Source: an uncultured bacterium
GTDB lineage: Bacteria > Patescibacteriota > Saccharimonadia > Saccharimonadales > Saccharimonadaceae
Assembly: GCA_903821365.1 (NCBI GenBank)
Contig: CAIJKY010000003.1
Coordinates: 1-64,000 of the forward strand
Length of the DNA: 64,000 bases
Reading direction: 5' to 3'
Both the position numbers and the translations under genes were made by a program. This document shows, piece by piece, positions 1 to 64,000 of the stretch (position 1 is its first letter; the number at the start of each line of letters is the position of its first letter). The notes beneath the pieces are model-generated. The model was not told where the DNA came from, did no database searches, and was given only the letters and a program-made list of their open reading frames with translations.

Positions 1-125
1 ACGCTTGTACGCTCAAAGAGCAGTATCAGTGTTGAAATAGGCGGGTTTTGCCATTCGCCTACACCTATGGGTGCCATGAGTGTAGACATTTACCAATCAA
101 CGAACACGGCTATAGTTAACTGATA

Positions 126-533
126 CTAGCTAAGTTCGACGGCTGCACCAGCAGCTTCGAGGGCTTTTTTAGCAGTTTCAGCTTCGTCTTTGCTGACTTT
201 TTCTTTAATTGGGCTTGGCGCGTTGTCAACAAGACCCTTTGCTTCACCAAGGCCAAGGCCGGTAAGCTCTTTAACCGCTTTGATGACGGCAACTTTTTGT
301 GAACCGGCGTCTTTCAACGTAACGGTAAACTCAGTTTTTTCGTCTTCTGCAGCAGCAGCGTCGGCGGCAGGTGCAGCAGCAGCGGCAGCAGGAGCTGCAG
401 CGCTTACGCCCCAATGTTGTTCAAGGTATTTTACAACGTTGCTGATCTCGAGGGCGCTGAGCTTGTCGAGCTGGTCAACAATTGCTTGTTGGTCTTTTGT
501 TAATTCAATTACAGTCTTTTCTTCTTCTGCCAT
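126..533 (-). CDS. rplL: 50S ribosomal protein L7/L12
   Basis: 135 residues. L7/L12 forms the flexible ribosomal stalk that recruits GTPase translation factors. The N-terminal dimerisation region (about 1-45) is followed by an Ala/Pro-rich hinge (about 46-64) and the C-terminal globular domain, which carries the conserved [11 protein letters not shown] stretch. The gene lies 54 bases after rplJ on the same strand, the usual rplJ-rplL pair, and probably shares the rplJ promoter and leader. Assignment is secure from sequence family features. Confidence 0.97.
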
Positions 534-587
534 GATAATCTCCTCGATTATTTGCTTGATAGTACGTATTGCTAAATTGGCTGCGTG

Positions 588-1121
588 TTATGCTTCGAGC
601 TGTTCTTGTCGTGCTTTAAGCGCAAACAAAACGCTGCGGACATTGCCAGAAAGAACGCCAACCACACCAGATAATGGTGCGGCGATTGTGCTGACCAACA
701 TGCCACGGAGTTGTTGCTTACTTGGAAGCGCTGCAAGAGCAGTAATGCCGGCAGTGTCTAAAGCTTCGCCAGTTGCTGTAAAGCCACAGACGAGCTGTAA
801 TGCTGGCTGCTTTTTTGAGAACTGCGCGAGCACCTGGGCTGGTGCTACTTCGTCTTCGCTACTGATTGCGTATACAAGCTGGCCAGTCAATAATGATGTG
901 TCAGTGTTTTTATATACTTCAGTTTGTTGCATAGCGACACGGACAAGGCGGTTTTTGACAACCTTGATGGTGACACCTGCTTCGCGAGCGGCGCGACGTA
1001 ATTGTTGCAACTCGGCAACACTCACGCCAGCATAGGCTGCGACGGCAGTCATTTTACTGTCAGCGAGCAACTCAGCCATGAGCAATACTTGGGATTGTTT
1101 CGTGTCTCGTGAAATTGCCAC
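588..1121 (-). CDS. rplJ: 50S ribosomal protein L10
   Basis: 177 residues, close to the normal L10 length. L10 anchors L7/L12 dimers to the large subunit and in many bacteria binds its own leader RNA. The N-terminal globular part and the C-terminal helix typical of L10 can be recognised. It is first in a two-gene operon with rplL and is preceded by a leader of about 200 bases with mutually exclusive hairpins, so feedback control is likely. Confidence 0.96.
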   Translation of the reverse strand: MAISRDTKQSQVLLMAELLADSKMTAVAAYAGVSVAELQQLRRAAREAGVTIKVVKNRLVRVAMQQTEVYKNTDTSLLTGQLVYAISSEDEVAPAQVLAQFSKKQPALQLVCGFTATGEALDTAGITALAALPSKQQLRGMLVSTIAAPLSGVVGVLSGNVRSVLFALKARQEQLEA

Positions 1122-1177
1122 GGTTTACTCCTTGTTATTACTTCGTATTCGTTGACTAGTTGTTAATGGACGTATGT

Positions 1178-1318
1178 AGGCATAAAAAAGCCTTTGGTTT
1201 ACCAAAGACGTTTGTTGAGTGAGGGTACGCAGAAAAACTACAATACTTATCACCTCGGTAGCAGATTAAGCGGTGGCGTTTCTTTCGATTGGCGTATGCA
1301 GCTACGGTCTTTGGTAAA
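1178..1318 (-). promoter_or_regulatory. rplJL leader with terminator/antiterminator (L10-leader-like)
   Basis: On the minus strand an 8-bp stem (GTCTTTGG/CCAAAGGC, loop TAAA, about 1190-1209) is followed by a run of six T: an intrinsic terminator inside the leader. The 12-mer TTTACCAAAGAC at 1318-1307, next to the predicted transcription start, is exactly complementary to GTCTTTGGTAAA at 1209-1198, the 5' arm of that terminator. The two pairings exclude each other, as expected for attenuation. L10 leaders are a known RNA family; the switch itself is inferred. Confidence 0.72.
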
Positions 1319-1329
1319 TACTAAAACTT

Positions 1330-1358
1330 ATTGTATAAAAAATAACAGAGGTTGTCAA
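1330..1358 (-). promoter_or_regulatory. Sigma70-type promoter for rplJL
   Basis: On the minus strand TTGACA (1358-1353), a 17-base spacer and TACAAT (1335-1330) give a near-consensus promoter. Transcription would start near 1323, leaving a leader of about 200 bases before rplJ. This is among the best promoter matches in the window. Confidence 0.75.
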
Positions 1359-1368
1359 TAAATTACTT

Positions 1369-1410
1369 GCTCCACGCACGCCGCGGTTTGGTGTTGGACG
1401 TGCGTGGAGC
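1369..1410. terminator. 12-bp perfect GC-rich hairpin
   Basis: GCTCCACGCACG (1369-1380) pairs exactly with CGTGCGTGGAGC (1399-1410) across an 18-base loop. It lies between the 37-residue ORF at 1442-1555 (minus strand) and the rplJ promoter. There is no T run on either side, so it is either a weak terminator or RNA-stabilising structure that insulates rplJL. Confidence 0.5.
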
Positions 1411-1441
1411 GTCGAGACGGGGTTGGGGCTAGTCAGTAGCC

Positions 1442-1555
1442 TTACAGTCCTTCCCACCTTCGGTTGTGTCGTCCTCTCGCGATCGTGGCTGACAGGCATT
1501 TGTCGATGACCTTGTCCACCGCGTTCACCAGTCTACGCCATGTCGATGTTGCCAT
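1442..1555 (-). CDS. Possible 37-residue basic small protein
   Basis: An ATG at 1555 has a GGAG motif about eight bases upstream, and the frame runs 37 codons to TAA at 1442. The product is Arg/Lys-rich with no membrane segment and resembles nothing I recognise. Base composition is GC-rich compared with the flanking AT-rich spacers, as in the 2077-2601 gene. A 12-bp hairpin follows it. It could also be chance coding in a structured RNA. Confidence 0.35.
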   Translation of the reverse strand: MATSTWRRLVNAVDKVIDKCLSATIARGRHNRRWEGL

Positions 1556-1643
1556 CAGTCAATCTCCGTATCTCGAACCCAGGCAGCTGGGATACTATTA
1601 CTTAAACATATTATTAAGACTAGAGCAAATATAGACGTACCTA

Positions 1644-1673
1644 TTGAAAATTATGCCAAGTCGTGTATATACT
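1644..1673 (+). promoter_or_regulatory. Predicted promoter upstream of the small-ORF locus
   Basis: TTGAAA (1644-1649), an 18-base spacer and TATACT (1668-1673) face right. Transcription would begin about 1680, only a few bases before an ATG at 1684. The spacer is one base over the optimum, so the call is moderate. Confidence 0.5.
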
Positions 1674-1683
1674 ATTTATACGT

Positions 1684-1779
1684 ATGCAACACCATACCTC
1701 ATTCCACTATAACGACATGTTGACCAAAAAGAATCTTCTTATTGGCCGTTTTATTATTGCATGCCGTTTCGGGGAGTGA
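1684..1779 (+). CDS. Possible 31-residue leader peptide
   Basis: ATG at 1684 opens a 31-codon frame ending in TGA at 1777-1779. There is no Shine-Dalgarno and the predicted transcript starts within about five bases, so translation would be leaderless or nearly so. The stop codon lies inside GGGGAGTGAG (1771-1780), the 5' arm of the proposed antiterminator, as in ribosome-controlled attenuators. No strong run of one amino-acid codon is visible. Confidence 0.35.
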   Translation: MQHHTSFHYNDMLTKKNLLIGRFIIACRFGE

Positions 1780-1857
1780 GAATTCATACGATCTAGATAG
1801 AACAAAACATAGACGAGCTCACTCCCCCGGCAAAGCACTAAGGGAATGAGCTCTTTT
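1771..1857 (+). promoter_or_regulatory. Attenuator-like alternative hairpins with T-run terminator
   Basis: Arm A, GGGGAGTGAG (1771-1780), pairs perfectly with CTCACTCCCC (1818-1827). Arm B (from GAGCTCACTCCC, 1815-1826) also pairs with arm C, GGGAATGAGCTC (1841-1852), with one mismatch, and C is followed by TTTTT: an intrinsic terminator. A:B and B:C use the same bases, so they are alternatives. Either this controls readthrough into the ORFs downstream, or the transcript from 1680 to 1857 is a small RNA. Confidence 0.55.
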
Positions 1858-1866
1858 TATATACAG

Positions 1867-2004
1867 ATGGCCATTCGGTCGGAGGCAAACGCCGGCACGC
1901 TCGCTTGCCTCCGACCGGGTTACCACCACAAGTGGAATACCTGGAGTCACGTCGCCATACTGCATAATCCCCACAAGGGATATATTTGGTATGGCGGTGT
2001 TTAA
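1867..2004 (+). CDS. Possible 45-residue small protein
   Basis: ATG at 1867, ten bases past the terminator T run, opens 45 codons to TAA at 2002-2004. The product ends in a Trp/Tyr/Gly-rich stretch (GYIWYGGV). No ribosome binding site is visible. A 13-bp perfect hairpin (1876-1888 with 1905-1917) lies inside the frame. It shares its frame with the 2077-2601 gene but is closed off by stops. It may be real, or part of a structured RNA. Confidence 0.3.
   Translation: MAIRSEANAGTLACLRPGYHHKWNTWSHVAILHNPHKGYIWYGGV
1876..1917. repeat. 13-bp perfect inverted repeat
   Basis: CGGTCGGAGGCAA (1876-1888) and TTGCCTCCGACCG (1905-1917) are exact complements with a 16-base loop. It is the longest perfect hairpin in this locus and has no T run, so it looks like RNA structure rather than a simple terminator. 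Confidence 0.7.
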
Positions 2005-2080
2005 CAATCGGGAGAAGATACGATCCGAACCCGCCGTGGCTGAAGTGCCCCACTACATCGAGTCCATGGAGGACAATTGA
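1991..2080 (+). CDS. Possible 29-residue coupling ORF
   Basis: ATG at 1991 opens 29 codons ending in TGA at 2078-2080. It overlaps the end of the 45-residue ORF by 14 bases. Its stop overlaps the TTG start of the next gene as TTGA, the usual geometry of translational coupling. The peptide is acidic at its C terminus. A GGAGGA motif for the next gene (2068-2073) lies inside it. Confidence 0.35.
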   Translation: MAVFNNREKIRSEPAVAEVPHYIESMEDN

Positions 2081-2601
2081 TTACTCCTAGAGGTTGGTAC
2101 GATGACGATGTGCCCATGCGCCACGTTGTCAGTGCCGAAACGATCGCTGAGATTGCTGGGCTGATCATGCATGGCTTTGTCAGTTCGGCGCGAAAAAAGA
2201 TCGATGCTCAGCTGCCCCACCCCAAATCGTCCGACTGGCTGACGATCTGTCGTCGAGTGCGTCGCTACTTGAAGCGCCGTGAGGCAGAGTGCCTCAGCGT
2301 TGAGCGTGAGTTCTCGGCGTACGCACGGCTCTGGATGCGCGTCATCAAGGTCTACGGTGTCGGCATGCAGCGCCTTCCGCCATCGGTGATCAGCCTCAAC
2401 GCGCTTGGCGCCTATGACGAGGTCTACGCCGCTGTGTTGCTTGGGCTGCGACGTGGTCATCCGCTACCGCCTCGCGCAGAGACCAACGGGGATGACATCA
2501 CCGCGTTCTTGGCCTACTGGGATGAACACCCCATGGTACTATCGGCGCTCGATGCCCTCGAGATGTACCAGGCGCACTCGGAGGCCAACCCTCCGTTGTG
2601 A
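2077..2601 (+). CDS. Hypothetical protein, 174 residues, GC-rich
   Basis: No family recognised. The product is alpha-helical in appearance, rich in Arg, Ala and Leu, with no signal peptide or membrane segment. It contains a basic cluster (about residues 55-67) and an acidic C terminus. The start is uncertain: TTG at 2077 has GGAGGA just upstream and overlaps the preceding ORF stop; GTG at 2110 or ATG at 2116 are alternatives. It is more GC-rich than the neighbouring thymidylate genes, which suggests a different origin. It converges on tmk across a hairpin at 2618-2649. Confidence 0.6.
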   Translation: MITPRGWYDDDVPMRHVVSAETIAEIAGLIMHGFVSSARKKIDAQLPHPKSSDWLTICRRVRRYLKRREAECLSVEREFSAYARLWMRVIKVYGVGMQRLPPSVISLNALGAYDEVYAAVLLGLRRGHPLPPRAETNGDDITAFLAYWDEHPMVLSALDALEMYQAHSEANPPL

Positions 2602-2617
2602 TGCATGAACGCTATGC

Positions 2618-2649
2618 GGCGACACTCGGGCAATCGCCTCAGTGTCGCC
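2618..2649. terminator. Hairpin between convergent genes
   Basis: GGCGACACT (2618-2626) and AGTGTCGCC (2641-2649) are perfect complements with a 14-base loop. It sits between the ends of the 2077-2601 gene and tmk. It lacks a T run on either strand but may act as a bidirectional transcript end. Confidence 0.45.
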
Positions 2650-2686
2650 ACGCGGGGCGAGTGTATCTTCTCCCGACACTTTCCTC

Positions 2687-3370
2687 TTAGCGATGTGTCC
2701 GTTTTTCTTCGATAATCTCCCAAATAGACTGGTGTATAGCCGCAATGGGTAGTAAACTATTATTTTTCATACACGCAACACCGACAAACTCCTCGGGATA
2801 GAGTCGACACAATTCTTCGTAGTTACGCTTGGCGTGCTCAAGATGTTCGTGGTTGGCTTCATGCAGATCACGCTTCTTGGCTGTATAGCTACGCGCCGCA
2901 CGGCTATCCATATGCGCGACCGCAATGCCAATCGGTACGAGAAGTACGATATTTAAATCAGGCCTTGGTAGCTCAAGCACGCCGTACTCAATTTGTTTGA
3001 TCAGCTCATAAAATGTTTCACGCTTTTCACGGCTATCGATACCGGCTGCTTGATGCGCTAAATTTGATGCAACGTAGCGGTCGGCCATAACTGTAATGCC
3101 TGCATCAAGTTTTGCTCGTATAGTTTTTGCTGCAGCAAATCGGTCGATCGCATAGGCGAGGCTGACAAGCTCCGGAATAACCGTCCCAAGCTCGCCGAAC
3201 TGTCCGTTTAGATAGGCCTCTACAAGCTTTGACGATACGCCACCATATTGCGGAAATTTAATTCGAAATACTTCACCAGTTTGACTCAGGCGTTGTTCAA
3301 GTAAATCGGCTTGAGTAGTTTTGCCGCTCCCATCGCCGCCTTCGATTGCGATAAATAAACCGCGATTCAT
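2687..3370 (-). CDS. tmk: Thymidylate kinase (dTMP kinase)
   Basis: 227 residues. Phosphorylates dTMP to dTDP. The P-loop GGDGSGKTT is at residues 11-19 and the DRY motif of thymidylate kinases follows at mid-protein. The ATG at 3370 is preferred to the longer frame because it overlaps the dcd stop as ATGA and begins directly at the P-loop strand. It is the last gene of the thyX-dcd-tmk operon. Confidence 0.9.
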   Translation of the reverse strand: MNRGLFIAIEGGDGSGKTTQADLLEQRLSQTGEVFRIKFPQYGGVSSKLVEAYLNGQFGELGTVIPELVSLAYAIDRFAAAKTIRAKLDAGITVMADRYVASNLAHQAAGIDSREKRETFYELIKQIEYGVLELPRPDLNIVLLVPIGIAVAHMDSRAARSYTAKKRDLHEANHEHLEHAKRNYEELCRLYPEEFVGVACMKNNSLLPIAAIHQSIWEIIEEKRTHR

Positions 3371-4086
3371 TTGATGGTTTTTGGTAAAGTTGCTATTTTT
3401 TTCGGCATAACTCGCTTGTCTTTGTAGGCGCGTGGCAACATCTGATCGGGCGACCATGTGCTAATGAGCTCATCAAGATTGTCGGTGTGCTGATATTTAC
3501 CACTCATACCGCCCCGTCCATGACTATAATTGCCCTCAATATATCCAGTATGATGAAAAATAATTTGCCCAACGCGTTCGCCAACTGGTAACACCACTGA
3601 TTCGTGTTGGTTAAGATTGTAAATCTCAAGCGTGATGCGATTGATGTAGCCTGGATCAATCCAGCCGGCATCAAAGCAGATTGCAACACCATTGCGTCCC
3701 CAGCTGCTCCGACTACGGATCTCGCAGGCACCACCTTCTGGGCGAATGCCGACAAATTCATGTGTGTGCGCCAAGATTCGCTCGCCTGGCTTTAGGACGA
3801 TAATGGGATGCTCGGCGGGAATATTCTTGAACGGCGTATGGTGATTTGTCTCGCACCACTTCTTATGTGGCGTTGCTTCAAGCGGACCACGGAAATAACG
3901 ATCGACGTCGCTTTGATCAAAAGGATTATAAACACGGATGCTATCGCCATACTCCTGCTTGTAATAATAGTAGCCGAGCGTAATATCGAGGCTTGCCTCA
4001 CTCACATGCTTTGGCTCGAACGGCACGCTGACGATTGCGCCTTCACGAATTGCCTCTCGGATTTCAACATTGCTGAAGACTGCCAT
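3367..4086 (-). CDS. dcd: dCTP deaminase family protein
   Basis: 239 residues. dCTP deaminases make dUTP from dCTP, and some members also hydrolyse dUTP to dUMP. The signature RSRSSWGRNGV followed by AGWIDPGY and TLEIYN is present at about residues 120-155. It lies nine bases after thyX and overlaps tmk by four, so the three genes form a route from dCTP to dTDP. Which activity (monofunctional or bifunctional) cannot be told by eye. Confidence 0.88.
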   Translation of the reverse strand: MAVFSNVEIREAIREGAIVSVPFEPKHVSEASLDITLGYYYYKQEYGDSIRVYNPFDQSDVDRYFRGPLEATPHKKWCETNHHTPFKNIPAEHPIIVLKPGERILAHTHEFVGIRPEGGACEIRSRSSWGRNGVAICFDAGWIDPGYINRITLEIYNLNQHESVVLPVGERVGQIIFHHTGYIEGNYSHGRGGMSGKYQHTDNLDELISTWSPDQMLPRAYKDKRVMPKKIATLPKTIK

Positions 4087-4094
4087 AGAGCCGC

Positions 4095-4946
4095 CTAGTC
4101 GTCCATTTCTTCGACCAATGAGTAATCATGTTCGTACGGAATAAGCTTGCGCAGTTGCATCCAGCCATGAAAATTACCACGCCACTCATTTTCGGCGAAT
4201 TCGGCGTCGCTCAAAGGCCGCGCAACATGTTCGAGCGGTGACATATGGCCACTACTGGTGAGACGCTCGTACAGTGCAAGATCGGCTGCTTGGTCGCGTC
4301 GTCCATCATGCGTTAAGTAACTGACACGTGCGCAACGAGCAGCAGCTATTTTGCGCGCCTCCTCAGTGTGCTCAAACATGCCATCATATTCTTCGGGCTG
4401 AATAAGCGGCAGGTGCCAATCATCGGGGCCAAGCGGTGTTGGGTCTGATGATTCGCAAGCGGCTTGCATGAGCTCGGCGATGGCGTGAATTTCGGGTTGC
4501 GCCTCTTTGTTATTGCGGAGGCTAAAGAAGTTGCTCCATTCAGTGCCACTTACGACGGCAGTATGCCACATAAATGGCTCAAAGATACGGTTTGTTAACT
4601 GCTTGTGGACATTCAATGCTAGTAAGGCTTTTGCGTGTCGAACGGCGTCGTCACGCGCGGCAAGCCATTCCTTTTTTGCCTGCTCGATATCTGCCTCATC
4701 GATTTCGCTTGTCGCTTGCATGCCAGCCTCGCGTGCACCCCAGTAATGCGGGATGAAGGGCTCGCTCATTACGCGCTCAATCTGCTTATCAACCGGAATC
4801 GCCCGCGAGCTAGCGGTGTTACGGCTGAGCATACGATGCGTGTTAAATTCCGAAAGCACAATACGCGGAAAAACAATTTCCATTGTTGTCACACGGTGTC
4901 CGCGCGAACTTATTGAATCAGCTAGTATTGTCGCCTTGAACGCCAT
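4095..4946 (-). CDS. thyX: Flavin-dependent thymidylate synthase
   Basis: 283 residues. ThyX makes dTMP from dUMP using methylene-tetrahydrofolate, FAD and NADPH. The ThyX motif (RHRxxSxNxxSxR) is seen as THRMLSRNTASSR at residues 36-48, with the first Arg replaced by Thr. The start at 4946 has GGAGG five bases upstream and gives the normal N terminus. It is first in the thyX-dcd-tmk operon. Confidence 0.93.
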   Translation of the reverse strand: MAFKATILADSISSRGHRVTTMEIVFPRIVLSEFNTHRMLSRNTASSRAIPVDKQIERVMSEPFIPHYWGAREAGMQATSEIDEADIEQAKKEWLAARDDAVRHAKALLALNVHKQLTNRIFEPFMWHTAVVSGTEWSNFFSLRNNKEAQPEIHAIAELMQAACESSDPTPLGPDDWHLPLIQPEEYDGMFEHTEEARKIAAARCARVSYLTHDGRRDQAADLALYERLTSSGHMSPLEHVARPLSDAEFAENEWRGNFHGWMQLRKLIPYEHDYSLVEEMDD

Positions 4947-5046
4947 AGACCCTCCGTTTACCTTGAATACGCTTATCTTTTTCTTAGTATATACAAGATG
5001 CGCAAGGAAATATGGCGTAGCTTTTACACCAATGTGTCGCAAAATA

Positions 5047-5068
5047 CTAGGGTACGCTGTTACCCTAG
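5047..5068 (-). terminator. Weak hairpin after the HTH-Nudix gene
   Basis: CTAGGGTA (5047-5054) and TACCCTAG (5061-5068) form an 8-bp stem with a 6-base loop, followed on the minus strand by TATTTT. It lies just past the stop at 5075. Confidence 0.4.
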
Positions 5069-5074
5069 CTTTAT

Positions 5075-5779
5075 TTAATAGTTATGAGATTCGTACATAT
5101 GGTCACGAGTGGCGAAACGCTTTGATTGAGCACTGGCGATAATGGCAGCCGTATCTTCAAAATAAGTAGTCTTTGATTCGAGCTCAGCAAGCGTCAGCCA
5201 TGCATTTGCGCCGCCCGTCCATTGCTGGTGTGGTTCTAGTGTCTTGCGAGTACGTGCATAGACGATGGCAAAAAGCTTGTCTTCAAGAATTGCCACACCG
5301 TCAGCGGCATAATCACGCACACGCATAAAAGTTCGCAGCTGACAAGCAAGCTCAATGCCAGTTTGCTTAGCCAACTCGCGTGCGGCAGTTACCTCAAACT
5401 GTTCTCCCCACACAGCCGGCCCGCTAATACAGCCCCAGTAATGTAAAAACGGCTGTCGCTTGCGCTCTTGCAACAAATAGCGACTCGGCTGTCCAGCGCG
5501 TGTATGTTCAACGACAACACATAGCGATAGCTTCGGCTGATGTTGTACTGCTCGCTCTGATTCATTGAGCCGATTCGCATACTCTTTCCCGCTTGGTGAA
5601 AGCTGATACGCACCATCGGTTCGTTTTTCTATCAACGCCAGCGTAACAAGCTTTCGAGTATGGAACTTAAAGACATCGCTTTCAAGACCCGCTTGCGCGC
5701 GTAAGGTGCTATAGCGTGCGGTATCGGTGTGGCGCAGTGCCCGTAAAATAATAATGTGGATAGGATGAATTGGCTGCAT
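5075..5779 (-). CDS. Winged-helix plus Nudix-like protein, degenerate Nudix box
   Basis: 234 residues. The first 75 or so look like a winged helix-turn-helix; residues 83-220 look like a Nudix fold. The Nudix box (Gx5Ex7REUxEExGU) reads G120, E126, R134-E135-L136, then K138-Q139 where the two metal-binding Glu should be, then G141-I142. Loss of both Glu argues against normal hydrolysis; a ligand-sensing regulator (NrtR-like design) is possible but inverted in domain order. No Shine-Dalgarno: the ATG lies about ten bases after the rplA terminator hairpin. Confidence 0.75.
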   Translation of the reverse strand: MQPIHPIHIIILRALRHTDTARYSTLRAQAGLESDVFKFHTRKLVTLALIEKRTDGAYQLSPSGKEYANRLNESERAVQHQPKLSLCVVVEHTRAGQPSRYLLQERKRQPFLHYWGCISGPAVWGEQFEVTAARELAKQTGIELACQLRTFMRVRDYAADGVAILEDKLFAIVYARTRKTLEPHQQWTGGANAWLTLAELESKTTYFEDTAAIIASAQSKRFATRDHMYESHNY

Positions 5780-5780
5780 A

Positions 5781-5816
5781 AAAACTCAAAACGCGTGGGA
5801 CATTGCCCACGCGTTT
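5781..5816 (-). terminator. Terminator of rplK-rplA
   Basis: AAACGCGTGGG (5789...) and CCCACGCGTTT (5806-5816) form an 11-bp perfect stem with a 6-base loop. On the minus strand a T-rich tract follows, directly before the ATG of the HTH-Nudix gene at 5779. Confidence 0.75.
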
Positions 5817-5840
5817 GGTTGTTTGGGGGGCAAGTTTAAC

Positions 5841-6830
5841 TTAAACTAAAGTGCTTGCATCAACTTTAATGCCAGGACCCATGGTCGTTGCCGTGTAGAT
5901 CGAGACAATGTAGTTACCCTTGAGGCTGTTTGGCTTAACGCTTTGAAGGCTTGCAAAGAAGGCTTTTGCGTTCTCAGTCAATTTAGCGCCACCAAAGCTT
6001 GCCTTGCCAACAGAAAGGTGCACAATCGCTTGCTTGTCGACGCGATATTCAACGCGACCAGCTTTTGCTTCTTGAACAGCCTTTGCGACGTTCACTGCAA
6101 CCGTACCACTCTTTGGGTTTGGCATAAGGCCGCGTGGACCAAGTACGCGTGCATACTTACCAAGTTTCGGCATCATTTGTGGCGTTGCAACTAGAATATC
6201 GAAGTTCAGCTCACCTTTATCGAGTTGCTGTAAGAATTCGTCGTCACCGATGATATCAGCGCCAGCTTCTTTAGCAGCAGCGTGTTGATCACTTGGTGCA
6301 AACACAGCAACGCGGATTTTCTTACCAGTACCGTGCGGCAAGCTTACTGTTGTGCGGATATTCTGGTCAGCTTGGCGTGGGTCGACACCAAGGACAACAT
6401 GAATCTCGACCGCGGCATCGAACTTGCTTGGGTTGGTCTTTGCAGCCAATTCAAGTGCTTCGCTAAGGCTGTAAACCTTACCTGCTTCGAGTTGCTCGGC
6501 AACTTTACGGTAGTTTTTGCCACGACGCTCGATAAGCGGGCGTGTAACTGGGCGTGGGCCTTTGGTGTCAGCCGCTTCGCTACCTTCTTGAGGTGTTGTG
6601 TCGCCAGTAGCTTTACGAGCTTCTTTGTCGGCTTTTTCTTCGGCTTCTTTAAGTGCTTTTGCGCTACGCTTGCCAGCTTTAGTTGTTGCTTCTGATTTTT
6701 CATCAGTAGTTTCATCGGCGCTCGATGGCGCTGCTACATCAACGATCGCTTGTTCGTTTTGCTCAGCGACAATAACGTCGGCTTCTTGTGCTTCTGTGGC
6801 TTCGATAGCCTTTTCTTTGGCTTTTGCCAT
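5841..6830 (-). CDS. rplA: 50S ribosomal protein L1 with long N-terminal extension
   Basis: 329 residues, about 100 more than the usual L1. The L1 domain starts near residue 102 and is complete. Residues 1-100 are a charged Ala/Glu/Lys-rich low-complexity extension. The ATG at 6830 has AAAGGAG eight bases upstream, which supports the extension as translated. It follows rplK and ends at a strong terminator. L1 binds 23S rRNA at the L1 stalk; the extension's role is unknown. Confidence 0.93.
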
Positions 6831-6905
6831 GGTAGTAACTCCTTTGTGGTCCAAACGGCGAGCTGAGCTTGCCTCCCACATCAATTAATAAAAATACTGG
6901 TCGTT

Positions 6906-7331
6906 CTAGTCGGTAATGTCAACGCCCATAGAGCGTGCGGTACCAGCAATAGTCTTAACGGCGGCATCGAGGTCGTTGGCGTTAAGATGATCCATTTTGG
7001 CTTTAGCAATTTCTTCGAGCTGTGCGCGGGTAATTTTGCCAACTTTGTCAGCCTGTGGCTTGCCTGAACCCTTTTTTATACCAATTGCTGCACGGATCGC
7101 GTCGTCAACTGGTTGGCCAAGACTTTTCCAAGTAAAGCTTTTGTCTTCGAACACCTGAATATGCACGATAACGTCTTTGCCCATTTGATCTTTGGTCGCG
7201 TCGTTGAAGGGGTTAATAAACTCCATCATGTTGAGGCCCCATTGACCAAGAACAGATCCTACTGGAGGAGCTGCGGTTGCGCGCCCTGCGGGCACTTTGA
7301 ACTTAATATTTCCAATGATTTTCTTCGCCAT
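6906..7331 (-). CDS. rplK: 50S ribosomal protein L11
   Basis: 141 residues, normal length. The N-terminal PAGRATAAPPVGSVLGQWG stretch and the C-terminal GTARSMGV motif are typical. L11 binds the GTPase centre of 23S rRNA. It is first in the rplK-rplA operon. Confidence 0.97.
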   Translation of the reverse strand: MAKKIIGNIKFKVPAGRATAAPPVGSVLGQWGLNMMEFINPFNDATKDQMGKDVIVHIQVFEDKSFTWKSLGQPVDDAIRAAIGIKKGSGKPQADKVGKITRAQLEEIAKAKMDHLNANDLDAAVKTIAGTARSMGVDITD

Positions 7332-7405
7332 AATTTCCTTTTACTTCTCTGATTACTGACAACCGTTTCACGGACGGCTGCGCTTTAGAAGTGCGTAACT
7401 TGGAT

Positions 7406-7434
7406 ATTTTACTATAAATATCACTTTAAGTCTA
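7406..7434 (-). promoter_or_regulatory. Predicted promoter for rplK-rplA
   Basis: On the minus strand TAGACT (7434-7429), a 17-base spacer and TAAAAT (7411-7406). It is back to back with the rightward promoter at 7453-7481. Confidence 0.5.
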
Positions 7435-7452
7435 TGTCTGGGGTCAATATTA

Positions 7453-7481
7453 TAGACAATATTTGACAAAAATGGTATAAT
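7453..7481 (+). promoter_or_regulatory. Promoter with extended -10 for the small membrane-protein gene
   Basis: TAGACA (7453-7458), a 17-base spacer and TATAAT (7476-7481), with TGG before the -10 as in extended -10 promoters. The predicted start near 7488 leaves a leader of about 44 bases. Confidence 0.65.
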
Positions 7482-7531
7482 ATAGATAAGTCCTCATCCT
7501 GCAGGACCACCCTCTCCCACCAAGGATGCAC

Positions 7532-7942
7532 ATGAATCAATCAGTAGTACATTTGCTGCTCGCCGTGAGTCCGGTGAATATCGCGCTATCAGCGGTGATG
7601 TTCGTCGTATTCATGATCGGCATCGACACGGACAGCGACGGTTCGCACCGCTTCGCGATCGAAGCGTCCCTGCTGATTATCGGCGCGATCAACGCTGCGC
7701 CGGTAATCTGGATGCTCACAGCGAACACAGTACTCGACTATCTGCAGCTGTGTGCTACGCAGGTGACGGCAGTGGACGCTTCGGCGATTGTCAACTGCTT
7801 CGTCGTTGTCGGCGTCATGTGTGCGGTTCTGGCGCCTGCCATGCTCCTGCTCATGCTCGTGCTGGTCGAGCGCCGTCAGTGCAGTGCACGACACCGTTCG
7901 CGGCTCGCGCAACCTGTGGCACTGAAACCCAAGACGATCTAA
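7532..7942 (+). CDS. Small multi-spanning membrane protein, unknown
   Basis: 136 residues with about four hydrophobic segments (near 8-32, 42-62, 67-84 and 88-112) and a basic C-terminal tail. No family recognised. The start at 7532 fits AAGG six bases upstream; ATG at 7526 is the alternative. It has its own promoter and a strong hairpin downstream, and lies opposite to the ribosomal and nusG genes on either side. It is GC-rich compared with its flanks, so it may have been inserted. Confidence 0.6.
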   Translation: MNQSVVHLLLAVSPVNIALSAVMFVVFMIGIDTDSDGSHRFAIEASLLIIGAINAAPVIWMLTANTVLDYLQLCATQVTAVDASAIVNCFVVVGVMCAVLAPAMLLLMLVLVERRQCSARHRSRLAQPVALKPKTI

Positions 7943-7969
7943 ACAATCTTCTTGGTGGCGAGAGGGAAA

Positions 7970-8007
7970 GAGAACCGGGCGTGTCCATGGTGGACGGCCC
8001 GGTTCTC
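7970..8007. terminator. Long GC-rich hairpin between convergent genes
   Basis: GAGAACCGGGC (7970-7980) pairs exactly with GCCCGGTTCTC (7997-8007); the loop holds a second small stem GTCCA/TGGAC. It lies between the ends of the membrane-protein gene and nusG, so it probably ends both transcripts. Confidence 0.65.
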
Positions 8008-8032
8008 GATCGCCATACTAGCTATACTTGAA

Positions 8033-8578
8033 TTAAACTTTTTTCACCTGGAGTGCATCAAGCTCAACTGGCGTGTCGCGACCAAACATGCTTACAAGCA
8101 CCTTGATCTTACCCTTTTGAGTATCGATTTCGTTAATCGCACCGTCAAAGCCCTTAAATGGACCATCGACGATATTAACCACTTCACCAACCTTGTAATT
8201 GATGTTGTGCTTAGGATCGCTAACGCCCATGCGCTTCTTGATCTTGCTCATCTCTTCTTCAGAGACTGGCGATGGCTCGGTGCCACTTCCAACGAAGCCG
8301 GTAACACCTGGCGTGTTGCGGATAATGTACCAAGCGTCTTCGGTCATTTTCATATCAACCAGTACGTAGCCTTGGAAAATCTTCTTTTCAACAACGCGGC
8401 GCTTGCCGTTTTTGATCTCGATTTGCTTTTCTTTTGGCACAATAGCTTCAAAAATCTTGTCGCCCATGTCAACAGTGTCTTTACGCTGTCGGATCGAATC
8501 GGCAACCTTCTCTTCATAGCCTGAGTACGTGTGGATGGCGTACCATAGGCGGGTAGAATCGTATCGTTTTGAGCTCAT
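8033..8578 (-). CDS. nusG: Transcription termination/antitermination factor NusG
   Basis: 181 residues. The N-terminal NGN domain begins with LWYAIHTYSGYEEKV; the C-terminal KOW domain (about 128-180) contains GEVVNIVDGPFKGFDG. NusG binds RNA polymerase and couples it to Rho or ribosomes. The ATG at 8578 is preferred over the longer frame because it gives a normal N terminus and has AAAGG upstream. It follows secE. Confidence 0.96.
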   Translation of the reverse strand: MSSKRYDSTRLWYAIHTYSGYEEKVADSIRQRKDTVDMGDKIFEAIVPKEKQIEIKNGKRRVVEKKIFQGYVLVDMKMTEDAWYIIRNTPGVTGFVGSGTEPSPVSEEEMSKIKKRMGVSDPKHNINYKVGEVVNIVDGPFKGFDGAINEIDTQKGKIKVLVSMFGRDTPVELDALQVKKV

Positions 8579-8606
8579 CTGGTAATACCTTTCTGGATCG
8601 TTATGA

Positions 8607-8924
8607 TTAACGAATAATCTGTTTAAATAATTGATCAAAACCAAAGTCGATAAGGACAATGAATAACATAAGCACGGCAGTGAATATAATCACGGCTACG
8701 GTGAGGCTCCAGCTGGCACGCCTGTCTGGCCACTTGGTTTGGCGTAGCTCATACCATGAGCCTTTAAAATAGTTACCGATAGCACGGAGCGGGCGTGGAG
8801 CGCGCGAGCGGCGTGGTTCTGATGATTTAGGAGTCGAGCTGCGACTGACAACTTTGCTGCTCGTCGAACTAGCTACTGCTTTGGCTGACGGTTTGTCTGT
8901 AGTGGATTGTGTAGTGCGGGCCAC
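8607..8924 (-). CDS. secE: Preprotein translocase subunit SecE
   Basis: About 105 residues if the GTG at 8924 is used; a GTG at 8948 would add eight. The C-terminal 55 residues hold the SecE core: WYELRQTKWPDRR then one membrane helix. The first 50 residues are a Ser/Thr/Lys/Arg-rich extension. SecE stabilises SecY in the translocon. The secE-nusG pair is conventional. Confidence 0.9.
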   Translation of the reverse strand: MARTTQSTTDKPSAKAVASSTSSKVVSRSSTPKSSEPRRSRAPRPLRAIGNYFKGSWYELRQTKWPDRRASWSLTVAVIIFTAVLMLFIVLIDFGFDQLFKQIIR

Positions 8925-8977
8925 GAGTTTCTTTCTGCCGCTTCGCACGCGAAGCCGGTGGTTATGTACGTTACAAT

Positions 8978-9005
8978 AAAAAAGCCTTTACTATTACGGT
9001 AAAGG
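8978..9005 (-). terminator. Terminator of the histidine kinase gene
   Basis: On the minus strand CCTTTAC pairs with GTAAAGG (7 bp, 7-base loop, 8985-9005), followed by a run of T. It lies between the kinase stop at 9021 and secE. Confidence 0.75.
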
Positions 9006-9020
9006 TCGTTAATGTCAAGT

Positions 9021-10694
9021 TTACCGTATTGGGCGACCGTTCGTCAAGCGAGCTTTTGCCTTTGTTGTGTCTGCGGCTTGCAACGGGAGTATAAGACTGA
9101 AACGTGCCCCATGGTTAAGTTTACTTTGGCACTCGATAGTCGCGTTTATCGATGCAGCAAGTTTACTCGCAATATACAGGCCAAGCCCACTACCAATTTC
9201 AGTCTTTGTGCGGTTGTCAGCTGCGCGATAAAATTTTTGGAACATTGCTTTTTGGTCAGCGATGCTAATGCCAATACCCGTATCAATGAGGGCAAGTTCA
9301 ATAGAGTCACCAGCATGCTTTGCCTCGAGTGTGATCGAGCCCTTGCTTGTGTACTTGATCGCATTGGTGATGAAATTTTGCAAGATTTCTTCAATGTATA
9401 AACGATTTTGAGTGATCACAGGCAGTCGCGCCGGCACATCAAGATGGAGCTCAAGGCCACTGGAGGCAACCTGTGGCTGATACGTCGAGTAAAGTTCGTG
9501 CACAAGCGTGTCGAGTGAGAAACGACTAGTGTGCGTGCTGGTGTCACTCGTGTTGTTAGAAAGAATCGCCAGGTCATTCACCATGTTTGCGAGGAACACG
9601 ATTTGGCGATAGGCAGTTTCTGCTGACTGACGCTGTAATTCATCAGAAACGTGCACACCTTTCTTGGGTAGGCGCAGCATGTTACTAAGGCTCGCCTCAG
9701 CAATAGCAATCGGCGTACGGAGTTCATGGCTGATGATATCGATAAACTCGTCGCGTTCGGTGACTTGGTCGGGTACGATATTGAGACGTCGTAGTGTCAC
9801 AACGTAGCCTGGCCGCGTAATGGCCTTGCCGGGGATCGCGATAGGCGCGACTTTGAGCTCATACGGCGTATCAACACCCTTTTTATCTCGTATATGCAAG
9901 TGTGGGTAGATTTGTGGCTCATCGATATCTTTGAGCAGTGTTGCGATAGACACGCGAGTGCCGGCCTTGTCGTACAGGTGGGTCAATCGCGAAAGTGGAC
10001 TTCCTGCAAAACTATGCCGCTGCTCAAAGAGCGCTTGGGCGGCATCATTATGCATACGCACTATACCGGCTTGATCGGTGATAATGACGGCCTCGCTGAC
10101 ACTTTCGAGTATAGTCGTAACGCGTTGATGTTCAAAAGCACTGGCGACGCGACTACGATGCAACGCCTCTTGCGTAGCGCTGACCCCTGCGAGTATTTGC
10201 GATAAAAAGAATCCTATAACGCCAAATACGACAAGGACGATACCAACGGTAGCAAAGTACGCATCACTTGTGCTGTATATAGCCGACTCAATGATAATAT
10301 CAAGTGCTGCGACACTGACCAGCGTTAAGTAACTAAGAATAAGCCCTGTTTTACCGTGTTGCATCGAGGCGAATAGCAACAATGGCAGCCAAAAAAGAGT
10401 CAGCGGCGAGTAAAAACCGGTAATAATCAACGTCACTATAGCCATAGTAGTGTGCAGCGCTATAGTAATGAAAAGCTGAATTGAGGCCGGTGGCTGCCGA
10501 AAAGCTAAGCGCATAATGAACACAAGGAACAGCAAGCACACCAGCTCAAGCAATAAGGTCGAAGGATAAGTTGACCCACGGACAAAGCTTGCTGGAAAAT
10601 ACAGTAACACCGGCATTAGTAATAGCGGTAGTATGGTCTCAAAGCGCCGTACAATAGTAACGGTGCTCGCAAAATAAGGATGTGACTGTGGCAT
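9021..10694 (-). CDS. Membrane sensor histidine kinase
   Basis: About 557 residues from ATG at 10694 (a GTG at 10727 would add 11). Five or six membrane segments fill the first 180 residues, then a PAS-like domain (about 200-310), HisKA with phosphoacceptor ISHELRTPIA, and HATPase_c with N box (NFITNAIKY), DTGIGI and GSGLGLYIA boxes. No extracellular sensor loop is large, so it may sense in the membrane. No response regulator lies in the window, so it is an orphan here. Confidence 0.92.
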   Translation of the reverse strand: MPQSHPYFASTVTIVRRFETILPLLLMPVLLYFPASFVRGSTYPSTLLLELVCLLFLVFIMRLAFRQPPASIQLFITIALHTTMAIVTLIITGFYSPLTLFWLPLLLFASMQHGKTGLILSYLTLVSVAALDIIIESAIYSTSDAYFATVGIVLVVFGVIGFFLSQILAGVSATQEALHRSRVASAFEHQRVTTILESVSEAVIITDQAGIVRMHNDAAQALFEQRHSFAGSPLSRLTHLYDKAGTRVSIATLLKDIDEPQIYPHLHIRDKKGVDTPYELKVAPIAIPGKAITRPGYVVTLRRLNIVPDQVTERDEFIDIISHELRTPIAIAEASLSNMLRLPKKGVHVSDELQRQSAETAYRQIVFLANMVNDLAILSNNTSDTSTHTSRFSLDTLVHELYSTYQPQVASSGLELHLDVPARLPVITQNRLYIEEILQNFITNAIKYTSKGSITLEAKHAGDSIELALIDTGIGISIADQKAMFQKFYRAADNRTKTEIGSGLGLYIASKLAASINATIECQSKLNHGARFSLILPLQAADTTKAKARLTNGRPIR

Positions 10695-10743
10695 CTTTAT
10701 TAGTATGCCACAAACGGTTGTTTGCACGCTAGCCTTAAGCGGT

Positions 10744-11442
10744 TTAATTGCGTGGACTGTGCTGGCTCAGAACTTTCTTACGCGCTTTATAGTCGGGCAT
10801 GCATGTTGCGACTTGATCCCAGAACTGTTGGCTATGGTTCATATGTTTTGTGTGGGCGAGTTCATGAATCATGACGTAATCGATAGCTGCATCGGGAAGG
10901 GTCATCAGCCATATATTTAAACTAATAGTGCCGCTACTGCTACAACTCCCCCATCGCCCATTGGCGGTTGAATAACGTAATCGTTCATAATGAAACCCAT
11001 GGGCACTTGCAAGCTTTGCCAGTCGCTCAGGCATGTATTTTTTTGCCTCGGCACGGAGTGTTTTTTTGATTGTGTCGTAAGCTTTTTGTTGAATAACTTC
11101 AGGTTGCGTGCCCCTTGGATATCGAATTGTGATGGTTCCATCTTTAGCAAAGCACTTGATAGCACTAATACGTTCATCGGGAATAATCGCTAAAACATGT
11201 CGCTCGCCAATACGGCTGCCATTCTCCCATGCGGGATGCTTAGTGCTATGTTCAGCGACTAAAGTATGTAGTTTATCGCGGGCACTATTGATTAATGCGG
11301 AGATCTCGGTCATGCGAGCTCTATGCGGCGCGGTTACGACCAAGGCGCCATCGGTGGCGACTCGAATACGCACAAATTTTGCCGTAGCAATCCGGCGGAC
11401 TTGAACGGTGCCAAACTGGGCGTCGTAAAACGTTTGTTTCAT
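10744..11442 (-). CDS. YgjP-like (DUF45) zinc metallopeptidase
   Basis: 232 residues. The C-terminal half has RWGSCSSSGTISLN and the zinc motif HELAH, with a following His (HSQQFW) as in the YgjP/DUF45 family. No signal peptide, so probably cytosolic. Substrate unknown. It is separated from the histidine kinase by about 50 bases and from the next upstream gene by about 27. Confidence 0.87.
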   Translation of the reverse strand: MKQTFYDAQFGTVQVRRIATAKFVRIRVATDGALVVTAPHRARMTEISALINSARDKLHTLVAEHSTKHPAWENGSRIGERHVLAIIPDERISAIKCFAKDGTITIRYPRGTQPEVIQQKAYDTIKKTLRAEAKKYMPERLAKLASAHGFHYERLRYSTANGRWGSCSSSGTISLNIWLMTLPDAAIDYVMIHELAHTKHMNHSQQFWDQVATCMPDYKARKKVLSQHSPRN

Positions 11443-11469
11443 AGAAAAGAAGTCAGAATTCTGGCGTAT

Positions 11470-12204
11470 TTAGCCAATTTTGATGTGTCGGGTTGGCACT
11501 GGTCGCTTGGCGGCTACGGGAATATGGCGACGAGGCACCGTTGGTGCGGTTGGCGGTGCAGATGGGTCACTTGGATGCTGCGTTGCGGGTGCGGCTGGCT
11601 CGTCTGTCTCGGGCCTTTGTTTTGGTGCGCTTGTTGGGCTTTCAGGCTTTGGCGAGGCCGGTGGGGCCGTCTTTTTAACTTGTGGGCGCAGCTTATGTAG
11701 CACGGCATTGTGCTGTGTTGTAAAGGTATGTTTGCCGCTAACAACTGCATAGCGCTCTGTCGTGGGCGCAGTGAAGTTTTTGACGGCATCCATATATTGC
11801 CGCTCATTCATAGAGACGCCACTGTCGCGCTGGCGCATCGAGCGTTGTCGAGCACTTGGCTCGTCCACCTGAACCCAAACGGCAATGGTTTGGTAGCGAT
11901 TGGCGTTGGCCATGCGTTGCAGTTTCATGCGCTCAATACGATTGTTACTGTGCGCGCTATCGAGAATAAATGAAGACTGCGTTTTGAGAAACTCACCCGC
12001 CAATTGGTTGGCCACGGCTGAGGCTGCCTGTGTATTTGTAGTAATATGCTGCGCAGCTGGCGGTAAGCTGGCGGCCAGCTCCTCGATGGTAATAATTGGT
12101 AAATCGTAGTGGTCGGCAAAGGCACGAGCGAATTGGCTTTTGCCAGCTCCAGGAATGCCTACCATAATAAACATTGTCGGTGTTGATACGGGAAGAACTT
12201 TCAT
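11470..12204 (-). CDS. P-loop kinase-like protein with Pro-rich tail
   Basis: 244 residues. Walker A GIPGAGKS lies near residues 16-23, and FILDSAHSNN and the RQRSMRQRD region resemble small-molecule or polynucleotide kinase-like AAA_33 proteins. From about 165 on the chain is Pro/Ala/Thr-rich and probably disordered, ending in a basic tail. The substrate cannot be named. Confidence 0.75.
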   Translation of the reverse strand: MKVLPVSTPTMFIMVGIPGAGKSQFARAFADHYDLPIITIEELAASLPPAAQHITTNTQAASAVANQLAGEFLKTQSSFILDSAHSNNRIERMKLQRMANANRYQTIAVWVQVDEPSARQRSMRQRDSGVSMNERQYMDAVKNFTAPTTERYAVVSGKHTFTTQHNAVLHKLRPQVKKTAPPASPKPESPTSAPKQRPETDEPAAPATQHPSDPSAPPTAPTVPRRHIPVAAKRPVPTRHIKIG

Positions 12205-12281
12205 CTTTCCTATTGTACGCTACCGTTGACTATTTCGTCGAATGTTATAAATGCAACTTCATCATTCTCGCAACCAAAATC

Positions 12282-12290
12282 TGGTATACT
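12282..12290 (+). promoter_or_regulatory. Extended -10 upstream of tRNA-Trp
   Basis: TGGTATACT is an extended -10 element 47 bases before the tRNA. No good -35 is seen. Confidence 0.45.
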
Positions 12291-12337
12291 AATGACGCGT
12301 TGATCTGTTACGATTAAAACGCAGCAATCCAAATCAT

Positions 12338-12410
12338 AGGGGTATAGCTCAGTTGGTAGAGCACTGGTCTCCAAAACCAGGTGTCGTAGGTTCGAGTCCT
12401 GCTACCCCTG
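12338..12410 (+). tRNA. tRNA-Trp (CCA anticodon)
   Basis: A full cloverleaf can be drawn: acceptor AGGGGTA with TACCCCT, D arm, anticodon loop CTCCAAA giving anticodon CCA, and a TTCGAGTC T loop. G is the discriminator and CCA is encoded at 12411-12413. A terminator-like hairpin follows. Confidence 0.97.
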
Positions 12411-12414
12411 CCAA

Positions 12415-12455
12415 GAAAATAGCTTAGGCATTTACGTCTGAGCCATTTTCTTGTT
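12415..12455 (+). terminator. Terminator-like hairpin after tRNA-Trp
   Basis: GAAAATAGCTTAGG can pair with TCTGAGCCATTTTC (one mismatch, some wobble), followed by TTGTT. It directly follows the encoded CCA. Confidence 0.5.
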
Positions 12456-12483
12456 AGATGCATGTGGGACTCGAACCGATAGG

Positions 12484-12506
12484 CATAACCGCCAGTGGCG
12501 GTTATG
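12484..12506. repeat. 10-bp palindromic hairpin
   Basis: CATAACCGCC, loop AGT, GGCGGTTATG: a perfect hairpin between the two copies of the tRNA-Trp 3' end. Confidence 0.7.
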
Positions 12507-12563
12507 GTACCAATGCTTGGCCGAGCGGGTGAGCGTTGGCGAACGTAGAGCGAGCAAAAGTGG

Positions 12564-12586
12564 TCGAGTCCTGCTACCCCTGCCAA
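12564..12586 (+). repeat. Duplicated 3' end of tRNA-Trp (possible att remnant)
   Basis: These 23 bases exactly repeat 12392-12414, the T loop, acceptor strand and CCA of tRNA-Trp. Upstream (about 12513-12563) a class II-like D-arm motif, GGCCGAGCGGGTGA, gives a chimeric tRNA-like string that does not fold as a tRNA. Duplication of a tRNA 3' end is the usual trace of site-specific integration; no integrase is present. Confidence 0.65.
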
Positions 12587-12675
12587 ACAGATATAAGCAC
12601 TTCCATAAGCGCTTTTTTTGCCGTCACGACCACTGTTATTTGCTCAGTCAATAGAACTTCAATTAATTCTTACCT

Positions 12676-13074
12676 ATGTCATATTATATTCTCTTGTCAA
12701 AGTTTACTTTTGTTAAAAAGTTCGAGACCACTCTCTACTTCCCCAATGGAGCAGAAAATTGCCAAGCTATTTCAATAGATATACAACAAATCACTTCAAA
12801 TGAAAGTGTACTCATTCTCTTAAGTGGCCCAACAAGTGTTGGAAGGACTTCAATCGTCAAAGCTCTGCAAAAGATAGGCAGTCAATATGATAGACAAATC
12901 CTACATATCGAAGCCGACAACTTTATGCCTTCTTTATATCTTGAGACATTATGGAAGGATCGGCAAATTAAAATTCGTATCGTAGCTGGTGCAATGAGGG
13001 CGACTTGTGAGCTCTGGGCTAAAAAACTTAGTGAGCGCATAAGTTTGAACGGTAAGTCTGGTACAGAAGGCTAA
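12676..13074 (+). pseudogene. P-loop kinase-like fragment, Walker A Lys replaced by Arg
   Basis: 132 residues. LLSGPTSVGRTS (about 48-59) matches a Walker A motif GxxxxGK[ST] except that Lys is Arg. It is followed by an HIEADNF strand, reminiscent of chloramphenicol phosphotransferase-like or guanylate-kinase-like proteins. The rest of such a fold is missing and the frame ends in noncoding DNA, so it is probably truncated. It has no clear ribosome binding site and is AT-rich. Confidence 0.5.
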
Positions 13075-13150
13075 AGTTCCATTCTAGGACTGGCAGTCCT
13101 GCTATGAATCTTCACTAAGTTTACAGGTAAACATATTTCATTAGACTACT

Positions 13151-15181
13151 TTAAGTGTCAATAATTTTGCTTAGTATAGTTTTTATCTCTGTTGAGCGAC
13201 GGTCAGTATTTAGCCAAGTTAGCAAATCTTTGTTGCAAAAACTCACTAAAGCATTCATATCACTATGTTTAATGTCAATGTAATCCTCCGTAACGCCATA
13301 CTTAAGTATGAAAATATTATGTTCATAAGTAGCTTCTATTTTGGCCTCTAAGCCCGGATGAGCTGCTAATGTTTTCTTTGTTAATGCGCCATTAGGAATT
13401 TCTGATAGTTTAGTAAAATCGTCAAGAAGTGGCCTCCACGAAGTCATTTTAGGTTTACCTAAAAAATCATCATCAGCGACTAATATATTATATTTAGCTT
13501 TGAGCCTATCTTTCTGCGACTTAGTTAGTTTGTCCAGTTGATCTTGTTTTGCTTCTGATCTAATTTTAGACTCATCGGTCTTATCGACGAGTGTAGTACC
13601 TGCTATTTTCAGGTTATATACATTATCAAAGTCGCCAATAAAATAAACTTCTAATCCAAAATCTTCAAAAAAAGCTCTCCATTTCTCGTAAGATGATTTA
13701 CCTCCAATATCAATTACAGCTACAGTTTGTCGCGAGTCTACCCCAAGTTGCCAAATCACTGCCTTAATAAAGTACCTATCCGTGTCACCTTCAACTAAAA
13801 GAACTTTTTTTGCAAAGAAGGCATATGTTGAACGAGTGTTATCTAAGATTTTAACTAAAGTTTTTTGATCATTGCTCAAACTAGGGGTCATTACGACTGT
13901 GTTTTTATCGGCATTTAGCGCAAGTCGCTTTACTGAAGAGATAGTCTCTGAGTTTATTAGTGATTCCGAGTGAGTGACTAATATATACTGACACTTCTGT
14001 TCACGGTTAATATCCTTTATGACCTGTAGATACTCATTTTGAAATTGGTAATGTAGATGTATCTCAGGTTCATCAATAACTACTAGACCGCCTTTTAGCG
14101 TGCCGCGCCCATAGGCCTCAAATACTAAGTGCATAATTGCTTTTTGACCTGCACTGAGGCTATTAATATCTTCGATTACTCTATTGCGGGCTAAATCCAG
14201 CATTTCGAATGCATATGACCAAGTCCTTTTTTCTACTAGTCTAACTTTGCATTTAATGTTTATTATTTCTAACCTTTTGTTAATTTGCTCAAGCAACAGT
14301 ACTTTGTTGGCTTCATCCTCTGCTTCGGTATTCCCACTGGCGATATCGTATAATTCATAGTGTTTTTCTGCAACGTACAATCTTACCATCCTAAAAATTG
14401 TCGGCTCATCCTGAAACACGGAGTTTAAGCTAAAAGTATACTCACTATCTTTTAACTCTTTCAGCTGTTGAGCGGAAGTTGATGCTTGCAATGATACCGA
14501 CGGAACAAAAGCATTATAGTTTCGGTAACTACTGATTAGAGTAAAGGTTTCTACTAAATTATCTATTTGAGCCTCAGGGTTAGCTCTGTTGTACAAGTTT
14601 ATAAGACTTCTGTAAAGATTATAGTTAGTCAAATATGTGTAACCGGCATCCGCTGCATTAGAACTTATGGATGTCGAGAACTGATTATCTGCATTCAGAG
14701 AAATGGTAACCGCGAATTTACTCTCGTAAATATTCATAGGCATCAAACTAAGAGACGTATATTCATCCAGCATGCCACGAATGTATGTGTCATTCACTTT
14801 TAGCTTTTCAATATTAGATTTATCGGCTTCGTCAAGTTCTACGGTAAATCTTATAGTCTGCGGCTTATCTGAGTAATTCCAATTTTTATCCAATCTAAAT
14901 CCAGCATACGAATTGGAAGTTGCGGCTGTGACTATGTTTTTGCGATCTCTTGCATTTAAACTTGCTCTCTGATTGTATGAATTTTCGTCTAAGCTAAAAT
15001 TAGTGAATAGCACCTTTTTAAAGATGAAGTTTATTATTTCTAAAGCAGTTGATTTTCCGGCGCCGTTCTCTCCAATTAAAATATTAAGGTCATCTTCAAA
15101 ATTGATAGAAGTATAATCGTCGTAACTTTCAAAATATTTAAAGCTCAGTATATTTGAAACTTCAATTGTTTTAATTTTCAT
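13151..15181 (-). CDS. OLD-family ATPase-TOPRIM nuclease (putative phage defence)
   Basis: 676 residues. N-terminal SMC/ABC-like ATPase: Walker A GENGAGKST at 37-45, signature LSAGQKA and Walker B GLVVIDEPEIHLH around 340-375. C-terminal TOPRIM: LLVEGDTD then IDIGGKSSYEKW and GDFDN, carrying the Glu and Asp metal ligands. OLD/GajA proteins are nucleases linked to phage defence; class 2 (Gabija) needs a UvrD-like partner, which is absent here. AT-rich and next to tRNA-Trp. Confidence 0.85.
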   Translation of the reverse strand: MKIKTIEVSNILSFKYFESYDDYTSINFEDDLNILIGENGAGKSTALEIINFIFKKVLFTNFSLDENSYNQRASLNARDRKNIVTAATSNSYAGFRLDKNWNYSDKPQTIRFTVELDEADKSNIEKLKVNDTYIRGMLDEYTSLSLMPMNIYESKFAVTISLNADNQFSTSISSNAADAGYTYLTNYNLYRSLINLYNRANPEAQIDNLVETFTLISSYRNYNAFVPSVSLQASTSAQQLKELKDSEYTFSLNSVFQDEPTIFRMVRLYVAEKHYELYDIASGNTEAEDEANKVLLLEQINKRLEIINIKCKVRLVEKRTWSYAFEMLDLARNRVIEDINSLSAGQKAIMHLVFEAYGRGTLKGGLVVIDEPEIHLHYQFQNEYLQVIKDINREQKCQYILVTHSESLINSETISSVKRLALNADKNTVVMTPSLSNDQKTLVKILDNTRSTYAFFAKKVLLVEGDTDRYFIKAVIWQLGVDSRQTVAVIDIGGKSSYEKWRAFFEDFGLEVYFIGDFDNVYNLKIAGTTLVDKTDESKIRSEAKQDQLDKLTKSQKDRLKAKYNILVADDDFLGKPKMTSWRPLLDDFTKLSEIPNGALTKKTLAAHPGLEAKIEATYEHNIFILKYGVTEDYIDIKHSDMNALVSFCNKDLLTWLNTDRRSTEIKTILSKIIDT

Positions 15182-15284
15182 ATTATATATTATATACGTT
15201 TTGTCTAAGAAGTTATTGATGTCATGCTTTCACCTGATTCATTGGCAGTTCTAGATGCTCATAAGCATCTTTATAAATCTAGCA

Positions 15285-15458
15285 TTACTTAGATATTACT
15301 TGATCTGCCATTTCGCTATTGCCTAGCAAGAGCTGGATTTCCTCAAAGGCAAAGTTCCATTCTTTGTTATCATTGTACTGCTCTAGAATTCCATTCCAGA
15401 ACTGACACCCTTGCCAGGAATAATCATCCAAGATCTCAGCTTTAAGATCTTTTTGATA
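15285..15458 (-). pseudogene. Gene remnant, 57 open codons
   Basis: A minus-strand frame runs 57 codons to a TAA at 15285 and is protein-like (Trp, Phe, Glu and Leu pattern; WQGCQFWNGILEQYND). It has no ATG and is closed upstream by TGA at 15461-15459. It looks like the C-terminal end of a lost gene. The family is not recognised. It is the main content of the 15182-15468 spacer. Confidence 0.4.
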
Positions 15459-15468
15459 TCATGACAAT

Positions 15469-16161
15469 ATGAATGTTTCCGTAGTCATCCCCGCGCATAA
15501 TGAGGAGCAAGCACTCGCTTATTGTCTTCAGGGCTTGGCAACACAAAAAACTCAGCATGAGGTTACGGTGATTATCGTAGATAACGCGTCTACTGATAAA
15601 ACCTCGAAGGTCGCATCTGCTTGGCAGGATAGGCTTAATTTAAAAATCATCACAGAACCAAGACTCGGCAGAGGCGCCGCTCGTAAAGCGGGTTTTTCTA
15701 TAGCGCGTACAGACATCATTCTATCAACAGATGCAGATAGTGTGGTGCCAACGGATTGGGTAGAAGTATTAGTGAACGCGATTACCATGGCTCCAAAGGT
15801 GATTGCCTCTACGAGCCCCAGTTACATCACCGATGGTAGTAAGATAACCAATGCCACAATGGCTATCGGCATGCCGTTTAGTCTGAGAATGTATCGTCTG
15901 CTAATGGGCCATTACATGGTAACTGGTGGTACGTTCGCAGTAAGAAGGTCGGCATATATTAAGGCAGGTGGGTTCGATGCTGAACAAGACATGCTCGATG
16001 ACGTCGACTTGTCGTTCAGGCTCGCCAAGATAGGAGAGATTGTATACCTGCCAAAGTTAAGGGTCAAAACCGAAGGAGATGTGTTTCGCGCAGGCTATAT
16101 TAGTGGATTTTGGCACTACTTTAAACATTGGCCAGTGCTCTACAAGAAGTATAAAACGTAA
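15469..16161 (+). CDS. Family 2 glycosyltransferase
   Basis: 230 residues. The GT-A fold begins with VSVVIPAHNEE; IIVDNASTDKT, STDADS (the DxD-type motif) and GGFDAEQDMLDDVDLSFR follow as in GT2. No membrane anchor, so probably cytosolic or peripheral, making glycans or glycolipids for the envelope. Stands alone on the plus strand at the edge of the accessory patch. Confidence 0.88.
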   Translation: MNVSVVIPAHNEEQALAYCLQGLATQKTQHEVTVIIVDNASTDKTSKVASAWQDRLNLKIITEPRLGRGAARKAGFSIARTDIILSTDADSVVPTDWVEVLVNAITMAPKVIASTSPSYITDGSKITNATMAIGMPFSLRMYRLLMGHYMVTGGTFAVRRSAYIKAGGFDAEQDMLDDVDLSFRLAKIGEIVYLPKLRVKTEGDVFRAGYISGFWHYFKHWPVLYKKYKT

Positions 16162-16230
16162 GTTGGTAATACTCTTCAGCGCAAAAGCGTTTGCCTCAAC
16201 ACGACATGCTAAAGTAGGAAGCACTAAAGT

Positions 16231-16563
16231 CTACTGAGGTAACTGCCGCAACCCCAACACATTCCCATCCGCATCAACAAGTTGCGCAATCAGCATGCCG
16301 CCGCCAACATCTTTTGCCTCTTGGTGCATTGTTGCGCCCGCATCTAATAACCCTTGAGTGGCGCTCTCGATGTCCGCAACCTCGATATAACTCACGACTC
16401 GCTCGCCATTAGGGTCGAGGCCAATTTCCATATCACCTACTCTGTATCCAACGTAGTATGGACTATCGGCATAGGGTTCTAGGCCTAAGAATTTGCTATA
16501 AAGTGTTTTTGCTGCTTCGAGGTCTTTGACTGGGTAGGCGATTACTTTGATTGCTTGATTCAT
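16231..16563 (-). CDS. VOC (glyoxalase-like) superfamily protein
   Basis: 110 residues from ATG at 16563, preceded by GGAG. The pattern VIAYPVKDLEAAKTLYSKFLGLEP and a C-terminal LVDADGNVLGLRQ are typical of single VOC domains. The substrate is unknown. Confidence 0.85.
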   Translation of the reverse strand: MNQAIKVIAYPVKDLEAAKTLYSKFLGLEPYADSPYYVGYRVGDMEIGLDPNGERVVSYIEVADIESATQGLLDAGATMHQEAKDVGGGMLIAQLVDADGNVLGLRQLPQ

Positions 16564-16609
16564 TGCGAAATCTCCAACTATTATTATTTGCACTATCTCA
16601 AGTGTACAC

Positions 16610-17647
16610 CTAGTGACACGTCCCCGTCCCCGGGTCAATCGTTTGGCCGCCGCTGGTAATAAACTTCCAATCGTAACCTGTCGCCGATAAATTCATTTTC
16701 AAGACGCCGTAATTACTCGCATCAGAGAATTCACGGGTGGCCACAGTGTTGCCGCCTTGGCTCATATCGGCGCCACCCGTGCCTACGACAAATTCACGAA
16801 TGCCATTGACAGCGTCAACTGAGCCGTCGGGCTTTGACGGCGCAAAGCGTTCATATGTGTGGCTGTGGCCATTAAGTACTACGTCGACACCGCTTGCATA
16901 AAATGCATCCCAAAATGGTGTCATTGAGGTGTCGTCATCATGCGAGCCCGCTGTAAAGCGCGGCTCGTGCCAATAAGCTAAGGTGCATTTTTTAGTTGAT
17001 GCTGCGAGGTCATTCTTTAGCCATGTCACTTGGGTGCTGCTGGCGCTGTGATCGATGTCGCCATTGAGTGACACAAAATGCCAATCATTAACATCGAACG
17101 AATAGTACTGTTGCACTCCTTGAAAGTATTCATAATAGCCAGCGCCACCAGATTGGTACTCGTGATTGCCAGGTGACGGTTTTGTCTTATCTTTAAAACG
17201 TCCCCATGTTGGCTCGTATTTTTGAGTAAATTCATCGATAAGCCCATTTTCATAGGCATTGTCGCCAAGAGTCAATACGGTATTGATTGAAGTATCGTTA
17301 TAAATGATGTCACTTGTGCCTTTTTCGGCACCGCTATTTTGCGCAATGTCACCTGCGGCAGCAATTAAGAATGAGCCGCCGGTGCCGCCTCCTGATGTCC
17401 CGCCGCCTGTAGCGCCACCGCCTGTACTTGTTATTTCCTTGAACAACACTGCCTTGCCGCCCGACGCTCCAGAATCACTTATGGCAAGTTCTGGATTGCT
17501 TAAGGTCGAATTTTCGGGCTCGACTTTTATTTCTGGCGTAGCGGCCAAGCTTATAAAAACAGTGTAGCCAACGGCCATAAGGGCAAAGGCAGTGATAAGG
17601 CTGATGTAAGTGTTACGATTACGATGGTTATGTATCATAGTAGACAT
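16610..17647 (-). CDS. Secreted calcineurin-like metallophosphoesterase
   Basis: About 345 residues. A signal segment (about 12-36) is followed by a short module IKVEPENSTLS...SGASGGKAVLF, a Gly/Thr linker, then a metallophosphoesterase domain with AAAGDIA, TLGDNAYENG, GNHEYQ, YWHEPRF and NGHSHTYERF, the metal-binding motifs of purple-acid-phosphatase-like enzymes. It should act outside the cell on phosphate esters. Start 17647 is chosen because the signal peptide follows; 17677 is possible. Confidence 0.88.
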   Translation of the reverse strand: MSTMIHNHRNRNTYISLITAFALMAVGYTVFISLAATPEIKVEPENSTLSNPELAISDSGASGGKAVLFKEITSTGGGATGGGTSGGGTGGSFLIAAAGDIAQNSGAEKGTSDIIYNDTSINTVLTLGDNAYENGLIDEFTQKYEPTWGRFKDKTKPSPGNHEYQSGGAGYYEYFQGVQQYYSFDVNDWHFVSLNGDIDHSASSTQVTWLKNDLAASTKKCTLAYWHEPRFTAGSHDDDTSMTPFWDAFYASGVDVVLNGHSHTYERFAPSKPDGSVDAVNGIREFVVGTGGADMSQGGNTVATREFSDASNYGVLKMNLSATGYDWKFITSGGQTIDPGTGTCH

Positions 17648-17780
17648 AGTGTTAATGGTTAGATGTAATAATAACACTCAAACGTTTCGCATGATAGTGA
17701 CTGAGCATTGCGCTCGTTCTTGGCATTCGTTATGCTATAACCACTATCAACATACGACTTCGCACGTCATCAAAGTTACC

Positions 17781-18206
17781 ATGAAGAAAAAACAGCTCAT
17801 ACCTATCGTTGCGATAATCATTATTTGCCTTGCAGGATACGGCTTAATTGTCGCTTACAAGCTACATGGTAATAACTCTTTCCAAACAGCTACCAAGCAA
17901 GATCTCAATGCGCCTAAGATATACACCCTTGTTATTTCAAAAGATGCCATCAAAGGCCCAAATACAGTAACGATTAAAAAAGGCGTGCCAACTCGTATCA
18001 ACGTTTCGGCCATTGACCAGCCCGAGACTGACTTATCGATTCGTAGTTTAGGGCTTAATACGTCAACACAGGGTGGGAGTGTTTCAAATTTTGATTTTAC
18101 ACCAACCAAAGCCGGCACTTTTGATATACGGCTGACCCGCCGCGAAGCAGAATCTGATGATGAGGGTACGATTGATAAGGTAGTGGGACGATTGGTAGTT
18201 GAGTAA
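17781..18206 (+). CDS. Membrane-anchored cupredoxin-like domain protein
   Basis: 141 residues. One N-terminal membrane segment (about 5-27), then a beta-rich domain: TLVISKDAIKGPNTVTIKKGVPTRI and FDFTPTKAGTFDIRL resemble a cupredoxin-like fold (EfeO/CusF-type). The typical His/Cys/Met copper ligands are not evident. Start at 17781 gives the signal anchor. Two bases before the next start, so they are co-transcribed. Confidence 0.65.
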   Translation: MKKKQLIPIVAIIIICLAGYGLIVAYKLHGNNSFQTATKQDLNAPKIYTLVISKDAIKGPNTVTIKKGVPTRINVSAIDQPETDLSIRSLGLNTSTQGGSVSNFDFTPTKAGTFDIRLTRREAESDDEGTIDKVVGRLVVE

Positions 18207-18207
18207 C

Positions 18208-18972
18208 ATGACGCATCAAAAACGCTTCTTTATCGATTGGTCGCGGAGCCAAAAAATACTATCCTTACTTGCGCTTGTGCTGTCGGTCGCCATAACTAGT
18301 TTTGTTCTCTGGGCATCGCAAACAGCAAATGCTACCCCCACCGAGCGTGTCTTAGCGCAGCAAAACACAGCTGTGCAAATCACCGAAACTGACCATTCGA
18401 TCATTATTCAGCCAAAAACGCTAGCAAAGCAAGGTCTCGTGTTTATCCCTGGCGCCAAAGTTGATCCGTGGGCGTATGCCTATAAGTTAACGGCTCTTGC
18501 AAGTACGGCTGAGATAACAGTCGTTATCACGAAACCAATTCTTAACTTAGCATTCTTCGATCAAAGAGGTCTTGCCACATTCACCAATGACGCGCCGGCT
18601 GTCCATGTCTGGTATGTCGGCGGTCATTCCCTCGGTGGCGTCCGTGCGTGCCAATATGCAGCGGGAGGTACTGCAAAGGGCCTGATACTACTCGGATCAT
18701 ATTGTGCAAACACCGTAACTATTCCTACCCTTAGCATTGCAGGTGGCCAAGATGGCTTGAGTACGCCAACAAAAATTAAAGATAATCGCCACTACCTTCC
18801 GAACACCGCGACGCTGGTAGAGATTGGTGCCGCAAATCACGCTAGCTTTGGCGACTATGGCGTTCAAGCGGGTGACGGCACTGCAACGATTGCTACAGGT
18901 AAAATGCGCATGCAATTGACTGATGTAGTGACAGCCTGGCTTGCCAAGCAAAATGCTACAACAAATAATTGA
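18208..18972 (+). CDS. Membrane-anchored alpha/beta hydrolase
   Basis: 254 residues. N-terminal membrane segment (about 16-38), then an alpha/beta hydrolase fold with LVFIPGAKVD, nucleophile elbow GGHSLGG, GGQDGLS with the acid and NHASFGDYG with the His. Likely an extracytoplasmic esterase (Abhydrolase_5-like). ATG at 18208 lies one base after the upstream stop. Confidence 0.82.
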   Translation: MTHQKRFFIDWSRSQKILSLLALVLSVAITSFVLWASQTANATPTERVLAQQNTAVQITETDHSIIIQPKTLAKQGLVFIPGAKVDPWAYAYKLTALASTAEITVVITKPILNLAFFDQRGLATFTNDAPAVHVWYVGGHSLGGVRACQYAAGGTAKGLILLGSYCANTVTIPTLSIAGGQDGLSTPTKIKDNRHYLPNTATLVEIGAANHASFGDYGVQAGDGTATIATGKMRMQLTDVVTAWLAKQNATTNN

Positions 18973-19028
18973 CATATAGTAATTAAAGTATTATTATATA
19001 AATAATATTGCTAATTGAGTGAGACTAT

Positions 19029-19292
19029 ATGATCAACGGTTTTAATACATTTCTTAATAACTGGCACGCTGGCAAAAGCGAGCGACAAAAACTACAGCAC
19101 ATCTATTTATTGCTCAGTATTGCTATCGTACTTATTGCTGGAATACTCAGTTTATTCTCTGCCTCGCTTGGCCAAACAATGGTGAAAGTCGCCCTGTTCA
19201 CTGCTGCTGTTTTTCTCAGCAATGCGATTGTTTGGAACTTATTGCAAGCAGCAGTACTTTCAAAGCTTACAGCACGCGCAAAACGCAAGTAA
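19029..19292 (+). CDS. Small two-helix membrane protein
   Basis: 87 residues with two hydrophobic segments (about 24-45 and 50-75) and basic ends (TARAKRK at the C terminus). No family recognised. It converges on the esterase gene after 22 bases. Confidence 0.6.
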   Translation: MINGFNTFLNNWHAGKSERQKLQHIYLLLSIAIVLIAGILSLFSASLGQTMVKVALFTAAVFLSNAIVWNLLQAAVLSKLTARAKRK

Positions 19293-19314
19293 AAAAGCTT
19301 AAATAAACTCACGT

Positions 19315-20223
19315 CTACTTCTGAATAGTCTCTTTTAAGAACGAACTAACGATTGTCGTAATCTTTTTATATGTTTCCGGTGGAAGCTCAGGGCCATTAA
19401 AGGCGTGTTTTGCGCCATCAACTGCTAAATATTCGGCATCAATTCCGGTCGTCGTTAATTGATCGTAAAATAAGAGTGACTGAGATATGGGAACGACCGT
19501 ATCCCGAGTGCCATGTACAAACAAAAACCTCGGTGCTTTTTTGGTGATGTAACTCGTAGGGCTGGCTTCGCGGGCTAGTTTGTTATACCGAGATCCAAGA
19601 TACCGTCGCGCATTTAAGTCAGGGTGAGCGCCATCGACGATTTTTGAAAAATCAGACACCCCATAAAAATCGATAACACCAACTGGTGCTTCATAGTCAC
19701 GTCCAGCGTAAGGAATATTGAGCGCCGCAAAAGCCGCCAATTGACCACCAGCGCTATCACCGAAGTAAACAACTTTACGTGGGTTGATGTGGAGTGTGTC
19801 GGCATGATCATCTAAATATTCGAGAGCGCAGGCGATATCTTGGTTCTGATCCGGGAACGGACTACTTGAATTCGTGCGATAGCCTATGGTTGCGACAGCA
19901 ATTCCCTTTTGCAAAAATTGTTTGCCATAATTATTAATCAGCCGACCGTTCTGACTGCCTCCGCGCCAGCCACCCCCATGAATATAGACGACAAGGGGTA
20001 ATGCTTTAGCACCAGTATCCTTGGGCCGGAGAAAATCGAGCGTCCGAACTGGGTTCTTGTCATTGCAATAATGGATGTTCTCGACTGTGTCGGCGACACT
20101 GCGCATACCTGGCTGAGTCCGATGAGGCCGTGTGGCCATGAAAATGATCGAACCAATAATAAGCACAGTCAAAACACCAAGAATTGACGTAACAGTTGGG
20201 AGATAATTTTGTTGTTTTTTCAT
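19315..20223 (-). CDS. Membrane-anchored HSL-type esterase
   Basis: 302 residues. One N-terminal membrane segment (about 10-30), oxyanion motif YIHGGGWRGG, nucleophile motif GDSAGGQ, acid in HGTRDTVVP and His in GAKHAF. These match BD-FAE/HSL-like serine esterases, probably acting outside the membrane. Confidence 0.88.
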   Translation of the reverse strand: MKKQQNYLPTVTSILGVLTVLIIGSIIFMATRPHRTQPGMRSVADTVENIHYCNDKNPVRTLDFLRPKDTGAKALPLVVYIHGGGWRGGSQNGRLINNYGKQFLQKGIAVATIGYRTNSSSPFPDQNQDIACALEYLDDHADTLHINPRKVVYFGDSAGGQLAAFAALNIPYAGRDYEAPVGVIDFYGVSDFSKIVDGAHPDLNARRYLGSRYNKLAREASPTSYITKKAPRFLFVHGTRDTVVPISQSLLFYDQLTTTGIDAEYLAVDGAKHAFNGPELPPETYKKITTIVSSFLKETIQK

Positions 20224-20305
20224 AAGGTTTTGCTGTTACTTAATATAGCACTCTCTGCGTGCGAAGCCATGTATAGATAAAAGGCATTTCTTAAGCAAGG
20301 ACTGC

Positions 20306-20311
20306 TATACT
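20306..20311 (+). promoter_or_regulatory. Extended -10 six bases from the start codon
   Basis: TGC then TATACT, and only six bases to the ATG at 20318, so the transcript should start at or next to the ATG (leaderless). Confidence 0.5.
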
Positions 20312-20317
20312 AAAGCC

Positions 20318-21202
20318 ATGAGCAAAATGAGAGTTCTTTTATTTGGAGGAGCATTACTTCTTCTGGGCGCTATTGGTGGCGTGTATGTATGGCATGCACG
20401 TTCAAATTCTGCCAACACGACACAAGAGGTAACGGCAAATGTCGGTAGTTATGCTGCGCTTGGTGATTCGGTCGCAGCAGGTGACGGCTTAGCAAAGTAT
20501 GTTGATGCGAGCGCATGTGATCGTACGACGACCTCGTACCCAGAGCTTATTGCAAAACAGGCACATTACGACCTTCAGTTTATCGCATGTAGTGGTGCTA
20601 GTTCACAAGTTGGTATTCTTGAAGGCCAAGAAGTTAACAAACTAACACTCGAGCCACAAATCAAACAGCTGACGACTCTCGCGACTAAGCCAACATTGAT
20701 TACGATGACTATCGGCGCTAACGATATGTCGTGGCTACAAATATTTGGCGCTTGCTATACCGCTACCTGTGGCACGCCCGCCGAAACTGCTTTAGTTTCC
20801 ACCAGGCTTGCTGGACTAAAAACTAATCTTACGAATGCGTTCGATACCCTGCAAAACGACTATACCAAGTCGAACGGCACTCCCCCTAAAGTAATGATCA
20901 CCGGCTATTACCAGCCATTTGCTGCGACTGTCCAAAGCTGTAGTGAAATGAAAGACTTTGATGCGAATGAGCTTGCATGGGCTCGCTCGAAAGTCGATGA
21001 TCTCAACACAACCATTAAAGATGTCGCAAATAATTATAGCTTTGCAACGTATGTCCCCGTTGATTTTACTGGACATGAATTATGCACCGAGGATGCATGG
21101 GTGCAAGATTTCCAAGCAAAAGCGGCTTTTCACCCTACCGATGATGGTCAACAAGCAATCGCAAAAGCAATTATAGCCAGAGAGGCAACGTTACAGAAAT
21201 GA
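20318..21202 (+). CDS. Secreted SGNH/GDSL hydrolase
   Basis: 294 residues. N-terminal hydrophobic segment (about 5-24). Block I YAALGDSVAAG (Ser), block III TIGANDM (Asn) and block V FHPTDDGQ (Asp/His) give the SGNH triad. Probably an extracytoplasmic esterase or lipase. Overlaps the next start by four bases, so it is co-translated with the ABC exporter genes. Confidence 0.88.
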   Translation: MSKMRVLLFGGALLLLGAIGGVYVWHARSNSANTTQEVTANVGSYAALGDSVAAGDGLAKYVDASACDRTTTSYPELIAKQAHYDLQFIACSGASSQVGILEGQEVNKLTLEPQIKQLTTLATKPTLITMTIGANDMSWLQIFGACYTATCGTPAETALVSTRLAGLKTNLTNAFDTLQNDYTKSNGTPPKVMITGYYQPFAATVQSCSEMKDFDANELAWARSKVDDLNTTIKDVANNYSFATYVPVDFTGHELCTEDAWVQDFQAKAAFHPTDDGQQAIAKAIIAREATLQK

Positions 21203-21912
21203 TCACGGTTGAATCACTGAACAAAACGTATGGGAAGAAGGATAACATTTTTCAAGCGCTCAAAGATATCTCATTCGTCATACCCGACCGGCAGACGACG
21301 GCGATTATCGGTAAGAGTGGCTCGGGCAAGTCAACGCTCATGCATATTATGAGCGGGCTTGACCATCCAACTTCGGGCACGGTTACGGTTAACGGCACGA
21401 ATCTTTTTACTATGAAGTCAAAAGAAATGGATAAGTTTCGTGCTAACGAAATGAGCTTTATTTTTCAAGCCTTTTTTGTTGAAGCTAATCAAACCTGTTA
21501 CGAAAACGTTATGCTGCCACTTGAAATTGCTCGTGTCCCCATAAGTAAGCGACGTAAAATGGTTATGACTGCACTTAAAGCTGTTGAGCTTGAAAGCAAA
21601 GCTCAAAATTTTGCTGCCACGCTTTCGGGTGGCCAAAAACAGCGACTTGCGATCGCTCGAGCAATCGTCAATAAGCCAAGCATCGTATTTGCAGATGAGC
21701 CAACCGGCAACCTCGATAGTACGACTGGTGAAAAAGTGATCAAGCTACTATTCGGCTTGAATCATGTGCTTGGCTGCACAATTGTGCTTGTCACGCATGA
21801 TCACGACCTTGCGGCACGTTGTCAGCAGCAGATCAGTTTAAAAGATGGAGAAATCATTTCGATGCATACAACTCCTGTCGCACATCACACTAATCGAAAG
21901 GTGGGCGCGTAA
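21199..21912 (+). CDS. MacB/LolD-type ABC transporter ATPase
   Basis: 237 residues. Walker [11 protein letters not shown] loop, signature LSGGQKQR, Walker [13 protein letters not shown] and the H loop (VTHDHD) are all present. It should power the permease encoded next. ATGA-type overlaps on both sides make one operon of hydrolase, ATPase and permease. Confidence 0.93.
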
Positions 21913-23288
21913 TGTTACTTATTGATATTGTCCGTCGCGCGCTCAGAAGTCTGCTCAATGCCAAGACGCGCACTATACTTACTGCATTCGCAATCGCCGT
22001 TGGTGCCTTTGCCTTAACGTTGACGCTTGGCGCTAGTAACGGTGCGAAATTATATGTTAATAAAATCATTAGTGACAACTTCGACCCGACTTCTCTGATT
22101 GTTGCCAGTGGCCGGAGCGTCTTTGATCGAACCGATACCTCGACGCCGCAAGAATACGACGACCGTTATGGAAGCGTTACCACACAACTTGGCACAACAA
22201 CCCAAGTGAAGCGCCTTAACGATGCCGATATTGAGCGAATAAAAGGTGTCGAGGGTGTCGCGAATGTTCGCGAGGCGACGTCAGTCGGCTTAAAGTATAT
22301 CACTCGACCCGGCCTACGTAAGTACGTTGCTACCCTACAGTCGTACAATCCAGCACAACGTCCAGATATACTTGCTGGTACCATTGCCGACCCATTAAAG
22401 GCAAAAACAATTATTCTGCCTGAAGCATTTCTTTCGTCACTTGGTTTCAGCTCGGCACAAGACGCTATTGGCAAACAAGTAACGCTAGCGGTGCAGAAGC
22501 AACTGAGCCAAGCGGCGTTACAATCGAGCGTTGCCAGTGCGTTAAGTGGTCAGCCAGGCGGTGGCGCAGCAACGCAGGCACCCGCCGCAGAGCTCAAAGA
22601 AGAGAGCTACACGATCGCTGCCGTCAGCAAAAAGCCGTCCTCTATTCAAAGCGCGACTGCCCTCTATCTGTATGCAAATGCCGACGATACAAAAGCACTC
22701 AATGATTACACGACCGAAGGAACCAGCAACTACCATACGTATTCATTTGCCTATGCGCAAGTTGCTGACGGTGCTAATCAAACAAATATGGATGCGACCC
22801 AAAAGCGGCTCGAAAAATTAGGCTATGGGGTTCAAAGTATTATCCAAACTCAGCAATTTTTGACACAGCTCGTTACTGTGCTACAAGGGATCGTTACGGC
22901 ATTTGGCCTTATCGCAGTTGTTGCTTCAGTATTTGGCATTGTTAACACGATGTATATTAGTGTCTTGCAGCGTACGCGTGAAATAGGCTTAATGAAAGCT
23001 CTTGGTATGCGCAGAAAAGACGTAGGACGGCTGTTTAGGTTTGAAGCGGCACTTATTGGCTTCTTGGGTGGTGCGCTTGGTGCGGCCGCTGCTGTGGGCT
23101 TAGGCACGGCATTGAACCCTTGGATTGCTGCACAGTTAAGCCTCGGCGGACAAAACTTACTTGTATTCCAAGCTGATCAAATCGTGTTACTTGTTCTTGC
23201 ACTCATGGCTGTGGCAACTATCGCGGGGCTCATGCCTGCTCGCAAAGCATCTCGACTCAACCCTATTGAAGCACTTCGAACCGAATAG
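21912..23288 (+). CDS. MacB-like ABC transporter permease (FtsX domain)
   Basis: 458 residues. One N-terminal membrane helix, a large extracytoplasmic domain (about 45-320) and three C-terminal helices with the FtsX-type pattern, including REIGLMKALGMRRKDV. MacB-like mechanotransmission exporters handle lipids, peptides or envelope substrates. It shares its first base with the upstream stop. Confidence 0.9.
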   Translation: MLLIDIVRRALRSLLNAKTRTILTAFAIAVGAFALTLTLGASNGAKLYVNKIISDNFDPTSLIVASGRSVFDRTDTSTPQEYDDRYGSVTTQLGTTTQVKRLNDADIERIKGVEGVANVREATSVGLKYITRPGLRKYVATLQSYNPAQRPDILAGTIADPLKAKTIILPEAFLSSLGFSSAQDAIGKQVTLAVQKQLSQAALQSSVASALSGQPGGGAATQAPAAELKEESYTIAAVSKKPSSIQSATALYLYANADDTKALNDYTTEGTSNYHTYSFAYAQVADGANQTNMDATQKRLEKLGYGVQSIIQTQQFLTQLVTVLQGIVTAFGLIAVVASVFGIVNTMYISVLQRTREIGLMKALGMRRKDVGRLFRFEAALIGFLGGALGAAAAVGLGTALNPWIAAQLSLGGQNLLVFQADQIVLLVLALMAVATIAGLMPARKASRLNPIEALRTE

Positions 23289-23295
23289 TAAATAT

Positions 23296-23586
23296 CTAGA
23301 AATCGAGTGCTTTATCAAGATCGTTGAGCGTAGTATCATCGAGCACAGTTGTGTTGAGCGTCGATTCAACTGACGATAATCCGCTGGCGTCTTTTATCGC
23401 AGGCACTTTGATGGCTGTTGCAGCCTGCGTAGTGGCGACCGGTGTCGTAGTGCTTGCTACCGAGCCAGTTTGCTGAGCACTCCAAACGCGCCAGCCGACG
23501 AATCCCATAACACCGATAACGATGACAACAATAAGCATTTCGACGAGAGCGAAACCAGCTTTGTTGTTGGTGGCTATATTTTTCAT
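23296..23586 (-). CDS. Type IV pilin-like protein
   Basis: 96 residues. Class III prepilin leader: AG|FALVEMLIVVIVIGVMGFVGW, with Gly before the cleavage site, Phe at +1 and Glu at +5. The mature C-terminal part is short and Thr/Ala-rich. It starts as ATGA over the stop of the upstream gene. No pilus motor genes are in the window. Confidence 0.85.
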   Translation of the reverse strand: MKNIATNNKAGFALVEMLIVVIVIGVMGFVGWRVWSAQQTGSVASTTTPVATTQAATAIKVPAIKDASGLSSVESTLNTTVLDDTTLNDLDKALDF

Positions 23587-24344
23587 TGAGCTGTTCCCTT
23601 GCTGTCGTTTGTTGTCACGGCTTGTTTTACTGCTTTGACAAGTTGTTTTATTGCGGCCTGATATGCTTTAAGACTATCTCGAGCAGCAACGAATGTAGCG
23701 CGGTTCGCACTTGCTTGGCTTGTTGGATCGCTACTATTGCAATCAACTGCAGGTGCAGTCTTTGCAGCATCAATGGCTTGTGCTGCCGCTGATTGTGTAG
23801 CAATTACTTTTGCGGATAGATCACCGTAGCCAGAGACATTCAAGCCCTGTTTCTGCTGGAATTCATTAACTCGCGTATATACTTGAGTAAATATTTCAAA
23901 GCGCTCTTGTAGTGTCTTGTTTATGGTAGCTGCACCTTGGCGCATGCTTCCTTGGCGGTGTTCGCACACCTGAAGTCGTGTTGCATCGAGCTTGCCATGC
24001 TTGTCTTTGCCACTTTCGGCTTCGGTTTCCGTTTCAGTCCTGCCAGATTTCTCGTCAGTTGACGTTGTATGCTCGGTTGAGGTGTTGCTTCGACCCGAGC
24101 CACTTGAATCTTCGGGTTTTTGTGCACCAGTATTGCCAGTAGGCTTGTTGATTCCCCCGCTCGCTCCACCACTAGACTGGCCTGAGCCACCATTATTCGA
24201 ACTTGGTTCAGTCTGAGATGTTTCTGTTGGTGGTTGCGTACTTTGGCTATCTCGAGCCAATACGACGTCGCTGTGCAGCAAAAGCGCGATACTTGCTACA
24301 AAACACAAGCTCGTACCAAGTACGCTTCGTACTGATAATTTCAT
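23583..24344 (-). CDS. Secreted protein with Ser/Thr/Gly linker and helical domain
   Basis: 253 residues. Signal peptide (about 1-30), a long low-complexity Ser/Thr/Gly/Glu region (32-115), then a helical, Gln/Ala/Lys-rich domain with two Cys (about 128 and 203). Family not recognised. Coupled to the pilin gene by a 4-base overlap, so it may be exported or assembled with it. Confidence 0.7.
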   Translation of the reverse strand: MKLSVRSVLGTSLCFVASIALLLHSDVVLARDSQSTQPPTETSQTEPSSNNGGSGQSSGGASGGINKPTGNTGAQKPEDSSGSGRSNTSTEHTTSTDEKSGRTETETEAESGKDKHGKLDATRLQVCEHRQGSMRQGAATINKTLQERFEIFTQVYTRVNEFQQKQGLNVSGYGDLSAKVIATQSAAAQAIDAAKTAPAVDCNSSDPTSQASANRATFVAARDSLKAYQAAIKQLVKAVKQAVTTNDSKGTAQ

Positions 24345-24421
24345 AGCTATCCTTATTGTTTGTTTTTATAAGTTTGTATTTTAATAGTACTCTACATTAA
24401 AAATAACGTAAATGATCAAAA

Positions 24422-25357
24422 TCACTGTTTAATACGAACCGCACGCCTAAAACGCTTTTCGGCAGTTTCATCAAGATAACGCACGAGTGGACCATAGACG
24501 ATATGAAAGTCATCGTTTGAACGGTCGGCATCTTTAAGTGCGTTAACAAAGAAATCTTCAATCAGCCATTCGCGCCCTGGTACAGTCTTGCCTTCAATCG
24601 ATATACGCCATAATGTTCCAGCAATTTGCTCTGTTTTGCGGATACGCATCGGCGCGGCAAGCATGGTCGGACCGGTATGGAGTGTCTTCATAAGAGCATC
24701 GATTGCTCTAGTCGCGACTTCAACATTGTCGACAAAGACATCAATCACTTCAGTGCGCACACCATGTGGCGTGACACTGACTGCTTGCATGTGTTGGTTA
24801 TGCATCCATATAACCTCACCAGAAATATCGCGCAGCTTTGTTGAACGCAGTGTCGCTCGTTCAACGACGCCCTGAACATGGCCAAAAGGCTCAACACGAA
24901 TATAGTCTCCAACGCTAAACCAGCGCTCTATGATCATCGTTGCCCCTGCGGTTACATCGCGAAGCAAGCTACCTATCGTTGCACCAGCAAGCACAACAAA
25001 GACGGTACTTGCACCAATGGCGGTTGCTGCGTTAGCGCTCGAAGAGTTATTGTCAGAAATGATTGACCATGCAAGTATAATCGCCCCTGCCACGACCGCA
25101 AAGCGCATAAGAGCAATGAACACACTTAGATACGTTTCGGCACGTCGTAATTGTATAAAACGTTCATCGGATGACGTGGCATCTGATTGCAACGCTACCT
25201 TCTGCGCAATCAAGACCACGATTTTTGCAAGTAATTTTGATAACCAGTAAGCAATGATACCAGTTACCAAGAAAACTACGAATATTTTTAGCGGCTCACT
25301 TTGACCAATCCACGAATTATCGATGACGTCATTAATCGTCGTGCTGAGACTCGCCAT
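24422..25357 (-). CDS. Small-conductance mechanosensitive channel (MscS family)
   Basis: 311 residues. Three membrane helices in the first 140, then the MscS pore and beta domain (GATIGSLLRDVTAGATMIIERWFSVGDYIRVEPFGHVQGVVERATLRSTKLRD). It releases solutes on hypo-osmotic shock. Eight bases downstream of the DUF916-like gene on the same strand. Confidence 0.92.
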   Translation of the reverse strand: MASLSTTINDVIDNSWIGQSEPLKIFVVFLVTGIIAYWLSKLLAKIVVLIAQKVALQSDATSSDERFIQLRRAETYLSVFIALMRFAVVAGAIILAWSIISDNNSSSANAATAIGASTVFVVLAGATIGSLLRDVTAGATMIIERWFSVGDYIRVEPFGHVQGVVERATLRSTKLRDISGEVIWMHNQHMQAVSVTPHGVRTEVIDVFVDNVEVATRAIDALMKTLHTGPTMLAAPMRIRKTEQIAGTLWRISIEGKTVPGREWLIEDFFVNALKDADRSNDDFHIVYGPLVRYLDETAEKRFRRAVRIKQ

Positions 25358-25365
25358 AATACCTA

Positions 25366-26385
25366 CTATCGCCTTTTACGTGCGCTTTTGATGATGTGCT
25401 CGTTGTAGCGTCGCAGTGCAGTGCGGCCAAAGAAGCCGAGTGCGATCAAGCCAACAAGAACAATTGCAATCAATGTGTATGGGATTACCCAGAATACGGT
25501 AGTTGAGCTAATTTTTGTACCCTTTGATCCATACTGTAGATCCATAGTCGCTTCGTATCGTCCGAATAGCAGTTGGTTAGCACCAAACGTTTGTTCGAAT
25601 CGACGAATACTCTTTGGTAGTATGCTGCGAGGACCATCCTTAGGGTCGCCTGCTGTGCCATTGACACGAGAACTAGAGATGACATGTCCAAACATATCCT
25701 TGACGGTTACCATGCCGGTCGGTTTGAGATGAACGTTACCATCGTTTTTGACACGCTCGACTAAACTAACTGGGCCTGTTTCGAAGAAAGAACGCTTTGA
25801 GAAGTCTGCAGTCGCTGAGTAAAATTCTGCGACAGAAGCTTTTTCTTGTATATCACCCGATACGGTAAGAAGTACTAATGAGCCGACACTTGCGGTCAAT
25901 GCTACCCCGGTTTGTTCAAGCTCCGGCGCATTACCGCTAAAACGTATAACTGCGTAGTGTCCACCTGGTTCAGCATTCTTAGGTACGTTGATCGTAAAGT
26001 CAATTGTTTTGGCTTCTTTGCTTTTTATCAAGAAAGGCTGTGGCGTACCAATCCAGGTACGGAGTGAATGAGTACTGTTGTCAGTATCATCGAAAATAAT
26101 ATTTGGGTCGCCTGTCTCGTTTTTAGCACCGAAGTCGTTGAACTGAGTCTTTACTAGCAACTCGCCTTGCGAGATGTTGGTAAATTTAACCGTCGCTTTG
26201 ACGGCATCGCCAGGATTAGCAGACAATTCGATCAATGAAGGAGATATAGAAAATGCCTGGCCAGCTTCTGCTCGTGCAGTCACTGCTGGTTTCGCTATCA
26301 CCGTGATGGTGATAGCGACCAGAAGTGCTGCAAGAACGGTTGGCGCCAAGCTCTTGAGGTGTCGTAATAGTCGGTATATGTTCAT
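25366..26385 (-). CDS. DUF916-like surface protein with C-terminal membrane anchor
   Basis: 339 residues. Signal segment (about 14-38), an Ig-like N-terminal domain (FSISPSLIELSANPGD, VKFTNISQGEL) and NVPKNAEPGGHYAVIRFSG typical of DUF916/WxL-associated proteins, then a second beta domain, one membrane helix near 300-322 and a basic tail. Likely holds surface polymers or proteins. Its promoter gives a leaderless transcript. Confidence 0.75.
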   Translation of the reverse strand: MNIYRLLRHLKSLAPTVLAALLVAITITVIAKPAVTARAEAGQAFSISPSLIELSANPGDAVKATVKFTNISQGELLVKTQFNDFGAKNETGDPNIIFDDTDNSTHSLRTWIGTPQPFLIKSKEAKTIDFTINVPKNAEPGGHYAVIRFSGNAPELEQTGVALTASVGSLVLLTVSGDIQEKASVAEFYSATADFSKRSFFETGPVSLVERVKNDGNVHLKPTGMVTVKDMFGHVISSSRVNGTAGDPKDGPRSILPKSIRRFEQTFGANQLLFGRYEATMDLQYGSKGTKISSTTVFWVIPYTLIAIVLVGLIALGFFGRTALRRYNEHIIKSARKRR

Positions 26386-26392
26386 GAAGTTT

Positions 26393-26422
26393 ATTATACT
26401 AACGCGCCATATGGATCGGCAA
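26393..26422 (-). promoter_or_regulatory. Leaderless promoter of the DUF916-like gene
   Basis: On the minus strand TTGCCG (26422-26417), an 18-base spacer and TATAAT (26398-26393); seven bases later comes the ATG at 26385. The transcript should start at or beside the start codon. Confidence 0.6.
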
Positions 26423-26445
26423 TTGGTTTATTGTCTTAAATCGTA

Positions 26446-27492
26446 CTAGTACGTTGATGTTGCGATGTAACCGAGAGTTGTGGTGTAGGCACCAGCAGCT
26501 TGAGCACCGGTAACGTTGGCTATGTACGATACTGTGTAGAATCGGAAGTTATCAGCAGATGCTTTGCTTGCAACCTGGTCACCAGTGTTGAATGTGTACT
26601 GGTTAACAGTGTTATAACCTGCTGCTGGTGCACCAGTACCCGCACCTGCTGGATCTGCACCAACTGCTGGTGTTGTATTAGCGCGAAGGTTAATGCCGAA
26701 TTGGCTTGTGCCTTGTGTCGACGCTGCGGTCGATGCGTTAGCGGTGATTGTGTTGGCACCTGAGGTAAGCGTCGTACCATTAACGGTGATTGCGTAACCG
26801 CTACCCGCGTTGGTTGAAATGCCCATTTGCGATGTACCTGAACCTGTGGTGCTTGGAGTTAATGAACCAAGGCTGACGGTTGTACCTGTTGCACCAGCAC
26901 AGCTAGAAGCTGTGATGCCTGATGTACCAGTACAGAATGTTAATGTTTCATCGACTGAGGCGTTGACGACAATTTGGTTCGTGACGGCAGCGGCAACAAC
27001 ACCGGTGTCTGTTGGACCAGTTGAGCCGTCTGTACCGGTGTATGTTGTGACACGGATAAAGAATGTAGAGTTAACGGTCGTAGGATTAGTAACGTTACTC
27101 AGTGTAAAGCTTACTGCCGTGGCTGTTGGTAGTGATGTGGCCGTACGAGTAATGTACGGCGAGCCAGCGGTAGTGGCATTGATTGTAAAACCGGTTGCGC
27201 CTGTCTGAGCGCTAAGTGTTGCAGCTGTCGTTACTAAACCGGTAGGCGTCGTACATGTACCCGATGCAGTTGTACAATAAAGGAATCGAACCGAACCAAT
27301 GGTTGCGGTAGTTGCAGTGGTAAAGTTAATTTGGTGTGTCGTTACGCCACCAGGTGCTGATGATCCAAGTGTTACGCTACGTGAGGTGACCTGTGCTGCA
27401 AATGCATTTAATGGGACACCTGCAATTACCAAAGACAGAACTGCAAAAACTAATACGGCTCTCGTTAAAAATGATTTTTTTACTTTTTTCAT
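26446..27492 (-). CDS. Secreted surface protein A, Thr/Ala-rich
   Basis: 348 residues. Signal peptide (about 8-33), then a Thr/Ser/Ala-rich beta domain. The last 100 residues (QFGINLRANTTP ... YTVSYIANVTG ... YTTTLGYIATSTY) closely parallel the C terminus of the next gene. The start has AGGAG. There is no sortase motif or membrane anchor, so it may be released or held non-covalently. Confidence 0.75.
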   Translation of the reverse strand: MKKVKKSFLTRAVLVFAVLSLVIAGVPLNAFAAQVTSRSVTLGSSAPGGVTTHQINFTTATTATIGSVRFLYCTTASGTCTTPTGLVTTAATLSAQTGATGFTINATTAGSPYITRTATSLPTATAVSFTLSNVTNPTTVNSTFFIRVTTYTGTDGSTGPTDTGVVAAAVTNQIVVNASVDETLTFCTGTSGITASSCAGATGTTVSLGSLTPSTTGSGTSQMGISTNAGSGYAITVNGTTLTSGANTITANASTAASTQGTSQFGINLRANTTPAVGADPAGAGTGAPAAGYNTVNQYTFNTGDQVASKASADNFRFYTVSYIANVTGAQAAGAYTTTLGYIATSTY

Positions 27493-27592
27493 ATTCTACT
27501 CCTAGAATTGTTAAGGCATTTTTTGCCACTTCGTTCATGTCAAAGCTTAGCATAAGCACTATATGTGGTCAACGGTTTTTTGCCACACTATG

Positions 27593-28372
27593 TTAATACG
27601 TACCTGTGACAACGAGCGTCTGTTTGCCCGAGTAGCTGCCCGCAGGCGTATTGATACCAATATTGGCGATATAAGACATTGTATAGTCAGTTTTTCCGGA
27701 GCTTTGAGTCGCGGTGGCGATTGTCTCGCCTGACACATAGCGGTAGTTATTTGCTGAGTTATAGCCACTTGCAGCCGCGCCATAGCTAAAGCTTGTGCTT
27801 GGATTTTGCACAGGATTAGCCCCGTAGGTTATTGGTGAGGTGTTTGCGACAAGGTTGATACCAAATTGTTCAGTACCTACACTTGAAGTTGTTGTCGTTG
27901 GCATGCCTGCGAGTGTGTAGGCGCCGTTATTGGGTGGGCTTCCAAGAGTCTGGACTATATAGCCGTAACTCGTATAGTTAAGTACGCTAAATGTGGTCGT
28001 ATCGGTTCGTGTGAGTGAAGTTGATAGTGACCCGAGGGCAACGCTCGAGCTGTTAAGTATAAAGCTCAGTCCTGGATCGTTTGTTGTGACTGCACCCGAC
28101 TGCGTGCGTTTCGTCGCACTGGCGCTATCACCGACACCCAACTGTCCAATGTTATCTTGAGACTGATAATTTGGCGAGGTGGCGTTAATGCCACCGCCTC
28201 CCCCAACGGAATCTTCATCAATGCGATAGTTATTTGAATTAAGCGCTAAACCACGCTGTGCTGGCACTACATATAACAAGCTACCAAACACGATAGCAAG
28301 GGCGACTATGCTCATGGAGTAGTGTAATGAAAGCTTTGAGAGGGGTGCTGAACGCGAAAAAATAAACCGCAT
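27593..28372 (-). CDS. Secreted surface protein B, paralogue of A
   Basis: 259 residues. Signal segment (about 18-42). The C-terminal 100 residues (EQFGINLVANTSP ... YTMSYIANIG ... GSYSGKQTLVVTGTY) match those of the 26446-27492 product. The central part is Ser/Thr/Gly-rich. Its ATG is six bases from a TACAAT -10 in the divergent palindromic promoter. Confidence 0.75.
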   Translation of the reverse strand: MRFIFSRSAPLSKLSLHYSMSIVALAIVFGSLLYVVPAQRGLALNSNNYRIDEDSVGGGGGINATSPNYQSQDNIGQLGVGDSASATKRTQSGAVTTNDPGLSFILNSSSVALGSLSTSLTRTDTTTFSVLNYTSYGYIVQTLGSPPNNGAYTLAGMPTTTTSSVGTEQFGINLVANTSPITYGANPVQNPSTSFSYGAAASGYNSANNYRYVSGETIATATQSSGKTDYTMSYIANIGINTPAGSYSGKQTLVVTGTY

Positions 28373-28417
28373 ACGCTTATTGTAAGCGACTTTCGCCTAT
28401 CATGCTACAATAAGCGT
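28373..28417. promoter_or_regulatory. Mirror-image divergent promoter
   Basis: ACGCTTATTGTA (28373-28384) and TACAATAAGCGT (28406-28417) are a 12-bp perfect inverted repeat with a 21-base centre. Each arm holds a TACAAT -10 pointing outward; the start codons at 28372 (minus) and 28419 (plus) are six and seven bases past them. Both transcripts would be leaderless. It may also be a symmetrical operator. Confidence 0.6.
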
Positions 28418-28418
28418 T

Positions 28419-29408
28419 ATGCATGTCTCTCGAACTGCCGCTGTTGTCGCCGCATTTATTATAGCTTTTGCGCAAGTACCAGTGAGCTTCGCGGCGACAA
28501 CAGTACAGTCGGGACAAATGCAGGTGAATGGTTTGGTCGCGGGCAGCCCTCCGGCGGATGCGCCCGAGATTACCTCACCTGTCACGGGGACAAATTCTGA
28601 CAAAAAAAACATTACGATTGAAGGCGATTGTATTGTTGGACTCATCGTTAAAGTATTCAGCAATGGATTGTTTATCGGCTCTGCTATATGTCAAAATGAC
28701 GGCCACTTCACTCTTCAGGCCGACCTTTTCGAGAACAAGAATGATTTAATCGCTCGTCAATACGATACCGCCAATCAAGCAAGCCCAGATTCTGGTACCG
28801 TAATCATCTTCTTTTTGCAGCCAGGAGAGACACTGCCAAATCTTCCCGACACACCTACCGCACCATCAACTCAGACTCCCAATACTGGCCAGTCGGGCGG
28901 CAGTGGCGGCGATCAACAGCAAACTCCTGAAGCTATCGCTGATTTCGCACTGGTTATTAACTACGACTACACCGTGCAAGGGTTGTTTGCAGGCAAATCA
29001 TTTAAGTTACCTATTTGTTTCTCTGGCGGAAAACCACCCTACGCAATAAGCATCTACTGGGGAGATGGCACAAGAGCTGATGTTTTCAGTCGCCAAGACT
29101 CAGAGTGTTTCACTGTAGAGCACACCTATAAAACGCCCGGTCTCAAGACAATTGTGATTCAAGTTTCCGATGCTAATGGTAATAAAGCCTATCTACAATT
29201 CGTTGCTATTGTGAATGGCGATACTAATGCACCAGCTGTTAAGGAATTGTTTGGTAGTGCGAAGCTGATTGAGTATTGGCCGTCTGTAGTTATTCCGAGC
29301 GTTATTGCGGGCACTGTCGCCGGTATATTTTTAAATACAACTCTGTTTCGTTTATGGCGGATTGCAAAGTCGATGTATCTTAAACATCGTTTGAAACTGA
29401 AAAAATAG
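28419..29408 (+). CDS. PKD-like surface protein with C-terminal anchor
   Basis: 329 residues. Signal peptide (about 6-25), an Ig-like region around 45-130, a Pro/Thr/Gly linker (140-170), a PKD-like domain with YWGDGTRADVF and HTYKTPGLKTIVIQVSDANG (about 175-265), one membrane helix (about 288-310) and a basic tail. PKD domains often mediate adhesion or carbohydrate contact. Confidence 0.8.
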   Translation: MHVSRTAAVVAAFIIAFAQVPVSFAATTVQSGQMQVNGLVAGSPPADAPEITSPVTGTNSDKKNITIEGDCIVGLIVKVFSNGLFIGSAICQNDGHFTLQADLFENKNDLIARQYDTANQASPDSGTVIIFFLQPGETLPNLPDTPTAPSTQTPNTGQSGGSGGDQQQTPEAIADFALVINYDYTVQGLFAGKSFKLPICFSGGKPPYAISIYWGDGTRADVFSRQDSECFTVEHTYKTPGLKTIVIQVSDANGNKAYLQFVAIVNGDTNAPAVKELFGSAKLIEYWPSVVIPSVIAGTVAGIFLNTTLFRLWRIAKSMYLKHRLKLKK

Positions 29409-29497
29409 CCTACGTGACAATTGTCACTCTTCACCCCTGTATAAGCACGAGCATCATGTGCTATACTATTTGAATAAAGTAACTGTGATCGAGAAGT

Positions 29498-32170
29498 GTG
29501 AAATCAAAAACGACTAGGTTTACTATGCGTCATCGCGGACTCCCCTCTGGGGTTCGATTTTTCATGTCGCTCGCAGCTCTCTGCGTGGCATTGACTGGCA
29601 TGCTTGCCGTTGTTAATCCAAACGTTCATAAAGCTGATGCCGCTGCAGGCATTAACGAACAAATGAACTACCAAGCTCGCTTGCTTGATTCTACTGGTGC
29701 GGTTGTACCGGATGGCACGTATAATATCCGTTTTAGAATCTACCAAGATGGTGCTGGGTGTGAAGCTGGCGGTACATCACCTTGTGGCGGTACGCTGAAA
29801 TGGACAGAAGCTCGTGAAACAACAAACCGTGTCACCGTTCGTAACGGTTATTTTTCGGTTCAGCTCGGATCGGTTGTACCTTTTAGCACACTAGTAGACT
29901 GGGGCCAAAATACTCTTTGGCTATCTGTTGATATCGGTGGGACGGGCACGACAGCAACATACGATGGTGAAATGTTGCCATTCCGACGCTTATCTTCAGT
30001 TCCCTATGCGTTTAACGCCAAACAGCTTGGCGGCCTTGATTACACCAAGTTCTTACAGCTTGCGCCGGCCGCAGTGCAGGCTGATAGCTCAACTTTAAGC
30101 AGTTTATTCATCAACAAAACCGGTGCGAGCGGTAACATACTTGAGCTGCAGAAAAATGGTGTCGATGTGACGTCCATTAGCAACACCGGCGCCGTACTCT
30201 TCAAAAACTCGGCAGATAGCACTGGCGCCTTCCAGGTGCAGTCAAGTGGTAGTACGACGCCAGTGTTAAGCGTTGACACGCAAAATGGACGTGTTGGTAT
30301 TGGTACAAACACGCCGGGCGCCAAGTTGCAGATCAGCGGTGATTTAATGCTGGATGGCATGTCGGCTCCTGCCGTGTCGGGTGCTGGCCAAGGGCGTATT
30401 TATTTTGATAGTACGGCCAACGTCTTTAAGGTGTCGCAGAATGGCGCCGCCTACACCAACCTGGTTGGTGGCAGCGGCGGTTCGACGACATTGCAGAATG
30501 CCTACGATAACTCAGGCACGCCAGCGACTATTTTGACATCGTCAACAACCAAGGGCATACTCTTCAAATCTGGGGCTGGTTTTAACGCCGCCAGTGCCTT
30601 TGACATCCAGGATGCTTCGGGTAACTCAGCATTTACAGTGAATACGACGACCGATGCCGTCTCCGTCTCAACATTGAACGCCTTGACGACCGGTGCTGCG
30701 ATTGGGCCAATTACGCAGACACAGCGTGTCTCTGAAACCTCTGTAGAAAATATCGGTACTGTATCATACACGACCTCCACAACGTTCACGCCCGCCGCCA
30801 ACACTGTGCTTGTTGCAACGGTGACTGCTGGGCAGAACTGTACGGCGGCGTCGTACAACAGTGACGCTTCGGCGTTAACACTCTCGGGTGGTAGTTTAAC
30901 CTGGGTGCCAATTACAGGTATTCAAGCTTCAGCCTCTTGTGACAGCGCACAACGTTCGTTCTATGCCGTTGTTGGGTCTTCTCCGCCCTCTAACATGAGT
31001 CTTGTGATTGGTGCCGGCGGCGTTGATACGTATGTATATGAGGTCAGTGCAACTGAATTTACTAATGTCGATACCACGACACCTGTATACGGGTCGGCAA
31101 CGGGTTTGCGCAACTCTAATAATAACGATACATGGACTCTTACCCTTCCTTCGACGCCTGGCGCAAATGATGTTAAATATGGCACTGCAGGCCTTGCCTT
31201 CCAAAACCCAGGCACGGCAACAGCAAGCAGTGGCTTCACGACTCCATCTGGTTGGACACAGCTTTCTTCTACGATAACGGCGCCGATTAGCGGACCTAGT
31301 AGCGCTGCTTTTGTGCGCACTCAGGCCGCAACAAACGTCGACTTCTCGCTTGGCACCATACGTAGCGCCACTATGGCCACAACTTACCTTGGATTTATCC
31401 TTAAGCAAACGACAACAGGTGGCGTAAGCAACCAACTGACCGTTGGCGCATCAAACACAAGTAACGTGCAGTTCGGCACTTCCACATTAAATGTCGACAT
31501 CACAAATGGACTTGTCCGTGTGGGAAGCGCCACGATTGATGCTACGGCTATACTATTTCAGCTCGATCAGTCAAGCTCAGCATCTGACCCAACAGAGATT
31601 GATGGTGGTATGTACTACAATACTTCATCACAATCATTCCGCTGCGGCCAGAACGGCCGTTGGCGTAGCTGTGTGTCTGGCGTGCTGTTCGCCAACACCA
31701 CTGTCCCAGCTGCCGTGGCGAACACCGTCACTGAAACAACCTTTGCCCAAAGCTACACCATCCCTGCAAACGATTGCCAACCAGGGCGCTTGTACCGTAT
31801 AACAGCACAAGGGTCGTATAGTACCACCGCATCGCCAACGATGACATTCCGCCTCAAGCTAGGCTCTACTAATATTGCCGCCACGAATGCGATTGTCATG
31901 GGCACGACCCAAACGAACCGTGGCTGGCGCGTGGAAGGTCAGTTTGTCTGTATTACTACCGGCTCTAGCGGAACAATTGAGTCGCAAGGTGCAGCAACGG
32001 TTGGCTTAACTGCCATCACTATTGGTGGTGGTGATATGGTCACTACTACACGCCCAACTATCAATACGACCACAACTCAAGCCGTGCAGTTGAGTGTTCA
32101 ATGGGGTACGGCGAGTGCCTCAAACACCATTACGCTCCGTCAGTTGATCGTCGAAATGAGTGGCCCTTAG
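29498..32170 (+). CDS. Large secreted surface/adhesin-like protein
   Basis: 890 residues from GTG at 29498 (an ATG at codon 10 is the alternative). Signal peptide (about 22-48), then a domain NYQARLLDSTGAVVPDGTYNIRFRIY ... SVPYAFNA (about 55-185) seen in fibre-like surface proteins. A long Thr/Ser/Ala-rich beta region follows, with tail-fibre-like VGIGTNTPGAKLQISGDLML near 270. A Cys-containing C-terminal domain ends the chain. No anchor seen. Confidence 0.8.
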   Translation: MKSKTTRFTMRHRGLPSGVRFFMSLAALCVALTGMLAVVNPNVHKADAAAGINEQMNYQARLLDSTGAVVPDGTYNIRFRIYQDGAGCEAGGTSPCGGTLKWTEARETTNRVTVRNGYFSVQLGSVVPFSTLVDWGQNTLWLSVDIGGTGTTATYDGEMLPFRRLSSVPYAFNAKQLGGLDYTKFLQLAPAAVQADSSTLSSLFINKTGASGNILELQKNGVDVTSISNTGAVLFKNSADSTGAFQVQSSGSTTPVLSVDTQNGRVGIGTNTPGAKLQISGDLMLDGMSAPAVSGAGQGRIYFDSTANVFKVSQNGAAYTNLVGGSGGSTTLQNAYDNSGTPATILTSSTTKGILFKSGAGFNAASAFDIQDASGNSAFTVNTTTDAVSVSTLNALTTGAAIGPITQTQRVSETSVENIGTVSYTTSTTFTPAANTVLVATVTAGQNCTAASYNSDASALTLSGGSLTWVPITGIQASASCDSAQRSFYAVVGSSPPSNMSLVIGAGGVDTYVYEVSATEFTNVDTTTPVYGSATGLRNSNNNDTWTLTLPSTPGANDVKYGTAGLAFQNPGTATASSGFTTPSGWTQLSSTITAPISGPSSAAFVRTQAATNVDFSLGTIRSATMATTYLGFILKQTTTGGVSNQLTVGASNTSNVQFGTSTLNVDITNGLVRVGSATIDATAILFQLDQSSSASDPTEIDGGMYYNTSSQSFRCGQNGRWRSCVSGVLFANTTVPAAVANTVTETTFAQSYTIPANDCQPGRLYRITAQGSYSTTASPTMTFRLKLGSTNIAATNAIVMGTTQTNRGWRVEGQFVCITTGSSGTIESQGAATVGLTAITIGGGDMVTTTRPTINTTTTQAVQLSVQWGTASASNTITLRQLIVEMSGP

Positions 32171-32676
32171 GGCTGTATGACTTTGAGATAACGTATAAGG
32201 TCTTTTATCGTCGATATCTCAGTGAGTGTCCCATTCATTATAATGAACGTTTTCTTGTCGCCACTAATGTAATAGCCATTAGTTCGTTCACCGTTAACGC
32301 TTACTGTCGCACTCCCGTCAATGCCTTGTACGGCTTCACCACCTTTAACAACAGACGCTTGGTATTCTTTTGGTAGCGGCTGTTCGCTTACGATCACTTC
32401 TTCGCTGCGATCGCCAACAAGGGTAAAAAACAAAATGCCGTTTTCATAACGAGTCGACCCTGGTTTGAGTTTCATTCCCGTTGGCATCCCCTCTGGATAG
32501 TAATACACCGGAAAGTTAGCGCGCAATGTTATCGCTTTCGGCAAGCCAGCAGCGTTGATTTGAGCAAGAAAAATCCAAGTAAGACCAGCGCACAGCAGAA
32601 TAATTGCCCCACTAATGCCGATGAACAGTTTAAGCTTGCGCTGATTTTTGTTTTGAGAAGATAGATGCGTTTCCAT
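32167..32676 (-). CDS. Single-pass membrane protein, unknown
   Basis: 169 residues. Short basic N terminus, one membrane helix (about 16-40), then an extracytoplasmic beta-rich domain (VYYYPEGMPTGMKLKPGSTRYENG). No family recognised. Its end overlaps the end of the convergent 890-residue gene by four bases. Confidence 0.65.
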   Translation of the reverse strand: METHLSSQNKNQRKLKLFIGISGAIILLCAGLTWIFLAQINAAGLPKAITLRANFPVYYYPEGMPTGMKLKPGSTRYENGILFFTLVGDRSEEVIVSEQPLPKEYQASVVKGGEAVQGIDGSATVSVNGERTNGYYISGDKKTFIIMNGTLTEISTIKDLIRYLKVIQP

Positions 32677-32740
32677 GTCATGTATTATGGCACAGTCAGC
32701 TGGCTTACCGTCAAGTTGCTATAAGCTGCTTGACCGGATA

Positions 32741-32749
32741 TGGTATAAT
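32741..32749 (+). promoter_or_regulatory. Extended -10 promoter of the polymerase operon
   Basis: TGGTATAAT forms an extended -10, closely like the one at 7473-7481. No good -35. It leaves a leader of about 205 bases before the ATG at 32962, the main content of the 32677-32961 gap. Confidence 0.5.
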
Positions 32750-32814
32750 AGATATAGCAATAAAGGTACTTGAATAGCTTGTCTACTCATTTTCACCTCT
32801 AGGCTTTTACACTT

Positions 32815-32828
32815 TGTACATCTGTACA
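32815..32828. promoter_or_regulatory. Possible operator, paired TGTACA
   Basis: TGTACA, TC, TGTACA: two copies of a palindromic hexamer in the polymerase leader. It does not match the E. coli or Bacillus LexA boxes I know. Confidence 0.3.
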
Positions 32829-32961
32829 CCAACCGGTAATTGCTATTCTAAACCATAGCGTTACTCCCTCGCCTCTTTGGCAAGAAACCCCGTTATTATT
32901 CATTAAACTGCAATGAATTGTTTCGCTACCCCTAATGGTACGCGAGCAACAGGAGTCTTCT

Positions 32962-33222
32962 ATGGTTACAAAAGTACAAGAAAGTGTCAAAGTATTAACC
33001 GCCTTCGATGATCGACGTCTCAGCGCCCGTCCTATCCAGATGGTCTGGAATGAGCGTGCCTATCGGCTCGGTCCAGTTGATTTTTTACATGCTACCCAAA
33101 AAGGTGTTGAGCGGGTCTACCACTTTTCACTTGGTGAAGCTGCGGGCGGCATGTATATGAAACTTGCCTTCCATTCACACAGTATGGTCTGGGTGCTTGA
33201 GGAGATTGAAGATGAAGGCTAA
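32962..33222 (+). CDS. DUF6504-like small protein, polymerase partner
   Basis: 86 residues from ATG at 32962 with AGGAG upstream. The pattern RPIQMVWNERAYRLGPVDFLH ... YHFSLGEAAGGMYMKLAFHSHSMVWVLEEI parallels DUF6504, which is found with translesion polymerases of actinobacterial type. The stop overlaps the polymerase start by 11 bases, so the two are translationally coupled. Confidence 0.6.
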   Translation: MVTKVQESVKVLTAFDDRRLSARPIQMVWNERAYRLGPVDFLHATQKGVERVYHFSLGEAAGGMYMKLAFHSHSMVWVLEEIEDEG

Positions 33223-34552
33223 TCGGCTGGCTCAAGCCAAGCGCCAACGCACGACGGTGCTCGACCCAGGCTTCAACGCAGCGCCACCGCGCACCATGCA
33301 TATCGATCTTAACTCATGCTTTGCGACCATCGAGCAGCAATCGAATCGGCGGCAACGTGGTCGACCGGTAGCGGTTGTTGCCTATGATCATCCAAACGGT
33401 ATTGTGCTCGCCGCAAGTTACGAAGCTAAAGCGCTTGGGATTGGCCTCGGTACAACTAAGCGCGAAGCTCAGTCCATCTGCCCGGGTATATACATTGTCG
33501 AACCTGATCCGCCAAAATATCGCGAAGCGCATCGGCGTTTTCGCAGTGTACTCGAGGGCTTCACGAGCGCGGTTGATGCCAAATCGATCGATGAGTTTAC
33601 TGTGAATATGGAGGGTTCACTATCGATCGCAGCGGGCAAGACAATGGAAGAGATTGGCTATGAAATGAAGCAAGAAGTGTACCGCCAAGTTGGCGAAGCG
33701 GTTCGTTGCAATGTTGGTATTGGGCCAAATCGTTTTTTAGCTAAGCTCGCCGCCGGGCTTCATAAGCCTGATGGGCTCGATAGGGTCGATGCGCATAATG
33801 TTGAACAGGTCTTTGCTGGGCTACGGCTTGTCGACCTCCCTGGTATTAATCGTCGTTTTAATGCTCGTCTGCGCCTGGCGGGCATAGGTTCGCCGCTTGA
33901 TTTTTTAGCAGCGCCGCGCGAGCTGTTACGTGGCCAGGTGTTCCATGGCATCGTCGGTCACTACTGGTGGCTTCGCTTGCGTGGATGGGAGATAGACGAT
34001 GAGCCAACGAAACGGAGTACTATTGGCCACCAATATGCCATCCCTCGGCATGAGCGTGATCCTGAACATATCGCTGCTATACTCGCTAAATTGTCTGAAA
34101 AAACTGGTCGTCGTCTGCGCAGCAAGGGGCTCATCGCGCGCGGTATTCACGTGAGCGTTCGCCAGGCCAACTATAACTACTGGGGGCAAGGTATGCGTGT
34201 TGATGTACCGATGTATGCGACGGCTGATATTTTTCGACACAGCCGCCGTCTATTTGAGCAATCCCCTGATGGCGAAATAACGCTACTAAGCATTGGTGTT
34301 CACGATTTTTCACCGGCTCATCCCGAACAACTATCATTTTTTGACGGTGAGCGTTCATTAAGTCGTCACCATGCGATTGCCGACGCTATGGACACCATCA
34401 ATAACCGTTACGGCGAGTTTGTTGTGCGCCCTGCTGGAATGTTTGGTGCCGAGACAAGTGCTAAAGACGCCATCGCTTTTGGTAAGCTTGAAGATATTGG
34501 GCCGACGACTTTCTTGGAGCCACACCGTACGTTCTATGACGAAGCGCCCTAG
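33212..34552 (+). CDS. Y-family DNA polymerase (DinB/UmuC-like)
   Basis: 446 residues from ATG at 33212, with GAGGAG upstream. Translesion synthesis polymerase: palm motif MHIDLNSCFATIEQ (catalytic Asp 32) and KSIDEFTVNM (SIDE), thumb helix-hairpin-helix LVDLPGINRRFNARLRLAGI, and a little-finger domain. No clear beta-clamp motif near the C terminus; QLSFF about residue 387 may serve. Subfamily (Pol IV, UvrX or ImuB-like) is unsure, but the catalytic residues suggest an active enzyme. Confidence 0.88.
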   Translation: MKANRLAQAKRQRTTVLDPGFNAAPPRTMHIDLNSCFATIEQQSNRRQRGRPVAVVAYDHPNGIVLAASYEAKALGIGLGTTKREAQSICPGIYIVEPDPPKYREAHRRFRSVLEGFTSAVDAKSIDEFTVNMEGSLSIAAGKTMEEIGYEMKQEVYRQVGEAVRCNVGIGPNRFLAKLAAGLHKPDGLDRVDAHNVEQVFAGLRLVDLPGINRRFNARLRLAGIGSPLDFLAAPRELLRGQVFHGIVGHYWWLRLRGWEIDDEPTKRSTIGHQYAIPRHERDPEHIAAILAKLSEKTGRRLRSKGLIARGIHVSVRQANYNYWGQGMRVDVPMYATADIFRHSRRLFEQSPDGEITLLSIGVHDFSPAHPEQLSFFDGERSLSRHHAIADAMDTINNRYGEFVVRPAGMFGAETSAKDAIAFGKLEDIGPTTFLEPHRTFYDEAP

Positions 34553-34563
34553 TGCAGAGATAA

Positions 34564-35463
34564 TTATGGCAAGAAGTTATTGACTGATAGCAGCGTCGAA
34601 AAAACCAATAATGCGATCAATGAAAAGCGGAACATAGCTTTTGCCCAGATGATTTCTGGAGTCACTGAAGTGCTACCCGCGACAGCAGACCTAGAGACGC
34701 TCGCTCGAGTTTTTACCAATCCAAGGCCAAGTCGCAGCCACAATAAACCAACGATTGTCATAACAACTAAGTAAGTGTACCCTGCATACCCGACGGCCGT
34801 CAGCGATATGCTCGCGAGCAAAAACAATACGACATAGCCGATGATATGCGCTCGAGCTGATTCCATGCCATGAATCACTGGGAGTACTGGCAATGAGGCA
34901 CTGGCATAATCATCACGACGATACATAGCAATCGCATAAAAGTGTGGCATCTGCCAGATTACCATCACTATGAATAAGATGAAGGCTGCCGCATCAAACC
35001 TGTCAGTGACGGCCGTGTAGCCGACGACGATCGGCACTGCACCGGCTATGCTACCAACAATAGTGCCATGAACAGAAGCTCGCTTAGCAATGCCGTAGAG
35101 CACGACATAGACAATAAAGCCGATAGCTGCAATCAGTAGTGTCAAAAGATTTGTAAACAGCAGTAAACTACCTGCGCCAATCACGCCTAATATGCTTGCG
35201 AATGTCAATGCTTGAGGTCCGGTAATACTACCATTCACTAAGGCGCGTTTCTTGGTACGAGCCATCTTTGCATCGATATGTCGGTCAATGTAATTATTAA
35301 AAACACAGGCTGAAGCAATGATGAATGAAATACCAACGAGCGTCTGCAGTAGCAATACTGGCGATACCATACCGTGTGATGCCAGCAAGAATCCGCCGAT
35401 AGTCGTTATGGCATTACCGTAGATAATACCGGGCTTAGTGAGATGATAGTACGTCTTGAACAC
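34564..35463 (-). CDS. cyoE: Protoheme IX farnesyltransferase (heme O synthase)
   Basis: 299 residues, about eight membrane helices. UbiA-family motifs NNYIDRHIDAKMARTKKR (first Asp-rich) and the second loop YRRDDYASASLPVLPV are present. Makes heme O for the oxidase from heme B. Last gene of the cyo operon; its start shares a base with the cyoD stop region. The heme B supply is not encoded here. Confidence 0.94.
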   Translation of the reverse strand: MFKTYYHLTKPGIIYGNAITTIGGFLLASHGMVSPVLLLQTLVGISFIIASACVFNNYIDRHIDAKMARTKKRALVNGSITGPQALTFASILGVIGAGSLLLFTNLLTLLIAAIGFIVYVVLYGIAKRASVHGTIVGSIAGAVPIVVGYTAVTDRFDAAAFILFIVMVIWQMPHFYAIAMYRRDDYASASLPVLPVIHGMESARAHIIGYVVLFLLASISLTAVGYAGYTYLVVMTIVGLLWLRLGLGLVKTRASVSRSAVAGSTSVTPEIIWAKAMFRFSLIALLVFSTLLSVNNFLP

Positions 35464-35837
35464 TAGAACCCTTTTTGCGATTGAGCGCGCATGTACTGAT
35501 CCATCGCCTGCGGTGTCATCATATTGTAGTTAAGGTTGTTCATAATCCATAAGCTGCCAACAACAACTATGATCACCACGATAGCCGCAAAACCAAACCC
35601 AAGTAGATTCCAGCGCGGCCTACTTTCTTGCCCAAGATGTAGAAAAAAGAATAGCTGCACAAATAGCTGGACTACCGCAATAATAGCTAGTCCGACGATA
35701 AGGCCAGCAGGATTAAATAACTGTCCCATCGACATGCTTTGGCTACTGACGAGCAGATAAGCGAGCATCGTCAAAATCAGCGAGCCAACAAAGCCAAAGA
35801 TATAGCCTTGTCGCTTAACCCGTAAAGAATCTTTCAT
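35463..35837 (-). CDS. cyoD: Cytochrome bo3 quinol oxidase subunit IV
   Basis: 124 residues, three membrane helices, pattern FVGSLILTMLAYLLV ... QLFVQLFFFLHLG typical of CyoD. ATG at 35837 shares its A with the cyoC TAA stop (TAATG), which fixes this start. Aids assembly of the CuB site. Confidence 0.93.
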   Translation of the reverse strand: MKDSLRVKRQGYIFGFVGSLILTMLAYLLVSSQSMSMGQLFNPAGLIVGLAIIAVVQLFVQLFFFLHLGQESRPRWNLLGFGFAAIVVIIVVVGSLWIMNNLNYNMMTPQAMDQYMRAQSQKGF

Positions 35838-36400
35838 TATATAGCTCCAATCATATATACAAAGGTGAATATGAATATCCAAATGATATCAAGGAAATGC
35901 CAGAAAAGGCCGAATAGAGAGAGTCGTTTGATGACACCGTTCGTGAGCCCTTTCTTTGCGAGCAAGTAAAAAAGCAACACAGCCCACACCAGTCCAAATA
36001 AAATGTGCAGACCATGCGTTCCAACAAGCGTAAAGAACGCCGACAAGAAACCGCTCCGTTGCCAACTATTGCCTTCGTGAATGAGATTGCTAAATTCATA
36101 CAGCTCCATGCCAAGAAAACTAAGCCCAAGTATAATCACGCTTGCCAGCCACCACAGTGCCATCTTTTTGTTGCCCGCTTGCGCTGCGAGTAGCAGCAAG
36201 CCGCTCACGAAGCTGCTCGTCAGCAAGATAACCGTCTCAACGAGCACAAACGGCAGACTAAACAGCTCGGCTCCCGAGGGCCCACCAAACGTGTTGTTGC
36301 GAAGTACGGCATAGGTAGCAAATAGACTGGCGAACAAGACACAGTCGGTCATCAAGTACAGCCAAAAGCCTAACTTATTCTTTTCATTCAATGCGTTCAT
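35837..36400 (-). CDS. cyoC: Cytochrome bo3 quinol oxidase subunit III
   Basis: 187 residues, five membrane helices. Motifs [29 protein letters not shown] and [13 protein letters not shown] match heme-copper oxidase subunit III of the short CyoC type. Overlaps cyoB by four bases. Confidence 0.95.
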
Positions 36401-38385
36401 CGGGCTGCCTCATGGAGCGCAAGCCGAGCGGCGTCGGCTTTCTTAAGTTCTGCAGCACTTATCTTTATTTCTGTATCTTCGTCAAAGCTACGAATGATAA
36501 TGAAGGCGATGACACCGATAAAACCAATAACTGCTAACCACCAAATATGCCAAATAACTGAAAATCCAACAACAAAACTACTGACCGCTATGTAAATTCC
36601 AAGTGGAGTATTTTTCGGAAGATAAATATCGACGTATTCTTTAGTAGCGTGCTGCAAGGGGAGGGTTTTGCCTCGCGCTTGTTTTGCTTCCCAGAATGGG
36701 TCGCGTGATTCGACTTTTGGTGTTATTGCGAAATTATAAGCGGGCGCTGGTGAGCTTGTCGACCATTCAAGGGTGCGGCCGTTCCAAGGGTCACCAGTAG
36801 TATCCCGATGTTTATTGCGCTGCACGATACTAACAATAATTTGCAACGCCTGAAAGCCAATACCCATCAAGATTACGAGAACCCCAACGCCAGCGACAAT
36901 AAACAAACCTTGCCAACCGAGCGACGCGTCGTAATGGTCGAGGCGTCGTGTTGCCCCCATGAAGCCAAGAATATACAGCGGCATAAAGGCAAGCAAAAAG
37001 CCGATTATCCAGCACCAAAAAGCGTATTTTCCGAGTCGTTCATTGAGTGTAAAGCCAAAGACTTTCGGGAACCAGTAGCTAAAACCAGCAAAATAGCCGA
37101 ACAGCACGCCACCAATGATCATGTTGTGAAAATGAGCAACTAAAAATAAACTGTTATGTACTTGGAAGTCGATTGCCGGCACTGACATCAAAACACCAGT
37201 CATGCCGCCGATCGTGAATGTCACGACAAAACCCATAAACCACAGCATTGGTGTTGCAAAGCGAATGCGTCCTCGATACATCGTAAATAGCCAGTTAAAC
37301 ACTTTGACGCCAGTCGGCACCGCAATAACGGCGGTCATAATGCCAAAGAAGGCGTTGACATTCGCCCCTGCCCCCATTGTGAAAAAATGGTGCAGCCATA
37401 CGATGAACGATAAGAACGTAATGGCACCAATTGCGTATACCATAGACATATAACCAAATAAACGCTTACGCGAGAAGGTTGCGACAATTTCAGAAAATAT
37501 GCCGAAAGCTGGCAATATCAAGATATAGACTTCGGGATGCCCCCACGCCCAGATGAGATTGATGTACATCATCGGGTTTCCACCAGCTTCAGATGTGAAG
37601 AAATGCATGCCAAGCAAACGGTCAAGCGAGAGCATAGCCAGTGTCGCCGTAAGGATCGGGAATGCAAACGCCACAAGCGTCATACTGCCCAAAACGCTCC
37701 AGGCAAAAATCGGCATTTTTTTAAGTGTCATACCTGGTGCCCGCATACGCAGGATCGTTACTAAAAAGTTGATGCCTGACAGCAAACTACCGACACCGGC
37801 AATCTGTAAACTCCACAGCCAATAATCAACGCCTACTCCAGGACTTGATGCGATACCTGATAATGGTGGATATGCTAACCACCCCGTTGCGGCGAATTCA
37901 CCAATGACAAGTGATACATTGACCAAGATCGCGCCCGCTGCGAAAAGCCAAAAGCTGACAGAGTTAAGAAATGGGAAGGCTACGTCACGTGCGCCAAGCT
38001 GTAACGGTAGTATCAAGTTGATAATCGCGAACATTAAGCCCATTGCCACGAAGAAAATCATCATTGTGCCATGAGCGGTAAATATTTGCTGAAAATGATC
38101 AGAGGTAAGGATGCCTGGGTTATCTCCAGCGGCGAGTGCCTGCTGTGTTCGTAAAAGGGCTGTGTCAATGACACCACGAACTAGCATGACACCGCCAACA
38201 ACGCCATACATTACGCCGATACGTTTTGGGTCAAGCGATGTCAGCCATTCACGCCATAACCATGTCCACAACTTAAAATAGCTGAGTGCGGCAATAATCA
38301 AGGCTACTGCACCAACCATCGACACTGCGCCGCCAAGCACAATCATTTCGTGCGGAAACGCTGCCCAGCTGAGACGTCCTAACAT
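36397..38385 (-). CDS. cyoB: Cytochrome bo3 quinol oxidase subunit I
   Basis: 662 residues, about 15 membrane helices. Catalytic core reducing oxygen and pumping protons. Quinol-site residues equivalent to E. coli R71, D75, H98 and Q101 are at R70, D74, H97 and Q100 ([17 protein letters not shown]). The HPEVY motif near 283 carries the CuB His and cross-linked Tyr; HH near 333 and [13 protein letters not shown] complete heme and copper ligands. The D-channel Asp in GARD is kept. It should be a functional proton pump. Confidence 0.97.
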
Positions 38386-38410
38386 GGTATACCCTTCCCA
38401 AGTGCTATAA

Positions 38411-39328
38411 TTAGTGACCCATCATAGTATGTTCCATAGAGCCACCATCAGGTGGAGTGCCCGCAGGATACATGTACTTATTTATTATCGTATCATAGAG
38501 TGTCGCATCGGTGGCTCGGTAAAAATCGGGTGATGGTAATGTGCCAGGTCGTGCAAGCGTTGCATACGATGTTTGAGTCAGGTCCTTGCCCGAGTTCTGC
38601 ACGGATGTTGCCCATGTCGCAAAGTCGTCACTGCTGACTGCGCTAGCGATAAAATGCATGTCTGCAAAGCCCGTGCCACTGATGTTAGCTGATGACCCAC
38701 GATAGTTGCCTGTCTTGTCGGCAATAAGATGAAGCTTAGTGTTCATGCCAGCCATCGCATATACTTGTCCACCGAGTTGAGGTATCCACAGAGAGTTCAT
38801 TGCAGCATCAGAAGTTATAGTAAATTCTACAGGCCTTCCAACGGGCATTTTTAAAAGATTGACACTCGCAATATGTTGTTCAGGGTAAATAAATAGCCAT
38901 TTCCAAGGCAAGGCCACTACTTGCACTTGGAGTGGCGGCGTAGCGCTTGCAATAGGCTTGTACGGATCAAGGGCATGACTACTTGTCCAAATCACTGATG
39001 ACAAAGCAATGATGATTAAAACGGGTATACCCCACCAAATTGTTTCAAGCCGACCATCGCCGTCCCAGTCTGGTGTGTAGCGAGCCTTGGTGTTTTGCTC
39101 ACGGTAGCGCCATGCAATCGCAAAAGTCATGGCAATAACGGGGAGCACAATGACAAGTATCAAAACCGTTGCGATGATCAAGATAGTGCGTTGCTGTGTG
39201 GCAATCGCCCCTTGAGGATCGAGCACTGCAAATGTATGACCCCTAGTTATAGCAATAATAGCAGCGACTGCGAGACCGACTGCAGCACTACTGACGATTA
39301 TTTTGAAGTTTTTGCGTATGCTATGCAT
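38411..39328 (-). CDS. cyoA: Cytochrome bo3 quinol oxidase subunit II
   Basis: 305 residues. A signal-type helix (about 9-31), two membrane helices (about 45-70 and 90-112) and a periplasmic-type cupredoxin domain. The CuA Cys/His ligands of cytochrome c oxidases are absent, as expected for a quinol oxidase. No lipobox. A Met/His-rich tail (SMEHTMMGH) ends the chain. First gene of cyoABCDE. Confidence 0.95.
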
Positions 39329-39426
39329 GAGTGACCCGCTCTATGTTATTCGGCGCTTCTTTTATTCATCATAGCACGACTATGGGCTTTTGCTCGGCCG
39401 CCAAGTCCGCTATCATAGGGAGTAAT

Positions 39427-40653
39427 ATGAACACACACCAACACATCCTTATTGCTGGTGCTGGCTTTGGAGGGGTTCGCACTGCCCTACAGCTAGCACG
39501 CTCAACGCCGTACAAAATATCTATCGTCACTGATCAGGCGGATTTTCGTTACTATCCTGCACTTTACGCGACGGCAACAGGTCATTCGTACAACGAATCA
39601 ATTATTCCGCTTGATGAAATCTTTGCTGAATACCCCAATGTCACCATCGAGTATGATCGAATTACCCAGATAGATACCAGTGCGAAGCATTTAACTGGCG
39701 AGTCGGGCAAGCAATATACGTATGATGCGTTGGTTATGGCGCTTGGTGTTGTCACTAATTTCTTTGGCATTGAAGGCATCGAAAAGTATGCGTATGGCAT
39801 TAAAGGCAAATCTGATATCGCCGATCTCAAAGCGCATCTTCATAAACAGATCGCCGAAAAAGAACAGCTTGATGATAACTACGTCATCATTGGCGGTGGT
39901 CCAACCGGCGTTGAGCTGAGTGGCGCATTCGGCGCATATTTGGCCCACTTGGCACAATGCCACGATGTGACGCTTCGTTCAAAAATTCACCTTATCGAAG
40001 CAGCGCCTCGTTTATTGCCCCGTATGACTGAACGCACATCAGCACTTGTCGAAAAACGCTTAAAAGACCTTGGTGTTGAACTGCATCTTGGAGTAAAAGT
40101 CGAATCTGAGACTGCTGACGCCGTGATGATTAGCGGCGAATCGCTCAACACACATACGGTCGTCTGGACTTCGGGTGTTGCCAATAATCCATTTTTTAAA
40201 GAGAACAGTAGCAGTTTCACACTCGCACCAAATGGTCGCGTCCAAGTCGATGCTTTCTTGCAGGCTGCGCCGTCGGTGTATATCATAGGTGATAATGCGG
40301 CGACGCCTTACTCAGGACTTGCTCAAACTGCTCTGTATGACGCCGACTTTGTTGCCGGCAATCTCAAACGTGCGCTTCGCCAACAAGCACCCAAAGCCTA
40401 TAAAGCCAAAAAACCACCGGTTGTTATTCCAGTGGGAAGTAACTGGTCGGTTGTTGAATGGGGCTCTCTTGTGTTTGCAGGCTTCCCTGGCTCGTTGCTC
40501 CGACAAACAGCTGACTTGATTGGCTATCAAGACATCTTACCATTTATGAAAGCACTACGATTATGGCAGTCAACGTCGCATATAGAAGAAGAATGTGATG
40601 ATTGCCGCGCACCAATCGAAGAAAAAAACGCACGTCAGGTTCGCCATGGATAG
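39427..40653 (+). CDS. ndh: Type II NADH:quinone oxidoreductase
   Basis: 408 residues from ATG at 39427, with AGGGAG upstream. Two Rossmann folds: HILIAGAGFGGVRTA (FAD) near 5-20 and DNYVIIGGGPTGVELSGAFG (NADH) near 155-170, plus YIIGDNAATP and QTALYDADFVA near the FAD and quinone sites. Non-pumping NDH-2 that passes electrons from NADH to quinone. Divergent from cyoA, with about 100 bases between. Confidence 0.95.
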   Translation: MNTHQHILIAGAGFGGVRTALQLARSTPYKISIVTDQADFRYYPALYATATGHSYNESIIPLDEIFAEYPNVTIEYDRITQIDTSAKHLTGESGKQYTYDALVMALGVVTNFFGIEGIEKYAYGIKGKSDIADLKAHLHKQIAEKEQLDDNYVIIGGGPTGVELSGAFGAYLAHLAQCHDVTLRSKIHLIEAAPRLLPRMTERTSALVEKRLKDLGVELHLGVKVESETADAVMISGESLNTHTVVWTSGVANNPFFKENSSSFTLAPNGRVQVDAFLQAAPSVYIIGDNAATPYSGLAQTALYDADFVAGNLKRALRQQAPKAYKAKKPPVVIPVGSNWSVVEWGSLVFAGFPGSLLRQTADLIGYQDILPFMKALRLWQSTSHIEEECDDCRAPIEEKNARQVRHG

Positions 40654-40663
40654 CAGCTACAGC

Positions 40664-40682
40664 CATAACCGTCATGGTTATG
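40664..40682 (+). terminator. Hairpin after ndh
   Basis: CATAACC (40664-40670), loop GTCAT, GGTTATG (40676-40682). No T run. It may be a weak terminator or an operator just upstream of the glucan-operon promoter. Confidence 0.35.
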
Positions 40683-40685
40683 TAG

Positions 40686-40714
40686 TTGTAAATGTGTTTG
40701 CAAAACGCTACAAT
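40686..40714 (+). promoter_or_regulatory. Promoter of the glucan operon
   Basis: TTGTAA (40686-40691), a 17-base spacer and TACAAT (40709-40714), about 41 bases before the first start codon. Confidence 0.6.
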
Positions 40715-40755
40715 GGTAATCAAAGCACAACCAACATTCGGACATTTGCGGACGT

Positions 40756-41988
40756 ATGAATATTTTAATGCTAGGGTGGGAATTACCACCGCATAATAGC
40801 GGTGGACTCGGGGTCGCATGCTATCAAATGGCCAAGCAATTAGCCATCGATGGCGTGACTATTGATTTTGTCGTGCCCTACAGGGCTGATCACGGCATTG
40901 ATTTTATGACTATTCACCACGCCATTGATATGGCACCTGAGGCGCTGGCGACGCATGGCGCTTATGACAGTGCTTGCTATAGCTGCGACGACCAAGCCAG
41001 CTGTGATCATGATGTCCCCACTTCGTTAAGAGAGCAACAACAGCACTACATAAAACGTATAGAGCAAATTGTCGCCGCTACACAGCCAGATGTCATTCAT
41101 GCGCATGACTGGCTGACGTTTGAGGCAGGCATCAGAGCTAAAGAGCTTACCGGTAAGCCGCTTGTCGCCCACGTTCACGCAACTGAATTCGATCGCTCCG
41201 GCGAGCATCACGGTAACCCTCTAGTGCATGAAATCGAATATAACGGTTTGCTCATGGCTGATCGAATTATTGCCGTAAGCCAAATTACAAAAGACATTAT
41301 TGTCAAAGAATACAATATTCCGGCCGATAAAATCGAAGTAGTCCATAACAGCGTCGATGTTGCCGACTATCAATCGCTTGAGGATGAAAACACTTATCGC
41401 TATCTCACTGCCATGAAACAACGCGGCTATACGGTGGTTGTCAGCGTTGGGCGCTTGACGGTGCAAAAAGGCTACCGCTACTTGCTCGAGGCGGCTAAGC
41501 GCGCTATTGATAAAGAGCCTAAATTGTTATTTATGTTAGCGGGTTCCGGCGAGCTACGCGACGAGCTGTTGCTCCGCTCAGCTGAGCTTGGTATTGCCGA
41601 AAATGTTTTGTTTACAGGATTTGTTCGCGGTAAAGCATGGCGCGATGTATACACCATCGGTGATATTTTCATCATGCCTTCAGTCAGTGAGCCGTTTGGG
41701 CTTGTTGCACTTGAAGCAGCCGGTCATCACAATGCAGTATTGCTGTCAAAACAGTCAGGCGCCGCCGAAGTGCTGCACAATGTTCTAAAATTCGATTTTT
41801 GGGATACCGAAACACAAGCATCGCAGATCGTTGATATTGCGCATTATAACAGTCTTAAGACTACCCTGACTGACATGATTACCTATGAATTTAATCGCTT
41901 GTCATGGCAAAAAGCAGCCGACCAATTCCAAAAAATATATAGCCAGCTCAGCACCACTGAAGTATTAATGGCAAAGGCGCTCGCATGA
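40756..41988 (+). CDS. Glycogen synthase-like glycosyltransferase
   Basis: 410 residues, GT-B fold. N-terminal NSGGLGVACYQMAK resembles the donor-binding loop of starch/glycogen synthases; the C-terminal motif SEPFGLVALEA carries the two Glu of the E-x7-E motif. No signal peptide, so cytosolic. With GH57 and GH15 neighbours the likely product is an alpha-glucan. GT4 with another substrate is the alternative. Confidence 0.82.
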   Translation: MNILMLGWELPPHNSGGLGVACYQMAKQLAIDGVTIDFVVPYRADHGIDFMTIHHAIDMAPEALATHGAYDSACYSCDDQASCDHDVPTSLREQQQHYIKRIEQIVAATQPDVIHAHDWLTFEAGIRAKELTGKPLVAHVHATEFDRSGEHHGNPLVHEIEYNGLLMADRIIAVSQITKDIIVKEYNIPADKIEVVHNSVDVADYQSLEDENTYRYLTAMKQRGYTVVVSVGRLTVQKGYRYLLEAAKRAIDKEPKLLFMLAGSGELRDELLLRSAELGIAENVLFTGFVRGKAWRDVYTIGDIFIMPSVSEPFGLVALEAAGHHNAVLLSKQSGAAEVLHNVLKFDFWDTETQASQIVDIAHYNSLKTTLTDMITYEFNRLSWQKAADQFQKIYSQLSTTEVLMAKALA

Positions 41989-43277
41989 GTCACACCACAC
42001 ATCACCACGCCGCAGCGGCGAAACAAACGCCACGTGCAGTTGTACTATACCTCCACGTCCATCAACCATATCGAGTTCGACCCTACACGATTTTCGAAGC
42101 TGGCCATGATCACAACTATTTTAATCAAGCCGACCCAGCAGGTGGTGCCAATAACGAAACGATTCTTAAAAAAGTTGCCAAAAAATCATATATGCCTATG
42201 AACGCGGTGTTACTCGAATTGCTACATAAGCACCCAGAATTCCACGTTGCACTGTCCATCACGGGTACAGTCATTGAACAAATGGAGCAATGGGCACCTG
42301 AAGCGCTCGACAGTTTTCGTGAATTAGTGGCAACTGGCAGAGTCGAGATCGTTGCCGAGACGTATTATCATAGCCTCGCCTTCTTTTATAGTCGCTTTGA
42401 GTTCGCCAAGCAAGTTCGTATGCACGAAGATAAGATCAAACAGGTCTTTGGCGTCAAGCCACAAGTCTTCCGTAATACCGAGTTCTCTTACAATAATGAT
42501 CTTGCCTATTGGGCAGACAGCATGGGCTACAAAGGTATTCTGACAGAGGGCTGGGATCCGATACTCGGTTGGCGTAGCCCGAATTTTGTATATCGCCCAA
42601 GCCACACGAATAACATTCGTTTATTAATGAAGAACTATCGTATGAGCGATGATATCGCCTTCCGCTTTAGCAATCACAACTGGCGTGAATGGCCGCTCAC
42701 TGCAGATAAATACGTCCAATGGATCAACGACCTCCCAGCAGAACAGACAAACGTTAATCTTTTTATGGATTACGAGACATTCGGTGAACACCAATGGGCA
42801 GAAACGGGCATCTTTGATTTCTTGAAAGCCTTCCCCGCAGCGTTCCTGCAGCGTACTGGCAATACTTTCATGACCCCTTCCCAAGCAATTGATGCTTTTG
42901 CACCAGTCGACACAGTAGACGTCCCCTATACGATTACCTGGGCCGACACCGAGCGTGATCTCACGGCTTGGCTTGGAAACCCAATGCAGCAGCAAGCCAT
43001 GCATTTACTTTATGAGCTAGAGACTGATGTGCTTGCTACCGATGACCTTGGGCTGATTGAGGATTGGCGACGAATGCAAATCTCTGACCACCCATACTAT
43101 ATGTGCACAAAGTGGTTCCGCGATGGTGATGTTCATGCGTACTTCAGCCCATACGATTCACCTTATGACGCTTTCATGTATTATATAAACAGTCTACGTG
43201 ACCTAAAGCTCCGAATCGCCGAGCACAGCAAAAAACACACCACATCAGTTTCAGACCAACAAGGGGGCACACACTAA
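41985..43277 (+). CDS. GH57 family alpha-amylase-like hydrolase
   Basis: 430 residues. GH57 motifs: LHVHQPYR near the N terminus, FRNTEFSYNND with the nucleophile Glu, and MDYETFGEHQW with the acid Asp. No signal peptide. Four-base overlap with the glycosyltransferase gene. It probably cuts or branches internal alpha-glucan; alpha-amylase versus branching enzyme is not resolved by eye. Confidence 0.88.
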   Translation: MSHTTHHHAAAAKQTPRAVVLYLHVHQPYRVRPYTIFEAGHDHNYFNQADPAGGANNETILKKVAKKSYMPMNAVLLELLHKHPEFHVALSITGTVIEQMEQWAPEALDSFRELVATGRVEIVAETYYHSLAFFYSRFEFAKQVRMHEDKIKQVFGVKPQVFRNTEFSYNNDLAYWADSMGYKGILTEGWDPILGWRSPNFVYRPSHTNNIRLLMKNYRMSDDIAFRFSNHNWREWPLTADKYVQWINDLPAEQTNVNLFMDYETFGEHQWAETGIFDFLKAFPAAFLQRTGNTFMTPSQAIDAFAPVDTVDVPYTITWADTERDLTAWLGNPMQQQAMHLLYELETDVLATDDLGLIEDWRRMQISDHPYYMCTKWFRDGDVHAYFSPYDSPYDAFMYYINSLRDLKLRIAEHSKKHTTSVSDQQGGTH

Positions 43278-45242
43278 ATGGCACGACCAATCGTCTTAAG
43301 CAACGGCAGTTTGCATGTCGGCATCAATCGTTTCGGTATGGTGCATGACTTTTTCTATCCATACGTAGGACTCGAAAACCACTCGACTGCCGGTGCAATG
43401 CGTCACCGTATTGGAGTATGGGTTGATTACGAATTTAGCTGGCTTGACGATAACACATGGGTCATTGAGCAAACGTACCGAGAAAACACATTGATGGGCA
43501 TTACAAAGGCACATTGTGAGCGGCTCGGAGTAAGTTTAGAGTTTAACGACACTGTTGATAGTGAATATGATGCCTTTCTTCGTTCAATATCGGTGACGAA
43601 TACTCACGACAAGCCACGAGAGATACGTTTATTCTTGCATCAAGTGTTCCGCATCAGTAACAGTCTCAGCGGCGACACTGCACAGTACCTCCCTGGTGAA
43701 TCAGCAATCCTTAACTACAAAGGACATCGTGCATTTGTAGTTGGTGCAGCAAATCATCAAGGTCAATCGTTTGACCAATATGCGATGGGTGTCTTTGGTA
43801 TCGAAGGTAAAGAAGGCACTTTTCGTGATGCCGAAGACGGTGAGCTCTCAGGCAATCCGGTAGAGCATGGCCATGTTGATTCTGTCGTACGCTGCTCTTT
43901 CACGGTTGAGCCACAGGCGAGCGGCACTGTTAACTATTGGGTGGCATGTGGCAAAACTACACAGAATGCCATACTACTTCATCGCCAGTTGATCCGCGAC
44001 ACAGTAGCGCACCGCATGAGCGTTACCGAGCAGTCATGGCGTTATTGGCTTGGTAAGTCAGAGACACTTCGGGCAAGCATTGATCCTGAATTTCAAGCGA
44101 GCTTCACAAAGTCATTGTTGATTACAAAATCACATATCGATAGCCGCGGTGGCGTTATTGCTAGCACCGATACCACCATGCTTAACTACTCACGCGATGC
44201 CTACACGTATTGCTGGCCGCGTGATGGTGCCTACGCCCTCTGGCCATTGTTGCGCCTAGGATATCGCGATGAACTACAGCGTTTCTTTGAGTTCTGTCGA
44301 CGTGGCCTCAGCACTGATGGTTTTTTGAACCATAAGTATCAGTCCGACGGTGCGATTGGCAGCAGCTGGCATCCATATATCTACGCCGGCAAACCTGAGC
44401 CACCGATTCAAGAAGACGAAACCGCGATCGTCCTCTATATGTGTGGCGAGTACTACCGTGAAACAAATGACCAATTTTTCTTAAAGCAATACTACGATGG
44501 CTTTATCAAAAAGATGGCAAATTTCCTTGCGAGCTACATCGATCACGATACAAAACTTCCACATCCAAGTTATGACCTGTGGGAAGAAAAATTCCTCACT
44601 TCAACATATACAGTCGCAACAGTGTACGGTGCGCTGGTTGCTGCCATTGAACTAGCAGAAAAAGCTAACGATCCCGACAGCGCCGTGGCCTGGCAAGCGG
44701 TTGCCGATGATATCGCCGCCGCTGCAAAAACAACATTGTACAATAAAGAGCGCAAGTTCTTTTATAAGGGTATTCGCGCGGGAGGCGGTGAGATTTACTA
44801 CGATGACGTCATTGATCTATCAAGTTTCTATGGCGCCTTCATGTTTGGTCTATTCGCTATTGATAGTGAAGAGGTTACCGCCAGCTATGAAACAATTTGC
44901 CAAGAATTTGGTGTCTGTGTCGATGGCTGTGATGTAACACCGATGCCTCGCTACGAAAAAGACACCTACGATGCTGTTGATGCTAAGGGTTCGAATCCGT
45001 GGTTCATCACAACGTTATGGCTCGCTCAATACTACTTTGAAATTGACAAGCCCGAAAATGCTCGTGCTATTCTTGCATGGGTTCGTGACAAAATGCTGCC
45101 TTCGGGTGTGCTCTCAGAGCAGATCCATCCATATAACGGTAGCTTTATATCAGTCGCGCCGCTCACCTGGAGCCAGGCCGAGTATATCAATGCCCTGCTT
45201 GATATGGTGGCTCACCCAATGCCAGATAAGGCTACAAGCTAA
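43278..45242 (+). CDS. GH15 family glucoamylase-like hydrolase
   Basis: 654 residues. N-terminal beta-sandwich domain (about 1-270), then the alpha/alpha barrel with YCWPRDGAYALWP, SYDLWEEKFLTSTYT (acid Glu) and a C-terminal SVAPLTWSQAEYINAL (base Glu). Length and lack of signal peptide fit the archaeal/bacterial cytosolic type. Would release glucose from the glucan. Starts directly at the GH57 stop. Confidence 0.92.
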   Translation: MARPIVLSNGSLHVGINRFGMVHDFFYPYVGLENHSTAGAMRHRIGVWVDYEFSWLDDNTWVIEQTYRENTLMGITKAHCERLGVSLEFNDTVDSEYDAFLRSISVTNTHDKPREIRLFLHQVFRISNSLSGDTAQYLPGESAILNYKGHRAFVVGAANHQGQSFDQYAMGVFGIEGKEGTFRDAEDGELSGNPVEHGHVDSVVRCSFTVEPQASGTVNYWVACGKTTQNAILLHRQLIRDTVAHRMSVTEQSWRYWLGKSETLRASIDPEFQASFTKSLLITKSHIDSRGGVIASTDTTMLNYSRDAYTYCWPRDGAYALWPLLRLGYRDELQRFFEFCRRGLSTDGFLNHKYQSDGAIGSSWHPYIYAGKPEPPIQEDETAIVLYMCGEYYRETNDQFFLKQYYDGFIKKMANFLASYIDHDTKLPHPSYDLWEEKFLTSTYTVATVYGALVAAIELAEKANDPDSAVAWQAVADDIAAAAKTTLYNKERKFFYKGIRAGGGEIYYDDVIDLSSFYGAFMFGLFAIDSEEVTASYETICQEFGVCVDGCDVTPMPRYEKDTYDAVDAKGSNPWFITTLWLAQYYFEIDKPENARAILAWVRDKMLPSGVLSEQIHPYNGSFISVAPLTWSQAEYINALLDMVAHPMPDKATS

Positions 45243-45243
45243 T

Positions 45244-45915
45244 ATGGGTGCCTTCGATTTTCTTGTTCGCGGTGATGCTGGAAGTGCTATTAAAGCATTT
45301 GCCAACAAGTTTGACCTTGTCTATTTTGGCCACGTCGACCATCGCTATGATGAGCACGCCGTTATCAGAGGCGTAACCGCCAGCACGAGCCATGTTGATA
45401 AGCATTTTGCCGTCGGCAATGTTAAACAACGTGACGTGAGCCTCTTAGAGCGCACGAATCGCTTACGGTTCCCCGGCAAGGGAGAGAGCGACTATCATTG
45501 GGTGATCGTGCAAGTCGATTTACATTCAGGCTTAGAGTTGCCGCACACCTTTATGGACGCCCATCACCACGACGAAGTCTTTTATTCAAACTTGTTCATT
45601 AATTTCGCTAACTTTCAAGTTGCGACTAGTTTGTTTGTTGAGCATGATCCGAAATTCCTTGAGCACTTTATCACCTACGCTCCTTCGGATAAGTTTGACG
45701 ACGCAGCAAGTGTCCTAACCTCAAATGTAACAAGCATGTTGGCGCACCACTTTACCAACTTTGATTATGAGCTTGAAGGTACGACATTGTATATCTATAA
45801 CAGTGCGCCGAGCGTGCAAGAGAAAGATATCGAAGAGATGGTCCGGGTTGGTCTTTGGTTCGCTGATGAACTCGAAAAACAGCTTGTAAGTGCTGCGGAA
45901 ACTGTAAGCGCTTGA
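45244..45915 (+). CDS. Unknown protein, fourth gene of the glucan operon
   Basis: 223 residues from ATG at 45244, one base after the GH15 stop. No family recognised. His-rich (for example MDAHHHDEVFY near 99-109), mixed alpha/beta, no membrane segment. Could be an accessory or regulatory factor for glucan metabolism. Ends before a bidirectional terminator. Confidence 0.8.
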   Translation: MGAFDFLVRGDAGSAIKAFANKFDLVYFGHVDHRYDEHAVIRGVTASTSHVDKHFAVGNVKQRDVSLLERTNRLRFPGKGESDYHWVIVQVDLHSGLELPHTFMDAHHHDEVFYSNLFINFANFQVATSLFVEHDPKFLEHFITYAPSDKFDDAASVLTSNVTSMLAHHFTNFDYELEGTTLYIYNSAPSVQEKDIEEMVRVGLWFADELEKQLVSAAETVSA

Positions 45916-45972
45916 CAGCCGGCGTATTACCACCGCTGTCAAGGTCTACCTGTATCTGTCAAAAGTGCACAA

Positions 45973-45999
45973 AAAAATGCCCCGTGTGAGGGCATTTTT
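45973..45999. terminator. Bidirectional terminator
   Basis: AAAAATGCCC, loop CGTGTGA, GGGCATTTTT: a 10-bp perfect stem with T runs on both strands, between the glucan operon and rpmG. Confidence 0.85.
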
Positions 46000-46024
46000 G
46001 AATGTGCAGGGTTTGAGCCTGTGA

Positions 46025-46231
46025 CTAGTGCTTGCGCGCCTTGACTTCGTTGCGGCCAAGGTTCTTTTTGACCTCAGTAAAACGAGTGCGGCGGCGTACA
46101 GATGGGTTGTACTTCAAGAAAGACAAACGGTCAGGAGTGTTTTGAGTATTTTTTGTCGTGTAATACAAACGTAGACCAGTCTCTTCGCAGACAAGTCCGA
46201 TAACTTTTCGCTTTTGATTCTTCTTAGCCAT
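46025..46231 (-). CDS. rpmG: 50S ribosomal protein L33
   Basis: 68 residues. GLVCEETGLRLYYTTKNTQNTPDRLSF and the C-terminal LKKYNPSVRRRTRFTEVKK-like stretch are typical. Only one Cys is left of the usual zinc-site pairs, so it is the zinc-free form. Confidence 0.93.
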   Translation of the reverse strand: MAKKNQKRKVIGLVCEETGLRLYYTTKNTQNTPDRLSFLKYNPSVRRRTRFTEVKKNLGRNEVKARKH

Positions 46232-46331
46232 GATGCGTACTCAAATTATTAGGTAATACTTTTCTCAATCCAAATTAGTATAGCAGATAAATGACAGCTT
46301 TTCAACTAGGGCCGTCTGCAAAACAATATGG

Positions 46332-46404
46332 AGCCCCAAACGGGATTCGAACCCGTGACCTCATCCTTACCATGGATGCGCTCTACCAGCTGAGCTATCG
46401 GGGC
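46332..46404 (-). tRNA. tRNA-Thr (GGT anticodon)
   Basis: Acceptor GCCCCGA pairs with TTGGGGC; anticodon stem CATCC/GGATG, loop ATGGTAA gives anticodon GGT; T loop TTCGAAT. Discriminator T, and CCA is encoded at 46331-46329. Confidence 0.96.
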
Positions 46405-46444
46405 AAGTGCCCACTTTTGTTTAACACGGACAATTGTAACAGAG

Positions 46445-47584
46445 TTACTGCTTGCATGCTACATCAGATAAGCCCTTAGCGGCGCCAGGTGCTTTATTGT
46501 CGCATTTGACGGTATTTGTATCGCCTGTTTTGCCAAGGTTAAAGCCATAACCAGGAACGCCAGCAGTGATAGTATTGTTGGAGAAGACATTATTCTCGCC
46601 CCAGCTACCCGATGCTGTGTTAGCATGCACCTGATAGCCATCAGCCTTAGAGTTGCTACCGGTATTGCTATCAATTGTCCAGTTATTCCCTTTCATATCA
46701 ATCCAGGAGTCGGCGTAAGGTCCGCCCATGCCTGTGCCATCAAAAGTGTTGCCGCTAATAGTGCCACCTGTTGTGCCCTCTTTGATATCCATAGATTCGC
46801 CGCCAGTATCATGAATATTGTTGCCCAGTAGCTTATTGTTATCCGACTTGTCGGGTGTTGGAATGGTATTACCAGCCGAGGTTGAGCCCCAATTGCTTTT
46901 TGCTGAGCCAACATAAATGCCTTCACCATATTCAATATTGTCTTGCCCGGTGTTTGAGACATCATTGCCGGTCACCGTATTATTTGATGAATTAGAGCGC
47001 AAATGAATACCCTCATGTCCGATGGCGGTAACCGCTAGTTTTTCGATGGTTGCATTCTGAGTATTGTCGACCATAACACCTTTTTGGCGTTTAGTGACAG
47101 TAAAGCCTTCAAGATGCCAATAATCAGCGCCTTTCAAATGAAGTGCATAGCCTGATTGCTTGGCGTCGCCGCCATCGATAATGGCATTACGACTGCCCAC
47201 AAGGGAGATCGGCTTATCTGCCGTTGCAGCTTTCTCAATACTAAATGTACCACTGTACGTACCATCGGCCATGACGATCGAACTTCCGGGGGTAGCGCCA
47301 TCGAGCGCAGCCTGAAGACTAGCCGCATCGGTGACATTAACGGTGTTGCCACCTGTAGCAGGTGGCGGAGGGACGGGCGTCTCGGATGCTGCTTGGAATG
47401 CCATTGCGTGACTTGCCGAGGCGGTTTCATCAAAGATACTTATTGCGCCCGTTGCATCTTCGGCCTCGATCTCTTTACTTGTCGTTGCGGCAAGCGAAGA
47501 AACAACCGCAAGACCGGCAAGAAAAGTAACCGCAGCAACGGCGAAGGCAGAGATAATAGGTTTTGTTTGCTGTTTCTGTTTCAT
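46445..47584 (-). CDS. Secreted right-handed beta-helix protein
   Basis: 379 residues. Signal segment (about 11-33), a short module KEIEAEDATGAISIFDETASASHAMAFQAA, a Pro-rich linker, then parallel beta-helix repeats (NNTVTGNDVSNTGQDN, NNKLLGNNIHDTGGE and others) from about 85 on, as in pectate lyase-like or PL6-like proteins. Probably binds or cuts extracellular polysaccharide. The N-terminal module matches that of the 16610-17647 phosphoesterase. Confidence 0.8.
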   Translation of the reverse strand: MKQKQQTKPIISAFAVAAVTFLAGLAVVSSLAATTSKEIEAEDATGAISIFDETASASHAMAFQAASETPVPPPPATGGNTVNVTDAASLQAALDGATPGSSIVMADGTYSGTFSIEKAATADKPISLVGSRNAIIDGGDAKQSGYALHLKGADYWHLEGFTVTKRQKGVMVDNTQNATIEKLAVTAIGHEGIHLRSNSSNNTVTGNDVSNTGQDNIEYGEGIYVGSAKSNWGSTSAGNTIPTPDKSDNNKLLGNNIHDTGGESMDIKEGTTGGTISGNTFDGTGMGGPYADSWIDMKGNNWTIDSNTGSNSKADGYQVHANTASGSWGENNVFSNNTITAGVPGYGFNLGKTGDTNTVKCDNKAPGAAKGLSDVACKQ

Positions 47585-47666
47585 AATACGTGCTTTACTA
47601 TCGGTAAAAGTTATATGATTACGCTTATAATACCTTATTGCGCATGCATCTGCCAGACCTGCCTTG

Positions 47667-47924
47667 TTAGTCGTGCTTTATATATTTAATTCTGCGCTTG
47701 ATTGGCTCTGGGGTGTATTTTTTAACGATGCGTACAGTTCTCGATAATTCACCAATAATAAGGGCGATGCCCAGCAACGCGCCCGCAAGACCAATAAGCG
47801 ACATAAATAACCAGTTAGCATCACTTGCAAAAATAGCAATGAGAAAGCCGATCACCAAAACGACATTGCCGATAATGATGAGCGCAATCCCGACAAGAAT
47901 TTTCATGAGCTGTTTTTGCTTCAT
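47667..47924 (-). CDS. Small two-helix membrane protein
   Basis: 85 residues from ATG at 47924. Two hydrophobic helices (about 7-32 and 37-57) and a basic tail (RRIKYIKHD). No family recognised. Confidence 0.6.
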   Translation of the reverse strand: MKQKQLMKILVGIALIIIGNVVLVIGFLIAIFASDANWLFMSLIGLAGALLGIALIIGELSRTVRIVKKYTPEPIKRRIKYIKHD

Positions 47925-47993
47925 TTGTACTCTTAGTATAGCAAATATCAAAAAATCCGCGAAGCTACATGCCTTGGCGGATGTTTTGAATGG

Positions 47994-48075
47994 TGCTGGG
48001 AGAGGGATTCGAACCCCCGAAGGCTGAGCCAGCTGATTTACAGTCAGCCGTGTTTGACCGCTTCACTATCCCAGC
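47994..48075 (-). tRNA. tRNA-Tyr (GTA anticodon)
   Basis: Class II tRNA with long variable arm. Acceptor GCTGGGA/TCCCAGC, anticodon stem GCTGA/TCAGC, loop CTGTAAA giving GTA. Discriminator A, with CCA encoded at 47993-47991. Confidence 0.95.
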
Positions 48076-48085
48076 ATATACATGG

Positions 48086-48158
48086 AGCCGAAGACAGGGC
48101 TCGAACCTGCGACCCGCTGTTTACAAAACAGCTGCTCTACCAACTGAGCTACTTCGGC
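48086..48158 (-). tRNA. tRNA-Thr (TGT anticodon)
   Basis: Acceptor GCCGAAG/CTTCGGC, anticodon stem GCTGT/ACAGC, loop TTTGTAA giving TGT. CCA is encoded at 48085-48083. It is ten bases upstream of tRNA-Tyr on the same strand, so probably one transcript. Confidence 0.96.
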
Positions 48159-48222
48159 ATACTGTAAGAAATTACAGAGATAATAGTATATGAATTTTAA
48201 GAACTAAGCAAGAGAAACACGA

Positions 48223-48882
48223 TTACATGACGACGCGACGATGTGTCGGCTTTGACGGTCGCGCAGGAGCATTGTTGTCGGCGCTCATCTGCGCGAGTTC
48301 AGCATTTGCTTTTGCGGCGAGCTCTGGCTGGTTAGTACGCGCATATGCATCAGCAACAAATCTCAGCGTCTGTGGGCTAGGTTCGAGGCTCATTGCCTGC
48401 TCGTACGCTTCGGTCATTTTTTTGAAGTTACCAAGCTTCTCTTGAACTTTGCCATAGGCGATATAACGCGAGGCGAGGCCGTTCTCCATTGATAGCGCTT
48501 GTTCAAAGGCAATTGCTGCTTTTTGATAGTTCTCGGTTTCAAAGTAGATCAACCCAACGTTATGAAGGCTTGAGGCACTTGGCTCGAGGCTTTGGGCAAT
48601 TTCGAAACATTCGATTGCATCGGTATATTCACGCTGCTTGGCATAAAGAATGCCAAGACGGTTATAAGCAGTCGCGCTTCGTTCGTCAACTTTAAGAATG
48701 GTCAGCAATGCACGCTCTGCTCTCAGATACTTACGTTCTTGAATACTATCTTGAGCAACTTCCCATAGTTTATCGAGACGTGAAGTGATACCGGTTGCGT
48801 GGCTCACTGAAGCTTTTGGCTCATGATTCCACGATCGTCCGACCATCACCCCGAATAATCCTAATAAAAATAATGAGTACAT
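48223..48882 (-). CDS. Membrane-anchored TPR protein
   Basis: 219 residues from ATG at 48882 (a longer frame to 48951 overlaps the upstream gene). One N-terminal helix, then four or five tetratricopeptide repeats (for example ATAYNRLGILYAKQREYTDAIECFEIA). A scaffold for protein assembly; partner unknown. Confidence 0.82.
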   Translation of the reverse strand: MYSLFLLGLFGVMVGRSWNHEPKASVSHATGITSRLDKLWEVAQDSIQERKYLRAERALLTILKVDERSATAYNRLGILYAKQREYTDAIECFEIAQSLEPSASSLHNVGLIYFETENYQKAAIAFEQALSMENGLASRYIAYGKVQEKLGNFKKMTEAYEQAMSLEPSPQTLRFVADAYARTNQPELAAKANAELAQMSADNNAPARPSKPTHRRVVM

Positions 48883-48904
48883 AATTGGTGGATTCAGTAT
48901 ACCA

Positions 48905-49741
48905 TTAATGCGCGCGAGTGGTAATGGCTGCGAGCAGTTGCGGGCGCACACTTCCGTTTTCTTTTAAGTGTTCATAACATTCAATATAGGTTGCCAACTG
49001 TTGATTGAGCCCTTGATTCGGTCGTCGTTCGATAAGCATCGTGAGCATCGCAACCGTAATATGGACAATACGGAGCGCTTGTTCCCTGTCGCTGATCGCA
49101 GTAGTAATGCAACGTAGTCGATCATACACGCTGCCGCTAAGAAGTGTCTTTGCTGTATTCGCGTTTGCGAGCTGCGCAAGTTGGTACTTGGCGTCCGTAG
49201 TCAAACGATAGAGCTCGCTCGCACTGCCTTCGGCAAGGAAAAGCAGCTGTTTGCGTACTGGTAGATCAAGCTGAGCGGCATGGAGTGCGAGCCACTGCTC
49301 AGCGTTCGCCACTCGATAAGGAGCGGCGGCAACTGTTTGAGTGCGTGAGCGGATGGTCATCAGTGCGCTCTCCGGGGTTGCGACAAGTAGTATGAAAACC
49401 GTCTGAGCGGGTGGCTCTTCGAGTAGCTTGAGCAATGCGTTCTGGGCAGCCGGTGAAGCACCATCAAGCCAAATCGTCCACACCATAACTGAATTAAGGC
49501 GTTTTGAACGGGTCGCTTGGTACAGACGACGCACTTGTTCAATACTGATGCCAGTCTTGCCATCCTCAGGCCGTAAGACTTGCGCTATGCCCGTGTGCTG
49601 CGTAGTAAAGCTATGCGCGAGGTATTCAGCCTCGCGGTCGGGGATGAAGCCATGAACGCCGCTCAGTAGTAGCGCGTGGACTGAGCTGTTTGCCAATGCG
49701 TCTGCGGTGTTTGTGAATTGCTCAGGCAATAAATCCATCAA
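48905..49741 (-). CDS. holB: DNA polymerase III delta' subunit-like protein
   Basis: 278 residues. Clamp-loader pattern: ISIEQVRRLYQATRSK, VMVWTIWLDGASPAAQNALLKLLEEPPAQTVFILL and the sensor RSRTQTVAA. The usual N-terminal Walker A is degenerate, as in delta'. The start overlaps the end of the pseudouridine synthase gene by 20 bases. Confidence 0.82.
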   Translation of the reverse strand: MMDLLPEQFTNTADALANSSVHALLLSGVHGFIPDREAEYLAHSFTTQHTGIAQVLRPEDGKTGISIEQVRRLYQATRSKRLNSVMVWTIWLDGASPAAQNALLKLLEEPPAQTVFILLVATPESALMTIRSRTQTVAAAPYRVANAEQWLALHAAQLDLPVRKQLLFLAEGSASELYRLTTDAKYQLAQLANANTAKTLLSGSVYDRLRCITTAISDREQALRIVHITVAMLTMLIERRPNQGLNQQLATYIECYEHLKENGSVRPQLLAAITTRAH

Positions 49742-50591
49742 GCGCCTCTAACGCATCACTAGGGAGTAGGGCTCGGAAATCTTTTGGCGGTGGCGTTGTA
49801 AATACTTTGCGAATACCACCGGGCAAAGTCAATTCGAGTGAAAAAGCATGCAATCCAAGTCTGGCTGATTGCTGTGCGGCTTGATTATAGACGCGATCAC
49901 CTGCGATTGGTGCGCCAAGATGCGCCAAATGGACACGCAGCTGATGAGTACGGCCAGTAAGTGGCGCAAGTTCAACTAAGCATTGTTTCTCATTACGCCA
50001 CAATACTCTGTAACGTGTCTCAGCACTTTTGCCAGAGGCTCCGACTCGAAAAGTTGATGGTTTTTTTGGATTACGCTCGATGGGAAGTTGAATAATGGCT
50101 TCATCTTGAGCGAGAATGCCGTCAACGAGTGCAAGGTATTTCTTTTTAACTGTTCGCTGAGAAAATTGTTTTTGCAAATAGGTACGCGTGGCTTCGTTGC
50201 GGGCACCGATAATAATGCCGCTCGTGTCGCGGTCTAGACGATGAACGATGCCTGGTCGATTGCCGGTCTCTTCGCCCGGTGCCATGTGACGCCGCATGAA
50301 TTCGGCAACACTAAATTCGTTAAGCTGTGCGCCCTTGGCGTGCGTCAGTATACCGGCAGGCTTATTGATTACCATGACATTTTCGTCGCTATACAGTACA
50401 GGAAGTACTTCGTCGCTATGGTCGGGAGCTGCTGGTACATTTACGGCAACGGCATCATCTTCGCCGAGCTCAAACTTGGTTGAAGTGACGACCTCGCCAT
50501 TCACCGTAACGTGCCCAGCCTTACATAGCTTTTGCCACTGTGAGCGCGACTGCTCGGGCCAGTATTGGGCTAAATATATATCAAGACGCAT
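49722..50591 (-). CDS. RluA/RluD-family pseudouridine synthase
   Basis: 289 residues. N-terminal S4 domain (about 1-65), catalytic motif GIVHRLDRDTSGIIIGA with Asp, and LAPLTGRTHQLRVHLAHLGAPIAGD. Modifies uridine in 23S rRNA, or tRNA in some members. Three bases after trpS. Confidence 0.92.
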   Translation of the reverse strand: MRLDIYLAQYWPEQSRSQWQKLCKAGHVTVNGEVVTSTKFELGEDDAVAVNVPAAPDHSDEVLPVLYSDENVMVINKPAGILTHAKGAQLNEFSVAEFMRRHMAPGEETGNRPGIVHRLDRDTSGIIIGARNEATRTYLQKQFSQRTVKKKYLALVDGILAQDEAIIQLPIERNPKKPSTFRVGASGKSAETRYRVLWRNEKQCLVELAPLTGRTHQLRVHLAHLGAPIAGDRVYNQAAQQSARLGLHAFSLELTLPGGIRKVFTTPPPKDFRALLPSDALEALDGFIA

Positions 50592-50594
50592 GGC

Positions 50595-51629
50595 TTATCG
50601 CAGTCCTACGGCTGTTTGGACACGTAACAGGGTTGCATTAGCGAGTGTCCGCATGGCGGCTTCACCACTAGCAAGCTTTTGCTTTAATAGTGCATCATCA
50701 ATAGTTGTCAGGTTGTGCTGAAAGTCGGTCAAAAAGTCGCTGACGCTGGCTGCGACTGCAGTTTTGAGCTCACCATAACTACTCTTACCTTCCCATTCGG
50801 CGGCCACTGCAGCAACGGTTTGCCCTGAAAGAAGAGCATGCATCTCAATAAGGTTACTGACGCCTGGCTGAGTTGCGTAATCATAATGAATGACTCCACG
50901 TGAATCAGTGGCAGCGGTCATGATTTTTTTGCGTGCTTGTTCGGGCGTGTCATTCAAGAAAATAACGCCTTTGCCCGTCTCATCACTCTTGCTCATCTTC
51001 TTTGTTGGATCTTGCAAGTCACGAATGCGTAGCCCTTGATCTTTGCCAAAAAACTCATGCTGAGCTTTTGCTGTTTCTGGGATGGTAAATATCTCGCCAA
51101 AACGATTATTGATACGCTCGCCAATGTCACGAGTAAATTCAATATGCTGGGTTTGGTCATCGCCGACGGGCACATACCTTGTGTTGTAGAGCAAAATATC
51201 GGCAGCCATGAGTACAGGGTAGTTGAATAAGCCAACGCTAATACGATCCTCACTCAATTTGGCAGACTTGTCCTTAAATTGAGTCATGCGTGCCATTTCG
51301 CCCATGCCGGTAAAGCAGTCGAGAATCCAGGTGAGTTCACTATGGGCAGGTATATGACTTTGGCGGTAAAGATACACATTTGGTAGGTCAAGCGGGAATC
51401 CGGCCGCGACAAAGGTGCGCAAATAACTCCAAACGAGTGGCTGCACGTTGCTATAGTCGATGGGTGTTGTCAGGCCGTGAAGATCGGCAATAAACATATT
51501 AATCTGATAGTCATCTGATCGATGTTTTGCCATGTCAATCATTGGCAGAATAGCCCCAAAGTAATTGCCAATGTGTAAGTTGCTACTGATACGCGGCGCG
51601 GTCAGGATAGTCGGTTTTTGAGTGTTCAT
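50595..51629 (-). CDS. trpS: Tryptophanyl-tRNA synthetase
   Basis: 344 residues. Class Ic synthetase: SNLHIGNYFGA (HIGH-type) near 16-26 and KKMSKSD (KMSKS) near 205; VPVGDDQTQHIEFTRDI is also typical. Charges tRNA-Trp, whose gene is at 12338. Confidence 0.96.
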   Translation of the reverse strand: MNTQKPTILTAPRISSNLHIGNYFGAILPMIDMAKHRSDDYQINMFIADLHGLTTPIDYSNVQPLVWSYLRTFVAAGFPLDLPNVYLYRQSHIPAHSELTWILDCFTGMGEMARMTQFKDKSAKLSEDRISVGLFNYPVLMAADILLYNTRYVPVGDDQTQHIEFTRDIGERINNRFGEIFTIPETAKAQHEFFGKDQGLRIRDLQDPTKKMSKSDETGKGVIFLNDTPEQARKKIMTAATDSRGVIHYDYATQPGVSNLIEMHALLSGQTVAAVAAEWEGKSSYGELKTAVAASVSDFLTDFQHNLTTIDDALLKQKLASGEAAMRTLANATLLRVQTAVGLR

Positions 51630-51643
51630 TGATAATACTTATT

Positions 51644-52291
51644 TTAACCTTTTTTCTTACTATTTTCAAATACTATTATGAACCGTTGCTGACCTTCGAA
51701 CTCATAGCTATGTTCTCGTACTAAGTTAAGGCCTAGTTCGCGTGCAACAGCGGCACCATCGCGTCGCTCTTCGTCGCTTGGCGTTTTGTACAAGATAATT
51801 CGTCCGTTTGGTGACATCATATTTTCGGCCCAAGCAAGGAGTATCGGCAAGTAAGCAGTTGCGCGTGACAAAACAACGTTATAAGCATGTCGGTGCTTGG
51901 CCTCGCCTGCGAGTTGCTCGGCGCGAGCTAAGATGGCTGATGTATTCTTTAGTTCTAGCGCAGTGATAAATGATTGACAAGCGGTAATCTTCTTACCGAC
52001 TGAATCAAGTAATGTCATCGAGATCTCTGGTCGCATGATAGCGAGCGGAATGCCGGGCAATCCTCCACCCGTACCTATATCAAGACATTTGCCACTGAGC
52101 TGCTCAAAGCCAAGTACGGCCAAGCTGTCACCAATGTGTTTTTGCCATACGGCATCTTCTTTTCGAATAGCACTCAGATTGGTATGGGCATTGTACGCAG
52201 TGAAGACATCAACAAACTGCTGCAAGCGTTGTTGTTCGGCGGCTGAGAGCGTGACGCCAAGCGTAGATAAAAATGTGATTGTAGGCTCCAT
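51644..52291 (-). CDS. rsmG: 16S rRNA m7G527 methyltransferase
   Basis: 215 residues from ATG at 52291; the longer frame reaches back through the rpsI terminator and is unlikely. SAM-binding motif CLDIGTGGGLPGIPLA, and YNVVLSRATAYLPILLAWA follow the RsmG pattern. Confidence 0.93.
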   Translation of the reverse strand: MEPTITFLSTLGVTLSAAEQQRLQQFVDVFTAYNAHTNLSAIRKEDAVWQKHIGDSLAVLGFEQLSGKCLDIGTGGGLPGIPLAIMRPEISMTLLDSVGKKITACQSFITALELKNTSAILARAEQLAGEAKHRHAYNVVLSRATAYLPILLAWAENMMSPNGRIILYKTPSDEERRDGAAVARELGLNLVREHSYEFEGQQRFIIVFENSKKKG

Positions 52292-52349
52292 ATCTACTGT
52301 ATTGTAGCAAACTGGCTCCTGATGCGACAGAAGTGGTCTTGGCAAAACT

Positions 52350-52383
52350 AAAAAGCCCCATGCAATAGAGCATAGGGCTTTTT
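52350..52383 (-). terminator. Terminator of the alpha/rpsI operon
   Basis: AAAAAGCCCCATGC and GCATAGGGCTTTTT pair with one mismatch across a short loop, with T runs on both strands. It lies 33 bases after rpsI. Confidence 0.8.
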
Positions 52384-52415
52384 GATTGTTGCTTGAGCGG
52401 GCGTTTGCGAAATGC

Positions 52416-52820
52416 TTAACGCTTTGAGAACTGCTCGCGCTTGCGGGCACTGCGAAGACCGTACTTCTTGCGCTCTTTTTCACGAGAGTCGCGTTTCAGT
52501 AGGCCAACCTTGCGGAGGCTACCGTTGACGTCTTCGCTCATTGTGCTGAGTGCTTTTGCGATTGCAAGGCGTGCAGCATCAACTTGACCAGCATGGCCAC
52601 CACCTGTAATGACGAGTGTGACGTTGAAGTCATTGACTTTGCCAAGAACAGTGAGTGGCTCATTGAGCTCACGCATGATGGGCGCGCTGTTGGCGAAATA
52701 ATCGCTGGCTGCTTGGCCGTTGATCAAAATTTCACCTTTGCCGCTCATAACACGTGCGCGTGCCGTTGCGCTCTTGCGACGACCAATGCCATAAAAATAT
52801 GAGTTAGCTTTTGTTACCAT
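52416..52820 (-). CDS. rpsI: 30S ribosomal protein S9
   Basis: 134 residues. YGIGRRKSATARARVMSGKGEILING at the N terminus and the basic tail RDSREKERKKYGLRSARKREQFSKR are typical. Its tail reaches the P-site tRNA. Pairs with rplM with a shared base. Confidence 0.97.
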   Translation of the reverse strand: MVTKANSYFYGIGRRKSATARARVMSGKGEILINGQAASDYFANSAPIMRELNEPLTVLGKVNDFNVTLVITGGGHAGQVDAARLAIAKALSTMSEDVNGSLRKVGLLKRDSREKERKKYGLRSARKREQFSKR

Positions 52821-53269
52821 TATTTCTTCCCTATTTCAATTACGACAGGCTGCTGTGCAGTGTGGGCGTGGCTGTCATTTGCAAATACACGGAGTCGCGC
52901 AAGACGATCTGCCGAGAGTTTGTTACGAGGAAGCATGCCTTTGACTGCAGCAATAACCGCCTTTGATGGGTCTTTGACCATTTGCTCACCCAAAGTTGTT
53001 TCGGTGAGTCCACTTGGGTATCCGCTGTAACGGTAATATGTCTTTTGGTCGAGCTTTTTACCAGTTACGACAAGCTTGCTGGCATTGATAACAACGACAT
53101 TGTCGCCGCTATCAACGTGTGGCGTGTACTGTGGTTGATATTTGCCAATAAGTCGTGCTGCGATAACAGTCGCGACACGGCCAAGTGGTGCTTGGCTAGC
53201 ATCGATAACAACCCATTTGCGCGTTACGTCGGCAGGCTTGAGAATGAATGTCTTGGTAGTTGTTTTCAT
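52820..53269 (-). CDS. rplM: 50S ribosomal protein L13
   Basis: 149 residues. RKWVVIDASQAPLGRVATVIAARLIGK and AVKGMLPRNKL are conserved L13 motifs. It abuts rplQ and rpsI at both ends. Confidence 0.97.
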   Translation of the reverse strand: MKTTTKTFILKPADVTRKWVVIDASQAPLGRVATVIAARLIGKYQPQYTPHVDSGDNVVVINASKLVVTGKKLDQKTYYRYSGYPSGLTETTLGEQMVKDPSKAVIAAVKGMLPRNKLSADRLARLRVFANDSHAHTAQQPVVIEIGKK

Positions 53270-53673
53270 TATGCAGTCTCCTTGACAGCGGCCGTGGCTG
53301 GGGCGGGCTTCTTTGTAACGTCGATAAAGCTAACGCTAGCGAGCTGTGCGTTGTCGCCTCGTCGTAGGCGTGTTCGCTCTAGACGTACGTGACCACTGTT
53401 GCGGTCGGTATAGCGAGGTGCGATTTCGTCGACGAGCTTGTGAGCAGCTTGAACTGTCAAAAGTGCAGAGACGATCTGGCGTCGGTTATGAAGGTCACCT
53501 TTTTTGGCTTTTGTTACCAAACGCTCAATAACGGGGACAACTTCTTTGGCTTTTTGTATAGTAGTCTCGATTGAGCCGTGCTCAACGAGCTGCGTCGTGA
53601 GACCGCGCAACAGCGCATTGCGCTGATCGCGTTCACGTCCGAACTTTCTTCCTTGGTATCCGTGGCGATGCAT
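53269..53673 (-). CDS. rplQ: 50S ribosomal protein L17
   Basis: 134 residues. MHRHGYQGRKFGRERDQRNALLRGL is diagnostic. Follows rpoA by three bases. The C-terminal Ala/Pro-rich tail (about 120-134) is a small extension. Confidence 0.97.
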   Translation of the reverse strand: MHRHGYQGRKFGRERDQRNALLRGLTTQLVEHGSIETTIQKAKEVVPVIERLVTKAKKGDLHNRRQIVSALLTVQAAHKLVDEIAPRYTDRNSGHVRLERTRLRRGDNAQLASVSFIDVTKKPAPATAAVKETA

Positions 53674-53676
53674 AGT

Positions 53677-54600
53677 CTAAAGCTCCAGCTCCGTCATCTT
53701 TTCGCGAACTTCATCCAAAGCTTTGCTGCCAAAGCCTTTCAGTTCACGCATCTCGGCATCGCCCAAAGTGACGAGATCGTTGATGGTACGGATATCATTG
53801 TTAATCAATGCGTTGGTAGTACGCGCAGTCAAACCTAAGTCTTCGATAGGAGTCATCAGGTCGCCTGCTTCTTCACCCTCGACAGCACCGGCGGTGACAC
53901 CTGCTTGTACGCGAGTGCTTCCTGCGAGTGCAGTGTATTGGTTTATGAGAATAGCAGCAGCCTCTTCGAAAGCGTCCTTAGGGCTGATACTTCCATCGGT
54001 GTCGATAGTGATCAGTAGTTTATCGAGGTCAGTTGTCTGGCCGATACGAGTGTTCTCTACTTTATAACGAACACGTGCAACTGGGCTGAACAGCGCATCA
54101 ACGGCAATCATGTCGCTGCTTGGTCGCTTTTCACCAGATTCTTCAATAGTGCGGTAGCCGCGGCCACTGTCGACGACGAGGTCCATAATAAAGGTACCTT
54201 TAGGATCATCGAGCGTACAAATGACGGCGTCAGGGTTAACTGGTTCGACGTCAGCGTTCGCTGAGATGTCAGCTGCTGTTACAACACCAGCACCCTTCTT
54301 TTCGATACGAAGTGTCTGTGCGTTATCACTGTGAAGCCTAAAACGAAGTAGTTTTAGATTCATCATGATGTCTACAGCGTCTTCTTTGACGCCAGGAACG
54401 GTGGTGAACTCGTGAGTAATACCTTCAATCTTGAAAGCTGTAACTGCTGCACCCTCGATGCTTGAAACGAGGACACGTCGCAAAGAGTTGCCAAGTGTCG
54501 TACCGTAACCAGTGTGCAATGGTTCAACCACAAAGGTTGCGCTAGTAGCGTCGTGCTCTTCGATGTGAGCGAGCGTCGGGTTGTGAATTATTTTTGACAC
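53677..54600 (-). CDS. rpoA: RNA polymerase alpha subunit
   Basis: 307 residues. N-terminal assembly domain with EPLHTGYGTTLGNSLRRVLVSSIEGAAV and the C-terminal domain with IEDLGLTARTTNALINNDIRTINDL and LKGFGSKALDEV. Both domains are complete. Central gene of the alpha operon. Confidence 0.97.
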   Translation of the reverse strand: MSKIIHNPTLAHIEEHDATSATFVVEPLHTGYGTTLGNSLRRVLVSSIEGAAVTAFKIEGITHEFTTVPGVKEDAVDIMMNLKLLRFRLHSDNAQTLRIEKKGAGVVTAADISANADVEPVNPDAVICTLDDPKGTFIMDLVVDSGRGYRTIEESGEKRPSSDMIAVDALFSPVARVRYKVENTRIGQTTDLDKLLITIDTDGSISPKDAFEEAAAILINQYTALAGSTRVQAGVTAGAVEGEEAGDLMTPIEDLGLTARTTNALINNDIRTINDLVTLGDAEMRELKGFGSKALDEVREKMTELEL

Positions 54601-54619
54601 GTTTATCTCCTTGCTTTCG

Positions 54620-55237
54620 TTAACGTGAGTAGTACTCTACGATGAGCTGTTCGTTGATATCAGGCTCTGCTTCTTCACGTTTCGGCTGGCCAGTAATAGT
54701 AACCTTTAAGTTCTTTATGTCGGCTTTAAGCCAGCTCATAGGAACTGCGGTACTAGCTTTTGCAACCTCATCGATGTGAGTGAAGTAGTGAGTTTTTGTG
54801 CTGTGAGGACGGACGACAATTTCATCACCGGCGTTAAGACGGATTGATGGGATGTCAACACGACGGCCGTTGAGAAGGAAGTGACCGTGGCTAACAAGTT
54901 GGCGCGCGCCACGACGGCTTGTTGCGAACCCAGCACGATAGACTGCGTTATCGAGGCGGCGTTCAAGAAACTCCAAAAGGATTTCGCCTGACTGACCTGT
55001 CTTGCGGTTTGCTTCTTTAAGAAGGCTTGCAAACTGCTTCTCGAGTAGACCATAGGTACGGCGTACTTTTTGCTTCTCACGAAGCTGGATTGAATACAGA
55101 CTTGGCTTACCTGGTCGGCCGCGGCCGTGCTCGCCTGGAATGGTTGAGCGTTTAACCATAGCCTTGTGAGCTTTTGGATGCAGGGCGTAGCCTTCGCGAC
55201 GACTCTGCTTAACAATAGGGGAACGATCTCGTGCCAT
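54620..55237 (-). CDS. rpsD: 30S ribosomal protein S4
   Basis: 205 residues. The S4 RNA-binding domain (LERRLDNAVYRAGFATSRRGARQLVSHGHFLLNG) lies at about 90-125. The N terminus has no Cys zinc site. 16S rRNA-binding primary assembly protein. Confidence 0.96.
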   Translation of the reverse strand: MARDRSPIVKQSRREGYALHPKAHKAMVKRSTIPGEHGRGRPGKPSLYSIQLREKQKVRRTYGLLEKQFASLLKEANRKTGQSGEILLEFLERRLDNAVYRAGFATSRRGARQLVSHGHFLLNGRRVDIPSIRLNAGDEIVVRPHSTKTHYFTHIDEVAKASTAVPMSWLKADIKNLKVTITGQPKREEAEPDINEQLIVEYYSR

Positions 55238-55240
55238 AGT

Positions 55241-55636
55241 TTAAACCCTACGAGCCTTTCGCGGACGGCAACCACCATGTGGTACCCCAGTTACATCTTT
55301 AATACTATCAACGGTAATGTTTTGGCCCCCAACGGCACGAACTGCAGCGTCACGGCCAAGGCCAACACCTTTCACAAAAACATCAACTGTGGCAATGCCG
55401 TGGAGTTGTTTTGCGATGGTGACTGCTTTTTCACTTGCGATCTGTGCAGCGTAGGCGGTGCCTTTTTTGCTGCCACGGAATCCGCAAGCACCGGCGCTAG
55501 AAGCGGCAAGTACTGCGCCCTTCTTGTCGGTGATGGTGACGATGGTGTTATTGAAAGTAGCTTGAACGTGCAGTTGGCCATTTGGCACTGCGCGTCGCTG
55601 CTTCTTTCGGATTGGTGCTTTCGTAGAATCTGCCAT
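55241..55636 (-). CDS. rpsK: 30S ribosomal protein S11
   Basis: 131 residues. GQLHVQATFNNTIVTITDKKGAVLAASSAGACGFRGSKKGTAYAAQ and the C-terminal HGGCRPRKARRV are typical. Three bases before rpsD. Confidence 0.97.
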   Translation of the reverse strand: MADSTKAPIRKKQRRAVPNGQLHVQATFNNTIVTITDKKGAVLAASSAGACGFRGSKKGTAYAAQIASEKAVTIAKQLHGIATVDVFVKGVGLGRDAAVRAVGGQNITVDSIKDVTGVPHGGCRPRKARRV

Positions 55637-55662
55637 AATTATGCTCTAAATCCTCAGGTCCT

Positions 55663-56049
55663 TTAAGTCTTGCTCGCTACTTTTTTCTTGGTACCACCGA
55701 CGGTCGTCTTCTTGCCTCGACGAGTACGTGCATTGGTGCGGGTGCGTTGACCGCGAGATGGGAGGCCAGCTTTGTGGCGAAGTCCCCGGTATGAATTAAT
55801 GTCTTTGAGACGTTTGACATTGCCGGCAACAACACGCTGGAGATCGCCTTCAACCAAGTAATTTTCTGTGATTTCTTCACGGATTTTAGTTAGCTGTGCT
55901 TCTGTTAGGTCTTTGACACGAATCGTTGGGTCGATGTCGCAAGCTGCGAGAATTGCACGAGAGTAGACAGGACCAATACCAAAGATATAGGTCAAGCTAA
56001 TCTGTACTTGTTTTTCGGTTGGAACAGTTACACCTGCAATACGAGCCAT
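55663..56049 (-). CDS. rpsM: 30S ribosomal protein S13
   Basis: 128 residues. [10 protein letters not shown] at the N terminus, IFGIGPVYS and the basic C-terminal [16 protein letters not shown]. Its ATG shares a base with the rpmJ TAA stop (TAATG). Confidence 0.97.
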
Positions 56050-56165
56050 TATCCCTGCCTCTGCTTATTCTTAGGTTTCTTCTTGTTGATGATATAGAGT
56101 CGGCCTTTACGGCGAGCAAAGATATCATCTTCACTAATCTTCTTGACACTAGGTCGTACTTTCAT
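56049..56165 (-). CDS. rpmJ: 50S ribosomal protein L36
   Basis: 38 residues. [22 protein letters not shown] then [16 protein letters not shown]. The four zinc ligands of the usual L36 (two Cys pairs or Cys/His) are absent, so this is the zinc-free form. Between infA and rpsM. Confidence 0.93.
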
Positions 56166-56195
56166 AGACGTCTCTATACGCTCCACTCACGCTGC

Positions 56196-56441
56196 TTAGC
56201 GCTTATCTTTAATAAATTCGTCTCTCAGGCGGAAGGAGATTCTACCCTTCGTAAGATCGTAAGGGGTTAACTCTACCTCTACCCTGTCACCTGGCACGAG
56301 TCGGATGTAATGCTTACGCATTTTACCCGCGACGTGTGCGATGATGCTATGGCCATTCTCAAGTTCTACGCGAAACTGAGCACCTGGAAGTGCCTCTAGA
56401 ATTACGCCCGTTACTTTAATCACTTCTTTAGTTGTAGCCAT
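56196..56441 (-). CDS. infA: Translation initiation factor IF-1
   Basis: 81 residues, one S1-like OB fold: [62 protein letters not shown]. First gene of the alpha operon here. Confidence 0.96.
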
Positions 56442-56552
56442 AGATTACAAGATATCATTATACTGATGTAGGCATCAGTTGTAAAGCCTTATTTTAACTA
56501 GCCTATAGCATAGGTTCGCACGTCTGAGTTATCAGCGTTTTGATATAAGTCT

Positions 56553-56580
56553 ATTGTATAGCACAATGACACGGCGTCAA
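56553..56580 (-). promoter_or_regulatory. Promoter of infA and alpha operon
   Basis: On the minus strand TTGACG (56580-56575), a 16-base spacer and TACAAT (56558-56553). It overlaps the hairpin that may end the secY transcript. Confidence 0.55.
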
Positions 56581-56591
56581 TAGCCGTGTCA
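56567..56591 (-). terminator. Hairpin after secY
   Basis: TGACACGGC (56567-56575) and GCCGTGTCA (56583-56591) with a 7-base loop, just past the secY stop at 56619. No strong T run. Confidence 0.45.
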
Positions 56592-56618
56592 TCACACTGC
56601 ACGCTCTAAGCGCGTCTT

Positions 56619-58037
56619 TTAGTAGTCTTGGTCGTATGTCACCATCAAGGCACGAGAGTTGATCTGGCGGAGCGTCTCAAGCGTTACCGAGACTGCAATC
56701 AACAATCCAGTACCACCAATTGCGAGGTTTTGCGCCGGTATATTAAACTGTGCCAAAATATACTCGGTTATGAAAGGCAGGGTCGCAATGATACCAAGGG
56801 CAAATGCTCCAAATAGCGTCAGCCGATTAACCATTTGGCCAAGATGCTTCTCAGTCTGGATGCCTGGCCTGACGTTCGCAATAAATCCATTCTGCTTCTG
56901 CAGATTCTCGGCAATCTCTGCACTATTAAAGACAATGTTTGTGTAGAAGAACGTGAACACGACAATCAGCATAAAGTATGCGACCGGGTAAATGAAGGTC
57001 GTGAGTGTCGGTGCTGCGAGTGATGCGAACTGCGGCGATTGGAACCAAGTAATCAATAATTGGCCTATCTGCTTTTGACCGGCATCACCACTTGCCGCCA
57101 TAAATTGACCAACGAAGTTTGGAATTTGCAAGAATGCAACGGCGAAGATAACTGGCACGACGCCTGCAGTAATAAGCTTTACTGGCAAGATGCTTTGGAC
57201 ACCGCCGTAGGCACGATTACCTTGAACACGCTTTGCATAGTTAACGGTAATGATTCGTTGCGCCTCATTGATCTTGACCATTATGTACAACACAATGAGC
57301 CCAGCGGCCGCCAGTGCGAGCATTAACCACACAATAAAGGCGTTTACCGGTAGGATCCAGTTAAACAGATGGAGCTTATCGGCATCGGTTGATACGTTAA
57401 AGATCGAGTTAGCGACTAACTGCACTGTACTTGGCAGCTGGCTGATAATACCAGCGAAGATCAAGAGCGACATACCGTTACCAATACCCTGCTCGGTAAT
57501 CAGCTCGCCTAACCACATGAGCAACATGGCACCCGCCGTTAATGCACCAACCATTAATATCCATTGTAGTGGCGTAGCGTTTGAAGTGATATCAACGGTA
57601 GAGTTTGCCGCAAGCTGCTGTTGCCGCAAGATGAAGATAAAGGCGATAGATTGGACGATGGCGAGCGGTAGCGTAAGCATGCGCGTCCATTGGTTAATCT
57701 TTCGGCGACCCGATTCACCATCTTTGTGCAACTCTTCCATTCGTGGAATGGCTTTTGTCAGCAACTGCATGACAATCGAGGCTGTAATATAGGGACTCAA
57801 CCCCACAAGCATAATTGACACAGACGCTAGCGCACCACCAGAGAGCAGGTTTAAGAAACCGCCAAAGTTGGAGTTGTTGAGAATGGTGCTGATCACCTCT
57901 TGTAATTGTTTTGGCTCTGCTAGTGGCACAGGAACGTGCGCCAAGAAGCGATAAGCTACTAGAATGCCGAGCACTATCAGCAAACGTTTCTGCATGTCAC
58001 GCGATTTTAATGATCGCCAGATTGTCTTCCACTGCAT
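56619..58037 (-). CDS. secY: Protein translocase subunit SecY
   Basis: 472 residues, ten membrane helices in the SecY pattern, including GLSPYITASIVMQLL, and YPVAYFMLIVVFTFFYTNI plus RPGIQTEKHL. Forms the translocon channel with SecE (8607-8924). It has its own predicted promoter. Confidence 0.96.
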   Translation of the reverse strand: MQWKTIWRSLKSRDMQKRLLIVLGILVAYRFLAHVPVPLAEPKQLQEVISTILNNSNFGGFLNLLSGGALASVSIMLVGLSPYITASIVMQLLTKAIPRMEELHKDGESGRRKINQWTRMLTLPLAIVQSIAFIFILRQQQLAANSTVDITSNATPLQWILMVGALTAGAMLLMWLGELITEQGIGNGMSLLIFAGIISQLPSTVQLVANSIFNVSTDADKLHLFNWILPVNAFIVWLMLALAAAGLIVLYIMVKINEAQRIITVNYAKRVQGNRAYGGVQSILPVKLITAGVVPVIFAVAFLQIPNFVGQFMAASGDAGQKQIGQLLITWFQSPQFASLAAPTLTTFIYPVAYFMLIVVFTFFYTNIVFNSAEIAENLQKQNGFIANVRPGIQTEKHLGQMVNRLTLFGAFALGIIATLPFITEYILAQFNIPAQNLAIGGTGLLIAVSVTLETLRQINSRALMVTYDQDY

Positions 58038-58090
58038 AAAGAAACTCCCTCAGTTTTGTCTAGACTCGCGGCCGTGTGCCGAATGTATAT

Positions 58091-58119
58091 AGTATACGGT
58101 AAAGTGAATTGGACAGTAA
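58091..58119 (-). promoter_or_regulatory. Predicted promoter for secY
   Basis: On the minus strand TTACTG (58119-58114), a 17-base spacer and TATACT (58096-58091), about 55 bases before the start. Confidence 0.45.
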
Positions 58120-58131
58120 AGCAGTAAACGC

Positions 58132-58611
58132 CTAGGCTTTGCTAGTTTCGTCAGTCTTTTCTGATTTTTTGACCGGTACAACTACTTTTTCGTAGCTACC
58201 ACCAATTTTCTCAATCGTAGCAATCGCAGAAGCAGATGCGCCAGCGACTTTAACGGTTAAAGCCTTGGTAAGCTCGCCCTTTGAGATAATTTTCACTGCG
58301 TGGTATGGTGTTGCGACAAAGTTTTGTTCGTACAAGCTAAAGTTGTCAACTGATTTACCTTCAAATGCTTCGAGTGCACCAGTGTAAACAACTTGTGCAG
58401 GTGTGCGGAGTGAACGGAAACCGCGTTTTTTAGGAATACGCTGAACAAGTACACCCTGGCCACCCATAAAGGTTGCGCCAAGTTTCTTGCCAGTACGTGA
58501 GTTCTGACCCTTAGTACCACGGCCAGCGGTTTTACCACCGCCAGCGCTGATACCACGGCCAACTCGCTTGCGATCTTTGTTCGCAGCTGCTGTAAGTTCA
58601 TGAAATTTCAT
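58132..58611 (-). CDS. rplO: 50S ribosomal protein L15
   Basis: 159 residues. RKRVGRGISAGGGKTAGRGTKGQNSR is the L15 hallmark. Follows rpsE directly: the rpmD gene that normally lies between is absent. Confidence 0.96.
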   Translation of the reverse strand: MKFHELTAAANKDRKRVGRGISAGGGKTAGRGTKGQNSRTGKKLGATFMGGQGVLVQRIPKKRGFRSLRTPAQVVYTGALEAFEGKSVDNFSLYEQNFVATPYHAVKIISKGELTKALTVKVAGASASAIATIEKIGGSYEKVVVPVKKSEKTDETSKA

Positions 58612-58616
58612 AGTGA

Positions 58617-59219
58617 TTAGGCCTTTACTTCTTCTACTTTAGACGCCGCAGCAGGCTTTGCAGCTTTGGTGGTCTTCTTGTTCACGTTACCAACCCATTG
58701 TGAACGTGGCTTGAGCTGTCGAATAGCCTCGATTGTTGCGTAGGCAATATTGACCTTGTTATTCGAGCCAAGCGACTTTGAGAGCAAGTTACGGATACCT
58801 GTAACGCCGATAATAGCGCGAACAGGACCGCCAGCAATCACACCAGTACCAGGAGCGGCTGGGCGAAGCATAACACGAGCACCGCTGAACTTTACTTCAA
58901 CATCATGCGGAATGGTATCGTTTTCAAGTGGAATAGTGACCATGGTTTTCTTGGCAATATCAGTTGCCTTGCCGACAGCAAGTTGGACATCCTGACCTTT
59001 TGCAACGCCAACGCCGACACGACCCTTACGGTCACCGACGACAACGAGTGCTTTGAAACGGAAACGACGACCACCTTTTACAACGCGTGCAACACGGTCG
59101 ATTGAGATAACGTATTCTTCGAATGGTGATTCTTCGCGAGGGGCACCTTGAGGATTACGAGCGTCACGACGAGGTGGACGACTTGTCTTGTTATTTGCTT
59201 GTTGTGTAGCTTCAGCCAT
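58617..59219 (-). CDS. rpsE: 30S ribosomal protein S5
   Basis: 200 residues. The S5 domains (RVARVVKGGRRFRFKALVVVGDRKGRVGVG; LRPAAPGTGVIAGGPVRAIIGVTGI) are complete. The C terminus (about 175-200) is an Ala/Lys extension. Confidence 0.96.
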   Translation of the reverse strand: MAEATQQANNKTSRPPRRDARNPQGAPREESPFEEYVISIDRVARVVKGGRRFRFKALVVVGDRKGRVGVGVAKGQDVQLAVGKATDIAKKTMVTIPLENDTIPHDVEVKFSGARVMLRPAAPGTGVIAGGPVRAIIGVTGIRNLLSKSLGSNNKVNIAYATIEAIRQLKPRSQWVGNVNKKTTKAAKPAAASKVEEVKA

Positions 59220-59221
59220 GA

Positions 59222-59569
59222 TTAGAACTCCAGCCCTTCTTTACGTGCAGCATCGGCAAGTGATTTCAAGCGACCAGCGTATTGGCGGCCATTACGGTCG
59301 AAAACGACGCTTGTCACTTTTGCTTGCTTTGCCTTCTTAGCAATTTCGCTGCCGACAATTGCAGCTTTTTCAGACATAGAGCCCGTACTTTGCTTTAAAG
59401 TTGTTGCGCTGGCAAGGGTGCGGCCAGTCGCATCGTTAATAATTTGCGCACTAATGTGGCGATTAGAGATAAACACCGTGAGACGTGGTCGCAATTCGGT
59501 GCCAATAACACGGGCACGAACACGCTGCTTGCGTAGCAGACGGCTAATGAGTTTGCTAGGACGATTCAT
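59222..59569 (-). CDS. rplR: 50S ribosomal protein L18
   Basis: 115 residues from ATG at 59569. RLTVFISNRHISAQIINDATGRTLASA and VVFDRNGRQYAGRLKSLADAARKEGLEF are typical. Two bases after rplF. Confidence 0.95.
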   Translation of the reverse strand: MNRPSKLISRLLRKQRVRARVIGTELRPRLTVFISNRHISAQIINDATGRTLASATTLKQSTGSMSEKAAIVGSEIAKKAKQAKVTSVVFDRNGRQYAGRLKSLADAARKEGLEF

Positions 59570-59570
59570 A

Positions 59571-60107
59571 CTATTTTGCTCCCGTCTTTCCAGCCTTGCG
59601 CCTAATTTGCTCACCAACATATTTGATACCCTTGCCCTTGTATGGCTCAGGTTTCTTGAGTGCGCGAATATCAGCGGCGGCTTGCCCGACATGCTGCTTG
59701 TTAATGCCGCTTACTGTAATAATATTCTTCTCTACCTTAAGGGTGATGTCTTCCCCTGCCTGATATTTCACAGGGTGCGAGAAGCCAAGAGCCATCTCGA
59801 GGTTTTGACCGCCACCATTAACACGAAACCCAACGCCGTTAACTTCAAGTTTCTTTTCGAAACCTTTTGTTACACCCTGTACCATGTTAGCGATAAGGGC
59901 ACGCGCTAAACCATGCTGAGCACGAGCGATGCGTTCGTCGTTGTTGCGGGTTACCGTCAATACGTCATCTTTTACCGTCACTGTTACGTCACTTAGCATT
60001 GGCTGCGAAAGTGTTCCACCAGGTCCCGCGACGGCAATGTTACCGTCGTCGACCGTGATTGTCACACCCGCAGGAATTGCAATGGGTAGTTTTCCGATTC
60101 GACTCAT
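59571..60107 (-). CDS. rplF: 50S ribosomal protein L6
   Basis: 178 residues. MSRIGKLPIAIPAGVTI at the start and the second domain with PEPYKGKGIKYVGE near the end. Confidence 0.97.
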   Translation of the reverse strand: MSRIGKLPIAIPAGVTITVDDGNIAVAGPGGTLSQPMLSDVTVTVKDDVLTVTRNNDERIARAQHGLARALIANMVQGVTKGFEKKLEVNGVGFRVNGGGQNLEMALGFSHPVKYQAGEDITLKVEKNIITVSGINKQHVGQAAADIRALKKPEPYKGKGIKYVGEQIRRKAGKTGAK

Positions 60108-60134
60108 ATACGTATATCTTTTCCTTGTTACTTA

Positions 60135-60536
60135 CTAATAAATGCTACAAATTATCTCGCCGCCAAGCTTTTGCTTGCGTGCTTCGTGGCCGGTCATCAT
60201 GCCATGGCTTGTACTGATAAGCACAATGCCACGACCATTCTTGATGCGAGGAATCTCAGCTGCTTTGACGTATACACGTCGTCCAGGCTTTGACACGCGA
60301 GTAATTTCGGTAAATGCGACATTCTCATCGTCTTTTGCAAGAACAATTGAGAGTGTCTTGGTGATGCCTTCGCCGCTCACTGATACGTCGCCAACATAGT
60401 GTGACTTCTGCAGCTGGCGTGCGATCGTTTCTTTTTGCTTGCTGTATGGTAGCGCGATCTGACGTTTGCCTGCCATCGCTGCGTTACGGATACGAGTGAG
60501 CAAATCTGCAATAGGGTCTGTTGAAAGTAGTGCCAT
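60135..60536 (-). CDS. rpsH: 30S ribosomal protein S8
   Basis: 133 residues. DPIADLLTRIRNAAMAGK, and the C-terminal GRGIVLISTSHGMMTGHEARKQKLGGEIICSIY motif. Confidence 0.97.
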   Translation of the reverse strand: MALLSTDPIADLLTRIRNAAMAGKRQIALPYSKQKETIARQLQKSHYVGDVSVSGEGITKTLSIVLAKDDENVAFTEITRVSKPGRRVYVKAAEIPRIKNGRGIVLISTSHGMMTGHEARKQKLGGEIICSIY

Positions 60537-60545
60537 AATATTCTC

Positions 60546-60815
60546 CTACCAGCTCGCTTTCGTTATGCCTGGGATTTCGCCCTTGCTGGCTTTTTCGCGG
60601 AAAGCGATACGGCTCAGGCCAAACTGGCGCATGTATGCACGAGGACGACCGGTTAATACACAACGGTTCTTAAGGCGAGTAGGGCTAGAGTTACGTGGCA
60701 AACGAGCCAAACCTTCTAGGTCACCGACAGACTTTAATAACGCGCGCTTCTCGGCGTATTGAGCGTGCATTGCTTTACGCTTTACATCGCGGGCGATCAT
60801 TGATTTCTTTGCCAT
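60546..60815 (-). CDS. rpsN: 30S ribosomal protein S14
   Basis: 89 residues, the long zinc-free form. [51 protein letters not shown] is conserved. Confidence 0.96.
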
Positions 60816-60818
60816 AAC

Positions 60819-61442
60819 TTAAGCCTCCTTTCCTTTCGTTGCGCTTATGTTGTCAGCTTCGGTTTTCTCGAATGGCATACCAAAAGCTGCAAGTAGTGCA
60901 CGTGAATCGTTGATACCTTGATTCTTGATCGTGAAGTTGATTTGCATGCCATGGAGCACTTGAGTGTCTTCGAAGCTAAGTTCTGGGAAGATCGATTGTT
61001 CAGTAATGCCGAGGCTAAAGTTGCCACCGTCATCAAAAGCTTTTGATTTAACACCGTGGAAGTCACGAACACGTGGTAATGCGATGTTAATCAGTCGGTC
61101 GGTAAATTCGTACATACGTGCACCGCGAAGTGTCACACTGACACCAACACGGTTCATGCCGGCACGGATTTTAAAGGTCGCAATTGATTTCTTCGCCATG
61201 CGGTCAACTGGTTGTTGGCCGGTAATCTTTTTGAGTGTCGTAACGACGCGCTCGTGGTAGGCTTTATCATCCTTGTGCTTGCCAATACCAACGCTGACCA
61301 CAACCTTTTCAAGTTTTGGTGCTTGGTGAACATTGCCAAGTTCAAGCTGCTTCATGAGTGCTGGCAAGATTTCTTTCTTGTATTGCACTTTGAGGCGTGG
61401 CTCTGCGGGTGTGATCTTTGCCGTAGTTTTACTTGTCGCCAT
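60819..61442 (-). CDS. rplE: 50S ribosomal protein L5
   Basis: 207 residues. KYKKEILPALMKQL near the N terminus, ITGQQPVDRMAKKSIATFKIRAGMNRVGVSVTLRG and DRLINIALPRVRDFHGV. Shares a base with rplX. N- and C-terminal ends are slightly longer than usual. Confidence 0.96.
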   Translation of the reverse strand: MATSKTTAKITPAEPRLKVQYKKEILPALMKQLELGNVHQAPKLEKVVVSVGIGKHKDDKAYHERVVTTLKKITGQQPVDRMAKKSIATFKIRAGMNRVGVSVTLRGARMYEFTDRLINIALPRVRDFHGVKSKAFDDGGNFSLGITEQSIFPELSFEDTQVLHGMQINFTIKNQGINDSRALLAAFGMPFEKTEADNISATKGKEA

Positions 61443-61768
61443 TACTTAATCTCCTTGTTGCCGTTTGCTTTCGCAACGCGGACTTTGCTGCCGTCCTTCT
61501 TGAGCTCGAAGCCAATGCGGCTCGTTGCTGTCTTGCCGTCAGTAACAATTGCGACATTGCTAATATGTACGGGCAATTGCATTTCTTTGGTTGACCCTTT
61601 TGGGTTTACCTGGGTTGGCTTGAAGTGACGCTTGATAGACTTAAGGCCTTCAAGAATTACTGTCTGGTCTTTGGTGTTGACCGCAGTAATCTTTGCGACC
61701 TTGCCTTTAAGTGCACCATTGGTTACTTTGACTGTGTCACCTGTACGAAGTCGTAATTTACCACTCAT
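61442..61768 (-). CDS. rplX: 50S ribosomal protein L24
   Basis: 108 residues. KOW motif LRTGDTVKVTNGALKGKVAKITAVN near the N terminus and the L24 pattern KRHFKPTQVNPKGSTKEMQLPVHISNV. Confidence 0.96.
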   Translation of the reverse strand: MSGKLRLRTGDTVKVTNGALKGKVAKITAVNTKDQTVILEGLKSIKRHFKPTQVNPKGSTKEMQLPVHISNVAIVTDGKTATSRIGFELKKDGSKVRVAKANGNKEIK

Positions 61769-61770
61769 AA

Positions 61771-62139
61771 TTACAGTACCTCCGGCGCAAGGCTGATAAT
61801 CTTGTTGTAGCCATGTTCGCGAAGCTCGCGTGGTACTGGCCCAAAGATACGAGTTGCTTTTGGCATTTTGTCATCACCAATAACAACTGCAGCGTTTTCG
61901 TCGAAACGAATTGTGCTGCCATCTTTACGCTTGATTGGGGCAACTGAGCGCACTACGACTGCTTTCACAACGCTTTTACGCTTTGTGTTACCCGTTGGGT
62001 TGGCTTGCTTAACACTGGCGACGATAATATCGCCGACACGTGCGTATCGCTTGCCACTACCGCCGAGAACACGGATACAAAGAAGTTTCTTTGCGCCACT
62101 GTTGTCGGCAACGTTTAACATGCTTTCTTGCTGAATCAT
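61771..62139 (-). CDS. rplN: 50S ribosomal protein L14
   Basis: 122 residues. [28 protein letters not shown] and [24 protein letters not shown] are diagnostic. ATGA overlap with rpsQ. Confidence 0.97.
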
Positions 62140-62450
62140 GATTTAGCCTCCGCAGCAGCCTTTGCTTTTGGCGTTACTGCTTCGACTTCTTCTTTCAAAG
62201 CGATCTCGCCATGTGATCGTTCGATAATACGGCCAAGAACAAACGCTTTGCGCTTGCTGATTGGACGAGTCTCGACAATCTCAACACGATCGCCTCTAGC
62301 AGCTTCATTCTTTTCATCATGCACTGCAAAGCGCTTAGTGATCGTATACTGCTTGCCATAAATTGGGTGGGTAACGCGGCGAGCGATGCTTACGACAATT
62401 GTCTTGTCTTGGACATCAGATACAACGTTACCGGTAAATTTCTTAGCCAT
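62136..62450 (-). CDS. rpsQ: 30S ribosomal protein S17
   Basis: 104 residues. [42 protein letters not shown] is typical. The C-terminal 20 residues are an Ala/Lys/Glu extension. Confidence 0.96.
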
Positions 62451-62452
62451 AA

Positions 62453-62707
62453 TTATTCCTCTTCTCCAGACTTCTCATCGCTGTCTGTACTTGTTGCGCT
62501 TGCGGTCTGCAAAACGGTTAAAATACGCGCGACATCTTTACGAAGTGCACCGATGGTGCGCGGATTAGGTAACTCGCCAGCCTTGAGTGAACGCTGCTTT
62601 TCGAGCAACTCAGTGCGCTTAGCACTTAATTGGTCGTGAAGCTCTTTTTCGCTCATTGCCGCGTAGTTAACTGTTGATTCTTTGGCGGTTATCGTTTTCG
62701 TGGCCAT
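62453..62707 (-). CDS. rpmC: 50S ribosomal protein L29
   Basis: 84 residues from ATG at 62707. Core [49 protein letters not shown], with a Thr/Lys N-terminal and an acidic Ser/Glu C-terminal extension. Confidence 0.93.
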
Positions 62708-62708
62708 A

Positions 62709-63122
62709 TTATGCACTCTCCCGCTTGAGGAACTTTGTCTTGACTGGAAGCTTGTGTGCTGCGAGACGCATTGCTTCACGAGCAACTGCTTCATCGACAC
62801 CTTGCATTTCAAACATGACGGTTCCGGCTTTAACTTTTGCGACAAAGAACTCAGGGTTACCCTTACCGCTTCCCATTTTCACATCCTGTGGCTTGCGCGT
62901 GACAGGGGTGTGTGGGAAGATGCGGATCCAGATTTTACCACCACGTTTGACGTAGCGGGTCATTGCCTGACGAGCGGACTCGATTTGGCGCGAGGTAATA
63001 CGTTCGTTACTTTGGCTCTGTAGAGCATAGTCACCGAAAGCAACGTAGTTGCAAGCTGAGGCGATGCCGCCATTCTTGCCCTTACGGACTTTTCGATACT
63101 TAGTTTTCTTTGGTAATAACAT
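62709..63122 (-). CDS. rplP: 50S ribosomal protein L16
   Basis: 137 residues. [21 protein letters not shown] and [28 protein letters not shown] are diagnostic. Confidence 0.97.
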
Positions 63123-63140
63123 AATTTATATCCTCGACCT

Positions 63141-63779
63141 TTATCCTTGAGCTCGTTCGCCCTTATAAATCCATACTTTGACACCAACAATACCGGCACC
63201 AGGTAACTGGGCACGAGTAGCGTGGTAGTCTATGTCTGCACGAAGTGTGTGCAGCGGTACAGAACCAAGGATTACTTTTTCACGGCGAGCCATCTCGGCA
63301 GAGTTCAAACGTCCAGCAACCTCGATACGAATACCTTTGGCACCAGAGTTCATAGTGTTTTGTGCCGACATCTTAACGGCACGACGGAAGTTGATGCGGC
63401 GCTCTAGTTGACGCGCAATGTTTTCAGCAACAAGTCGAGCTGCCATTTCTGGACGCTTAACTTCTTCAATATTGACACGTACTGGGCGCTGCATGATTTT
63501 CTCAATGCCCGCTTTTAGTTCTTGAGCACCTGCACCACCACGGCCGATAACGACACCAGCTTTCGCTGTGTGAATTGTGACCGTCACCAAGTTTGGTGAA
63601 CGTTCAATATCGACTTTTTGGATAGTTGCGCGTGTTGCGAACTTGCCATCGATGTAGCTGCGAACCTGCAGGTCTTGCGCTAAGAATGTAGCGTAATCAC
63701 GACCGGTAGCAAACCATTTGCTACGCCAGTCTTTATTGACCTGAAGTCGCATGCTAATAGGATTTACCTTCTGTCCCAT
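63141..63779 (-). CDS. rpsC: 30S ribosomal protein S3
   Basis: 212 residues from ATG at 63779 (MGQKVNPISMRLQVNKDWRSKWFA). KH domain with VVIGRGGAGAQELKAGIEKI and C-terminal GRLNSAEMARREKVILGSVPLHTLRADIDYHATRAQLPGAGIVGVKVWIYKGE. Confidence 0.97.
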   Translation of the reverse strand: MGQKVNPISMRLQVNKDWRSKWFATGRDYATFLAQDLQVRSYIDGKFATRATIQKVDIERSPNLVTVTIHTAKAGVVIGRGGAGAQELKAGIEKIMQRPVRVNIEEVKRPEMAARLVAENIARQLERRINFRRAVKMSAQNTMNSGAKGIRIEVAGRLNSAEMARREKVILGSVPLHTLRADIDYHATRAQLPGAGIVGVKVWIYKGERAQG

Positions 63780-63780
63780 G

Positions 63781-64000
63781 CTACTTCTCCTCTTTCGCAG
63801 CTGTTTTGGCAGCTGGCTTAACAGCACGCTGTTTTGCAGTGCCTGCGAGCGTTACATAAATATGGCTAGTTTTCTTCTGGTACGGTTTTGCCATGCCACG
63901 AGCTCCAGCGCGGAAGCGCTTAAGACGCGGACCAGCAACGACACTCAGCTCAGCAATAACCAATGTCTTTTCGTCTGCGCGGAAGTTATGACCAGCATTG
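63781..64000 (-). CDS. rplV: 50S ribosomal protein L22, C-terminal part
   Basis: The last 72 or so codons of L22 are in the window; the start lies past the right edge. NAGHNFRADEKTLVIAELSVVAGPRLKRFRAGARGMAKPYQKKTSHIYVTLAG matches L22, followed by an Ala/Lys tail of about 20. One base before rpsC. Confidence 0.95.
   Translation of the reverse strand, partial: NAGHNFRADEKTLVIAELSVVAGPRLKRFRAGARGMAKPYQKKTSHIYVTLAGTAKQRAVKPAAKTAAKEEK

Follow-up and report, generated by a model that had tools for sequence, protein, structure and literature searches.

The window analyzed here is a stretch of 64,000 nucleotides on contig 3 of a 1.03 Mb genome. Its assignment to Saccharibacteria follows from gene trees, in which its proteins cluster with records labeled Candidatus Saccharibacteria. 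It contains four plus-strand genes that lie head to tail at 40756-45915. The first three encode a GT4/GlgA-like glycosyltransferase (GT) of 410 aa (40756-41988), a GH57 enzyme of 430 aa (41985-43277), and a glucoamylase-type, oligosaccharide amylase-like GH15 enzyme of 654 aa (43278-45242), while the fourth, orf4 (45244-45915), encodes a 223-aa protein that is predicted to be soluble and TtfA-like/DUF3137-like. GT and GH57 overlap by 4 nt, GH57 and GH15 adjoin without a gap, and a single nucleotide separates GH15 from orf4. The operon had been placed at 40686-45915 by a sequence-only reading. While its four tightly packed genes stand, its start does not, as position 40686 is no start codon and GT homologues begin at 40756; 40686 is the -35 position of a promoter-like match that is no better than chance. 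On the 3' side of orf4, RNA folding reveals a strong, near-symmetric hairpin at 45966-46008 (-20.7 kcal/mol, z -3.55; none of 200 shuffles was equally stable), a probable terminator ending the operon. Inspection by eye found no N-terminal hydrophobic stretch in any of the four proteins, in line with the earlier statement that the three enzymes have no signal peptides.

The gene upstream of the operon (39331-40653, plus strand) encodes an NDH-2-like pyridine nucleotide-disulphide oxidoreductase (PF07992, 2.2e-41) and adjoins cytochrome oxidase-like genes in this window. It directly precedes GT in some dozen divergent loci (besides this window L033, L034, L035, L058, L060, L064, L066, L077, L078, L080, and L309), and we regard it as a recurrent neighbor without counting it toward the glucan pathway. 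Natural fusions were considered as a functional clue and set aside: GT and GH57 share one frame in L082 (genome G065), split only by a TAG stop, and no fusion of GH15 with orf4 was noticed.

The GT matches PF13439 (5.8e-24), PF00534 (6.4e-24), and PF08323 (1.3e-14), and its best PDB match is the alpha-maltose-1-phosphate synthase 6tvp. It scores under the curated glycogen synthase cut-offs (127.4 versus 302.4 bits for TIGR02149 and 66.9 versus 328.45 bits for TIGR02095) and is a probable alpha-glucan synthase. GH57 matches PF03065 (6.4e-74). The published fingerprint of GH57 alpha-amylases comprises the CSR-3 arginine and glutamate nucleophile, the CSR-4 aspartate proton donor, and a terminal Tyr-Tyr in CSR-5, and the CSR-1 position is mostly Glu or Gln (PMC6037648). 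With the motif positions placed by eye from that description, the fingerprint is fitted at CSR-3, CSR-4, and CSR-5 by Arg163, Glu166, Asp262, and Tyr371-Tyr372, each of which shows at least 97% conservation across 52 sequences, while the CSR-1 feature is unmatched, with His instead of the usual Glu or Gln. Judged by these residues, GH57 is a predicted member of the alpha-amylase subfamily with both catalytic residues (Glu166 and Asp262) kept. GH15 matches PF00723 (1.1e-28) with 100.8 bits, above the cut-off of 22, and TIGR01577 with 297 bits, under the cut-off of 820.7; its motifs DLWEE (433-437) and WSxAEY (Glu635), which hold the catalytic acid and base, are conserved. Coordinates and Pfam matches thus bear out the earlier description of a glycogen synthase-like GT, a GH57, and a GH15 enzyme in one tight operon.

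Other parts of a glucan pathway were sought in the same genome by tblastn with Escherichia coli proteins. This search located a GlgB/TreZ-like GH13 gene, a second GH13 gene, and two GalU-like genes. The match to GlgC was weak and fell on a GalU-like gene, so that no typical ADP-glucose pyrophosphorylase was found. MalQ and MalP gave no match at E 0.01, GlgP gave only a chance-level match (E 0.91), and no PF00343 phosphorylase was found in this genome.

The sequence-only reading had also called the cluster archaeal-style and perhaps acquired by transfer. A recent transfer of the enzymes from methanogenic archaea would agree with the resemblance to the gene set of Methanocaldococcus, and the sole characterized GH57 alpha-amylase listed in PMC6037648 is that of M. 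jannaschii. However, the trees of all three enzymes place the Saccharibacteria, in a group that includes two bacterial MAGs, within or beside other Patescibacteria (next to them for GH57 and GT, SH-aLRT 97-100), and far from the methanogens for both GH57 and GH15. These were quick trees with SH-aLRT support only, in which Methanosalsum and Methanomethylovorans represent the methanogens and M. jannaschii is absent; the GT tree contains no methanogen GT. Two archaea do stand beside Patescibacteria in the GH57 tree, and they are DPANN members, not methanogens. None of the trees placed the enzymes with secreted bacterial amylases. In addition, among loci that extend far enough, those of other families included, most have the operon beside TPR-holB-rluD-trpS, so that it keeps a single syntenic position throughout the order. 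In a pattern scan covering one genome for each of 84,980 species, the matches listed came from a mixture of phyla; among them, GT and GH57 are adjacent in many bacterial phyla and GT, GH57, and GH15 occur together in other Patescibacteria. Archaeal transfer was therefore rejected on the basis of these trees and synteny, and we consider it extremely improbable. The grouping with other Patescibacteria and the shared site argue instead for an old operon that was inherited vertically, with enzymes that are unremarkable among these bacteria.

The product of orf4 had been described as unrecognized, and library searches agree: there was no match in Pfam (no family at E up to 0.1), NCBIfam, or PADLOC, no credible match among PDB sequences, and no copy was found on plasmids. 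The gene recurs in the same gene order in dozens of genera, with identities down to about 20%, and is therefore no chance ORF. In a 37-member alignment, Gly43, Thr45, Asp52, Gly58, Arg70, and Glu176 are invariant and no histidine is conserved. The protein had further been termed His-rich; it does have 15 histidines in 223 residues (6.7%), but this is undistinctive beside the family mean of 6.0%, and the reading as a His-rich or metal enzyme was dropped.

Where libraries failed, structure prediction and profile comparison were informative. The AlphaFold model of orf4 (pLDDT 93, pTM 0.89) matches TtfA (PDB 6t84) in Foldseek with E 3.7e-6, probability 1.00, and TMt 0.70. TtfA is the sole PDB fold match under E 0.001, and the viral fold library gave no match at E 0.001. 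No TtfA sequence similarity was detected at E up to 10 in a profile search against PDB sequences. The orf4 family profile (A1) aligns with 330-aa membrane paralogs (hhalign 98.1%) and, over most of orf4, with proteins of about 450 aa that combine Tim44-like and DUF3137 domains (A2; hhalign 95.9%, E 5.4e-9), where hhalign E-values refer to a single comparison. PF11335, the DUF3137 family, is matched by 10 of 10 A2 members at E 0.01, and A1 and PF11335 match overlapping residues, for example in G016, G021, and G000. These comparisons link orf4 to DUF3137 and TtfA, and its product is best called a predicted soluble, stand-alone TtfA/DUF3137-like domain of an undescribed family.

The proteins of about 450 aa, encoded in L095-L102 and L104, have a Gly/Ser-rich N terminus and predicted helices in addition to their Tim44-like and DUF3137 domains. 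The paralog of this type from the window's own genome (L102, 514-1857) yielded a model with pLDDT 75, which matches Tim44/ARC6-type folds as well as TtfA (E 7.3e-5 for TtfA). Separately, a 184-aa ORF directly behind GH15 in G084 (L091, 4634-5185) could be a very divergent relative of orf4.

Orf4 is closely linked to GH15. Full-length orf4 is present in 38 of 101 relatives and lies directly behind GH15 in 36 of these 38; the order GT-GH57-GH15-orf4 recurs, with GH15-orf4 gaps of -32 to 113 nt (median 1). In family f1, orf4 accompanies GH15 in 36 of 42 genomes and is found in none of the 19 genomes lacking GH15 (Fisher 6e-11, shared ancestry ignored). Across a sample of 393 genomes of the order, GH15 is present in 71 of the 75 genomes with orf4, as counted from two match lists; orf4 is thus not a gene that occurs mostly without the other three. 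The presence correlations are phylogenetically clustered, and an independent-pairs test for orf4 and GH15 gave two supported pairs, with too few independent losses for any claim of significance.

This linkage might be read differently, with orf4 having a function unrelated to glucan and merely sharing the promoter and locus of the operon. In G082 and G085, an intact orf4 is retained at the syntenic trpS-rluD-holB-TPR site while GH57, GH15, and GT are absent genome-wide, and in G484 and G534 the stretch read around an intact orf4 contains no enzyme. Moreover, orf4 was not detected in 16 genomes of other families that encode both GH57 and GH15 (the layout was read in 14), and it is missing from 6 of the 42 GH15-bearing genomes of f1. 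Against this, orf4 is kept in none of the 10 f1 genomes that have GT and GH57 but have lost GH15, and it stays next to GH15 in genera that have diverged widely as well as in family f26. We therefore treat an unrelated function as a genuine, if tentative, possibility. Because four genomes retain orf4 with no enzyme found genome-wide (G082 and G085) or nearby (G484 and G534), orf4 may have a partly independent role.

The distribution of glycogen phosphorylase further relates orf4 to the way in which glucan may be mobilized. GT and GH57 occur together in 50 f1 genomes, GH57 occurs alone in two, and neither occurs in nine. Phosphorylase is found in 7 of the 10 GT-GH57 genomes without GH15 versus 4 of the 42 with GH15 (Fisher 2e-4, shared ancestry ignored), and in no f1 genome without GH57. 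The seven genomes are G002, G003, G004, G010, G013, G059, and G060, the enzyme being mostly present where GH15 is missing. Phosphorylase went unmatched in the other three. Both enzymes are missing from G012, while the genomes of G015 and G053 are 67% and 75% complete, the former with part of a GH15 gene where a contig ends. From this pattern, GH15 and phosphorylase seem to be two alternative ways out of one putative store, with orf4 following the GH15 route.

The enzymes might also merely consume imported maltodextrins, with the GT serving another glycoconjugate and no internal store being formed. The GT4-like character of the GT, under the GlgA cut-offs, and the failure to find a typical ADP-glucose pyrophosphorylase in this genome are compatible with such a role. 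However, GT and GH57 almost always occur as a pair in the family, they are neighbors in many phyla among the matches listed, a GlgB/TreZ-like GH13 is encoded in the genome, and phosphorylase is restricted to GH57 genomes. On this evidence, pure maltodextrin consumption appears improbable.

We therefore prefer the reading that the operon serves an intracellular alpha-glucan store and that orf4 is a non-catalytic accessory of its hydrolytic mobilization branch, with a probability of about 0.5. In this model, GT would build the polymer from nucleotide-activated glucose, with UDP-glucose as the probable donor, given that a GalU-like gene is present and no typical GlgC was found. A GlgB/TreZ-like GH13 encoded elsewhere would branch the glucan, the GH57 alpha-amylase would trim it internally, and GH15 would free glucose at chain ends, replacing the glycogen phosphorylase of related lineages. 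Orf4 would most likely act as an adaptor or chaperone for some component of the GH15 branch, binding it and thereby tethering or regulating mobilization. The internal glucan store proposed by the sequence-only reading thus remains plausible, as an intracellular module with a linked fourth gene is supported, although the archaeal origin attached to it is not; orf4 as a glucan-metabolism factor is likewise plausible. A more specific proposal, that orf4 is the first recognized soluble stand-alone TtfA/DUF3137-like member, dedicated to GH15 glucan mobilization in Saccharibacteria and lost upon replacement by phosphorylase, is rather doubtful.

Related papers mention that Saccharibacteria break down starch or glycogen and that animal-associated members have glycogen phosphorylase (PMC6031116, PMC10031880, PMC8406219); in the searches made, no description of this operon or of orf4 came up. 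The new part is orf4. Our analysis suggests that many Saccharibacteria, usually regarded as dependent episymbionts, may hold a carbon reserve of their own that can be drawn on by either of two interchangeable routes. It also ties an undescribed family to DUF3137 and TtfA, both poorly understood in role, and the small, apparently soluble product of orf4 should lend itself to pull-down experiments and structural studies.

Comparing the operon with known systems, GT-GH57-GH15 clusters of Kaiserbacteria, Yonathbacteria, Nomurabacteria, and other Patescibacteria contain the same three enzymes, which fall in neighboring tree clades. However, no orf4 was found in these clusters, their GH15 is about 40% identical, and some have a gap between GH57 and GH15. 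In the Bacteroidales debranching-GT-GH57 cluster, GT is likewise adjacent to GH57, which is 45% identical to that of the window, whereas a debranching enzyme is encoded there instead of GH15. In Parabacteroides, this GH57 (L109, 4998-6290) reads FMNYE where the window's enzyme reads FMDYE; the proton-donor Asp is replaced, and this enzyme may be inactive.

TtfA, the MmpL3-associated TMM transport factor, is a mycobacterial lipid-transport helper and an essential partner of MmpL3. TtfA (MSMEG_0736/Rv0383c) is the best fold match of orf4, while sequence similarity between the two is undetectable. As the function of TtfA is itself undefined, the shared fold names no partner for orf4. TtfA reportedly lacks an obvious lipid pocket (PMC7458404), in keeping with a non-enzymatic role for orf4, and has an N-terminal transmembrane helix (PMC7458404), whereas none is visible on inspection of the 223-aa orf4 sequence. 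The DUF3137 (PF11335) membrane proteins similarly carry an N-terminal hydrophobic region and, in some cases, a Tim44-like domain, whereas orf4 has neither and does not match PF11335; it is through a profile-profile match that these proteins, including the saccharibacterial Tim44-DUF3137 proteins, are connected to orf4.
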